From Nocardia ninae NBRC 108245 (lineage in GTDB: Bacteria > Actinomycetota > Actinomycetes > Mycobacteriales > Mycobacteriaceae), in NCBI RefSeq assembly GCF_007990755.1, contig NZ_BJXA01000086.1:1-35599 (forward strand): a DNA stretch of 35,599 nt, in the 5' to 3' direction. Under the pieces are notes generated by a model. That model searched no databases. It saw only the letters and a list, made by a program, of their open reading frames with translations, and was not told the origin of the DNA. Below, piece after piece: positions 1-35,599 of this stretch. The translations under genes and the position numbers were made by a program. Position 1 is the first letter of the stretch, and the number at the start of each line of letters is the position of its first letter.

Positions 1-507
1 GACCCCGGCGCCACCCCTGCCGAATTGACCGGCACAGCCTTATTGCTGACCGCCATCGCCGCCCTCGCGTTGATCGCGGTGGCCATCGCCGGCCTCGTCG
101 TGGTCGCGGTGGCCGCCCGCCGCAAGCCTGCACCGGCGCCGGCACCGCTGGTCCCGGTCCCCCCGACGGCCGTAGACTCGCTCGCCAGAGCGGCCGAAAT
201 GGGTTTGGCGGCAATGAATGTGCCCGGTCAGGACCCGCGCACCGCGATCATCGCCTGCTACGTCGCGATGGAACGCGGACTCGCCTTCGATCGCGCTGCC
301 GCACCGCTGATTTCGGACACTCCGATGGAGGTGCTGGCGCGCGCCTTCGAACGCGGCGCGCTGCACGACGCGTCCGCCAGGGAGCTGGTCGCGCTGTTCG
401 AGGAGGCCAGGTTCAGCCCGCACGCGATGCTCGCGTGGCAGCGGATGCGGGCCGAGCAGCTGCTGCGGATCGTCCTGGCGGACCTGCAGGGAGAGGCGGC
501 GGCTTGA
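1..507 (+). CDS. DUF4129 domain membrane protein, 5' truncated
   Basis: The reading frame is open from the first base, so the true start lies left of the window; the first visible residues are DPGATPAELTG. A hydrophobic membrane segment (about residues 14-38 of the visible part) is followed by a proline/alanine linker and a helical C-terminal DUF4129-type domain. That domain contains the segment DPRTAIIACYVAMERGL and ends ARFSPHAMLAWQRMRAEQLL. The family usually has an extracytoplasmic or linker region before the membrane helix, and that part would be upstream. The stop overlaps the TTG start of the next gene. DUF4129 proteins commonly sit with MoxR and DUF58 genes, as here, but no biochemical role is established. 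The domain call is by recognition of the C-terminal pattern. Confidence 0.75.
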   Translation, partial: DPGATPAELTGTALLLTAIAALALIAVAIAGLVVVAVAARRKPAPAPAPLVPVPPTAVDSLARAAEMGLAAMNVPGQDPRTAIIACYVAMERGLAFDRAAAPLISDTPMEVLARAFERGALHDASARELVALFEEARFSPHAMLAWQRMRAEQLLRIVLADLQGEAAA

Positions 508-1001
508 ACCGAACGGCCATCGTCCTCGGCGCCGCGACCGTCGTCGCGCTGCTCGAGCTCGTCGCCCTCGACCGGGCGCGCGGGGTGCTGTTGCTCGTCG
601 CGGCGGTCCCGCTGGCGGTGGCCCTGGCCTGGCTGGTCTGGTCGCTGCGCGACCGTGCCGAACCGAGGGCCTACCAGGATATCGACGAGATCGAGAACGG
701 CCCCGCCGAGATGCTGCGCCGCTGGCACGCCAGGGCGCAGATGCTCGCCGACCGTGCCGAGGGCACCCGCGCCGACTGGGACCGGCACCTGCGCCCCTTG
801 CTGGCCAAGGAGTTCGAGCTGTCCAGCGGGCAGCGGGTCGCGAAGAACCGCAAGGCGACCGAGGCCGCCGGTATTCATCTGTTCGGGCCGGAACTGTGGC
901 GCTGGGTGGACCCGGCCAACTCGGCATTGCGTGATCAGACCACTAGGGCACCGGGACGGGCGGCGCTGGACGAAATCCTGAGCCGCCTGCAGAGAATGTG
1001 A
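504..1001 (+). CDS. Two-helix membrane protein of the MoxR/DUF58 cluster
   Basis: This 165-residue protein starts at TTG 504, overlapping the upstream stop, with a GGGAG-type ribosome-binding site about 12 nt before it. The N-terminal 50 residues form two hydrophobic segments (about 5-20 and 27-46). A soluble, charged, mostly helical domain follows, including DIDEIENGPAEMLRRWHARA and ending in DEILSRLQRM. I do not recognise a named domain. Its stop overlaps the GTG start proposed for the MoxR gene, so it is translationally coupled on both sides. Membrane proteins of this type are common between DUF4129 and MoxR genes in actinobacteria. The function is unknown. Confidence 0.75.
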   Translation: MNRTAIVLGAATVVALLELVALDRARGVLLLVAAVPLAVALAWLVWSLRDRAEPRAYQDIDEIENGPAEMLRRWHARAQMLADRAEGTRADWDRHLRPLLAKEFELSSGQRVAKNRKATEAAGIHLFGPELWRWVDPANSALRDQTTRAPGRAALDEILSRLQRM

Positions 1002-1993
1002 AATGGGTTGAGGCAAGTGCGGGTACACACATGACGATGCCGATGGATGTCACCGTCCAGCGCAGCGACGCCGTGCTCAGGGAGCTATCCCGGGTGATCG
1101 TCGGCAAGCAGGAAGAAATGCGATTGATCATGATCGCGGTGCTGGCCGGCGGGCACGTCCTCATCGAGGACCTGCCCGGCCTGGGCAAGACGTTGATCGC
1201 CAGATCGTTCGCCGCGGCGCTCGGCCTGCAGTTCACCCGCGTGCAGTTCACGCCGGACCTGCTACCCGCCGATCTACTCGGGTCCACCATCTACGACATG
1301 TCCTCGGGCCGCTTCACTTTCCGTCGCGGTCCGGTCTTCACCAATGTGCTGCTCGCGGACGAGATCAACCGGACCCCGCCGAAAACCCAGGCCGCGCTGC
1401 TGGAGTCGATGGCCGAGGGGCAGGTCAGCATCGACGGCGAAACCTTCCAGCTGCCAAAACCTTTCATCGTGCTCGCGACCGACAACCCGATCGAGTACGA
1501 GGGCACCTACCCGCTGCCGGAGGCGCAGCTGGACCGGTTCGCGATCCAGCTCAGGCTCGGCTACCTGTCCGAACACGACGAGAAGCAGATGATCCGGCGC
1601 AGGCTGGAGCGCGGTTCGACCACGCCGCAGGTCAATCAGGTGGTGGACGCGAACGGGCTGCTGGAGATGCGCCAATCGGTCGAGTACGTCACGGTGCATC
1701 CGGATGTGGTGAGCTACGTGGTCGCGCTCGCCTCGGCCACCCGGGCGCACCCGCAGGTGGAGGTCGGCGCGAGTCCGCGCGCGGAGCTGGACCTGGTGCA
1801 GATGTCGCGGGCCAGGGCGCTGCTGCTCGGGCGCGACTACGTGATTCCGGAAGACGTGAAGGCCCTGGCGATTCCGGCCATGGCGCACCGGATCACGCTG
1901 CGTCCGGAGATGTGGGTGCGCCGGATCCGTGGTGAGGACGTGATCACCGAACTGCTGCGCCGCCTGCCCGTGCCGCGCGCCACCGTGACATGA
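998..1993 (+). CDS. MoxR-family AAA+ ATPase
   Basis: A cytoplasmic AAA+ ATPase of 331 residues, thought from the family to act as a chaperone for partners with von Willebrand-like domains. Visible motifs are Walker A GLGKT (residues 61-65), Walker B LLADEINRTPPKTQ with the MoxR-typical DEIN, sensor 1 ATDNPIEYEGTYPLPEAQ followed by LDRF, and the C-terminal lid. GTG 998 overlaps the previous stop. An in-frame ATG at 1031 (MTMPMDV) is a credible alternative. The following DUF58 protein is the usual partner. A 26-residue micro-ORF starts inside the MoxR stop codon (ATGA) and bridges to DUF58. The family call is secure; the substrate is unknown. Confidence 0.93.
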   Translation: MKWVEASAGTHMTMPMDVTVQRSDAVLRELSRVIVGKQEEMRLIMIAVLAGGHVLIEDLPGLGKTLIARSFAAALGLQFTRVQFTPDLLPADLLGSTIYDMSSGRFTFRRGPVFTNVLLADEINRTPPKTQAALLESMAEGQVSIDGETFQLPKPFIVLATDNPIEYEGTYPLPEAQLDRFAIQLRLGYLSEHDEKQMIRRRLERGSTTPQVNQVVDANGLLEMRQSVEYVTVHPDVVSYVVALASATRAHPQVEVGASPRAELDLVQMSRARALLLGRDYVIPEDVKALAIPAMAHRITLRPEMWVRRIRGEDVITELLRRLPVPRATVT

Positions 1994-2070
1994 ATGAACG
2001 CGGCGAGCGAATCGGGCGCCGGCGGGCCGTGTCCATGACGGAGCCGAGCACCGGTGAGGCGAAGTCATGA
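1990..2070 (+). CDS. Micro-ORF bridging moxR and the DUF58 gene
   Basis: A 26-codon frame begins at ATG 1990, sharing ATGA with the MoxR stop. It ends at TGA 2068-2070, sharing ATGA with the DUF58 start at 2067, so it fills the junction exactly. The N-terminus reads MNERGER and the C-terminus MTEPSTGEAKS. The last 41 bases match the fadE30/ipdF junction (about 32890-32932) at 35 positions, and the peptide end there is VTEPSAGEVQS. A third relative lies between hsaA and hsaD. It may act as a translational relay, or be a repeated DNA element that happens to stay open. No peptide function is claimed. Confidence 0.4.
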   Translation: MNERGERIGRRRAVSMTEPSTGEAKS

Positions 2071-3341
2071 GACACCGCGACGCGAGCACCGCGGTCGAGG
2101 CCGAACTGCGGTGGCGCCCTGCTCCGTTGGTCTTCATGCTGGCGATCTGCGCCGGGGTGGCACTGGTGGTCGCGATCGTGCTCGGGCGGTGGCAGCTGGT
2201 GGTCTTCGCCGCACCACTGCTCGGCGTGCTGGCGACCGCGCGGTGGCAGCAGTCCGCGACCAAGATCCAGGTCGACGGCGGCGGCACGCTGCGGTGTTTC
2301 GAGTCCGAAGAGGTGGTGCTGACCGTCGCCGCCTTCGTCGAGCAGGGGCACGCGCTGCTGCGGTTGAAGCCCGAACCCGTTGCGGCACTGGCCATCGAGG
2401 TCGAGGAGGCCAACGATTCCGGCAGCGCGCCCGCCGGCCTGCGGCTGGCCTTGTCGGCGGATCGGTGGGGTCGCTACCCGGTGTCGGTGCGGGTATCCGC
2501 GCTCAGTCCGGCGGGGCTCGCCGTCGCCACCGCGGTGCTGCCCGCCGGGCAACTGTTCGTCTATCCGATCACCGATCCACAGCGAATGCGGTTGCCGCGC
2601 ACCGAACTACCCGAACGGCTGGGTACTCACCTGACCCGCAGGCACGGTCCCGGCGTCGAGTACGCCGACATCCGCGCCTACGCCCCGGGCGATCAGCTGC
2701 GCATCGTGAACTGGCCGGTGAGTGCGCGCCGCGGCAGGCTCTACGTCACCGAGCGGCTGACCAACCGTTCCGCGGACGTCGTTGTGCTGGTGGATACCTC
2801 GCAGCAGGCGCCGGGTCCTGCCACCGACTCCCTGGAACTCTCCGTGCGCGGCGCGGCGCAGGTGGTGCAGTCCACCCTGCAAGCCGGCGACCGCACCGCC
2901 GTCGTCTGCCTCGGGCAGCAGCCGCGCTGGCTGCGCCCGGATATCGGCCGCCGTCAGTTCTATCGGATCGTCGACACGGTGCTCGACGTCGGCGACGAGT
3001 ACATCCCGACCACCGGCACCCTGGCGCCGCACTCGGCGGTGCCGCTCGGCGCGATCGTGGTCGCCTTCTCCACGCTGCTGGACACCCAGTTCGCGCTCGC
3101 GCTGATCGATCTGCGCAAGCGCGGACACGTCGTCGTGGTGGTGGATGTCTTGCGGGGCACGCCGTTCCGCAATGATCTCGATCCGACGCTGGCCAAGATG
3201 TGGCAGTTGGAGCGTGCCTCGATGTATCGCGACATGGGCACCGTCGGCGTCGACATCGTGGCCTGGCCAGCGGAAACCCGGCTCGACCAGATCATGCGGG
3301 TGCTGCCCGAACACCGCCGCACCGTCCGGGTGCGCCGATGA
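2067..3341 (+). CDS. DUF58 domain protein, MoxR partner
   Basis: A 424-residue protein starting at ATG 2067, with GGTGAGG about 10 nt upstream. Two adjacent membrane segments lie near residues 22-55. The soluble part contains the DUF58 signature GPGVEYADIRAYAPGDQLR followed by IVNWPVSARRGRLYVTE. The family form is usually D-x-R-x-Y-x-P-G-D-x-R-x-I-x-W. A vWA-like strand DVVVLVDTS follows. DUF58 proteins pair with MoxR ATPases, and some carry a metal-ion-dependent adhesion site; only a partial DxS motif is visible here. The gene shares ATGA with the preceding micro-ORF and again with the next gene. Confidence 0.88.
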   Translation: MRHRDASTAVEAELRWRPAPLVFMLAICAGVALVVAIVLGRWQLVVFAAPLLGVLATARWQQSATKIQVDGGGTLRCFESEEVVLTVAAFVEQGHALLRLKPEPVAALAIEVEEANDSGSAPAGLRLALSADRWGRYPVSVRVSALSPAGLAVATAVLPAGQLFVYPITDPQRMRLPRTELPERLGTHLTRRHGPGVEYADIRAYAPGDQLRIVNWPVSARRGRLYVTERLTNRSADVVVLVDTSQQAPGPATDSLELSVRGAAQVVQSTLQAGDRTAVVCLGQQPRWLRPDIGRRQFYRIVDTVLDVGDEYIPTTGTLAPHSAVPLGAIVVAFSTLLDTQFALALIDLRKRGHVVVVVDVLRGTPFRNDLDPTLAKMWQLERASMYRDMGTVGVDIVAWPAETRLDQIMRVLPEHRRTVRVRR

Positions 3342-3826
3342 CCCGATTCCTCGCCGTCCTCTCGGGCGTACTGCTGGTGACCTCGGTCGCACTGCTGGAA
3401 CCGTGGGCCGCCATCCCCGCGCTGGTCCTGGTCGCCCTCGGCTGGTGGTTCCGCCCGTTCGCGGTGCTCGCCGTCCTGCTGGCCGTCGGCGTGCTGGCCG
3501 TCGCGAATCCCGGCGTACTCGCCGCCGCGGCAATGGGTTTGGTCGCCACCACCTACCTGCTGAACGCCGCCACCGTCACCGCGCCGCACGGCGTCGTACC
3601 CACCACCGTCCCCTCGGTGGCGGGTGCGGTCGGCTTCGCCGCCGTGGCCGTCGGGGCCGCGCTGCTCCCGCTGCGCCTGGCCTGGGCGCCGCTCGCCGCC
3701 CCGATTCTGGTGCTGGTGTTGTACGCGTTGATAGTCCAGGGTGCCGCCGTCCGTCGTGGCCGCAACGGACCCGGCCCGACGAGTGCCACACAAACGCAGC
3801 CGAACACCCCCGGATCTGCCGCATAG
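3338..3826 (+). CDS. Small integral membrane protein, last gene of the MoxR cluster
   Basis: This 162-residue protein begins at ATG 3338, overlapping the DUF58 stop by 4 nt. Nearly the whole length is hydrophobic: about five membrane segments can be traced between residues 4 and 138, with a short polar tail (RRGRNGPGPTS). A longer upstream frame exists, but it runs antisense-like through DUF58 coding sequence and is not supported. No family is recognised. The stop codon lies at the edge of the hairpin at 3815-3844. Confidence 0.75.
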   Translation: MTRFLAVLSGVLLVTSVALLEPWAAIPALVLVALGWWFRPFAVLAVLLAVGVLAVANPGVLAAAAMGLVATTYLLNAATVTAPHGVVPTTVPSVAGAVGFAAVAVGAALLPLRLAWAPLAAPILVLVLYALIVQGAAVRRGRNGPGPTSATQTQPNTPGSAA

Positions 3827-3844
3827 CCAACCACCTGCGGCAGA
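3815..3844. terminator. Bidirectional hairpin between convergent genes
   Basis: A perfect 9-bp inverted repeat, TCTGCCGCA (3815-3823) and TGCGGCAGA (3836-3844), has a 12-nt loop that holds the end of the membrane-protein stop codon. It sits in the 29-nt space between the rightward MoxR operon and the leftward hsd4B gene, so it could serve both. There is no T-tract, as is usual in this group. Confidence 0.6.
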
Positions 3845-3855
3845 CCGAAGGAGCG

Positions 3856-4722
3856 TCAGGCGGCGCTGAACCGTAAGGTGACGTCGCCGAGCACCGGAGC
3901 GTCCTCGCGTTCGACCACCGTTGCAGCAATGGTCAATTCGTCGTCCTGCCGCCAGATCCGGGTCCGGATCGTCTCGCCCGGGTAGAGCACACCGGCGAAG
4001 CGAGCGCGGAATCCGGTGACCCGGCTCGCCTCCGAGCCGAGCACCGTGTCGGTGGCCGTCTTGCAGACGATGCCGTAGGTGCACAGCCCGTGCAGGATGG
4101 GCGCGGGAAACCCGGCGGCGCGGGCGAATTCGGGATCCGAGTGCAGCGGATTGCGGTCGCCGCACATGCGGTACAGCAGCGCCTGCTGCGGCAGGGTCGG
4201 CGTGGTCACATCGAAATCCGGTGCCCGATCCGGCAGTTCGGTCTTGGTGCTCGGTCCACGTTCGCCGCCGAAGCCGCCCTCACCGCGGGCGAAGATCGAG
4301 GAACGCGCGGTCCACAGCGGTGCGCCGTCGGAACCGGTGACGGTCTGCTCCTGGACCACCACCGCCGCGGAACCCTTGTCCCACAGCTCGGTGATCCGGC
4401 CGGTGCTCGTGGCCTTACCCGCGGCGGGAATCGGGCGGTGCACCTCGACCTCCTGATGTCCGTGCACCACCTTGGCCAGGTCGATGTCGATGCCGGGGAA
4501 GCTGACTCGCGGCGGCTCGGTCTCGTGCAGGGTCGGCGCCACGGTCGCGAACGTCGGCAGCACCTGGGGTGTGCGGTCGTCGAGATACCGCAGCTCGGCG
4601 GGCTCGGTCCAGCGGGTGCCCGCACCGAGTCCCAGCTGGTACAGCTGCACGTCGGAGGGCGTCCAGGAGAACTCGCGACTCGGAAGTTCGGCCCCGAGTG
4701 CGATTTTCGGATCGATGGGCAT
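3856..4722 (-). CDS. hsd4B: MaoC-type 2-enoyl-CoA hydratase of steroid side-chain degradation
   Basis: A 288-residue double hot-dog hydratase, predicted to hydrate 2-enoyl-CoA intermediates of the sterol side chain. The C-terminal hot dog carries the hydratase-2 motif GDRNPLHSDPEFARAAGF followed by PAPILHG, with the expected Asp and His. The N-terminal half is a degenerate hot dog. The start ATG 4722 overlaps the KstD stop by one base (TGATG), so the two are co-translated. In M. tuberculosis the gene next to kstD (Rv3538) encodes the same kind of protein, annotated Hsd4B. The name is by family and position. The exact substrate is inferred. Confidence 0.85.
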   Translation of the reverse strand: MPIDPKIALGAELPSREFSWTPSDVQLYQLGLGAGTRWTEPAELRYLDDRTPQVLPTFATVAPTLHETEPPRVSFPGIDIDLAKVVHGHQEVEVHRPIPAAGKATSTGRITELWDKGSAAVVVQEQTVTGSDGAPLWTARSSIFARGEGGFGGERGPSTKTELPDRAPDFDVTTPTLPQQALLYRMCGDRNPLHSDPEFARAAGFPAPILHGLCTYGIVCKTATDTVLGSEASRVTGFRARFAGVLYPGETIRTRIWRQDDELTIAATVVEREDAPVLGDVTLRFSAA

Positions 4723-6428
4723 CAGGACTCCTTGTCCGGCAGCGGCCGGGTGGGCTGCGCGGCCTTCTTCTCGACGATATCGAGCACCGCCAGGTATCCG
4801 AAGGTGAGCGCGGGTCCGATGGTGGCGCCGGGGCCCGCGTAGGTGTGGCCCATCACCGGGGTCGAGCAGTTGCCCGAGGCGTACAGACCCTCGATCGGGC
4901 TGCCGTCCTCGCGCAGCACCCGGCCCGCCGTGTCGGCGACCAGACCGCCCTTGGTGCCGAGATCGCCGGGCACGATCTTCGCGGCATAGAACGGACCTTG
5001 CACCAGCGCGGCCAGGCACGGGTTCGGCTTCACCGTCGGATCGCCGTAGTACCGGTCGTAGTGGCTGTCGCCGCGGCCGAAGTCCGCGTCCTTGCCGGTC
5101 TCGGCGAAGGTGTTGAACCGGGCGACGGTGGCGGCGAGGTTGGCCGCCGGGACACCGATCTTGTCGGCCAGCTCGTCGAGGGTGTTCGTCTGCACGATGT
5201 TGTCGTTCTCCATCCAGCGCTTGGGAAAGCGCTGGCCCGGCTGCAATCCGGCGAAGATGTAGCGGTTGCGGTAGCGCTGGTCGAAGACCAGCCAGGCCGG
5301 AATGTTGGCACCCGGGCCCTCGCCCTGGCCGTACTCGCCGCCGTACATGGTGTGCACGGCCTCGACGTAGGGCGCGGACTCGTTGCCGAAGCGCTTGCCC
5401 TCGGCATTGATCATGATGGTGCCCGGCAGATTGCGCTCGGCCAGTGCGAACCACGGCCGCCCGCCCTTGAACACCGTCGGTCCCCACCAGGCGTCCTCCA
5501 TGAAGCCGACGTCGCCGCCCGCCGCCATGCCCGCCAGAATGCCGTCGCCGGTATTGGCGGCCGCGCCGGTGGTCCACTCGGTGGTGATGGGCTGGCGCTG
5601 GTACTTGGTCCGCAGCTCGGCGTTGTGCTCGAAACCGCCGCTGCCGAGCACCACGCCGTAGCGCGCGGTGAACGTGACCTGCTCGCCCTCGTGCTCCGCC
5701 TCGACCCCGGTGACCACGCCGTTCTGCACCACCAGCCCGGTCAGCGGAGTGTTCAGCAGCACCGGCACATTCGCGTCGAGCAGCCCCTTGCGCATCGCGG
5801 CGATGATCGCCTGTCCCATGCCGAGGATGTGCTTGCCGGTGGCCTTGGCCCAGTAGGTACGCGCACCGACCCGCAGCGCGCGCATGATGCCCTTCGGGTG
5901 CCTGCGGATCAGGTTGAGCCGGACGAAATCGGCCTGCATGACCACCACGTTCAGCGGCGCCTTGGCATACGGCGGCTCCAGGTTGGCCAGCTCCGCGCCG
6001 AGCACCTTGGCGTTGAACGGAGTGGGCTCGCAGGACCGGCCCTCGCCGAGACCGCCGGGGGCCTCCGGGTAGTAGTCGGAGTAGCCCGGCACCCACTTCA
6101 TCTTCAGCGGGGTGTGGTCGAGCACGAAGTCGAAGGCTTCCGCACCCCGGTCGATGTAGGTATCGATCCGGTCCTTGGGCACCACGTCGCCGATGATGCT
6201 GTGCAGGTAGGTGCGCGCCGCCTCGCGGTCGTCCGGTCGGCCGGAGGCGCGCAGCGCCTTGTTGCCGGGGATCCAGACACCACCGCCGGAGCGGGCGGTG
6301 GACCCGCCGTAGTGCGCGGCCTTCTCGATGAGCACCACGCTGAGCCCGTGATGGGCGGCGGTGAGGGCGGCGGTCATGCCCGCAGCGCCGCTGCCGACCA
6401 CCACCACATCGTATTCCCGATCAATCAT
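4722..6428 (-). CDS. kstD: 3-ketosteroid delta-1-dehydrogenase
   Basis: This FAD enzyme introduces the C1-C2 double bond into 3-ketosteroids; with 9-alpha-hydroxylation by KshA this opens ring B. The 568-residue protein begins MIDREYDVVVVGSGAAG, the dinucleotide-binding GxGxxG motif. The catalytic residues known from Rhodococcus KstD1 (Tyr119, Tyr318, Tyr487, Gly491) have counterparts at Tyr119, Tyr354 in NESAPY, and Tyr530 and Gly534 in TYAGPG. An in-frame ATG at 6458 would add ten residues. The chosen start matches the family length, and a KstR box lies one base upstream of it. That implies a very short or absent leader, since no ribosome-binding site is visible. First gene of a two-gene operon. 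Confidence 0.95.
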   Translation of the reverse strand: MIDREYDVVVVGSGAAGMTAALTAAHHGLSVVLIEKAAHYGGSTARSGGGVWIPGNKALRASGRPDDREAARTYLHSIIGDVVPKDRIDTYIDRGAEAFDFVLDHTPLKMKWVPGYSDYYPEAPGGLGEGRSCEPTPFNAKVLGAELANLEPPYAKAPLNVVVMQADFVRLNLIRRHPKGIMRALRVGARTYWAKATGKHILGMGQAIIAAMRKGLLDANVPVLLNTPLTGLVVQNGVVTGVEAEHEGEQVTFTARYGVVLGSGGFEHNAELRTKYQRQPITTEWTTGAAANTGDGILAGMAAGGDVGFMEDAWWGPTVFKGGRPWFALAERNLPGTIMINAEGKRFGNESAPYVEAVHTMYGGEYGQGEGPGANIPAWLVFDQRYRNRYIFAGLQPGQRFPKRWMENDNIVQTNTLDELADKIGVPAANLAATVARFNTFAETGKDADFGRGDSHYDRYYGDPTVKPNPCLAALVQGPFYAAKIVPGDLGTKGGLVADTAGRVLREDGSPIEGLYASGNCSTPVMGHTYAGPGATIGPALTFGYLAVLDIVEKKAAQPTRPLPDKES

Positions 6429-6429
6429 G

Positions 6430-6443
6430 TAGAACACGTTATA
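6430..6443. promoter_or_regulatory. KstR operator at the kstD start
   Basis: TAGAACACGTTATA matches the KstR consensus TnnAACnnGTTnnA at every fixed position. It ends one base before the kstD start codon at 6428. A repressor bound here would cover the likely transcription start. KstR itself is not in the window. Confidence 0.85.
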
Positions 6444-6505
6444 GAATGATGCCGCCATTGGTCTATGTTGTGAGGCAGAAGACTTACTCGGCTTCTCATC
6501 TACCG

Positions 6506-6519
6506 AGAAACTCGTTTCA
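6506..6519. promoter_or_regulatory. Probable second KstR operator, for the hsaEGF side
   Basis: AGAAACTCGTTTCA contains the core AACnnGTT inside a 12-bp palindrome, GAAAC-TC-GTTTC. It differs from TnnAACnnGTTnnA only at the first base. It lies 22 nt before the flavoprotein start at 6542 and is well placed to control the rightward operon, complementing the kstD-side box 62 bp away. Confidence 0.6.
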
Positions 6520-6541
6520 GTTTCAGACCGGAGTGAACGAC

Positions 6542-8185
6542 ATGGGGTTCGATTGGGACCTGGTTGCCGACGTGGTCGTTGTCGGTTTCGGCGCGGCCGG
6601 TGCCGCTGCCGCGCTGGAAGCGGCGGCCGACGGCGCGCAGGTGCTCGCGTTGGAGCGGTTCGCCGGTGGCGGGGCGTCGGCACTGTCCGGCGGCATCATC
6701 TACGCCGGTGGCGGGACATCGGTGCAGCAGGAGGCCGGCGTCGCGGATACGCCCGAGGCGATGCTGGCGTATCTGGAGCGCGAGGTCGGCGACGCGGTGT
6801 CGCCCGCGACGCTGCGCCGCTTCGTGGACGGCAGCCCGGCGATGATCGAGTGGCTGAAGGGCCATGGCGTTCCGTTCGAGGCGTCGCTGTGCCCGTACAA
6901 GACGTCGTACCCGAACGACAGCTACTACCTGTACTACTCGGGCAGCGAGATCTCCGGTGCGTTCCGGGATATCCCGGCGGCGCAGCGTGGGCATCGGGTC
7001 AAGGGCAAGGGTACCTCCGGCAAGCAGTTGACCGGGCCGCTCGCGGCCGCCGCGTCCCGGCTCGGTGTGCGAGTCGAAACGCTCACGCAGGCAACCGAAC
7101 TCATCACCGACGAGGCAGGCACCGTGATCGGTGTCGAGTGCCGGACGTTGCGCGACGCACCGGGCCGGGTCCGTGATCGCTACACCCGCTTGGCCAAGGT
7201 CGCCGCCAAACCCGGTATCTACTACCCGCCGCTGCGCGCCGCGCTGGAGAAGCGCCTCGTTCGGCTGGATCGTCAGTACGGCACCACAATTCGCGTACTC
7301 GCCCGCCGTGGTGTGGTGCTCAGTGCCGGTGGCTTCATCGCCAACCGGGCGATGCTGCGCGAATACGCGCCGGACTATCGCGGCGGACTCGCGCTCGGCA
7401 CCACCGGTGACGACGGCAGCGGCATCCTGCTCGCGCAGCGGGCCGGTGCGGCCACCGATCGGATGGGCAATGTCTCGGCGTGGCGGTTCCTGTTGCCGCC
7501 CAGCGCGTTTACCGGCGCGGTGCTGGTCGACGCGGCGGGCCGCCGCGTCATCGATGAGACCAGGTACGGCGCGGCCGTCGGGCATGCCCTTATCACCGAA
7601 CACGGCGGCAAGGGCTGGCTGCTCGCCGACGACGAGCTGATGCGCACCGCGATCGACCAGATCGGCAAGCAGGGCGCCTGGTTCCAGCGCGGGCAGTTCG
7701 AGGCGATGCGGCGCACCGCGATTCGCGGCGCCACGCTCGAAGCCGTCGCGGCGCGGGCCGGCATCGACGTGGCCGGGCTGCGGGCGACGGTGGACGCGCA
7801 CAACGCCGCGATCGGACACGGCACGCCGGACCCGGTAGGCAAGCCGGCCGAGTTCACCAGACTGCTGCATACCGGGCCGTTCTGGCTGCTGGATGTCGGC
7901 ATCAGACCGAGCCTGGCCAACCCGTGCCCGATGCTCACCCTCGGCGGTGTGGTCGTGGACGAGGACACCGGCGCGGTGAAATCGACTGCCGGGAACGACA
8001 TTCCGGGGTTGTTCGCCGCAGGCAGGACGGCCGTCGGTATCTGCTCGGAGTCCTACGTCAGCGGGCTCTCACTGTCGGACTGCATCTTCTCCGGCCGCCG
8101 AGCCGGTCGGGCCGCGGCGGGCATGGTGCCGGTGCTGTCCGAACAGCTCGGGGCGCTCGATCAAGCAAGAATGGAAGGAAACTAG
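6542..8185 (+). CDS. KstD-superfamily FAD-dependent steroid dehydrogenase, possibly delta-4(5-alpha) type
   Basis: A 547-residue flavoprotein starting at ATG 6542, with GGAG 8 nt upstream; the open frame further left lacks support. The N-terminus DVVVVGFGAAGAAAALEA binds FAD. The C-terminus is SYVSGLSLSDCIFSGRRAG. The KstD residues NESAPY and TYAGPG are replaced by DETRYGAAVG (Tyr342) and SYVSG (Tyr505, Ser507). This resembles the Tyr/Tyr-x-Ser arrangement reported for the R. jostii delta-4(5-alpha)-ketosteroid dehydrogenase (Tyr319, Tyr466, Ser468), although the spacing is 16 residues longer. First gene of the operon with hsaE, hsaG and hsaF. FAD-dependent steroid dehydrogenase is well supported; the delta-4 assignment is inference. 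Confidence 0.8.
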   Translation: MGFDWDLVADVVVVGFGAAGAAAALEAAADGAQVLALERFAGGGASALSGGIIYAGGGTSVQQEAGVADTPEAMLAYLEREVGDAVSPATLRRFVDGSPAMIEWLKGHGVPFEASLCPYKTSYPNDSYYLYYSGSEISGAFRDIPAAQRGHRVKGKGTSGKQLTGPLAAAASRLGVRVETLTQATELITDEAGTVIGVECRTLRDAPGRVRDRYTRLAKVAAKPGIYYPPLRAALEKRLVRLDRQYGTTIRVLARRGVVLSAGGFIANRAMLREYAPDYRGGLALGTTGDDGSGILLAQRAGAATDRMGNVSAWRFLLPPSAFTGAVLVDAAGRRVIDETRYGAAVGHALITEHGGKGWLLADDELMRTAIDQIGKQGAWFQRGQFEAMRRTAIRGATLEAVAARAGIDVAGLRATVDAHNAAIGHGTPDPVGKPAEFTRLLHTGPFWLLDVGIRPSLANPCPMLTLGGVVVDEDTGAVKSTAGNDIPGLFAAGRTAVGICSESYVSGLSLSDCIFSGRRAGRAAAGMVPVLSEQLGALDQARMEGN

Positions 8186-8186
8186 C

Positions 8187-8972
8187 GTGCTGTCCGACGC
8201 GGTACGAACCGAATTGGCCGACGAGCTCGAGCTCGCCGAACGGGATCGGGTGGCGATCGATCCACTGGTTGCCCGGTACCCGGACATCGATGTGGTCGAT
8301 GCCTACGAGATCCAGCTGATCAATATCCGGCGCAGGCTCGACAGCGGCGCCAGGGTGGTCGGGCACAAGGTCGGCCTGTCGTCCAAGGCCATGCAGCAGA
8401 TGATGGGCGTGGACGAACCCGACTACGGGCATCTGCTCGCGGAAATGGAAGTCTACGAGGACGTTCCGGTCGAGGCGGACCGCTATCTGTTTCCGCGCGT
8501 CGAGGTGGAAGTCGGCTTCGTGCTCGGCGCCGACCTGCCCGGCGCGGACTGCACCGAGGACGACGTGCTCGCCGCGACCGTCGCTTTCGCCCCCGCCATC
8601 GAGCTGATCGACTCGCGGATCAAGGACTGGAAGATCGGGCTGACCGACACCATCTCCGACAACGCGTCCTCGGCCGGCTTCGTGCTCGGCCCGGAGCGGG
8701 TGGCGCCCAAGGACATCGACATCAAGGCGATCGACGCGGTGCTCACCCGCAACGGCGAGGTGGTGGCCGAGGGGCGCAGCGACGCCGTGCTCGGCGATCC
8801 GGTGATCGCGGTGGCCTGGCTGGCCCGCAAGGTCGCGAGTTTCGGCGTGCGGCTGAAGGCGGGCGACATCGTGCTGCCCGGCTCGTGCACCCGCGCCATC
8901 GACGCCCGTCCGGGCGACGCGTTCCATGCCGAGTTCGCCGGGCTCGGTTCTGTCCGTTTGCAATTCATATAG
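8187..8972 (+). CDS. hsaE: 2-hydroxypentadienoate-type hydratase HsaE
   Basis: Hydrates 2-hydroxyhexa-2,4-dienoate released from steroid ring A to 4-hydroxy-2-oxohexanoate, the substrate of HsaF. The 261-residue protein shows the fumarylacetoacetate-hydrolase/MhpD-type fold, with [18 protein letters not shown] near residues 54-71. [11 protein letters not shown] carries the acidic metal-binding residues, and the C-terminus includes [16 protein letters not shown] 8187 starts two bases after the flavoprotein stop, with GGAAGGAA upstream. The E-G-F order matches hsaEGF of mycobacteria, so the assignment is secure. Confidence 0.94.
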
Positions 8973-8982
8973 GAGGCATGTG

Positions 8983-9894
8983 GTGTCCGAGAACGGGACC
9001 GTCACCGCCGCGATCGTCGGGTCCGGCAATATCAGTACCGATCTGCTCTACAAACTGCTGCGCTCGGCGAGTATCGAGCCGCGGTGGATGATCGGGATCG
9101 ACCCCGACAGCGAGGGTTTGAAGCGCGCCCGCGGGCTCGGGCTGGAGACCTCCGCCGAAGGGGTGGACTGGCTGCTGGCCCGATCCGAGTTGCCCGAACT
9201 GGTTTTCGAGGCGACCTCGGCGTACGTGCATCGCGCCGCCGCACCGAAGTATGCCGAAGCAGGCATCCGCGCGGTCGACCTCACGCCCGCCGCCGTCGGC
9301 CCCGCCGTGGTGCCGCCGGTCAACCTCGGCGCGAATCTCGATGCGCCGAACGTCAACATGATCACCTGCGGTGGGCAGGCCACCATCCCGATCGTCGCGG
9401 CGGTATCCCGCGTGGTGCCGGTCGCTTACGCGGAGATCGTCGCCTCGGTGTCCTCGGTCTCGGCCGGCCCCGGTACCCGGGCGAACATCGACGAGTTCAC
9501 CAAGACCACCAGCCGTGGCGTCGAAACCATCGGTGGTGCGCAGCGCGGCAAGGCGATCATCATCCTGAACCCGGCCGAGCCGCCGATGATCATGCGCGAC
9601 ACCATCTTCTGCGCGATCCCCGAAGACGCGGACACCGCGGCCATCACCGACTCCATCCACCGGATGGTGGCCGACATCCAGCAGTACGTGCCCGGCTACC
9701 GCCTGCTCAACGACCCGCAGTTCGACCCGCCGTCGGTGATCGCCGGTGGGATGGCGAAGGTTTCGGTGTTCGTCGAGGTCGAAGGGGCGGGCGACTTCCT
9801 GCCGCCGTACGCGGGCAACCTCGACATCATGACCGCTGCCGCAACGCAAGTCGGCGAAGTGATCGCCGGTCAGATCGTCTCGGCACGGGTGTAA
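8983..9894 (+). CDS. hsaG: Acylating aldehyde dehydrogenase HsaG
   Basis: Converts propanal, channelled from HsaF, to propionyl-CoA using NAD and CoA. It is 303 residues long, the same as the M. tuberculosis protein. The NAD-binding motif [14 protein letters not shown] is at the N-terminus and the catalytic cysteine is Cys129 in [11 protein letters not shown]. The C-terminal segment with [14 protein letters not shown] is typical of the BphJ/MhpF family. GTG 8983 is chosen because AGGAGG (8971-8976) sits 6 nt upstream. GTG 8980 is adjacent, and a longer frame from 8926 would overlap hsaE. It forms a heterocomplex with HsaF, encoded 13 nt downstream. Confidence 0.95.
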
Positions 9895-9907
9895 GGGAGC
9901 GACAAAC

Positions 9908-10945
9908 ATGGCTTACTCAGCAGAACTCGACATTCGCGTCACCGACACCTCGTTGCGCGACGGATCCCATCACAAGCGCCACCAGTTCACCGCCACCGAG
10001 GTCCGCGATATCGTCGCCGCCCTCGACGGGGCGAAGGTGCCGGTCATCGAGGTCACCCACGGTGACGGGCTCGGCGGGTCGTCGTTCAACTACGGCTTCT
10101 CCAAAACCCCCGAGCAGGAACTGATCAAGATCGCCGCGGAGACGGCGACCCAGGCCAAGATCGCGGTGCTGATGCTGCCCGGGGTCGGCGTCAAGGAAGA
10201 CATCAAGATCTCCCAGGACAACGGCGCCTCGATCTGCCGCATCGCCACCCACTGCACCGAGGCCGACGTCTCCATCCAGCACTTCGGTCTGGCTCGTGAA
10301 CTCGGGCTGGAAACCGTTGGCTTCCTGATGATGTCGCATTCCCAGCCGCCGGAGGTGCTGGCCAAGCAGGCTCGGATCATGGCCGATGCGGGCTGCCAGT
10401 GCGTCTATGTCGTCGACTCGGCCGGTGCGCTCGTGCTCGACCAGGTCACCGATCGGGTCGCAGCCCTAGTCGCCGAGCTGGGCAATGATGCGCAGGTCGG
10501 CTTCCACGGTCACGAAAACCTTGACCTGGCGGTCGCCAACTCCATCTACGCAATCCGTGCCGGTGCTACTCAAATCGATGGCAGCGCAAGACGGTTCGGT
10601 GCGGGTGCGGGCAATACTCCGGTCGAGGCTTTGGTCGGTGTGTGCGACAAGCTCGACATCACGACAGGCATCGACTTCTACGCCATCGCCGATGCCGCCG
10701 AAGACGTGGTTCGTCCCGCGATGCCGCAGGAGTGCCTGCTCGACCGGTCGTCGCTGATGATGGGTTATGCGGGGGTCTACTCCAGCTTCCTCAAGCATGC
10801 CGAGCGTCAGGCCGAACGGTACGGCGTCTCCGCCGCCGAGATGCTGGTCCGCGCGGGTAAACGCAAACTGGTTGGTGGGCAGGAAGATCAGCTCATCGAC
10901 ATCGCCCTGGAATTGCAGCGGGAGCAGGCGACAGTCACCGTCTGA
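9908..10945 (+). CDS. hsaF: 4-hydroxy-2-oxo-acid aldolase HsaF
   Basis: A class II (metal-dependent) aldolase that cleaves 4-hydroxy-2-oxohexanoate to pyruvate and propanal and passes the aldehyde to HsaG. The 345-residue protein has the [11 protein letters not shown] motif: Arg17, metal-ligand Asp18 and His21. The other metal ligands are His200 and His202 in [10 protein letters not shown]. These positions match those of the characterised homologue BphI. AAGGGAG precedes the ATG. It is the last gene of the operon and is followed by a strong hairpin at 10956-10985. Confidence 0.96.
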
Positions 10946-10955
10946 CCGAGCCGGG

Positions 10956-10985
10956 GCCGCGAACGTCGGTGTCGTCGTTCGCGGC
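10956..10985. terminator. Hairpin terminator between hsaF and the convergent NADH dehydrogenase gene
   Basis: A perfect 10-bp stem, GCCGCGAACG (10956-10965) and CGTTCGCGGC (10976-10985), has a 10-nt loop. It starts 11 nt after the hsaF stop and ends 7 nt before the stop of the convergent gene, so it can act in both directions. Confidence 0.75.
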
Positions 10986-10992
10986 CTGCTCC

Positions 10993-12321
10993 CTATCGCC
11001 GGGCCGGAATCCCTTCGCTGCTGTCGAAGCTCGCTTCCTCGCGACTGACCAGTCCCAGTAGCGAAAGTGGCCGTGGGGTAATCGAGTTGGTCAGATAGCC
11101 CAGCGTGATCGCCCAGCGGTTGACCGGGCGTGGCACGGCGATGGTGTGATACGCCCGCGTGACGGCCTTGGCCGGGAAACCGGACAGGTTGACGCCCATC
11201 GGATTCGCCACCGCGAAGTGCGGTCCGAGATCGACGACCAGACCCATGTCGTGGTGCTTGTACGGCGCGGCGCCGCCGATGCCGAGACTGGCGGCCACAT
11301 TCCTGGCCAGCGCCTTACCCTGCCGGGAGGCGTGCTGAGCGGTCGGCGGGGTGATCTTGCCGGGTTTGGTCAGATCCGGCACCGCCGCCGCGTCACCACC
11401 GGCGAAGACATCGGGGTGACCGGGCACGGAGAGGTTCGCGTCGACCACCAGGCGTCCGCGTTCCATCGGCAAGCCGAGCGACTCCAACATGGGCGCGCCG
11501 GTCACACCGGTCACCCAGGCGACCGTGTGGGTCGGCACCACGGTCCCGTCGGTGAGTACCGCCTGCCGGTCCGTCAGTTCCTTCAGCGAGGTCTTCAATC
11601 GAATGTCGATGCCCCGTTCGCGAAGCACGCCCAGCACCTTGTCGCTGAGCCGGTCGCCGACCTCCGGCATCACCCGCTCGGCCATGTCGAGCAGCACGAA
11701 CCGAACCTCGCCCGGATCGAACCCACGACGGGCCGCATAGGCATCGGCCAATGCCCGCAACTGCGCGATCAGCTCGGTACCCGCATAAGAAGCGCCCACG
11801 ACAACCACGGTCCTGCGGGCCTTACGCACGTCCGGATCATCCTCGAAGTCGGCCAACTCCAGCTGCCGCAACAACTGCTCGCGCAGATACAGCGCCTCGG
11901 CCACCGTTTTGAGTCCATGCGCATGCTCGGCGACGCCCGGCACATCGAACAACCGCGTCACCGACCCCGGCGTCAGAACCAACCGATCCCAGGACAATTC
12001 GCGGTCGGCTTGATGCTCACTACTCACCCTGACCGTCTTGTTCTCCAGATCGACAGCCTCCGCCTTACCGATCACCAACCGCACCCGCGGCAGCGCATCG
12101 GCCAGCGAAACAGCGACGAACCGCGGATCGATCACCCCACCGGCCACATCCGGCAACAACGGCGTGTACAGCATGTAGTCATTGGGCGTAACCAGCAGGA
12201 CCTCCACCTCCCGACCCGCCCGCCCCAACACCTTGCACAACCGCTTGGCACAGGTGAACCCGGCAAACCCACTACCGACAATCACCACCCGCTCCGGCCC
12301 AGCCCTCTTGTCCTCAGCCAC
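10993..12321 (-). CDS. Type II NADH dehydrogenase-like flavoprotein
   Basis: A 442-residue, single-subunit NAD(P)H oxidoreductase that, by family, passes electrons from NADH to quinone at the membrane without pumping protons. Visible are FAD motif VVIVGSGFAGFTCAKRL, active-site region TPNDYMLYTPLLPDVAGG, NAD motif VVVGASYAGTELIAQL, and second FAD motif VFAGGDAAAVPD. GTG 12321 is preferred because AGGAGG (12327-12332) stands 5 nt upstream; GTG 12327 would overlap that site. It lies downstream of hsaB beyond a hairpin. In M. tuberculosis the same position holds nat. Reoxidation of NADH from steroid catabolism is an attractive but unproven role. Confidence 0.88.
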   Translation of the reverse strand: MAEDKRAGPERVVIVGSGFAGFTCAKRLCKVLGRAGREVEVLLVTPNDYMLYTPLLPDVAGGVIDPRFVAVSLADALPRVRLVIGKAEAVDLENKTVRVSSEHQADRELSWDRLVLTPGSVTRLFDVPGVAEHAHGLKTVAEALYLREQLLRQLELADFEDDPDVRKARRTVVVVGASYAGTELIAQLRALADAYAARRGFDPGEVRFVLLDMAERVMPEVGDRLSDKVLGVLRERGIDIRLKTSLKELTDRQAVLTDGTVVPTHTVAWVTGVTGAPMLESLGLPMERGRLVVDANLSVPGHPDVFAGGDAAAVPDLTKPGKITPPTAQHASRQGKALARNVAASLGIGGAAPYKHHDMGLVVDLGPHFAVANPMGVNLSGFPAKAVTRAYHTIAVPRPVNRWAITLGYLTNSITPRPLSLLGLVSREEASFDSSEGIPARR

Positions 12322-12340
12322 AGCCACCTCCTACAAATCG

Positions 12341-12369
12341 CCCCTCCCCCGCGATTCCCCCATCCCCCC
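12341..12369 (-). promoter_or_regulatory. G-quadruplex-type motif in the NADH dehydrogenase leader
   Basis: On the minus strand four G-runs follow one another: G6, AT, G5, AATCGC, G5, A, G4. This fits the G3+N1-7 quadruplex pattern with runs of four or more. It ends 8 nt before the Shine-Dalgarno sequence of the dehydrogenase gene, so in the mRNA it could affect translation. This is a pattern match only. Confidence 0.5.
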
Positions 12370-12385
12370 ATCCGAAACCGAGTGG

Positions 12386-12402
12386 GCCGGGACCCGCCCG
12401 GC
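12386..12402. promoter_or_regulatory. GC hairpin in the hsaB-NADH dehydrogenase spacer
   Basis: GCCGGG (12386-12391), ACCCG loop, CCCGGC (12397-12402) form a 6-bp stem between the hsaB terminator and the quadruplex motif. It may be part of the structured leader of the dehydrogenase gene or a second terminator stem. The roughly 155-nt spacer holds no gene. Confidence 0.35.
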
Positions 12403-12428
12403 TACGAAAGCGGCCAGCGGGACACCAG

Positions 12429-12466
12429 CGAGCCCTGACCTGCGGTTCACGGCAGGGCAGGGCTCG
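12429..12466 (-). terminator. Hairpin after hsaB
   Basis: CGAGCCCTG (12429-12437) pairs with CAGGGCTCG (12458-12466), with further partial pairing inside. It starts 10 nt after the hsaB stop in the direction of transcription and probably ends the hsaADCB transcript. A smaller GTAGC/GCTAC stem lies between it and the hsaB stop. Confidence 0.6.
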
Positions 12467-12476
12467 TAGCGGACGG

Positions 12477-13043
12477 CTACAGCCAGGTGTCGAGGGTGGT
12501 GGTGGTGAGGAAGTGGTCGAGGTCGGCGCGCCAGGGGGCGGGGGTGGTTTTGTCGGGTTCTATGGCGGTGTATTGGCCGCGGTAGAAGAGGAGGGGGCGG
12601 CCGGTGGTGGTGGATTCGGTGAGGGCTTGGACTCGGCCGATGACTATGTAGTGGTCGCCGCCGTCTACGACGCTGTCCACTGTGCATTCGATGGTGGCGA
12701 GAGCGTCGTCGAGCACGGGGAGGGTGAGGGGGGAGGTGTGCCAGGGGGCGCCTGCGAATTTGTCGGGTTCGCGGGAGCCGAAGCGGGCGCAGAGTTCTCG
12801 TTGTTCTTCGGCGAGGACGTTGACGCAGAAGCGGCCGGATTGTTCGATGGCCGCCCAGGAGCGGGAGGTTTTGGTGGGGCAGAACAGGATCAGGGGTGGG
12901 TCGAGGGAGAGGGCGGCGAAGGACTGGCAGGCGAAACCGACCGGCGCCTCGGCATCATCGAAGGTGGTGATGACGGTGATGCCGGTACAGAACTGGCCGA
13001 GCACGTTACGGAAGGCCCGCGCGTCGATCTCAGGGTGGGTCAT
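12477..13043 (-). CDS. hsaB: Flavin reductase component HsaB
   Basis: Supplies reduced flavin to the oxygenase HsaA for hydroxylation of 3-HSA (the ring-A phenol of the 9,10-seco steroid) at C4. From ATG 13043 the protein has 188 residues, close to 187 in M. tuberculosis. It shows the flavin-reductase-like core FRNVLGQFCTGITVITTF, PVGFACQSFAALSLDPP, LILFCPTKTSRSW, and the end TTTLDTWL. A GTG at 13067, overlapping the HsaC stop (GTGA), would add MSERASEA. That segment resembles the start of the junction micro-ORFs and has no counterpart in homologues. The gene is unusually G-rich on the plus strand. Last gene of hsaADCB. Confidence 0.94.
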   Translation of the reverse strand: MTHPEIDARAFRNVLGQFCTGITVITTFDDAEAPVGFACQSFAALSLDPPLILFCPTKTSRSWAAIEQSGRFCVNVLAEEQRELCARFGSREPDKFAGAPWHTSPLTLPVLDDALATIECTVDSVVDGGDHYIVIGRVQALTESTTTGRPLLFYRGQYTAIEPDKTTPAPWRADLDHFLTTTTLDTWL

Positions 13044-14927
<1,884 letters not shown>

Positions 14928-14935
14928 AGCAACTC

Positions 14936-16144
14936 CTACACCATCGCGTCGGTGACGGGCAGCCCGAACTCGTGCTGACCGTACATCTGGTATGCCCGTT
15001 CGGGATCGTTCGCCGCGTGCACCCGGCCGGCGTGGGCGTCGCGCCAGAAGCGTTGCAGCGGTGTGCCGTTCGCCAGCGCGGTGGCGCCGGAGCTCTCGAA
15101 CAGCTTGTCGATGGCGGCGATCGAACGTCCGGTGGCGCGCACCTGATCGCGCCGGGCCCGCACCCGCAGGTCGAACGGGATCTCCTTGCCTGCGGCCAGC
15201 AAGGCGTATTCCTCGGCGACATTGCCCGACAGTTGGCGCCAGCCCGCGTCGATATCGCTGGACGCCTCCGCGATGCGCACCTTGGCGAACGGATCGTCCT
15301 TCGCCTTCTCGCCCGCGTAGGCCGCGCGTACCCGCTTGCCCTGATGCTCGACGTGCGCCGCGTACGCGCCGTAGGCCATGCCGACGATGGGTGTCGCGAT
15401 GGTGGTGGGATGGATTGTGCCCCAAGGCATCTTGTACACCGGATCGGTGTTCTGCTCGAGCCCGGGTGACTTCTGCTCACTCATCTTGCGGAAGCTCAGG
15501 AACCGGTGCGACGGCACGAAAACGTCTTTCACCGCAACGGTATTGGAGCCGGTTCCGCGCAGGCCGACGACGTTCCAGACGTCATCGATGCGGTAGTCGT
15601 CGCGCGGAATGAGGAAGCTGCCGAAGTCGACCGGCTTGCCGTCTTTGATCACCGGACCGCCGAGCACCGCCCAGGTGGCGTGGTCGCAACCCGAGGACCA
15701 GGCCCAGGCGCCGTTGACGAGGTAGCCGCCCTCGACCACCGTGCCCGCGCCCATCGGTGCGTAGGAGGAGGAGATCCGCACCTCGGTGTCCTCGCCCCAG
15801 ACGTCTTCCTGCGCCTGCTGCGCGAACAGCGCCAGGTGCCAATTGTGTACGCCGACAATGCCTGCCACCCAGCCGGTGGACCCGCAGGCGCTGGCCAGCT
15901 TGCGCACGGTGTCGTAGAAGACGACCGGGTCACCCGCGTGGCCGCCCCACTGTTTGGGCTGTAGGAGCCGGAAGAATCCGGTCTCCTGCAAGGCCTTCAT
16001 GGTTTCGTCGGGGATGCGCCGCAGGTCCTCGGCCTCCTGCGCGCGCTCGCGCAGCATCGGCAACAGCGCGTCGACCCGTTCGGTCACTTCTTGCGTCATC
16101 TCGGGACCTGCTCCTGCCTGGTCAATTGGATAACCGGTAGTCAT
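14936..16144 (-). CDS. hsaA: Flavin-dependent 3-HSA monooxygenase, oxygenase component HsaA
   Basis: Hydroxylates 3-HSA to the catechol 3,4-DHSA using reduced flavin from HsaB. The 402-residue protein has the acyl-CoA-dehydrogenase fold with strong HsaA signatures: LRRIPDETMKALQETGFFRL, ACGSTGWVAGIVGVHNWHLA, RISSSYAPMGAG, VVGLRGTGSNTVAVKDVFVP and VYKMPWGTIHPTTIA. ATG 16144 fits a near-leaderless promoter (TAGTCT read on the minus strand, 16159-16154). ATG 16099 (MTQEVTE) is an alternative with a GGAG upstream. First gene of hsaADCB, divergent from kshA, with KstR boxes between. Confidence 0.95.
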   Translation of the reverse strand: MTTGYPIDQAGAGPEMTQEVTERVDALLPMLRERAQEAEDLRRIPDETMKALQETGFFRLLQPKQWGGHAGDPVVFYDTVRKLASACGSTGWVAGIVGVHNWHLALFAQQAQEDVWGEDTEVRISSSYAPMGAGTVVEGGYLVNGAWAWSSGCDHATWAVLGGPVIKDGKPVDFGSFLIPRDDYRIDDVWNVVGLRGTGSNTVAVKDVFVPSHRFLSFRKMSEQKSPGLEQNTDPVYKMPWGTIHPTTIATPIVGMAYGAYAAHVEHQGKRVRAAYAGEKAKDDPFAKVRIAEASSDIDAGWRQLSGNVAEEYALLAAGKEIPFDLRVRARRDQVRATGRSIAAIDKLFESSGATALANGTPLQRFWRDAHAGRVHAANDPERAYQMYGQHEFGLPVTDAMV

Positions 16145-16157
16145 TTGCCTCTGAGAC

Positions 16158-16171
16158 TAGAACAGGTTCTT
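16158..16171. promoter_or_regulatory. KstR operator, hsaA side
   Basis: TAGAACAGGTTCTT contains AACnnGTT in a perfect 12-bp palindrome, AGAACAGGTTCT. It differs from TnnAACnnGTTnnA only at the last base. It lies 14 nt upstream of the hsaA start and overlaps its likely -10 region. Confidence 0.8.
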
Positions 16172-16189
16172 ATTTCTGTCGAGAACGGG

Positions 16190-16211
16190 TGTCTATCTGT
16201 GGCCATAGACA
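16190..16211. promoter_or_regulatory. Inverted repeat between the two KstR boxes
   Basis: TGTCTA (16190-16195) and TAGACA (16206-16211), 10 nt apart, form a short dyad midway between the divergent hsaA and kshA promoters. It does not match KstR. It might bind another regulator or be chance. Confidence 0.25.
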
Positions 16212-16260
16212 GACATGTGCAGGAAGTGGCGTGAATCGCTGGCGTGGAACGCGACATTTT

Positions 16261-16274
16261 TGTAACGTGTTCTA
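16261..16274. promoter_or_regulatory. KstR operator, kshA side
   Basis: TGTAACGTGTTCTA matches TnnAACnnGTTnnA at every fixed position. It is 23 nt upstream of the kshA start, leaving the ribosome-binding site AAGGAGGAGG (16281-16290) in the transcript. Confidence 0.85.
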
Positions 16275-16297
16275 GTACAGAAGGAGGAGGATTCGCG

Positions 16298-17512
16298 ATG
16301 GCAGTTACCCCACAGGGGAGCGGTGCGAAGGTCCGGGAGTTGGATGTCGGCACCGTGCCCACTCGCTATGCGAGGGGATGGCATTGCCTCGGTCTGGCCA
16401 AGTCGTTCCGCGACGGCAAGCCGCACGCGGTGAATGTGTTCGGCACCAAGCTCGTGATCTGGGCCGATAGCAACGACGAGCTGCGCGTACTCGACGCCTA
16501 CTGCAGGCACATGGGTGGCGATCTCAGTATGGGTGAGGTCAAGGGCGACGACATCGCCTGCCCGTTCCACGACTGGCGCTGGTCCGGCACGAGCGGTAAA
16601 TGCACCGCGATTCCCTATGGCCGCCGGGTGCCGCCGCTGGCGCGTACCCGGAAGTGGACCACGCTCGAGCGCAACGGTCAGCTGTTCGTCTGGCACGACG
16701 TCGAGGGCAGTCAGCCCCCGCCGGAGGTGACCATTCCGCACATCAAGGGGCCTTACACCGACGCGGACGGCAACCCGAGCGAGCAGCTCGACAGCGGCTG
16801 GACCGACTGGACCTGGAACTCCATGCTGATCGAGGGCGCGAACTGCCGCGAGATCATCGACAACGTGGTCGACATGGCGCACTTCTTCTACATCCACTTC
16901 GCCTTCCCGACCTACTTCAAGAACGTCTTCGAGGGGCATATCGCCACCCAGTTCCTGGAGACCAAGGGCAGGCCGGACATCGGGATGGCGTCCAAGTACG
17001 GCGGCGACACCACGCTGAGCTCGGAGGCGTCCTACTTCGGGCCGTCCTACATGATCAATCCGCTGGTCAACATCTACAGCGGGTACGAGGTCAAGAGCGT
17101 CCTGATCAACTGCCACTACCCCGTGACCCAGGACTCCTTCATGCTCCAGTGGGGCATCACATTGGAGAAGCCGCAGGGCGTCGACGGTGAGATGGCGGAC
17201 AAACTGGCCGCGAAGATGACCGAGGGCATCAGCGTCGGCTTCCTGCAGGACGTCGAGATCTGGAAGCACAAGTCGAAGGTCGAGAACCCGCTGCTGTGCG
17301 AGGAAGACGGCCCGGTCTACCAGCTGCGTCGCTGGTACGACCAGTTCTACGTGGACCTCGCCGACGTCACCGAGAAGATGACCCAGCGCTTCGAGTTCGA
17401 GGTGGACACCACCAAGGCGAACGAGGCGTGGGAGGCCGAGGTCGCCGAGAACCTGCGGCGCAAGCGGGAGGCCGACGAGGCCGCCACCGACCAAGCGGAG
17501 GCCGGAGTCTGA
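16298..17512 (+). CDS. kshA: 3-ketosteroid 9-alpha-hydroxylase, oxygenase component KshA
   Basis: A Rieske non-heme iron oxygenase that hydroxylates C9 of 3-ketosteroids; with KstD this triggers ring-B opening. The 404-residue protein has Rieske ligands Cys69-x-His71 and Cys88-x2-His91 (CRHMGG, CPFHDW). The mononuclear-iron site has Asp192, His195 and His200 (DMAHFFYIHF), with a candidate third ligand Asp318 in the segment DVEIWKHKS. Spacings agree with M. tuberculosis KshA. ATG 16298 follows AAGGAGGAGG by 7 nt. The reductase KshB is not in the window. The stop overlaps the next gene (TGATG). Confidence 0.96.
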   Translation: MAVTPQGSGAKVRELDVGTVPTRYARGWHCLGLAKSFRDGKPHAVNVFGTKLVIWADSNDELRVLDAYCRHMGGDLSMGEVKGDDIACPFHDWRWSGTSGKCTAIPYGRRVPPLARTRKWTTLERNGQLFVWHDVEGSQPPPEVTIPHIKGPYTDADGNPSEQLDSGWTDWTWNSMLIEGANCREIIDNVVDMAHFFYIHFAFPTYFKNVFEGHIATQFLETKGRPDIGMASKYGGDTTLSSEASYFGPSYMINPLVNIYSGYEVKSVLINCHYPVTQDSFMLQWGITLEKPQGVDGEMADKLAAKMTEGISVGFLQDVEIWKHKSKVENPLLCEEDGPVYQLRRWYDQFYVDLADVTEKMTQRFEFEVDTTKANEAWEAEVAENLRRKREADEAATDQAEAGV

Positions 17513-17841
17513 TGGTTACCTGGGCGAAAGCACCCGACTTTGCCGACCAGCCTGCGCGGCAGGCCGAAGTGCGCGCCCAGACCGTGGTCGACAAGGAACG
17601 GTATCTGGAGCAGGGCCTGACACCGCTGCGGTGTCAGGCCTGCCAGAGTCAGGTGCTGGTGCGCAAGAGCAGTTCGCACCAGACCTCGGTGCAGTGGACC
17701 GAGCCGCCGCAGACGCACTGCCCGGTTTTCGCGGAGCTCAGCAAGAAGGGGCACGGTCCTGGTCGGCCCGACTCCTGCCCGCAGCTGGAGAAGACCATCA
17801 AGTGGGCTGTGGACGAGGGCGTCGTCCCAGTTCCCGACTAG
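17512..17841 (+). CDS. Small four-cysteine protein co-translated with kshA
   Basis: A 109-residue cytoplasmic protein whose ATG overlaps the KshA stop by one base, so it is translationally coupled. Four cysteines are placed at Cys41-x2-Cys44 (RCQACQ), Cys70 (THCPVF) and Cys89 (DSCPQ), with His56 and His69 nearby. This could be a zinc or iron-sulfur site, though no classical motif is complete. The position matches the uncharacterised gene after kshA in M. tuberculosis (Rv3527), but I cannot confirm homology. A role in KshA assembly or electron transfer is only a guess. Confidence 0.8.
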   Translation: MVTWAKAPDFADQPARQAEVRAQTVVDKERYLEQGLTPLRCQACQSQVLVRKSSSHQTSVQWTEPPQTHCPVFAELSKKGHGPGRPDSCPQLEKTIKWAVDEGVVPVPD

Positions 17842-17918
17842 TCGCAGGGTTTGTGCGGGAGGGTCACGCCGTGTCCGGCGGCACCGAAGTGCTCGGCGTC
17901 GCCGAACTCGTTTGGCGT

Positions 17919-18332
17919 TCAGTCCATCTGGAAGTCGGCAAAATCGAAACCGGGGGAGACGAAGCAGCTGACCAGCACGTATTCGTCGCCGGCCGGTCGT
18001 GCGGCTTGACTGACCCCACCCGGCACCACCGCCTGTAGCACCTGACCGTGCTCGACATCGGGCCCGAGCACGACCTCCTCGCCGCCGATATTCAGCACCA
18101 GCGGTCCGCCGCGGTGCCAGAGCCACAGCTCGTCGGAGCGGACCGTGTGCGGTGCCGACTGCTCGCCCGGCATCAGCAGGAAGTGGATCGCGGTGGCGCT
18201 TGCGCGTGCGCCCTCGTAGCCCTTCGGCTCGAATTCTACGGCGCTGCGCCAGGTTTCACGGAACCAGCCGCCCTCCGGGTGCGGTGCCAGATCGAGGGCT
18301 TCGGCGAGTGCGGGTCGGTTGTCGGTCATCAT
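17919..18332 (-). CDS. Cupin_5 (DUF985) family protein
   Basis: A 137-residue single-domain cupin with family features LDLAPHPEGGWFRETWRS at the N-terminus, AIHFLLMPGEQSAPHTVRSD and the Asp/Glu/Trp-rich ELWLWHRGG, ending FVSPGFDFADFQM. Two adjacent ATG codons (18332 and 18329) can serve as start. The DUF985 family has no settled function. It stands alone, convergent with the kshA operon across a 77-nt gap that contains only a weak CGCCG/CGGCG stem (17867-17880). Confidence 0.85.
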   Translation of the reverse strand: MMTDNRPALAEALDLAPHPEGGWFRETWRSAVEFEPKGYEGARASATAIHFLLMPGEQSAPHTVRSDELWLWHRGGPLVLNIGGEEVVLGPDVEHGQVLQAVVPGGVSQAARPAGDEYVLVSCFVSPGFDFADFQMD

Positions 18333-18405
18333 TCGACTATGCCTGATCCGCGGCCGGTGGCGCCGGACGGCCGCGGTGAAAATCAGGTGACCGGAGGCGA
18401 ACCGT

Positions 18406-19455
18406 TCAGCGCTCCTCGATGCGCCAGGTGATGCCGAAAGGCGCGAGCGTGTCGAGGAACTCGGCTGGGTCGAACGCCTCGGCCACTGCCAGCGCTCCTG
18501 GCTTCGCGGTGCCGTCGGCCAGCCGGACGGCCACCTCCACCGCCATCAGCGCCGAATCACGGTAGGAGTGCACACCACTCACCACGCCGCGGACCGTGCG
18601 ACCGTCCGTGCCGAACGCGTCGACCACCAGGTCGTAGTGCAGATTCGCGCTGGGTGCGTCGGGCAGCGTGTCGATGACCTCCTCGGTGAACCCGCTCAGC
18701 GTGTCCAGGATCGAGGTGGCGAGTACGCCCTCGACGTAGGAGACATCCGAATGGCGCGGGATCGTAAGTACCGGCGGCTGTGGGAATTTCGCGACGGCGG
18801 TCGGCTGGGTGTCGCCCGGGAAGGTCATCTCGGCGTGCCGAGCCGTTGCACCGGTGCGCAATTCGCCGTCCGCGTAGTTCCAGCCGCCGCTGCGGAACCA
18901 GTCGAGGCTGGCGAGCACCGTCTTCGCGCTGCCCTTGGAACCGTTGCCGCCGCTCTTGCTCAGATGGCTGAGCACCACCTCGGCCGGGCCGGCCACCCGG
19001 CGGGTGGCCAGGTAACCGAGCAGGTCGCCGGGCAGATTGCTGTCGGTGACGCCGGAGATCAGGGTCACCCCGGCCGCTTCGGCCCGCGGTCCGAACTCGT
19101 CGAACACCTGCTTCAGGAACAGCTGCTCGCCGGACATATCGGTGTAGTGCGCCCCGGCGTCGATCGCCGCCGCCAGCACCGCGGGTCCATGGGTCACGTA
19201 AGCGGGCAGGCTGCTGATCACGACGTCGGCCCCGGTGAACGCGGTCACCAGCGCGTCGTGGTCGGTGAGATCGGCGACCCGGATCTGCGCGTCCGGCAGG
19301 TCGGCGGCCGCTGCGGCGGCCTGGATCCGGGCTGCGTCGCGGCCCACCAGGATCGGGGTGACGCCGCGCCTGCACAGCTCGGTGAGGACGTAGCCGCCGG
19401 TGATGCCGGTGGCGCCGTAGACGGCGATGGTCTTGGTGGTGCTCGTCGATGTCAT
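18406..19455 (-). CDS. Saccharopine-dehydrogenase-like NAD(P)-binding oxidoreductase
   Basis: A 349-residue protein with a Rossmann motif at the very N-terminus, IAVYGATGITGGYVLTEL, then VADLTDHDALVTAFTGADVV and AIDAGAHYTDMSGEQLF. These are typical of the saccharopine dehydrogenase / trans-acting enoyl reductase group. The substrate is not predictable. The promoter appears leaderless: TAAGTT (minus strand, 19467-19462) ends six bases before the ATG. It is divergent from an AraC-family gene 95 bp away, which probably regulates it. Confidence 0.82.
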   Translation of the reverse strand: MTSTSTTKTIAVYGATGITGGYVLTELCRRGVTPILVGRDAARIQAAAAAADLPDAQIRVADLTDHDALVTAFTGADVVISSLPAYVTHGPAVLAAAIDAGAHYTDMSGEQLFLKQVFDEFGPRAEAAGVTLISGVTDSNLPGDLLGYLATRRVAGPAEVVLSHLSKSGGNGSKGSAKTVLASLDWFRSGGWNYADGELRTGATARHAEMTFPGDTQPTAVAKFPQPPVLTIPRHSDVSYVEGVLATSILDTLSGFTEEVIDTLPDAPSANLHYDLVVDAFGTDGRTVRGVVSGVHSYRDSALMAVEVAVRLADGTAKPGALAVAEAFDPAEFLDTLAPFGITWRIEER

Positions 19456-19496
19456 GGCTCAAACTTATGGCTCAGACATGAGTAAACAAATGGCTG
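19454..19496. promoter_or_regulatory. Direct repeats in the oxidoreductase/AraC divergent promoter
   Basis: ATGGCTCA occurs at 19454-19461 and again at 19467-19474, and a partial copy ATGGCTG lies at 19490-19496. The first two are 13 bp apart and overlap the predicted leaderless promoter of the oxidoreductase. AraC-type regulators often bind direct repeats, so this is a candidate operator. Confidence 0.35.
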
Positions 19497-19550
19497 TATT
19501 GCTCGCTGATATATCTCAAACGCTCACGGCGGAAGCGCTATGGTGTGCAG

Positions 19551-20468
19551 GTGGACATTCTCAGCGAAACCATTGCGGCCATCCGCACCGGCAGCCCGAC
19601 CTCCGGGCTGTTCATCCGGCACGCGCCGTGGGGCCGCCGCTACCCCGTGGTGCCCGGCGCCGGTTTCCATGTGGTGCTGCAAGGTTCGTGCTGGCTGGTG
19701 CCGCCGACCGGCGCACCGCTGGCCCTCGGCGTCGGCGACGTCGTGTTCATGCCGCGCGGTGCCGACCACGACCTGGTGGACAGCCTCGACAGTCCGGTCA
19801 CCGAGCTCGCACAGGTCGGTGAGCCGAGGGAGCTCACCGGGCCTGGGGTGCGCGCCGCATTGCTTTGTGGCGCATACGAACTCGGCAAGAAACGCAGCCA
19901 CCCGCTGCTCGACGAACTGCCCGAGTTCATCCATCTGCCCGCCCGCCCAGGCCGGCATCCGGCCCTGCGCGGCGCCGTCGACCTGCTCGCCGCCGAAATC
20001 GCCGAACCACGCCCCGGCAGTGACGCCGCCGTTCCGGCACTACTCGAAACGCTGCTGCTCTTCATCCTGCGCGCCTGGCTGGATGAACAGTCCAGCGCTC
20101 AATCCACCGGCTGGGCAGGCGCTTTCGCCGACCCGGCGGTAGCCGCAGCACTGCGTGCCGTGCACGAGGAGCCCGCCCGATCCTGGACCGTCCCCGATCT
20201 CAGCGGCGTCGCCGGCGTCTCCCGCGCCACACTGGCGCGACGCTTCACCGCCACCGTCGGCGAACCACCGCTGGCCTACGTCACCCGCTGGCGCATGCTC
20301 ACCGCCGCCCGCCTGCTCCGCGACACCGACGCACCCCTGGGCACGGTGGCCCGAAAGGTCGGCTACACCTCCGAATTCGCCTTCGCGAAAGCCTTCAAGC
20401 GCGAATACGGCTTGGCCCCAGGCCAATACCGGCGCGCCGAGGACAAGCCCCCGCTCGTCGCGGTCTGA
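19551..20468 (+). CDS. AraC-family transcriptional regulator with cupin sensor domain
   Basis: A 305-residue regulator. The N-terminal cupin_6-type domain runs from MDILSETIAAIRTGSP to about residue 180. The C-terminal AraC double helix-turn-helix covers about residues 205-300, with SGVAGVSRATLARRFTATVG and the second-helix signature VARKVGYTSEFAFAKAFKRE followed by YGLAPGQYRR. GTG 19551 is favoured by the usual family start; GTG 19545 is two codons upstream. Regulators of this subtype commonly control a divergent oxidoreductase, as arranged here. Confidence 0.88.
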   Translation: MDILSETIAAIRTGSPTSGLFIRHAPWGRRYPVVPGAGFHVVLQGSCWLVPPTGAPLALGVGDVVFMPRGADHDLVDSLDSPVTELAQVGEPRELTGPGVRAALLCGAYELGKKRSHPLLDELPEFIHLPARPGRHPALRGAVDLLAAEIAEPRPGSDAAVPALLETLLLFILRAWLDEQSSAQSTGWAGAFADPAVAAALRAVHEEPARSWTVPDLSGVAGVSRATLARRFTATVGEPPLAYVTRWRMLTAARLLRDTDAPLGTVARKVGYTSEFAFAKAFKREYGLAPGQYRRAEDKPPLVAV

Positions 20469-20481
20469 TGCCTCCGGCTGG

Positions 20482-21048
20482 TCAGAGCCTGTCGATGCGC
20501 TGGGCCAAGCCGTCCACGATGAGGGTCAGCCCGGCCTCGAATGCCGAATCGTGGTCTATCCGAGGGATATCGGCCTCTTCGTCCACCACGTGGCCATCCG
20601 CCTGCTCTTCCAGCACGGCGCCGACGGTGTAGCGGCCTGCGGCCAACATCGCCATCTGCGCATCCCGCTCCGGCACACCGGAAGCGACCAGGAACGCCAT
20701 CTTGTGGACGAGCCTGTCGCGGTCCGCGGCGCCGGGGCGGGTTCCGGCGTGCAGCCGGGCGCCGTCGCGGCGCAGCAGCAGCGTGCGCCGGAAGCTGCGG
20801 TTGTTCTCGAGGAACCAGTCACGCCAGTCGTCCGCCGGTGTCGGTAGGGGCGCCTGCGCGTGGGGAGCCATCGCAGCCTCGGCCATCGCGCTGAGCAACT
20901 GCTCCTTGTTGCGGAAGTGGTAGTAGAGCGACGGCTGCTCGACGCCGAGTCGCTTCGCCAGTTGCCGCGTACTGATGGCATCCAGGCCGACCTCGTCGAG
21001 CAGATCGAGCGCCTCGGCGATGACGGTGTCTCGGTGCAACTTGGCCAT
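20482..21048 (-). CDS. TetR regulator, tetracycline-repressor class
   Basis: A 188-residue repressor whose N-terminal helix-turn-helix reads TRQLAKRLGVEQPSLYYHF. This is strikingly like the DNA-reading segment of Tn10 TetR (LGVEQPTLYWH), with Gln, Pro and Tyr kept and Thr40 replaced by Ser. The C-terminal half resembles the TetR_C ligand domain, with LHAGTRPG as in classical TetR. Two operator-like dyads identical in core to tetO lie in the divergent promoter with the adjacent FAD monooxygenase gene, so it very likely represses that gene and itself. The inducer is unknown; a tetracycline is a reasonable first guess. Confidence 0.9.
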   Translation of the reverse strand: MAKLHRDTVIAEALDLLDEVGLDAISTRQLAKRLGVEQPSLYYHFRNKEQLLSAMAEAAMAPHAQAPLPTPADDWRDWFLENNRSFRRTLLLRRDGARLHAGTRPGAADRDRLVHKMAFLVASGVPERDAQMAMLAAGRYTVGAVLEEQADGHVVDEEADIPRIDHDSAFEAGLTLIVDGLAQRIDRL

Positions 21049-21054
21049 ATTGAC

Positions 21055-21082
21055 AATCTATCAGTGATAGGCGACCATGCAA
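21055..21082 (-). promoter_or_regulatory. Predicted tetR-side promoter overlapping the operator
   Basis: Read on the minus strand, TTGCAT (21082-21077) and TAGATT (21060-21055) are separated by 16 bp, with most of the operator at 21058-21070 lying between them. A bound repressor would block this promoter, as in Tn10. Confidence 0.5.
21058..21070. promoter_or_regulatory. tet-operator-like site 1
   Basis: CTATCAGTGATAG is identical to the core of the Tn10 tetO2 operator. It lies 10 bp upstream of the TetR-family start codon. Its centre is 33 bp from site 2; the Tn10 operators are spaced similarly, about 30 bp apart. Confidence 0.8.
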
Positions 21083-21089
21083 AAGTGAA

Positions 21090-21104
21090 TCTATCACCGA
21101 TAGA
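21090..21104. promoter_or_regulatory. tet-operator-like site 2
   Basis: TCTATCACCGATAGA is a perfect 6-bp-arm dyad with the tetO half-site TCTATC and a 3-bp centre. It lies 12 bp before the monooxygenase start at 21117. Confidence 0.75.
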
Positions 21105-21116
21105 AAGGCTCGTGAT

Positions 21117-22370
21117 ATGGCATTTCAATCAGAAACCGGCGCCATGAAGATCCTCATCTGCGGCGGCGGCATCGCGGGGCAGGCGGCGGCCTACTGGCTC
21201 GCCCGAGCGGGCCACCGGGTCACCGTCGTCGAACGCTTCCCGGCGTTGCGGGCCACCGGCGCCCAGGTCGACCTGCGCGGTCAGGGCATCGAGGCCGTCG
21301 AGCGCATGGGCCTGCTCGACGTCGTCAGGAGCAAGCTCGTGGACGAAGCGGGCGTCGCCTTCGTGAACGGTCAGGGCAAGGCGCGTGGCACGATCATGGC
21401 CAACACCTCCGGCCGAGGTCGCCAGACATTGACCTCGGAGTACGAGATCATGCGCGGCGACCTGGTTCGCATCCTGCACGCGGCGACCGAGGACGACGTG
21501 GACTACGTGTTCGGCGTGCGCGTGGAGTGCTTCGAGCAGGACGGGCAACGAGTCGTCGCGCACTTCTCCGACGGTTCTTCCGACGAATTCGACCTGCTGG
21601 TCGGCGCGGACGGGCAAGGGTCGCGCATCCGCCGCGCCATCCTGCCGTACGGGTCCGCCGATCCGTACCGGCCGGTGGGAATCCACATGGCCTACTGGTT
21701 CATTCCGCGTATCGCCGCCGACGGCAACATCCGGGACACCTACCACGCCCCGCGTGGCCGGATGATCATGCGCCGCAGCCACAATCCGACCGAGACCCAG
21801 GTCTATTTCGTGCTGCGGGAAACCTCCGCGGAAGCCTCGGCCATCCACCGGGCGCCGGTCGAACGCCAGAAGCAGTTCTGGGCCGAGAGATTCCGCGACG
21901 CGGGATGGCAGACCGACCGATTCCTCGACGGCATGGCGGGGACCGAGAGCTTTTACTCGCAGGAGGTCCTGCAGGTGCGTACGGACACGTGGTCCAGGGG
22001 CCGCGTGGTGCTGGTCGGCGATGCCGCGCACTGTGCCTCGCCCTATAGCGGCATGGGGGTTTCCGGCGCGCTGGTCGGCGCGTACGTCCTCGCCGGTGCG
22101 ATCAACCGCCACGTGCACGATTTGCCCACGGCGCTGGCGAATTACGACGCCACGTTGCGGCCGTTCGTGGACGAGATCCAGTCCACCGTGAAACCGCGCC
22201 TGCTGCGCCTGGGCATGCCCACCCACCAGCTCGGCATCGACGCCTTTCATGCCTTGGCGGCCGCGGTCTGCTTCCTGCGCATCCCAGAACTCGTCGCGAG
22301 GCTGTCGAAGGAGGACCGGGGCGGTGGCTGGTCACTTCCGGAATACCCGGAACTCGTCGGCGCGGCGTGA
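21117..22370 (+). CDS. FAD-dependent monooxygenase (PHBH/TetX-like)
   Basis: A 417-residue class A flavoprotein hydroxylase. It has MKILICGGGIAGQAAAYWLARAG (GxGxxG, residues 10-32), the DG-type motif LLVGADGQGSRIRRA, and the FAD motif VVLVGDAAHCASPYSGMG. Enzymes of this group hydroxylate aromatic or polyketide substrates, and some (TetX type) inactivate tetracyclines. Control by a canonical TetR and tet operators makes a tetracycline-like substrate plausible but unproven. ATG 21117 has AAAGG upstream. ATG 21144 would start directly at the Rossmann strand and lacks a ribosome-binding site. Confidence 0.88.
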   Translation: MAFQSETGAMKILICGGGIAGQAAAYWLARAGHRVTVVERFPALRATGAQVDLRGQGIEAVERMGLLDVVRSKLVDEAGVAFVNGQGKARGTIMANTSGRGRQTLTSEYEIMRGDLVRILHAATEDDVDYVFGVRVECFEQDGQRVVAHFSDGSSDEFDLLVGADGQGSRIRRAILPYGSADPYRPVGIHMAYWFIPRIAADGNIRDTYHAPRGRMIMRRSHNPTETQVYFVLRETSAEASAIHRAPVERQKQFWAERFRDAGWQTDRFLDGMAGTESFYSQEVLQVRTDTWSRGRVVLVGDAAHCASPYSGMGVSGALVGAYVLAGAINRHVHDLPTALANYDATLRPFVDEIQSTVKPRLLRLGMPTHQLGIDAFHALAAAVCFLRIPELVARLSKEDRGGGWSLPEYPELVGAA

Positions 22371-22397
22371 TCGGCACCGGCGATTAGATTCTGAGAC

Positions 22398-23264
22398 GTG
22401 AAGGCGACAGAGTTGATCGACGCGCACGGGGAACTGCTCGGGTGGTTGTTACCCGGAGACCGGTTGTCCGATTCGATGATTCGCGAGGGGCAATTCCACT
22501 ACGCGGTCGTCGGATCCGAGCGGGTGGTGAGTTTCGCGCGGACCGACGCCGCCGCGCAACGCCTTCCGGCGCGCGGGGCGGTGCTGCGCGCGCTGGCGCA
22601 CCTCCATCTCGGAGTGGCCGTACCGGAGTGCCTGTCTGTTGCGGCGCAGGGGGATGCGGTGGCCTACCTGCTGATGACGAAGGTCTCGGGTGCGCCGCTG
22701 GATGGGGCGTTGTTACGGAGTCCCGATGTCGCGGAATCTGTTGCGCGGCAGTGCCATGGCCTGTTGGACAGCCTGGCGGTTGCCGGAAACGACCCGCATA
22801 TCCGCGCGTCGCTGTCCGTGGCACCCGTCGACCGGTGGCAAGAGTTCGCGGCAGCAGTCCGTGGCGAGCTGTACCCACTGATGAGCGTGACCGGTCGGGC
22901 ACGCGCCGAGCGCGAGTTGTCCGCGCTCGATGCACTGCCGCACTCGACCGACGCCGTTGTGCACGGCGACCTCGGCGGCGAGAACCTGCTGTGGGACACC
23001 GTCGATGGACTGCCGGTGTTGCGGGGTGTCGTCGACTGGGATGGTGTCTGCCTCGGTGACCCCGCCGAGGACTTCGCCGCGATCGGCGCCGGTTACGGCC
23101 CGGACGTCCTGCGCGGCGTGCTGGCATGTACCGAAACGACCGGCAGCGACCTGGCCGCCCGAATAGCCGCTATCCAAGGAACTTTCGCCCTACAGCAGGC
23201 GCTGGATGCCCACCGCGACGGCGACGAGGAAGAGCTGGCGGACGGTTTGAGCGGCTACCGCTGA
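22398..23264 (+). CDS. Aminoglycoside phosphotransferase-fold kinase
   Basis: A 288-residue protein with the APH/choline-kinase fold. The catalytic Brenner motif is VVHGDLGGENLLW (Asp near residue 194) and the metal motif is GVVDWDGVCLGDPAEDFA. The N-lobe is less conserved, and a nucleotide-binding lysine is not obvious (MTKVSGAPL is the hinge). The family covers antibiotic kinases as well as macrolide, homoserine and unknown small-molecule kinases, so resistance cannot be assumed. GTG 22398 starts 27 nt after the monooxygenase stop without a clear ribosome-binding site. The two genes could share a transcript. Confidence 0.8.
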   Translation: MKATELIDAHGELLGWLLPGDRLSDSMIREGQFHYAVVGSERVVSFARTDAAAQRLPARGAVLRALAHLHLGVAVPECLSVAAQGDAVAYLLMTKVSGAPLDGALLRSPDVAESVARQCHGLLDSLAVAGNDPHIRASLSVAPVDRWQEFAAAVRGELYPLMSVTGRARAERELSALDALPHSTDAVVHGDLGGENLLWDTVDGLPVLRGVVDWDGVCLGDPAEDFAAIGAGYGPDVLRGVLACTETTGSDLAARIAAIQGTFALQQALDAHRDGDEEELADGLSGYR

Positions 23265-23266
23265 GC

Positions 23267-24019
23267 TCAGCTGAACGGCGAGTGCGGGCGCTCCTGCAAC
23301 TCACCGTCGACATAGGTGTCGACCTTCTCGTTATAGAAGCAGACCAGGCCCGCGACCTTCTGGCTCTCCGGTAGCGGCGTGCGGTACCCCCACACGTAGT
23401 CCTGGTATTCGTTGTCGCCGACGCGGACGGTCCAGTAGTCGGCGGTGCCCTTATACGGGCAGCTGGTGTGCGTGTCCGAGGGATGCAGCAGGTCCATCCG
23501 AACATCGGTCATCGGGAGGTAATACCTTGCGGGAAGGCCGGTTTCGAAGAGGATGCGCGGGGAGTGCGAGTCGGCGACGGTGACGCCGTCGATCTCCACG
23601 CGTACGTGCCGGGAGCTGGCGAGGATGTCGACTCGGGAGTAGGGGTCGCGGGGGTGGACGTAGACCGGCTCGTCCTCTTCGAACCAGTCGTCCATCTTGT
23701 TCCACTCGAGCCGCACCAGCTCGTTCAGTTCGGGCAGCGGTGAGTCGTGGTAGCGCAGGGCGGCCGCGGTGGCGGTGGTGCCGTCCACGACCACGTCGTA
23801 CTCCGTCGCGTCGCCGCGGCTGGGGGAGTGGTGGGACTTACCGGTCGGCTCGAGCTTCGCGTGCAGATCCGCGACCGGGAGGTAGTAGGTCGGATAGTGC
23901 GGGCCTTCCCACACCAGCACCGGTCGAGCAGTGTCGGCGACCAGGTGGCCGCCGAGGAATACCCGCACTCGCTTCTGGCTGGTTTCAATCTTGACCCGGC
24001 CTCGCTGCGCATCGCCCAT
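23267..24019 (-). CDS. Tandem DUF427 domain protein
   Basis: A 250-residue soluble protein containing two DUF427 repeats. The first has RVRVFLGGHLVADTARPVLV followed by WEGPHYPTYYLPVADL (about 15-50). The second has RHVRVEIDGVTVADSHSPRI followed by LFETGLPARYYLPMTDV (about 140-175), with the family end CPYKGTADYWTVRVG. ATG 24019 (MGDAQRG) is preferred to the longer frame from 24082, which runs into the terminator region. Function is not established for the family. It ends 2 nt from the convergent kinase gene. Confidence 0.85.
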   Translation of the reverse strand: MGDAQRGRVKIETSQKRVRVFLGGHLVADTARPVLVWEGPHYPTYYLPVADLHAKLEPTGKSHHSPSRGDATEYDVVVDGTTATAAALRYHDSPLPELNELVRLEWNKMDDWFEEDEPVYVHPRDPYSRVDILASSRHVRVEIDGVTVADSHSPRILFETGLPARYYLPMTDVRMDLLHPSDTHTSCPYKGTADYWTVRVGDNEYQDYVWGYRTPLPESQKVAGLVCFYNEKVDTYVDGELQERPHSPFS

Positions 24020-24088
24020 AGCATCCGACGGTACTCCCGCTGCGGGCCTGAGCAAGGGTGTGAGCGACCACGATCGGCGCATGCGACA

Positions 24089-24121
24089 GCTGCCTGAACC
24101 CGGTGCGCGGGTCCAGGCAGC
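24089..24121 (-). terminator. Hairpin after the MFS gene
   Basis: GCTGCCTG-A-ACCCG (24089-24102) pairs with CGGGT-C-CAGGCAGC (24108-24121): 13 bp with one mismatch and a 5-nt loop. It starts 12 nt beyond the MFS stop and would end the leftward marR-MFS transcript. It also lies upstream of the DUF427 gene, separating the two units. Confidence 0.7.
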
Positions 24122-24133
24122 GGTGCGGTGAAC

Positions 24134-25381
24134 TCAGTCGCCGACGGTGATCGCCTGCGCCTCGGCGACGCTGTGCGGCGCCGGATCGTGGTCGTCGATG
24201 TGTGCGAGGGCCGCGCGGCCGGCCAGCAGGACGAGCACCGCGCCCGCGGTACAGGCCGCGCCGACCCAGAACGGCAGCGCGATGCTGTGCTCGCCGAGCT
24301 TGCCCGCGAGATACGGCGCGGCCGCGCCACCGGCGAAGCGGACGAAGCTGTAGGCCGCCGAGGCGGTCGACCGCTCGACCGGCGCGGAGATCATCATGGC
24401 CTCGGTGATCAGGGTGTTGTTCACCCCGAGGAACAGTCCGGCCAGCACGGTTCCGATGATCAGCACCGGCTTGTGCTCGGCGAACGCCGCCATCACCGCG
24501 AGGTCCGCGGCGAACAGCGCCAGCGCGAGTCCCATCATCGGCAGCGAACCGAACCGCCGCTGCAGCCGCGGCGCCAGGAACACCGACGCGAGCGCGAGCA
24601 GCACGCCCCAGCCGCAGAAGATGAAGCCGATCGCATAGGTGCCCATGTCCAGGGGGAACGGCGTGTAGGCGAGCAGGGTGAAGAAGCCGAAGTTGTAGAG
24701 GAGCGCGGTGAGGCTGACGGTCAGCAGGCCGCGATGCCGTAGCGCGAGGAAGGGTGCGGCGATCGAGGTGCGGTGCGTCGGTTTCGGGCCTTCGGGCAGC
24801 AGCACGACGATGCTTACCAAAGCGACGGCCATCAATACCGAGACACCGAAAAACGGGCCACGCCAGCTGATTCCGCCGAGCACGCCGCCGAGCAGCGGAC
24901 CGGTCGCGATGCCGATGCCGAGCGCGGCCTCGTAGAGGATGATCGCGCGGGCGACGCCGCCGCTGGCCGCGCCGACGATGGTGGCCAGCGCGGTGGCGAT
25001 GAACAGGGCGTTGCCGAGACCCCAGCCCGCACGGAAGCCGACGATCTGGGTGACGGTGTCCGACAAGCCCGCCAGCGCCGCGAACACGATGATGATGGCC
25101 AGACCGGCCACCAGGGTCTTCTTCGCGCCGAACCGGCTGGACACCACGCCCGTGATCAGCATGGCCACGCCCGTGACCAGCATGTAGCTGGTGAACAGCA
25201 GCGAGACCTGCGACGGCGAGGCGTGCAGTTGTTCGCCGATCGGTTTCAGGATGGGGTCTACCAGCCCGATCCCCATGAACGCGATCACGCTCGCGAACGC
25301 AACGGCCCAAACGGCTTTCGGTTGGCCGGTGGCCGCACTGGTGTCCGCGCCGTCGGCGCGGGCGGGAGCCAATGTGCTCAT
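24134..25381 (-). CDS. MFS drug-efflux-type transporter
   Basis: A 415-residue inner-membrane protein with about 12 hydrophobic segments. It carries the DHA1-type motifs: FMGIGLVDPILKPIG in helix 1, RFGAKKTLVAG after helix 2 (motif A) and GLGNALFIATA further on. Such transporters export drugs or metabolites by proton antiport. ATG 25381 has GAGGGAA 6 nt upstream; a TTG one codon earlier is not needed. It follows a MarR-family gene by 11 nt, the usual layout for a drug-responsive pump. Confidence 0.9.
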   Translation of the reverse strand: MSTLAPARADGADTSAATGQPKAVWAVAFASVIAFMGIGLVDPILKPIGEQLHASPSQVSLLFTSYMLVTGVAMLITGVVSSRFGAKKTLVAGLAIIIVFAALAGLSDTVTQIVGFRAGWGLGNALFIATALATIVGAASGGVARAIILYEAALGIGIATGPLLGGVLGGISWRGPFFGVSVLMAVALVSIVVLLPEGPKPTHRTSIAAPFLALRHRGLLTVSLTALLYNFGFFTLLAYTPFPLDMGTYAIGFIFCGWGVLLALASVFLAPRLQRRFGSLPMMGLALALFAADLAVMAAFAEHKPVLIIGTVLAGLFLGVNNTLITEAMMISAPVERSTASAAYSFVRFAGGAAAPYLAGKLGEHSIALPFWVGAACTAGAVLVLLAGRAALAHIDDHDPAPHSVAEAQAITVGD

Positions 25382-25392
25382 CAATGTTCCCT

Positions 25393-25836
25393 CTATGTCG
25401 GATTGTGCTGTGACGTAGCCTTTTTCAGGGCCTCCAGCAGTTCGTTCAAATCGGTGTCCATGCGGGCCAGACGTTCGGTGTCGAAGCCGGCCAATCGCGT
25501 GGTCAGCGCGGCGGCGAAGGCCTGTCGCGCATGGGTGAGCCGGTTGCGTCCGGCCGGGGTCAGTTCGACGACGACGGCCCGGGAATCGGCCGCGTCCTTG
25601 CGCCGGGTCGCGAAGCCATCCGCGACCAGCCTGCCGATCAGCGTCGTTGCCGCCGGCTGCGAACAGCGGTCGATCCTGGCGAATTCGCTGACCCGCACGG
25701 CGCCGTGTTCGTCGAGCACCGCCAGTGCCCGCAACACCGCCCGCGGCAGGTCGTCGCCGCTGATCACCCCGGCCAGCCGAGTGAGCCTGCCCGCGGTAAC
25801 GAGTAGATCGACGACGATGTCATCCGCTGTGTTCAC
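25393..25836 (-). CDS. MarR-family transcriptional regulator
   Basis: A 147-residue winged-helix protein: VLRALAVLDEHGAVRVSEFA, SQPAATTLIGRLVADGFATR (recognition helix), then the wing KDAADSRAVVVELTPAGRNR. GTG 25836 (VNTADDIVVD) is chosen; the frame stays open further left through an AT-rich operator-like region and a terminator, which is not plausible coding sequence. It probably represses the MFS gene behind it and its own promoter through the dyad at 25863-25881. Ligand unknown. Confidence 0.87.
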   Translation of the reverse strand: MNTADDIVVDLLVTAGRLTRLAGVISGDDLPRAVLRALAVLDEHGAVRVSEFARIDRCSQPAATTLIGRLVADGFATRRKDAADSRAVVVELTPAGRNRLTHARQAFAAALTTRLAGFDTERLARMDTDLNELLEALKKATSQHNPT

Positions 25837-25862
25837 CTGAGCCTGCTGCACCAGAATATTAT

Positions 25863-25881
25863 TACATAAGCTAACTATGTA
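25863..25881. promoter_or_regulatory. Candidate MarR operator
   Basis: TACATA (25863-25868) and TATGTA (25876-25881) form a 19-bp AT-rich dyad in a GC-rich setting, about 27 bp upstream of the MarR start. Its size and position suit a MarR-family operator. Confidence 0.5.
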
Positions 25882-25910
25882 TGTCTCGTGAACTCGATCA
25901 CGGACAAGGA

Positions 25911-25943
25911 ACAGCCCCGGTACGCAGTCCGTACCGGGGCTGT
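25911..25943 (-). terminator. Strong hairpin terminator of the fadD3-fadE33 operon
   Basis: ACAGCCCCGGTAC (25911-25923) and GTACCGGGGCTGT (25931-25943) form a perfect 13-bp stem with a 7-nt loop, 11 nt past the fadE33 stop. On the minus strand it is followed by TTCCTTG. It is the best terminator candidate in the window. Confidence 0.85.
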
Positions 25944-25954
25944 GACCTGGGTGT

Positions 25955-27010
25955 TCAGGAGGTGAGGGTGACCGGGCGGCGGGGTGTGCCGAACAGTTGG
26001 GCATTCCCGTGGGCGCGCTTGAAGAACAGCTGCGCGTCGTGTTCCCAGGTGATGGCGATGCCGCCGTGGAGTTGCACGGTTTCGGCGACGATCGTGCTCA
26101 GCGCCTCCGAGCAGTGCAGGCGAGCGACCCAGACGTCTTCGGCGGCGGTGGCGGCGTTGTCGGAGACGGCCAGGGTGGCTGCTGCCGAGGCGGACTCGGC
26201 CGATTCCAGCAGCACGTACATGTCGGCCATGCGGTGCTTGAGGGCCTGGAAACTGCCGATCGGACGACCGAACTGAACCCGGGACTTGGTGTATTCGACC
26301 GTCATCTCCAGACAGCGTGCCGCAGCGCCGACCTGTTCGGCGGACACTGCCGCCCAAGCGATTTCGCGCAGCCGCGCGATGGCGGGCGTGGGATCGCCGG
26401 TACCGAGGTGGTGGGCTTCGGCTGCGGTGAAGATGACTTCGGCCAGTTTGCGGGTCGGGTCCATGGTGGGCACGACGCGCCGCGCGACCCCGGCCGCGGT
26501 GGCATCGATCTCGAAGAAACCCGTCGAGGTGAGCACGATCAAGGTGTCGGCGGTATGGCCGTCGAGCACGTATCGAGCGGTGCCGGTGAGGGTTCCGCCG
26601 GACTCCTGTACTCCTGTTTCTTCCCAACCACTTTCGCCCGCCCAGCACACCGCGAGCGTTCGGGTGCCCTCCGCGACCTCGGGGAGCAGCCGGGCGCACG
26701 CCGCCGCGTCGCCGGACAGCAGCACGGCCTGGACGCCGAGAACGGCGGAGCCGAGCATCGGCACCCCGGCCAGTACGCGGCCGAGTTCGCCTACCACCAC
26801 CAAGGATTCGACCAGGCTCGCACCAACACCGCCGTGCTCCTCGGGGATGGCCAGCGCCGCGACCCCGATCTGTTCACACAGCAGCCGCCACAGTGCCGGG
26901 TCGTAACCGAGGTCGGTGTCCATCGCCGCGCGGACCGCGGCGGACCCGGCGTGCTTGGTGAGCAACGCCCGCACCGAGGCGGTGAACTCCTGAAGTTCGG
27001 TGTTCGTCAT
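25955..27010 (-). CDS. fadE33: Acyl-CoA dehydrogenase subunit, FadE33 type
   Basis: A 351-residue member of the acyl-CoA dehydrogenase family, acting in C/D-ring steroid degradation. Visible are ALAIPEEHGGVGASL in the N-domain, VEYTKSRVQFGRPIGSFQALKH and the C-terminal QLHGGIAITWEHDAQLFFKR. The canonical central YSEPxAGSDL loop is missing, as in subunits of heteromeric alpha2-beta2 dehydrogenases; in M. tuberculosis FadE31 pairs with FadE32 or FadE33. The start ATG 27010 overlaps the FadE32 stop by 4 nt. Name by order and size: fadD3-fadE31-fadE32-fadE33 is conserved. Last gene of the operon. Confidence 0.85.
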   Translation of the reverse strand: MTNTELQEFTASVRALLTKHAGSAAVRAAMDTDLGYDPALWRLLCEQIGVAALAIPEEHGGVGASLVESLVVVGELGRVLAGVPMLGSAVLGVQAVLLSGDAAACARLLPEVAEGTRTLAVCWAGESGWEETGVQESGGTLTGTARYVLDGHTADTLIVLTSTGFFEIDATAAGVARRVVPTMDPTRKLAEVIFTAAEAHHLGTGDPTPAIARLREIAWAAVSAEQVGAAARCLEMTVEYTKSRVQFGRPIGSFQALKHRMADMYVLLESAESASAAATLAVSDNAATAAEDVWVARLHCSEALSTIVAETVQLHGGIAITWEHDAQLFFKRAHGNAQLFGTPRRPVTLTS

Positions 27011-28029
27011 GCGGTCCCCCGCTGCGGCACGGCTGCCTCGCGCAGCGCGTCGGCGATCCGGGCACGGTGTAGATCTGGTGTGCCCCAGGCGGAACGAAGT
27101 GCGGTGACCTTGGTCAGCCACAGCGACAGGTCGTATTCGGCTGTGTAACCGATCGCGCCGTGTACCTGCAAGGCCGCTCTGGCGGCCTGGTGCGCCGCGT
27201 CGCCACAGGCGAGCACGGCGGCCGAGACGTCGCGGCCACGCGTCGCCTCGCCCATGGTGAGCGCGGCGCGGTACAGCAGCGGTTCGGCCAGATCCAATCC
27301 GATCAGCACATCGGCGAGCTTCTGCTTGACGGCCTGGAACTCACCGATCGGCTTGCCGAACTGCTTGCGCTGCTTGGCATATCCGGTGGCGGCGTCCAGC
27401 AGCGCGCGACCCGCACCGAGCAGCTGTGCCGCGCAGGCCAGCGCACCGGTGTCGAACGCGACGGCGACGGCGTCCGGTACCCCGTCACCCTCGGCGACCA
27501 ATTCGTCGGCCGCCACACTGAACATGCGGCGGGCCGGATCGATCGACCGCACCAATCCCGTCCGATGTGCGGTGTGCACCTGATCACCGTCGGCGATCAG
27601 CACCACCTCGGCGCTGTCGGCGTCCAGCGCCACCCTGCCCTGCTCCGGCGGCGCGAAAGCGATGGTGCCCAGCGCGGTACCTTCGGCGAAGCCGGGCAGC
27701 CAGCGTTGCGCCAGGCTCTTGTCCGGAAGCGCTTGCAGCAGTGCGGGTATCACGGCGGCGGTCTCCACCAGCGGACCCGGCGCGGCGGCGCGGCCGAGCT
27801 CCACGAACGCCACCACCAGATCGATCGGCTCCGCACCGACACCGCCGTGCTCGTCATCGATGGCCAGCCCGAGCACACCCGCACCGGCCAGCTGACCGAT
27901 CAACGCGCGACCGGGGCGCGGATCGCCGGACGCCCAGTTACGGACCGCGGCGGGCGTGCGGCCCGCATCGAGCAGCTTGCGCACGCTGGTGCCGAAGTCG
28001 AGTTGTTCGGGGCTGAGCGCGAACCTCAT
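27007..28029 (-). CDS. fadE32: Acyl-CoA dehydrogenase subunit, FadE32 type
   Basis: A 340-residue acyl-CoA dehydrogenase-like subunit: MRFALSPEQLDFGTSVRKLL at the N-terminus, LAIDDEHGGVGAEPIDL, YAKQRKQFGKPIGEFQAVKQ and QVHGAIGYTAEYDLSLWL. As in FadE33, the central substrate/FAD loop is reduced, so it is probably the partner of FadE31 in a heterotetramer. FadE32 has been implicated in a late dehydrogenation during HIP breakdown. It overlaps fadE31 by 4 nt upstream and fadE33 by 4 nt downstream, consistent with fixed stoichiometry. Confidence 0.85.
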   Translation of the reverse strand: MRFALSPEQLDFGTSVRKLLDAGRTPAAVRNWASGDPRPGRALIGQLAGAGVLGLAIDDEHGGVGAEPIDLVVAFVELGRAAAPGPLVETAAVIPALLQALPDKSLAQRWLPGFAEGTALGTIAFAPPEQGRVALDADSAEVVLIADGDQVHTAHRTGLVRSIDPARRMFSVAADELVAEGDGVPDAVAVAFDTGALACAAQLLGAGRALLDAATGYAKQRKQFGKPIGEFQAVKQKLADVLIGLDLAEPLLYRAALTMGEATRGRDVSAAVLACGDAAHQAARAALQVHGAIGYTAEYDLSLWLTKVTALRSAWGTPDLHRARIADALREAAVPQRGTA

Positions 28030-29168
28030 CGGCTGCTCCCTCTCGGTAGTCCGAGCAGCCGCTCGGCGATGATGTTGCGCTGAATCTCGTTGGTGCCCGC
28101 GTAGATCGGGCCGGACAGCGCGAACAGATAGCCGTCGGTCCACGGCCCGGATCGCTCGGCGGTCGCGCCGAGCACGTCCAGGGCGGTCTCGTGCATCGCG
28201 ATATCGAGCTCCGACCAGAACACCTTGGTGATCGATGATTCGGCGCCGAGCTTGCCGCCCTCGTTGAGCCGGGTCACCGTGCCGAAGGTGTGCAGCCGAT
28301 AGGCCTCGCTGCCGAGCCAGGCGTCCACCACGGCGTCGCGCTGTGCGGTGTTGGCCGGGTCGCCGGTGTCGAGCCACAGGTCGATCAACCGCTGGGCCGT
28401 CGCGCTGAACCGGCCGGGGCTGCGCAGTGACAGGCCGCGCTCGTTGCTCGAGGTGCTCATCGCCACCCGCCAGCCCTCGCCCGGCTCGCCGATCACATCG
28501 CGGTCGGGCACAAACACCTCGTCGAGGAAGATCTCGGCGAAGCCGGGCTCACCGTCCAGCTGTGGAATCGGGCGCACCGAAACACCATCGGCGGACAGCG
28601 GGAACATGACGTAGGTCAGCCCCTTGTGCCGCTCGGCCGCGGGGTCGCTGCGGAACAGACCGAAGGCCCAGTCCGCGTAGGCCGCTCGGGAACTCCAGGT
28701 CTTCTGACCACTCAGCAGCCAGCCGCCATTGGTGCGACGGGCGGTGGAACGGATGCCCGCGAGGTCACTGCCCGCCTCGGGCTCGGACCAGGCCTGCGCC
28801 CAGATATCGTCGGCGCGTGCCATTCTCGGCATGATCCGGTCGAGCTGCTCGGGAGTTCCGTGCTCGAACAGCGTTGGTGCCAAAAGGAAAATGCCGTTCT
28901 GGCTCACCCGGCCCGGCGCGCCCGCGGCGTAGTACTCCTGCTCGAACAGCACCCATCGCAGCAGGGAGGCGTCGCGGCCGCCGTACGACTCGGGCCAGGC
29001 GACCACCGAGAGGCGAGCGTCGGCGAGGGTGTGCTCCCAGGCCCGATGCGCCTCGAATCCGGCCTGCGTGTCCATCGAGGGCAGCGGTTGGGCGGGCTTG
29101 TTGGCGGCGAGGAACTCCCGGACCTCGGTCTGGAATTCCTGGGTCGCCTGGTCGATGTCGAGATCCAC
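28026..29168 (-). CDS. fadE31: Acyl-CoA dehydrogenase, FadE31 type
   Basis: A 380-residue full-length acyl-CoA dehydrogenase with WSEPEAGSDLAGIRSTA, SGQKTWSSRAAYADWAFGLF, NERGLSLRSPGRFSATAQRL and the C-terminal TNEIQRNIIAERLLGLPRG. By family it oxidises an acyl-CoA with FAD and hands electrons to ETF; in M. tuberculosis FadE31 forms complexes with FadE32 and FadE33. GTG 29168 overlaps the stop of the crotonase gene (TAGTG). The frame further upstream is a shadow of the crotonase gene. Confidence 0.9.
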   Translation of the reverse strand: MDLDIDQATQEFQTEVREFLAANKPAQPLPSMDTQAGFEAHRAWEHTLADARLSVVAWPESYGGRDASLLRWVLFEQEYYAAGAPGRVSQNGIFLLAPTLFEHGTPEQLDRIMPRMARADDIWAQAWSEPEAGSDLAGIRSTARRTNGGWLLSGQKTWSSRAAYADWAFGLFRSDPAAERHKGLTYVMFPLSADGVSVRPIPQLDGEPGFAEIFLDEVFVPDRDVIGEPGEGWRVAMSTSSNERGLSLRSPGRFSATAQRLIDLWLDTGDPANTAQRDAVVDAWLGSEAYRLHTFGTVTRLNEGGKLGAESSITKVFWSELDIAMHETALDVLGATAERSGPWTDGYLFALSGPIYAGTNEIQRNIIAERLLGLPRGSSR

Positions 29169-30046
29169 TACGTCGCCCCGTTCTCGGTCGAGGTCGCCTG
29201 CGCCTTCATCGTTTTGGCGTTCATGCCGCCCAGCGAGTCGGCGCCGACCTCCGCATTGTGCGCGTGCGCGAAGTGGTGCAGCCCGAACACCGAGTCCATC
29301 CCGGTGCGCATGCCCATCAGATCCTCCGCCTGGTTCACCGCCTTCTTGGTCAGCGCGAGACCGAATTGCGGCATGGCGGCGATCTTTTCGGCCAGCGCGA
29401 GCGTCTCGTCCTCCAGCTCGGCGCGCGGCACGACCCGGTTGACCATGCCCCATTCCTTGGCCTGCGCCGCACCGAACCGGTCACCGGTGAACAGGAACTC
29501 CTTCGCCGCGCGCGGGCCCATCACCCAGGGGTGCGCGAAGTATTCGACCCCCGGAATCCCCATCCGGACAACGGGATCGGAGAAGAAGGCGTCGTCCGAC
29601 GCGATGATCAGATCGCACACCCAGGCCAGCATGAGCCCGCCGGCGATGCAGGCGCCCTGCACCATGGCGATGGTCGGCTTGGGGATCTCCCGCCAGCGCC
29701 TGCACATGCCGAGATACACCTCGAGCTCACGCGCGAAGCGCTGATCGCCGCCGACCTTGTCGACGTGGTCCCACCACAGCGCCGCCTTGTTCGGATAGCG
29801 GATGTGGTGATCGCGTCCCGGCGTGCCGATGTCGTGCCCGGCGCTGAAGTGTTTGCCGTTGCCCGCCAGCACGATCACGCCGACCTCGGGGTCTGCCACG
29901 GCCCGCTCGAACGCCGCGTCGAGGGCGTAGGTCATCACCGAGTTCTGCGCGTTGCGGTAGTCCGGCCGGTTCAGCGTGACGATCGCCGTGCGACCACGCA
30001 CCTCGTACGTGACGACGTCACCCTCGTCCGGGATCGGTTCCGACAT
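29168..30046 (-). CDS. Crotonase-family protein lacking both catalytic glutamates
   Basis: A 292-residue enoyl-CoA hydratase/isomerase-fold protein: TAIVTLNRPDYRNAQNS, oxyanion segment KHFSAGHDIG, and GACIAGGLMLAWVCDLIIAS. When aligned by eye to rat crotonase (GGGCELAMMCDI, PEILLG), Glu144 is replaced by Met and Glu164 by Val (DPVVRMGIPGVEYFAH). A later Glu (GVEYF) may substitute, or the reaction may differ. It sits between fadD3 and fadE31, where M. tuberculosis has no gene. A hydratase is expected in HIP side-chain beta-oxidation, so it may fill that step. It overlaps fadD3 by 1 nt; GAGGAG precedes the ATG. Confidence 0.88.
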   Translation of the reverse strand: MSEPIPDEGDVVTYEVRGRTAIVTLNRPDYRNAQNSVMTYALDAAFERAVADPEVGVIVLAGNGKHFSAGHDIGTPGRDHHIRYPNKAALWWDHVDKVGGDQRFARELEVYLGMCRRWREIPKPTIAMVQGACIAGGLMLAWVCDLIIASDDAFFSDPVVRMGIPGVEYFAHPWVMGPRAAKEFLFTGDRFGAAQAKEWGMVNRVVPRAELEDETLALAEKIAAMPQFGLALTKKAVNQAEDLMGMRTGMDSVFGLHHFAHAHNAEVGADSLGGMNAKTMKAQATSTENGAT

Positions 30047-31599
30047 TACGAAATCTCCTCACGTAGTTGACGCTTGAGCACTTTCCCGGCGGCGCTGTAG
30101 GGCAGCTGGTCGCGGAACTCGATGAACCGCGGCACCTTGAAGTTGGCCAGCACGGTGGTGGCGTGGGCGAGCACCTGGTCCTCGGTGAGCGTCGCGCCCG
30201 GCTTGCGGACCACGAAAGCCTTGCCCACCTCACCCATTCGGGTATCCGGCACGCCGATCACGGCGGATTCGGCGATGCCGTCCAACCGCGCCAACGCCTG
30301 CTCGATCTCGGCCGGATACACGTTGAACCCGCCGGAGATGTACATGTCCTTGAGCCGGTCGGTGATCTTCAGGTATCCGCGTTCGTCCAGCGTGCCGACG
30401 TCGCCGGTGTGCAGCCAGCCCTCGGCATCGATGGTTTCCGCGGTGGCATCGGGATCGTCGAGGTAGCCGAGCATCACGTTCGGCCCGCGCAGCAGCACCT
30501 CGCCGTTGGGCGCGAGGCGCAGCTCGAAGTCGGCGATCGGGCGGCCGCAGGTGCCCGCGATGGTCGCCGCGTCGTCGTCCGCGCGGCACATGGTGCCGAA
30601 TCCCGCCGCCTCGGACAGCCCGTAAGCCGTGATGACGACGTCGAAGTCGAGCTCCGCGCGCATTCGCTCGATCAGCACCACCGGGACGGTCGCCGCCCCG
30701 GTGACGGCCACCCGCAGCGAGCTGAGGTCGAACTTGTCGCGGTCGGGGTAGTCGAGAATCGTCTGGTAGATGGTCGGCGGTCCGGGCAGCACCGTGACCT
30801 TCTCCTCGCTCACCAATCGCATGGTGGCGGGCACGTCGAACACCGCCTGCGGGATGATCACGGCCCCGGTGACCAGGCAGGCAAGGATGCCCGCCTTATA
30901 GCCGAAGTTGTGGAAGAACGGGCTGACCACCAGATACCGGTCGTCGCCGCGCAACGTCGCGCACTCCGCCCAGGCCCGCACCACCGACAGCGCCTGCCGA
31001 TGGGCGACCACGGTGCCCTTGCTGCGGCCGGTGGTGCCGGAGGTGAACAAGATGTCGGAGGTGTCCTCGGGGCTGACCGCCGACGCGCGCTCTTCCGCTT
31101 CGGCAGGCGTGGCCTTTTCGGCGACCCCGGCGAGCTCGGACCAGTCGAATGCGGTCTCGTCACTGGTCCGGGTGCCCGGTTCGACGGGGATGACGATGAC
31201 GGTCTCGATATCGAGTTCCGGGGCGCTCACGCGCAATTCGGCGAGCCGGTCGCGGCCGAGGAAGGTGCCCGCGATGAACAACGCCCTGGCGTCGACCCGG
31301 CGCAGCACGTCGGCGGCCTCGTCGGCGACGTAGCGGGTGTTCAACGGCACCAGCGACGCGCCGACATAGTGGGCGGCCAGCGCCGCGACGACCCAGTGGT
31401 GGGTATTGGGCGCCCACATGGCCACCCGGTCACCGGACTGCACGCCGCGCGCGATGAGCGCCCGCGCCACCTCCTGAACCGCCGCGAGCAGCTGCGTCCA
31501 GTCCAGCCGGACCGCGCCGTCGGCGAGGGCGGGAGCGGTGCCGAACGTGGCCGCGGCATGCCGCAGCGCCAGCGGAGTCGTCAGAGCAGGGGTTGTCAC
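30046..31599 (-). CDS. fadD3: HIP-CoA synthetase FadD3
   Basis: Activates HIP (the steroid C/D-ring propionate) with ATP and CoA, the entry step to ring C/D degradation. The 517-residue ANL-superfamily enzyme has P-loop TSGTTGRSKG, AYGLSEAAGFG, GWLHTGD, the hinge KITDRLKDMYISGGFNVYPA and the catalytic lysine in SAAGKVLKRQL. GTG 31599 is chosen for its AAGGA 5-6 nt upstream. GTG 31626 gives nine more residues and lacks such a site. First gene of the leftward KstR2 operon; identity rests on this context and on family motifs. Confidence 0.92.
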   Translation of the reverse strand: MTTPALTTPLALRHAAATFGTAPALADGAVRLDWTQLLAAVQEVARALIARGVQSGDRVAMWAPNTHHWVVAALAAHYVGASLVPLNTRYVADEAADVLRRVDARALFIAGTFLGRDRLAELRVSAPELDIETVIVIPVEPGTRTSDETAFDWSELAGVAEKATPAEAEERASAVSPEDTSDILFTSGTTGRSKGTVVAHRQALSVVRAWAECATLRGDDRYLVVSPFFHNFGYKAGILACLVTGAVIIPQAVFDVPATMRLVSEEKVTVLPGPPTIYQTILDYPDRDKFDLSSLRVAVTGAATVPVVLIERMRAELDFDVVITAYGLSEAAGFGTMCRADDDAATIAGTCGRPIADFELRLAPNGEVLLRGPNVMLGYLDDPDATAETIDAEGWLHTGDVGTLDERGYLKITDRLKDMYISGGFNVYPAEIEQALARLDGIAESAVIGVPDTRMGEVGKAFVVRKPGATLTEDQVLAHATTVLANFKVPRFIEFRDQLPYSAAGKVLKRQLREEIS

Positions 31600-31645
31600 G
31601 GTGGTCCTTACGTCCGTGTCGGGCACTTATGCGAGCGCCCTACAA

Positions 31646-31659
31646 AGCAAGTGCTTGGT
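31646..31659. promoter_or_regulatory. KstR2 operator shared by fadD3 and fadE30
   Basis: AGCAAGTGCTTGGT matches the KstR2 consensus AnCAAGnnCTTGnT at every fixed base. It lies between the divergent fadD3 and fadE30 starts. The acyl-CoA effector known for KstR2 is HIP-CoA, the product of FadD3. Confidence 0.9.
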
Positions 31660-31672
31660 AGGTTATCCTACC
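31657..31672. promoter_or_regulatory. Dyad with back-to-back -10 elements, fadE30/fadD3
   Basis: GGTAGG-TTAT-CCTACC is a 6-bp-arm dyad adjoining the KstR2 box. On the plus strand TATCCT (31664-31669) is a -10 candidate six bases before the fadE30 GTG at 31676. On the minus strand TAGGAT (31670-31665) could serve fadD3. Both would be occluded by bound KstR2. Confidence 0.5.
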
Positions 31673-31675
31673 GGC

Positions 31676-32890
31676 GTGGGTGCGATCCAGACCTCAGAAT
31701 CCGACACCGCCGCGTCCGGCGGGCGGTTTTCCGCGACGCAAGACGCGCGATTCGCCGCCGAGGTGCGCGAGTGGCTGGCGGAGAACCTGAACGGCGAATT
31801 CCGCGAGCTGCGCGGGCTCGGCGGACCGGGCCGGGAACACGAGGCCTTCGACGAGCGCCTGGCCTGGGACCGGCACCTGGCCGCCGCGGGCTGGACCTGC
31901 CTGGGCTGGCCGAAGGAGTACGGCGGCCGCGAGGCGACCGTGCGCCAGCAGGTGATCTTCCACGAGGAATACGCGAAAGCGAACGCGCCCGCCCGGGTTT
32001 CGCACGTCGGCGAGGAACTGCTCGGGCCGACCGTGCTCGCCTTCGGCACCCAGGCGCAGAAGGACCGCTTCCTGCCCGGCATCCGTACCGTCGGCGAGCT
32101 GTGGTGCCAGGGCTATTCGGAGCCGGGCGCGGGCTCGGACCTGGCCGCGATCACCACCGCGGCGCGGCTGGACGGCGACGAATGGTCGATCAACGGCCAG
32201 AAGATCTGGACCTCGCTGGCCCACGTCGCCGACTGGTGCTTCGTGATCGCCCGCACCGAGCGCGGCTCGGTCCGCCACAAGGGCCTGTCCTACCTGCTGG
32301 TTCCGATGCGCCAGCCCGGCATCGACGTGCGCCCGATCATCCAGCTCACCGGCACCTCGGAGTTCAACGAGGTCTTCTTCGACGACGCGCGCACCGCCGC
32401 GGACCTGGTGGTCGGCGCGCCGGGCGAGGGCTGGCGCATCGCCATGGGCACCCTGACCTTCGAGCGCGGCATCTCCACCCTCGGCCAGCAGATCAGGTTC
32501 GCCAGGGAGCTGGCCGACGTCGAGGCGCTGGCCCGCCGCACCGGGGCCGCCGACGATCCGCTCATCGCCGACCGGATCGACCGGGCCTGGGTGGGCCTGC
32601 GGGTACTGCGCGCGCACGCCATCCGCACCATGGAGGGCGCGGGCGTGGACGACGGGGGACAGGCCTCGGTCGCGAAACTGTTGTGGGCCAACTGGCATCG
32701 CGGACTCGGCGAGCTCGCCATGGCCGTGCTCGGCCCGGCCGGCCTGGTGGCCGAGGAGAACGACTTGAACGAATGGCAGCGGCTGTATCTGTTCACCCGC
32801 GCCGACACCATCTACGGAGGTTCGAACGAAGTGCAGCGCAACATCATTGCCGAGCGCGTGCTCGGTCTGCCGCGGGAGGCGCGTCCATGA
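31676..32890 (+). CDS. fadE30: Acyl-CoA dehydrogenase FadE30
   Basis: A 404-residue full-length acyl-CoA dehydrogenase, first gene of the rightward KstR2 operon. In the M. tuberculosis pathway FadE30 dehydrogenates a HIP-CoA derivative. Motifs are WPKEYGGREATVRQQVIFHE, CQGYSEPGAGSDLAAITTAA, INGQKIWTSLAHVADWCFVI and the C-terminal SNEVQRNIIAERVLGLPRE. GTG 31676 is chosen as a leaderless start, seven bases after the -10 candidate TATCCT. A longer frame to the left crosses the operator. The stop shares ATGA with a 14-codon micro-ORF. Confidence 0.92.
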   Translation: MGAIQTSESDTAASGGRFSATQDARFAAEVREWLAENLNGEFRELRGLGGPGREHEAFDERLAWDRHLAAAGWTCLGWPKEYGGREATVRQQVIFHEEYAKANAPARVSHVGEELLGPTVLAFGTQAQKDRFLPGIRTVGELWCQGYSEPGAGSDLAAITTAARLDGDEWSINGQKIWTSLAHVADWCFVIARTERGSVRHKGLSYLLVPMRQPGIDVRPIIQLTGTSEFNEVFFDDARTAADLVVGAPGEGWRIAMGTLTFERGISTLGQQIRFARELADVEALARRTGAADDPLIADRIDRAWVGLRVLRAHAIRTMEGAGVDDGGQASVAKLLWANWHRGLGELAMAVLGPAGLVAEENDLNEWQRLYLFTRADTIYGGSNEVQRNIIAERVLGLPREARP

Positions 32891-32931
32891 GGTCTGTGAC
32901 GGAGCCGAGCGCCGGCGAGGTGCAGTCATGA
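32887..32931 (+). CDS. Micro-ORF bridging fadE30 and ipdF
   Basis: Fourteen codons, MRSVTEPSAGEVQS, start at ATG 32887 inside the fadE30 stop (ATGA) and end at TGA 32929-32931 inside the ipdF start (ATGA). It fills the junction exactly and is the shortest member of the family also seen at 1990-2070 and 14844-14927. The GGCGAGG within it may act as the ipdF ribosome-binding site, which alone could explain part of its conservation. Confidence 0.4.
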   Translation: MRSVTEPSAGEVQS

Positions 32932-33722
32932 GCGGCCTATCGGTGGCGCCGGCTCCCATCCCCGGGCACGGTCTGCTGACCGGCCGTGCCGCCGTCATCA
33001 CCGCCGCGGCGGGCACCGGCATCGGCTCGGCCACCGCGCGCAGGCTGCTCGCCGAGGGCGCGGATGTGGTCGTCTCCGATTGGCACGAGCGGCGTTTGGC
33101 CGAGACGGCCACCGAACTCGCGGCCGAGTTCCCGGACCGCAAAGTCGCCTCGATCGCCTGCGACGTGCAGAGCACCGAGCAGGTCAACGCGCTGGTTCAG
33201 GGTGCGGCCGAGGCGCTCGGCCGGATCGACATCATGGTCAACAACGCCGGGCTCGGCGGCGAGACCCCGGTGGTCGACATGACCGACGAACAGTGGGATC
33301 GCGTCCTCGACATCACCCTCAACGGCACCTTCCGCTGCACCCGTGCGGCGCTGGGCTACTTCCGTGCCGCGGGCCACGGCGGCGTGATCGTCAACAACGC
33401 CAGCGTGCTCGGCTGGCGCGCGCAACACGGTCAGGCCCATTACGCCGCGGCCAAAGCCGGTGTGATGGCGCTGACCCGGTGCAGTGCCGTCGAGGCCGCC
33501 GAACTCGGCGTGCGGATCAACGCGGTCGCGCCGAGCATCGCCAGGCACGCTTTTCTGGACAAAGTCAGTTCGACCGAACTGCTCGACCGGCTCTCCGAGC
33601 GGGAAGCTTTCGGCCGGGCCGCCGAGCCCTGGGAGGTCGCCGCCACCATCGCCATGCTGGCCAGTGACTACACCTCGTATCTGACCGGTGAGGTCGTTTC
33701 GGTCAGCAGTCAGCGCGCCTGA
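32928..33722 (+). CDS. ipdF: Short-chain dehydrogenase IpdF
   Basis: An NAD(P)-dependent alcohol dehydrogenase, proposed in M. tuberculosis (Rv3559c) to oxidise the ring hydroxyl of a HIP-CoA-derived intermediate. The 264-residue classical SDR has AAAGTGIGSATARRLL, NNAGLGG, catalytic Ser in NNASVLGW and YAAAKAG (Tyr-x3-Lys). ATG 32928 is taken; the longer upstream frame lies in fadE30. The gene order fadE30-ipdF and the KstR2 operator upstream support the name. Confidence 0.9.
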   Translation: MSGLSVAPAPIPGHGLLTGRAAVITAAAGTGIGSATARRLLAEGADVVVSDWHERRLAETATELAAEFPDRKVASIACDVQSTEQVNALVQGAAEALGRIDIMVNNAGLGGETPVVDMTDEQWDRVLDITLNGTFRCTRAALGYFRAAGHGGVIVNNASVLGWRAQHGQAHYAAAKAGVMALTRCSAVEAAELGVRINAVAPSIARHAFLDKVSSTELLDRLSEREAFGRAAEPWEVAATIAMLASDYTSYLTGEVVSVSSQRA

Positions 33723-34043
33723 CGGCAGGCAATATTTTCGTGCATCGGGACAACGGCACCCCGGGAATTCGGCGATCCACCGTAGTTTCCCAACATCTTT
33801 CGCTATCGAGCTATCCAATCGCTGTCCGGTAACCGGTGGTTCGTGGCGGCGAGCCGCACGGACTGGACGGGCGGGTGGGCCGGGTGATCCGTATGTGCAC
33901 GGACGCGCCAGAGTGCGTTCGCCTTCCAGCGCTCCGCGTACATCGAGCAAATGGGCGGCTGATCAGGTAGAAAAGCCCAAGCCAGATGCGGCCGGGGTGT
34001 GCGATGCTGGATTACATCGGATCCCGCACTCTCCAAAGGGGCG
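33723..34043. other. 321-nt spacer between ipdF and an unrecognised gene
   Basis: No gene is convincing here. The stretch is less GC-rich in its first 110 bases than its neighbours. It contains the short palindrome-like CCGGTAACCGG (33826-33836) and GC-rich stems near 33845-33858, none with a good terminator form. It presumably holds the end of the fadE30 transcript and the promoter of the next gene. Confidence 0.5.
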
Positions 34044-34778
34044 ATGGCTATGGGCCTGGATAGCCCAGCTGCCCGCGAACAACTGGAACTCGAATTGGTG
34101 CGCGAGGTGGTGCTAGCCAGGCGCAGACTGGACAGCATGGTACTCGCCGCGCTAACTCTCGGCGCCGAGCTGATCGAGCACACGTCCGAGTACGCGACCG
34201 CCGTGCGCGCCGCCCAGATTCTCGAGCAGTACGCCGTCGACGAGCGGGCGGTCACCCGCGACCCGCGCGGCGCACTACGCGCCGATATGGCCCGAGATCG
34301 GGAGCGGGCCAAGCAGATCGGGCTCGGCACCGATCACGCGGAGACCGAGCAGGACCGGCGCAGACATCGGCAGTCCGCCCTGCTGTGCGAGGTGCGCGCG
34401 GACCTGCTCGACGTGGTGGCGAAGTGCCGGAAGTTCCGGTTCGACCGGGTCGCCTTCGACGAGGAGATCGCGCAGGGCCTCTGCAACGCCACCGACAAGC
34501 TGGTGATCGGCGCCGATATGGATACCTATCAGGCCTGGCAGCGCGGCATGGTGCTCAAGCTGATCGAAGAGCCGATGGCCTACGGCCCGCCGCGGGTGAT
34601 GGCGACGGTGGACGCCGGGCCGGGGCGCGGGCAGCTCACCGTCGAATGGGACAGTTGCGAACGCAGGCTCGCGCTGGTGGCCCGGTTGGCGAGGGCGGGC
34701 ATCGCGCCCGTGGTGATCTGCGATCGGCTGCTGGCGGACCTATCGATGTCCTCACCGCTGCGCTATTCGATGCGCTGA
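34044..34778 (+). CDS. Hypothetical protein between ipdF and kstR2
   Basis: A 244-residue, mostly helical, charged protein with no signal peptide or membrane segment. ATG 34044 follows AAAGGGG. A long helical N-terminal half (residues 5-150) is rich in Arg/Glu and contains RDRERAKQIGLGTDHAETEQ. The C-terminal part contains a beta-like stretch (PRVMATVDAGPGRGQLTVEW) and ends ADLSMSSPLRYSMR. I do not recognise a family. It sits inside an otherwise conserved steroid cluster, at the position where M. tuberculosis has a PPE gene, so it looks like an insertion at a permissive site. Confidence 0.7.
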   Translation: MAMGLDSPAAREQLELELVREVVLARRRLDSMVLAALTLGAELIEHTSEYATAVRAAQILEQYAVDERAVTRDPRGALRADMARDRERAKQIGLGTDHAETEQDRRRHRQSALLCEVRADLLDVVAKCRKFRFDRVAFDEEIAQGLCNATDKLVIGADMDTYQAWQRGMVLKLIEEPMAYGPPRVMATVDAGPGRGQLTVEWDSCERRLALVARLARAGIAPVVICDRLLADLSMSSPLRYSMR

Positions 34779-34828
34779 GCAATTACTCCCCACTGCTGGA
34801 CGGATCAATCGCGCGCCGCCCTGTACCA

Positions 34829-34842
34829 AGCAAATGCTTGGT
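34829..34842. promoter_or_regulatory. KstR2 operator at kstR2 (one mismatch)
   Basis: AGCAAATGCTTGGT fits AnCAAGnnCTTGnT with one mismatch (A for G). It is nested in a longer dyad, ACCAAGCA-AA-TGCTTGGT (34825-34842). It lies two bases before the -10 candidate TATTAT (34845-34850), suggesting autoregulation of kstR2-fadA6. Confidence 0.75.
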
Positions 34843-34857
34843 TGTATTATGGCCGAT

Positions 34858-35469
34858 GTGACCGCACCCGACGCTTCGAAATCAGCACGGCGCAATGAAC
34901 TGCTCGCGCTGGCGGCCGAACTGTTCGCCGAGCGCGGACTGCGCGCCACCACCGTGCGCGACATCGCCGACGCGGCCGGAATTCTATCGGGGAGCCTTTA
35001 CCACCACTTCGATTCCAAAGAGTCCATGGTGGACGAGATCCTGCGCGGCTTCCTCGACGATCTGTTCGGGCACTACCGCGAGATCGTCGGCGCCGGGCTC
35101 AGCTCGCGAGACACCTTGGAAGCCTTGGTGATCGCGTCCTACCAGTCCTTCGACCGGCACCACGCCGCGGTCGCGATCTACCAGGCCGAGGCCAAGCGCC
35201 TGCGCACCGCCGAGCGGTTCACCTACATCGCCGACTACAACCGCGAGTTCCGCGAGCTCTGGCATCGCGTACTCACCAACGGCGTGACCGACGGCAGCTT
35301 CCGGCCCGAGATCGACGTCGAACTGGCCTACCGATTCCTGCGCGACACCGTGTGGGTCGCGGTGCGTTGGTACCAGCCGGGCGGTGCCATCACCGTCGAC
35401 AACCTCGCCAAGCAGTACCTGACCATCGTGCTCGACGGGCTCACCGTCTCCGATCAGCACACCACGTAG
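34858..35469 (+). CDS. kstR2: TetR-family repressor KstR2
   Basis: Represses the C/D-ring steroid genes and is released by HIP-CoA. From GTG 34858 the protein has 203 residues (M. tuberculosis 200). The DNA-binding domain is LLALAAELFAERGLRATTVR followed by DIADAAGILSGSLYHHFDSK, nearly identical in pattern to M. tuberculosis KstR2. The C-terminal domain includes VAVRWYQPGGAITVDNLAKQ. The -10 candidate TATTAT ends eight bases before GTG 34858, favouring a leaderless start. ATG 34849 is three codons earlier but overlaps that -10 and has no ribosome-binding site. Followed after 10 nt by fadA6. Confidence 0.94.
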   Translation: MTAPDASKSARRNELLALAAELFAERGLRATTVRDIADAAGILSGSLYHHFDSKESMVDEILRGFLDDLFGHYREIVGAGLSSRDTLEALVIASYQSFDRHHAAVAIYQAEAKRLRTAERFTYIADYNREFRELWHRVLTNGVTDGSFRPEIDVELAYRFLRDTVWVAVRWYQPGGAITVDNLAKQYLTIVLDGLTVSDQHTT

Positions 35470-35479
35470 GAGTTCTCTG

Positions 35480-35599
35480 ATGTCAGCACCATCCGCACCC
35501 CGCCGCCCCTATACCCCGCTGCGGGACGCCTACGTGATCGATGCCGTGCGCACCCCGGTCGGCAAGCGCGGCGGCGCGCTGGCCGCCGTGCACCCCGCC
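35480..35599 (+). CDS. fadA6: Thiolase FadA6, 3' truncated by the window end
   Basis: The first 40 codons of a thiolase: MSAPSAPRRPYTPLRDAYVI followed by DAVRTPVGKRGGALAAVHPA. The DAVRTPVGKRGG segment is the conserved thiolase N-terminus. ATG 35480 has AGGAG 8 nt upstream and lies 10 nt after kstR2. In M. tuberculosis kstR2 is followed by fadA6, a thiolase acting late in ring C/D degradation. The catalytic cysteines are beyond the window. Confidence 0.88.
   Translation, partial: MSAPSAPRRPYTPLRDAYVIDAVRTPVGKRGGALAAVHPA

Follow-up and report, generated by a model that had tools for sequence, protein, structure and literature searches.

The short repeats closest to the element dealt with here are the mycobacterial MIRUs, which were reportedly described by Supply et al. 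in 1997 as units without dyad symmetry and whose insertion motif is DTGA. As summarised in a 2025 review, MIRUs insert at start codons and carry an internal open reading frame that is coupled to the gene at −4 nt (PMC12548453). The size of the units is given as 77 bp (PMC2453075, PMC4213456) or as 40–100 bp at 41 sites (PMC2734929), and their occurrence is given as confined to M. leprae and the tuberculosis complex (PMC4213456). Two other kinds of small bacterial repeat lend themselves to comparison. REP and REPIN elements are reported to be extragenic, to be moved by RAYT transposases and to lie near a RAYT gene (PMC3116915), while the Rickettsia palindromic elements and ORF-bearing bacterial MITEs are reported to be fused in frame inside protein genes (PMC2229807).

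The present element was followed up from Nocardia ninae NBRC 108245, in a stretch of 35,599 nucleotides (contig NZ_BJXA01000086.1, positions 1 to 35,599; the window hereafter), where one copy joins a moxR-type AAA ATPase gene (998..1993, + strand; Pfam AAA_3, 4.1e-63) to a DUF58 gene (2067..3341, +; Pfam DUF58, 6.5e-16). An earlier note on this DNA had drawn a 26-codon frame from the ATGA of the upstream stop to the ATGA of the downstream start, and that frame is indeed present at 1990..2070 (+), reading MNERGERIGRRRAVSMTEPSTGEAKS. The TGA stop of the ATPase gene lies inside ATGA 1990–1993, and the start ATG of the DUF58 gene lies in ATGA 2067–2070, in a 4-nt overlap with the stop of the micro-ORF. 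The copy scores 66 bits (E 2.3e-11) against the covariance model of the family. Its 5' segment (1990..2013, +), for which the family consensus is GTGAGCGAGCGYAGCGAGCGAAYC, is the place of a proposed 5' hairpin with G.A steps (RNAalifold, 22 copies), and a 3' hairpin, CATGAC-CGG-...-GTCATG, occupies 2034..2069 (+), with the DUF58 start codon as the 3' foot of its stem. This second hairpin has a folding energy of −16.3 kcal/mol (z −4.47; equally stable shuffles, 0 of 200) and holds an SD-like motif, GAGG, at 2056..2059 (+), 8–11 nt upstream of the DUF58 start.

Altogether the window has three copies, at 1990–2070 (+), at 14844–14927 (−) and, as a remnant, at 32887–32931 (+). The names hsaA, hsaD, fadE30 and ipdF used for the genes next to the latter two are those of the earlier note, Pfam supporting the enzyme folds or families. 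The second copy is again full, with 84 nt and a 27-residue frame (14844..14927, −), and it is coupled to the start codon of the alpha/beta hydrolase gene hsaD (13969..14847, −; Abhydrolase_1, 3.7e-30), downstream of the acyl-CoA-dehydrogenase-fold gene hsaA (14936..16144, −; Acyl-CoA_dh_2, 6.7e-41). This junction had been listed as a third member of the family, which it is, but it does not fill a stop/start overlap: hsaA stops in a TAG upstream of the element, which itself sits on the hsaD start behind an AGGAG. The same site is empty in two relatives, with a gap of 0. The remaining copy lies between the acyl-CoA dehydrogenase gene fadE30 (31538..32890, +; Acyl-CoA_dh_1, 8.4e-25), whose stop is inside ATGA 32887–32890, and the short-chain dehydrogenase gene ipdF downstream (32928..33722, +; adh_short_C2, 2e-58). 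The agreement at 35 of 41 positions that had been noticed between this junction and the moxR/DUF58 junction, 31 kb away, was recovered (2031–2071 against 32892–32932, 41 nt, 85%), although the fadE30/ipdF copy proved to be not full-length but a 5'-truncated remnant of 45 nt, MRSVTEPSAGEVQS (32887..32931, +), with ATGA at each end and still in frame. It scores 39.4 bits, the bounds set by the model (32856–32931) extending into the upstream gene. A search of the window with Rfam at the gathering threshold gave 0 matches, and a 36-mer of the moxR/DUF58 copy, allowed up to 3 mismatches, was found in the window once, as itself (0.00 expected).

The alignment and the covariance model were built from 22 full copies, and the model returned at least 82 matches at E<0.01, in 72 loci, and at least 95 at E<=1 from the N. 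ninae genome, counts that are lower bounds from the scoring of 150 of 22,850 first-look candidates. The suspicion of a dispersed repeat was thereby borne out. With up to 2 mismatches allowed, CGGAGCCGAGCGNNAGCGAGG was matched at 61 places of the genome, against 1 for the reversed control, and blastn found 42 places at E<=10, some of them by chance. The analyses that follow used 90 of the 95 matches, five weak ones of 20.5–26.9 bits being left out; a rerun of cmsearch, which dropped overlapping array members, gave 78 matches, and the coordinates used are those of the 95-match search. The element is mostly 81 or 84 nt long, both ends counted, and begins and ends in [AGT]TGA.

The copies end where genes begin. 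The 4-nt start overlap predicted at the end of the element is seen in 64 of the 82 copies (68 of 90 if weaker matches are included). The last bases of these copies coincide with the start codon of an ORF, 60 codons long or longer, that runs the same way as the element, and the micro-ORF terminates 4 nt inside this downstream gene. The 22 non-coupled copies among the 90 are made up of 13 inner array members and 9 single copies, two of which (C83 and C106) run into a start slightly further on, so that about 7 single copies of the 90 are without a clear downstream start. Under a stricter test, 59 of 81 element RTGAs opened an ORF of at least 150 codons with a GC3 of at least 0.8, compared with 431 of the 2358 RTGAs that lie elsewhere in these loci; in the named loci of other genomes, the figures were 67 of 120 and 1680 of 10,472. 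The downstream genes are of many kinds, with 68 different ORFs represented. A 4-nt overlap with the upstream gene was scored in 20 of the 68 coupled copies, the remainder lying behind a leader, and an SD-like 4-mer is found ahead of the element at 28 of 41 leader-type sites and, within the element, upstream of the gene in 66 of the 68. Because many coupled copies sit behind a leader and not in a 4-nt overlap, the target is the start codon rather than the operon gap. The filling of gaps between cistrons therefore describes those 20 copies and not the others, and from the proposal of a coupling cassette or a repeat spreading into operon gaps, the dispersed repeat and the coupled overlap stand while the restriction to operon gaps falls.

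The claim that conservation extends from the DNA to the reading frame has also held, as 59 of the 64 coupled copies are divisible by 3; with this and with 64 of 82 copies on the start of an ORF, the random orientation, frequent frameshifts and lack of coupling that were to mark a non-coding repeat were not seen. Divisibility by 3 applies to 65 of the 74 copies with both ends intact, which range in length from 57 to 93 nt, leaving 9 exceptions among the 74 and 5 among the 61 coupled ones; the corresponding binomial p of 3e-22 overstates independence, because the copies are related. The frame also survives in remnants whose 5' half is missing. Of the matches in other genomes that have a downstream ORF and a 5' end which could be recognised, 31 of 33 are in frame; the strict pattern used for this count knew the 5' ends of 46 of 131 matches. 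For eight other families the figure is 26 of 29, these 29 being drawn from 90 matches outside family f1. A separate set of 26 matches contains 18 with a length that is a multiple of 3 and a terminal TGA; of the other 8, 5 belong to fused arrays and three (L373, L380 and L387) do not. In an orthologous array of three Nocardia species (L375, L376 and L386), the inner RTGA is lost, and single frames of 81, 81 and 54 codons end in ATGA at the same downstream gene. As a side observation, this fused array has the appearance of a new small gene born from a repeat.

The peptide is a different matter. Among the 61 coupled copies, the 5' half is in the QRVN frame in 12 and the 3' half in the GAERSE frame in 2, and because such compensated frameshifts change the peptide, it is openness that is kept; what is conserved is an open path for the ribosome to the overlap. 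The shared peptide end that first drew attention to these junctions does not survive as a conserved product, since both the 5' and the 3' half occur in two frames, other families encode quite different peptides and the shared DNA is largely hairpin.

That the element is an insertion follows from relatives that have empty sites with one ATGA. Thirty moxR/DUF58 junctions of relatives were read, among which there were 21 bare ATGA overlaps, 3 junctions with the element or a remnant and 6 with other spacers or unparsed. The junctions of N. ninae were also set against two relatives, in a comparison of 34 of 65 junctions that gave 60 regions and 59 pairs (two pieces share the name G223). Twenty-eight of these pairs were empty, 12 were scored as filled, 5 were in between and 13 had flanks that could not be aligned; 29 had satisfied the rule for empty sites, and C44 in G195 was removed, its site being filled. 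At many empty sites, the flank joins the [AGT]TGA of the gene without a missing base, and the occupation of orthologous sites varies patchily among close relatives. The two terminal [AGT]TGA of each copy share their first base in 54 of 63 cases (63 of the 70 copies with intact ends and at least 30 bits, tandem members being excluded by a rough rule), which fits the expected 4-nt duplication. A target-site duplication, which is a trait of MITEs, is thus found at 4 nt, with no similarity of the flanks beyond it; no duplication longer than 4 nt was seen, positions +1 and +2 after RTGA being slightly above shuffles (z 2.7 and 2.3) and all upstream positions at z <=2.3.

A tree of 29 of the 30 moxR/DUF58 junctions (the short L271 was omitted, and six loci labelled empty in it have spacers other than a bare ATGA) places 81-, 75- and 45-nt forms from three species within one 7-species clade (95/92). 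The four species nested in that clade have a precise empty site, so that one must suppose either exact loss of the element or more than one insertion, and the site has either decayed via in-frame forms or been hit more than once. With regard to a mobiliser, Y1_Tnp (PF01797) had 0 matches in the genome, while the control search matched in 5 of 14. A search for left ends without a right end, as expected of a larger parent element, used a pattern that excludes left ends of the QRVN type and gave 35 matches, of which 34 were known copies; an insertion sequence with the element's ends in the same genome, considered as a candidate, was accordingly unsupported within the range of that pattern. The sole left-end match outside the listed copies, G000:C91:838-858 (−), may be a broken copy.

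Structure is conserved as well as frame. Two hairpins are predicted by RNAalifold from the 22 copies, a 5' one with G.A steps and a 3' one that ends in the start codon, with 95.1% of the cells in the alignment paired, compared with 90.3 in shuffles (91.4% for the 5' segment), and 26 cells in which both sides have changed, compared with 10.7 in shuffles, a value that 0 of 500 shuffles reach. The pair formed between the start-codon base and its stem partner was C-G in 56, T-A in 54 and other in 3 of 113 matches, which come from 114 named loci in 29 named Nocardia species, one Nocardia MAG and Kribbella soli. In N. ninae itself (n=63), this pair is T-A in 25 copies, C-G in 24 and A-T in 1, with 13 unpaired; 6 of these 13 mismatches are C against A and none is T against G, as if GTG had become ATG after insertion. 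By folding energy, the mean z of the last 37 nt, over 59 copies, is −3.1 for the coding strand and −1.2 for the opposite one. Against shuffles, the element as a whole has a slight advantage (z −0.49) and its first 25 nt have none (z +0.20), and for this reason energy supports the 3' hairpin only; a stable 5' hairpin is unsupported by energy, yet its pairs covary in the 22-copy alignment. A central hairpin of varying sequence is weak (z −0.64). In other families and genera, 2 or 3 of the 3 RTG bases were paired in 19 of 19 chosen elements, each folded over the piece length that gave the best z relative to simple shuffles, a choice by which those z values lean high.

The element is not peculiar to one species. 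Stretches of the N. ninae genome matched named Nocardia records, at best N. suismassiliense with 97.5% over 2601 nt. Model matches were found in at least 12 of the 151 genomes sampled from the same family, 10 of them in the same genus and one each in two others, and in at least 32 of 394 genomes sampled from the class, in 16 of 137 genera and 9 families; both counts are lower bounds, with 30 and 11 candidates scored per genome, respectively. The 5' half is recognisably alike throughout, whereas the 3' half differs by family and folds alike, and the peptide ends in other families read EPSGEEVA, HGAKRVRA, RPTSASEEDA and LREEDL. Two observations touch on the borders of these groups. The 84-nt in-frame copy of Kribbella soli (L145, 909-993) is almost the same as that of Nocardia and may have been transferred horizontally between orders. 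In G012 and G923 (L371-L373, L411 and L412), which belong to different families, a common 3' half reading HGAKRVRA was found, as in a subfamily that crosses family borders.

When set beside the known systems, the element appears to work like a MIRU. Both are short dispersed repeats (77-bp units compared with 81 nt minus the duplicated 4 here), both enter genes at the start codon and bring an ORF that is coupled to the gene by a spacing of −4 nt, and both form tandem copies. The earlier note knew of no description, but the principle had already been described for the mycobacterial MIRUs (PMC12548453). The differences lie in distribution, with Nocardia and eight other families here against M. 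leprae and the tuberculosis complex as the published range of MIRUs (PMC4213456). REP and REPIN elements resemble the element as short hairpin-bearing dispersed elements in tandem clusters, and differ in that the present copies have an open frame and start codons as their place, and Y1_Tnp had no match in the genome. The Rickettsia palindromic elements are likewise small and mobile, contain an open frame as well as a stem-loop, and are tolerated through preservation of the frame; here, however, the element ends at the start codon of the gene and leaves the product intact. A further difference from MIRUs is the covarying 3' hairpin that includes the start codon here, MIRUs being reportedly without dyad symmetry. 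The published MIRU primer site (PMC2453075) was not found in the 401 and 396 genomes sampled, which include no M. tuberculosis genome. A literature search by title and the start of the abstract, with subscription journals outside its range, found no such element described in Nocardia or across the Actinomycetes, and neither the occurrence across the Actinomycetes nor the start-codon hairpin was seen described in that literature.

The reading to which we give a probability of roughly 0.85 is that of a non-autonomous, MIRU-like interspersed element that enters [AG]TGA starts in the direction of the gene, with the gene restored by termination-reinitiation and the insertion near-neutral. After insertion, the old start codon, together with its gene overlap or ribosome-binding site, begins the element's short frame, and a second [AG]TGA holds both the stop of this frame and the start of the gene. 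Ribosomes would initiate at the old signal and read the 15–30 codons, and in doing so they would melt the 3' hairpin that is predicted to hide the SD-like GAGG and the start codon. A ribosome would then stop at the TGA and restart at the overlapping ATG or GTG, and the gene would still be expressed. The element probably hands the ribosome to the interrupted gene through its own tiny frame in this way, so that it does little harm. If insertion is nearly neutral, only copies with an open frame would persist, and the frame would be kept while the peptide drifts. Spread itself would be the work of a mobiliser; like translation, hairpin melting, restart and near-neutrality, the mobility of the element is something we infer from comparison of sequences.

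Other explanations account for some of the same evidence. The hairpin could have made the element a domesticated regulatory cassette, in which the downstream gene is strictly dependent on, or tunable by, upstream translation, and the start codon and SD-like GAGG within a stem that covaries with that codon are what such a cassette would contain; we regard it as unlikely in general, the many kinds of downstream genes and the patchy orthologous presence being as for neutral insertion, though it may apply at single sites. A structured non-coding repeat of the REP or MITE type, with a conserved hairpin and an open frame that is a by-product of stop-free GAGCGAGCG-rich sequence, would agree with the 3' hairpin (z −3.1 on the coding strand), the strong covariation, the coincidence of conserved blocks with stem arms and the scarcity of stops in high-GC sequence. 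It would leave the 65 of 74 lengths divisible by 3 despite a centre of varying length, the position on start codons, the compensated frameshifts, the fused in-frame arrays and the in-frame remnants without a 5' half to be explained, and is in our judgement distinctly unlikely.

Still more improbable is a functional micropeptide family (SERSER...TEPSASEAES) copied along with its coupling site. Some residues are conserved and the frame is open from the start codon, but both halves are read in two frames, the ends differ in other families, and the peptides of remnants, MRQPRVPSRSEARS, are unrelated. Equally improbable is spread solely by homologous recombination or gene conversion between similar junctions, with no insertion at all; the searches of the genome for Y1_Tnp and for left ends, which did not find a mobiliser, would suit it, while the precise empty sites at non-homologous genes and the lack of flank similarity past the RTGA speak for an insertion of the kind proposed above. 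An extension of the MIRU-like reading, which is put forward tentatively and is itself doubtful, is a class-wide superfamily of mobile elements that find start codons through pairing of a CAY in the 3' hairpin with the target RTG, ATG-type elements going into ATGA sites and GTG-type elements into GTGA sites, by way of a single-stranded intermediate and some recombinase; the MIRUs would be one lineage of it.

If the MIRU-like reading is true, hundreds of actinobacterial genes bear an unannotated frame of 14–30 codons at their start, and the element exploits termination-reinitiation to be harmless. It would account for odd start-codon calls and for short hypothetical proteins beginning MSERSER, and how MIRUs choose start codons would become testable in many genera. 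The junctions, as bare overlaps, single inserts, arrays and decaying inserts at orthologous sites, would also be a natural set of coupling junctions with which to measure reinitiation, and the variable tandem loci would be usable for typing Nocardia.

Tandem arrays would form when insertion recurs, or copying is unequal, at the RTGA that their units share. Nine are found among the 90 analysed copies, and their members share an RTGA in a 4-nt overlap, with one 13-nt exception; the array at C45 has 3.2 copies of an 80 bp unit with 98% matches. Another, at G000:C10:38587-38959, places five units of 69 to 81 nt before one gene, and two of these units have internal stops or shifts, which is decay within an array.
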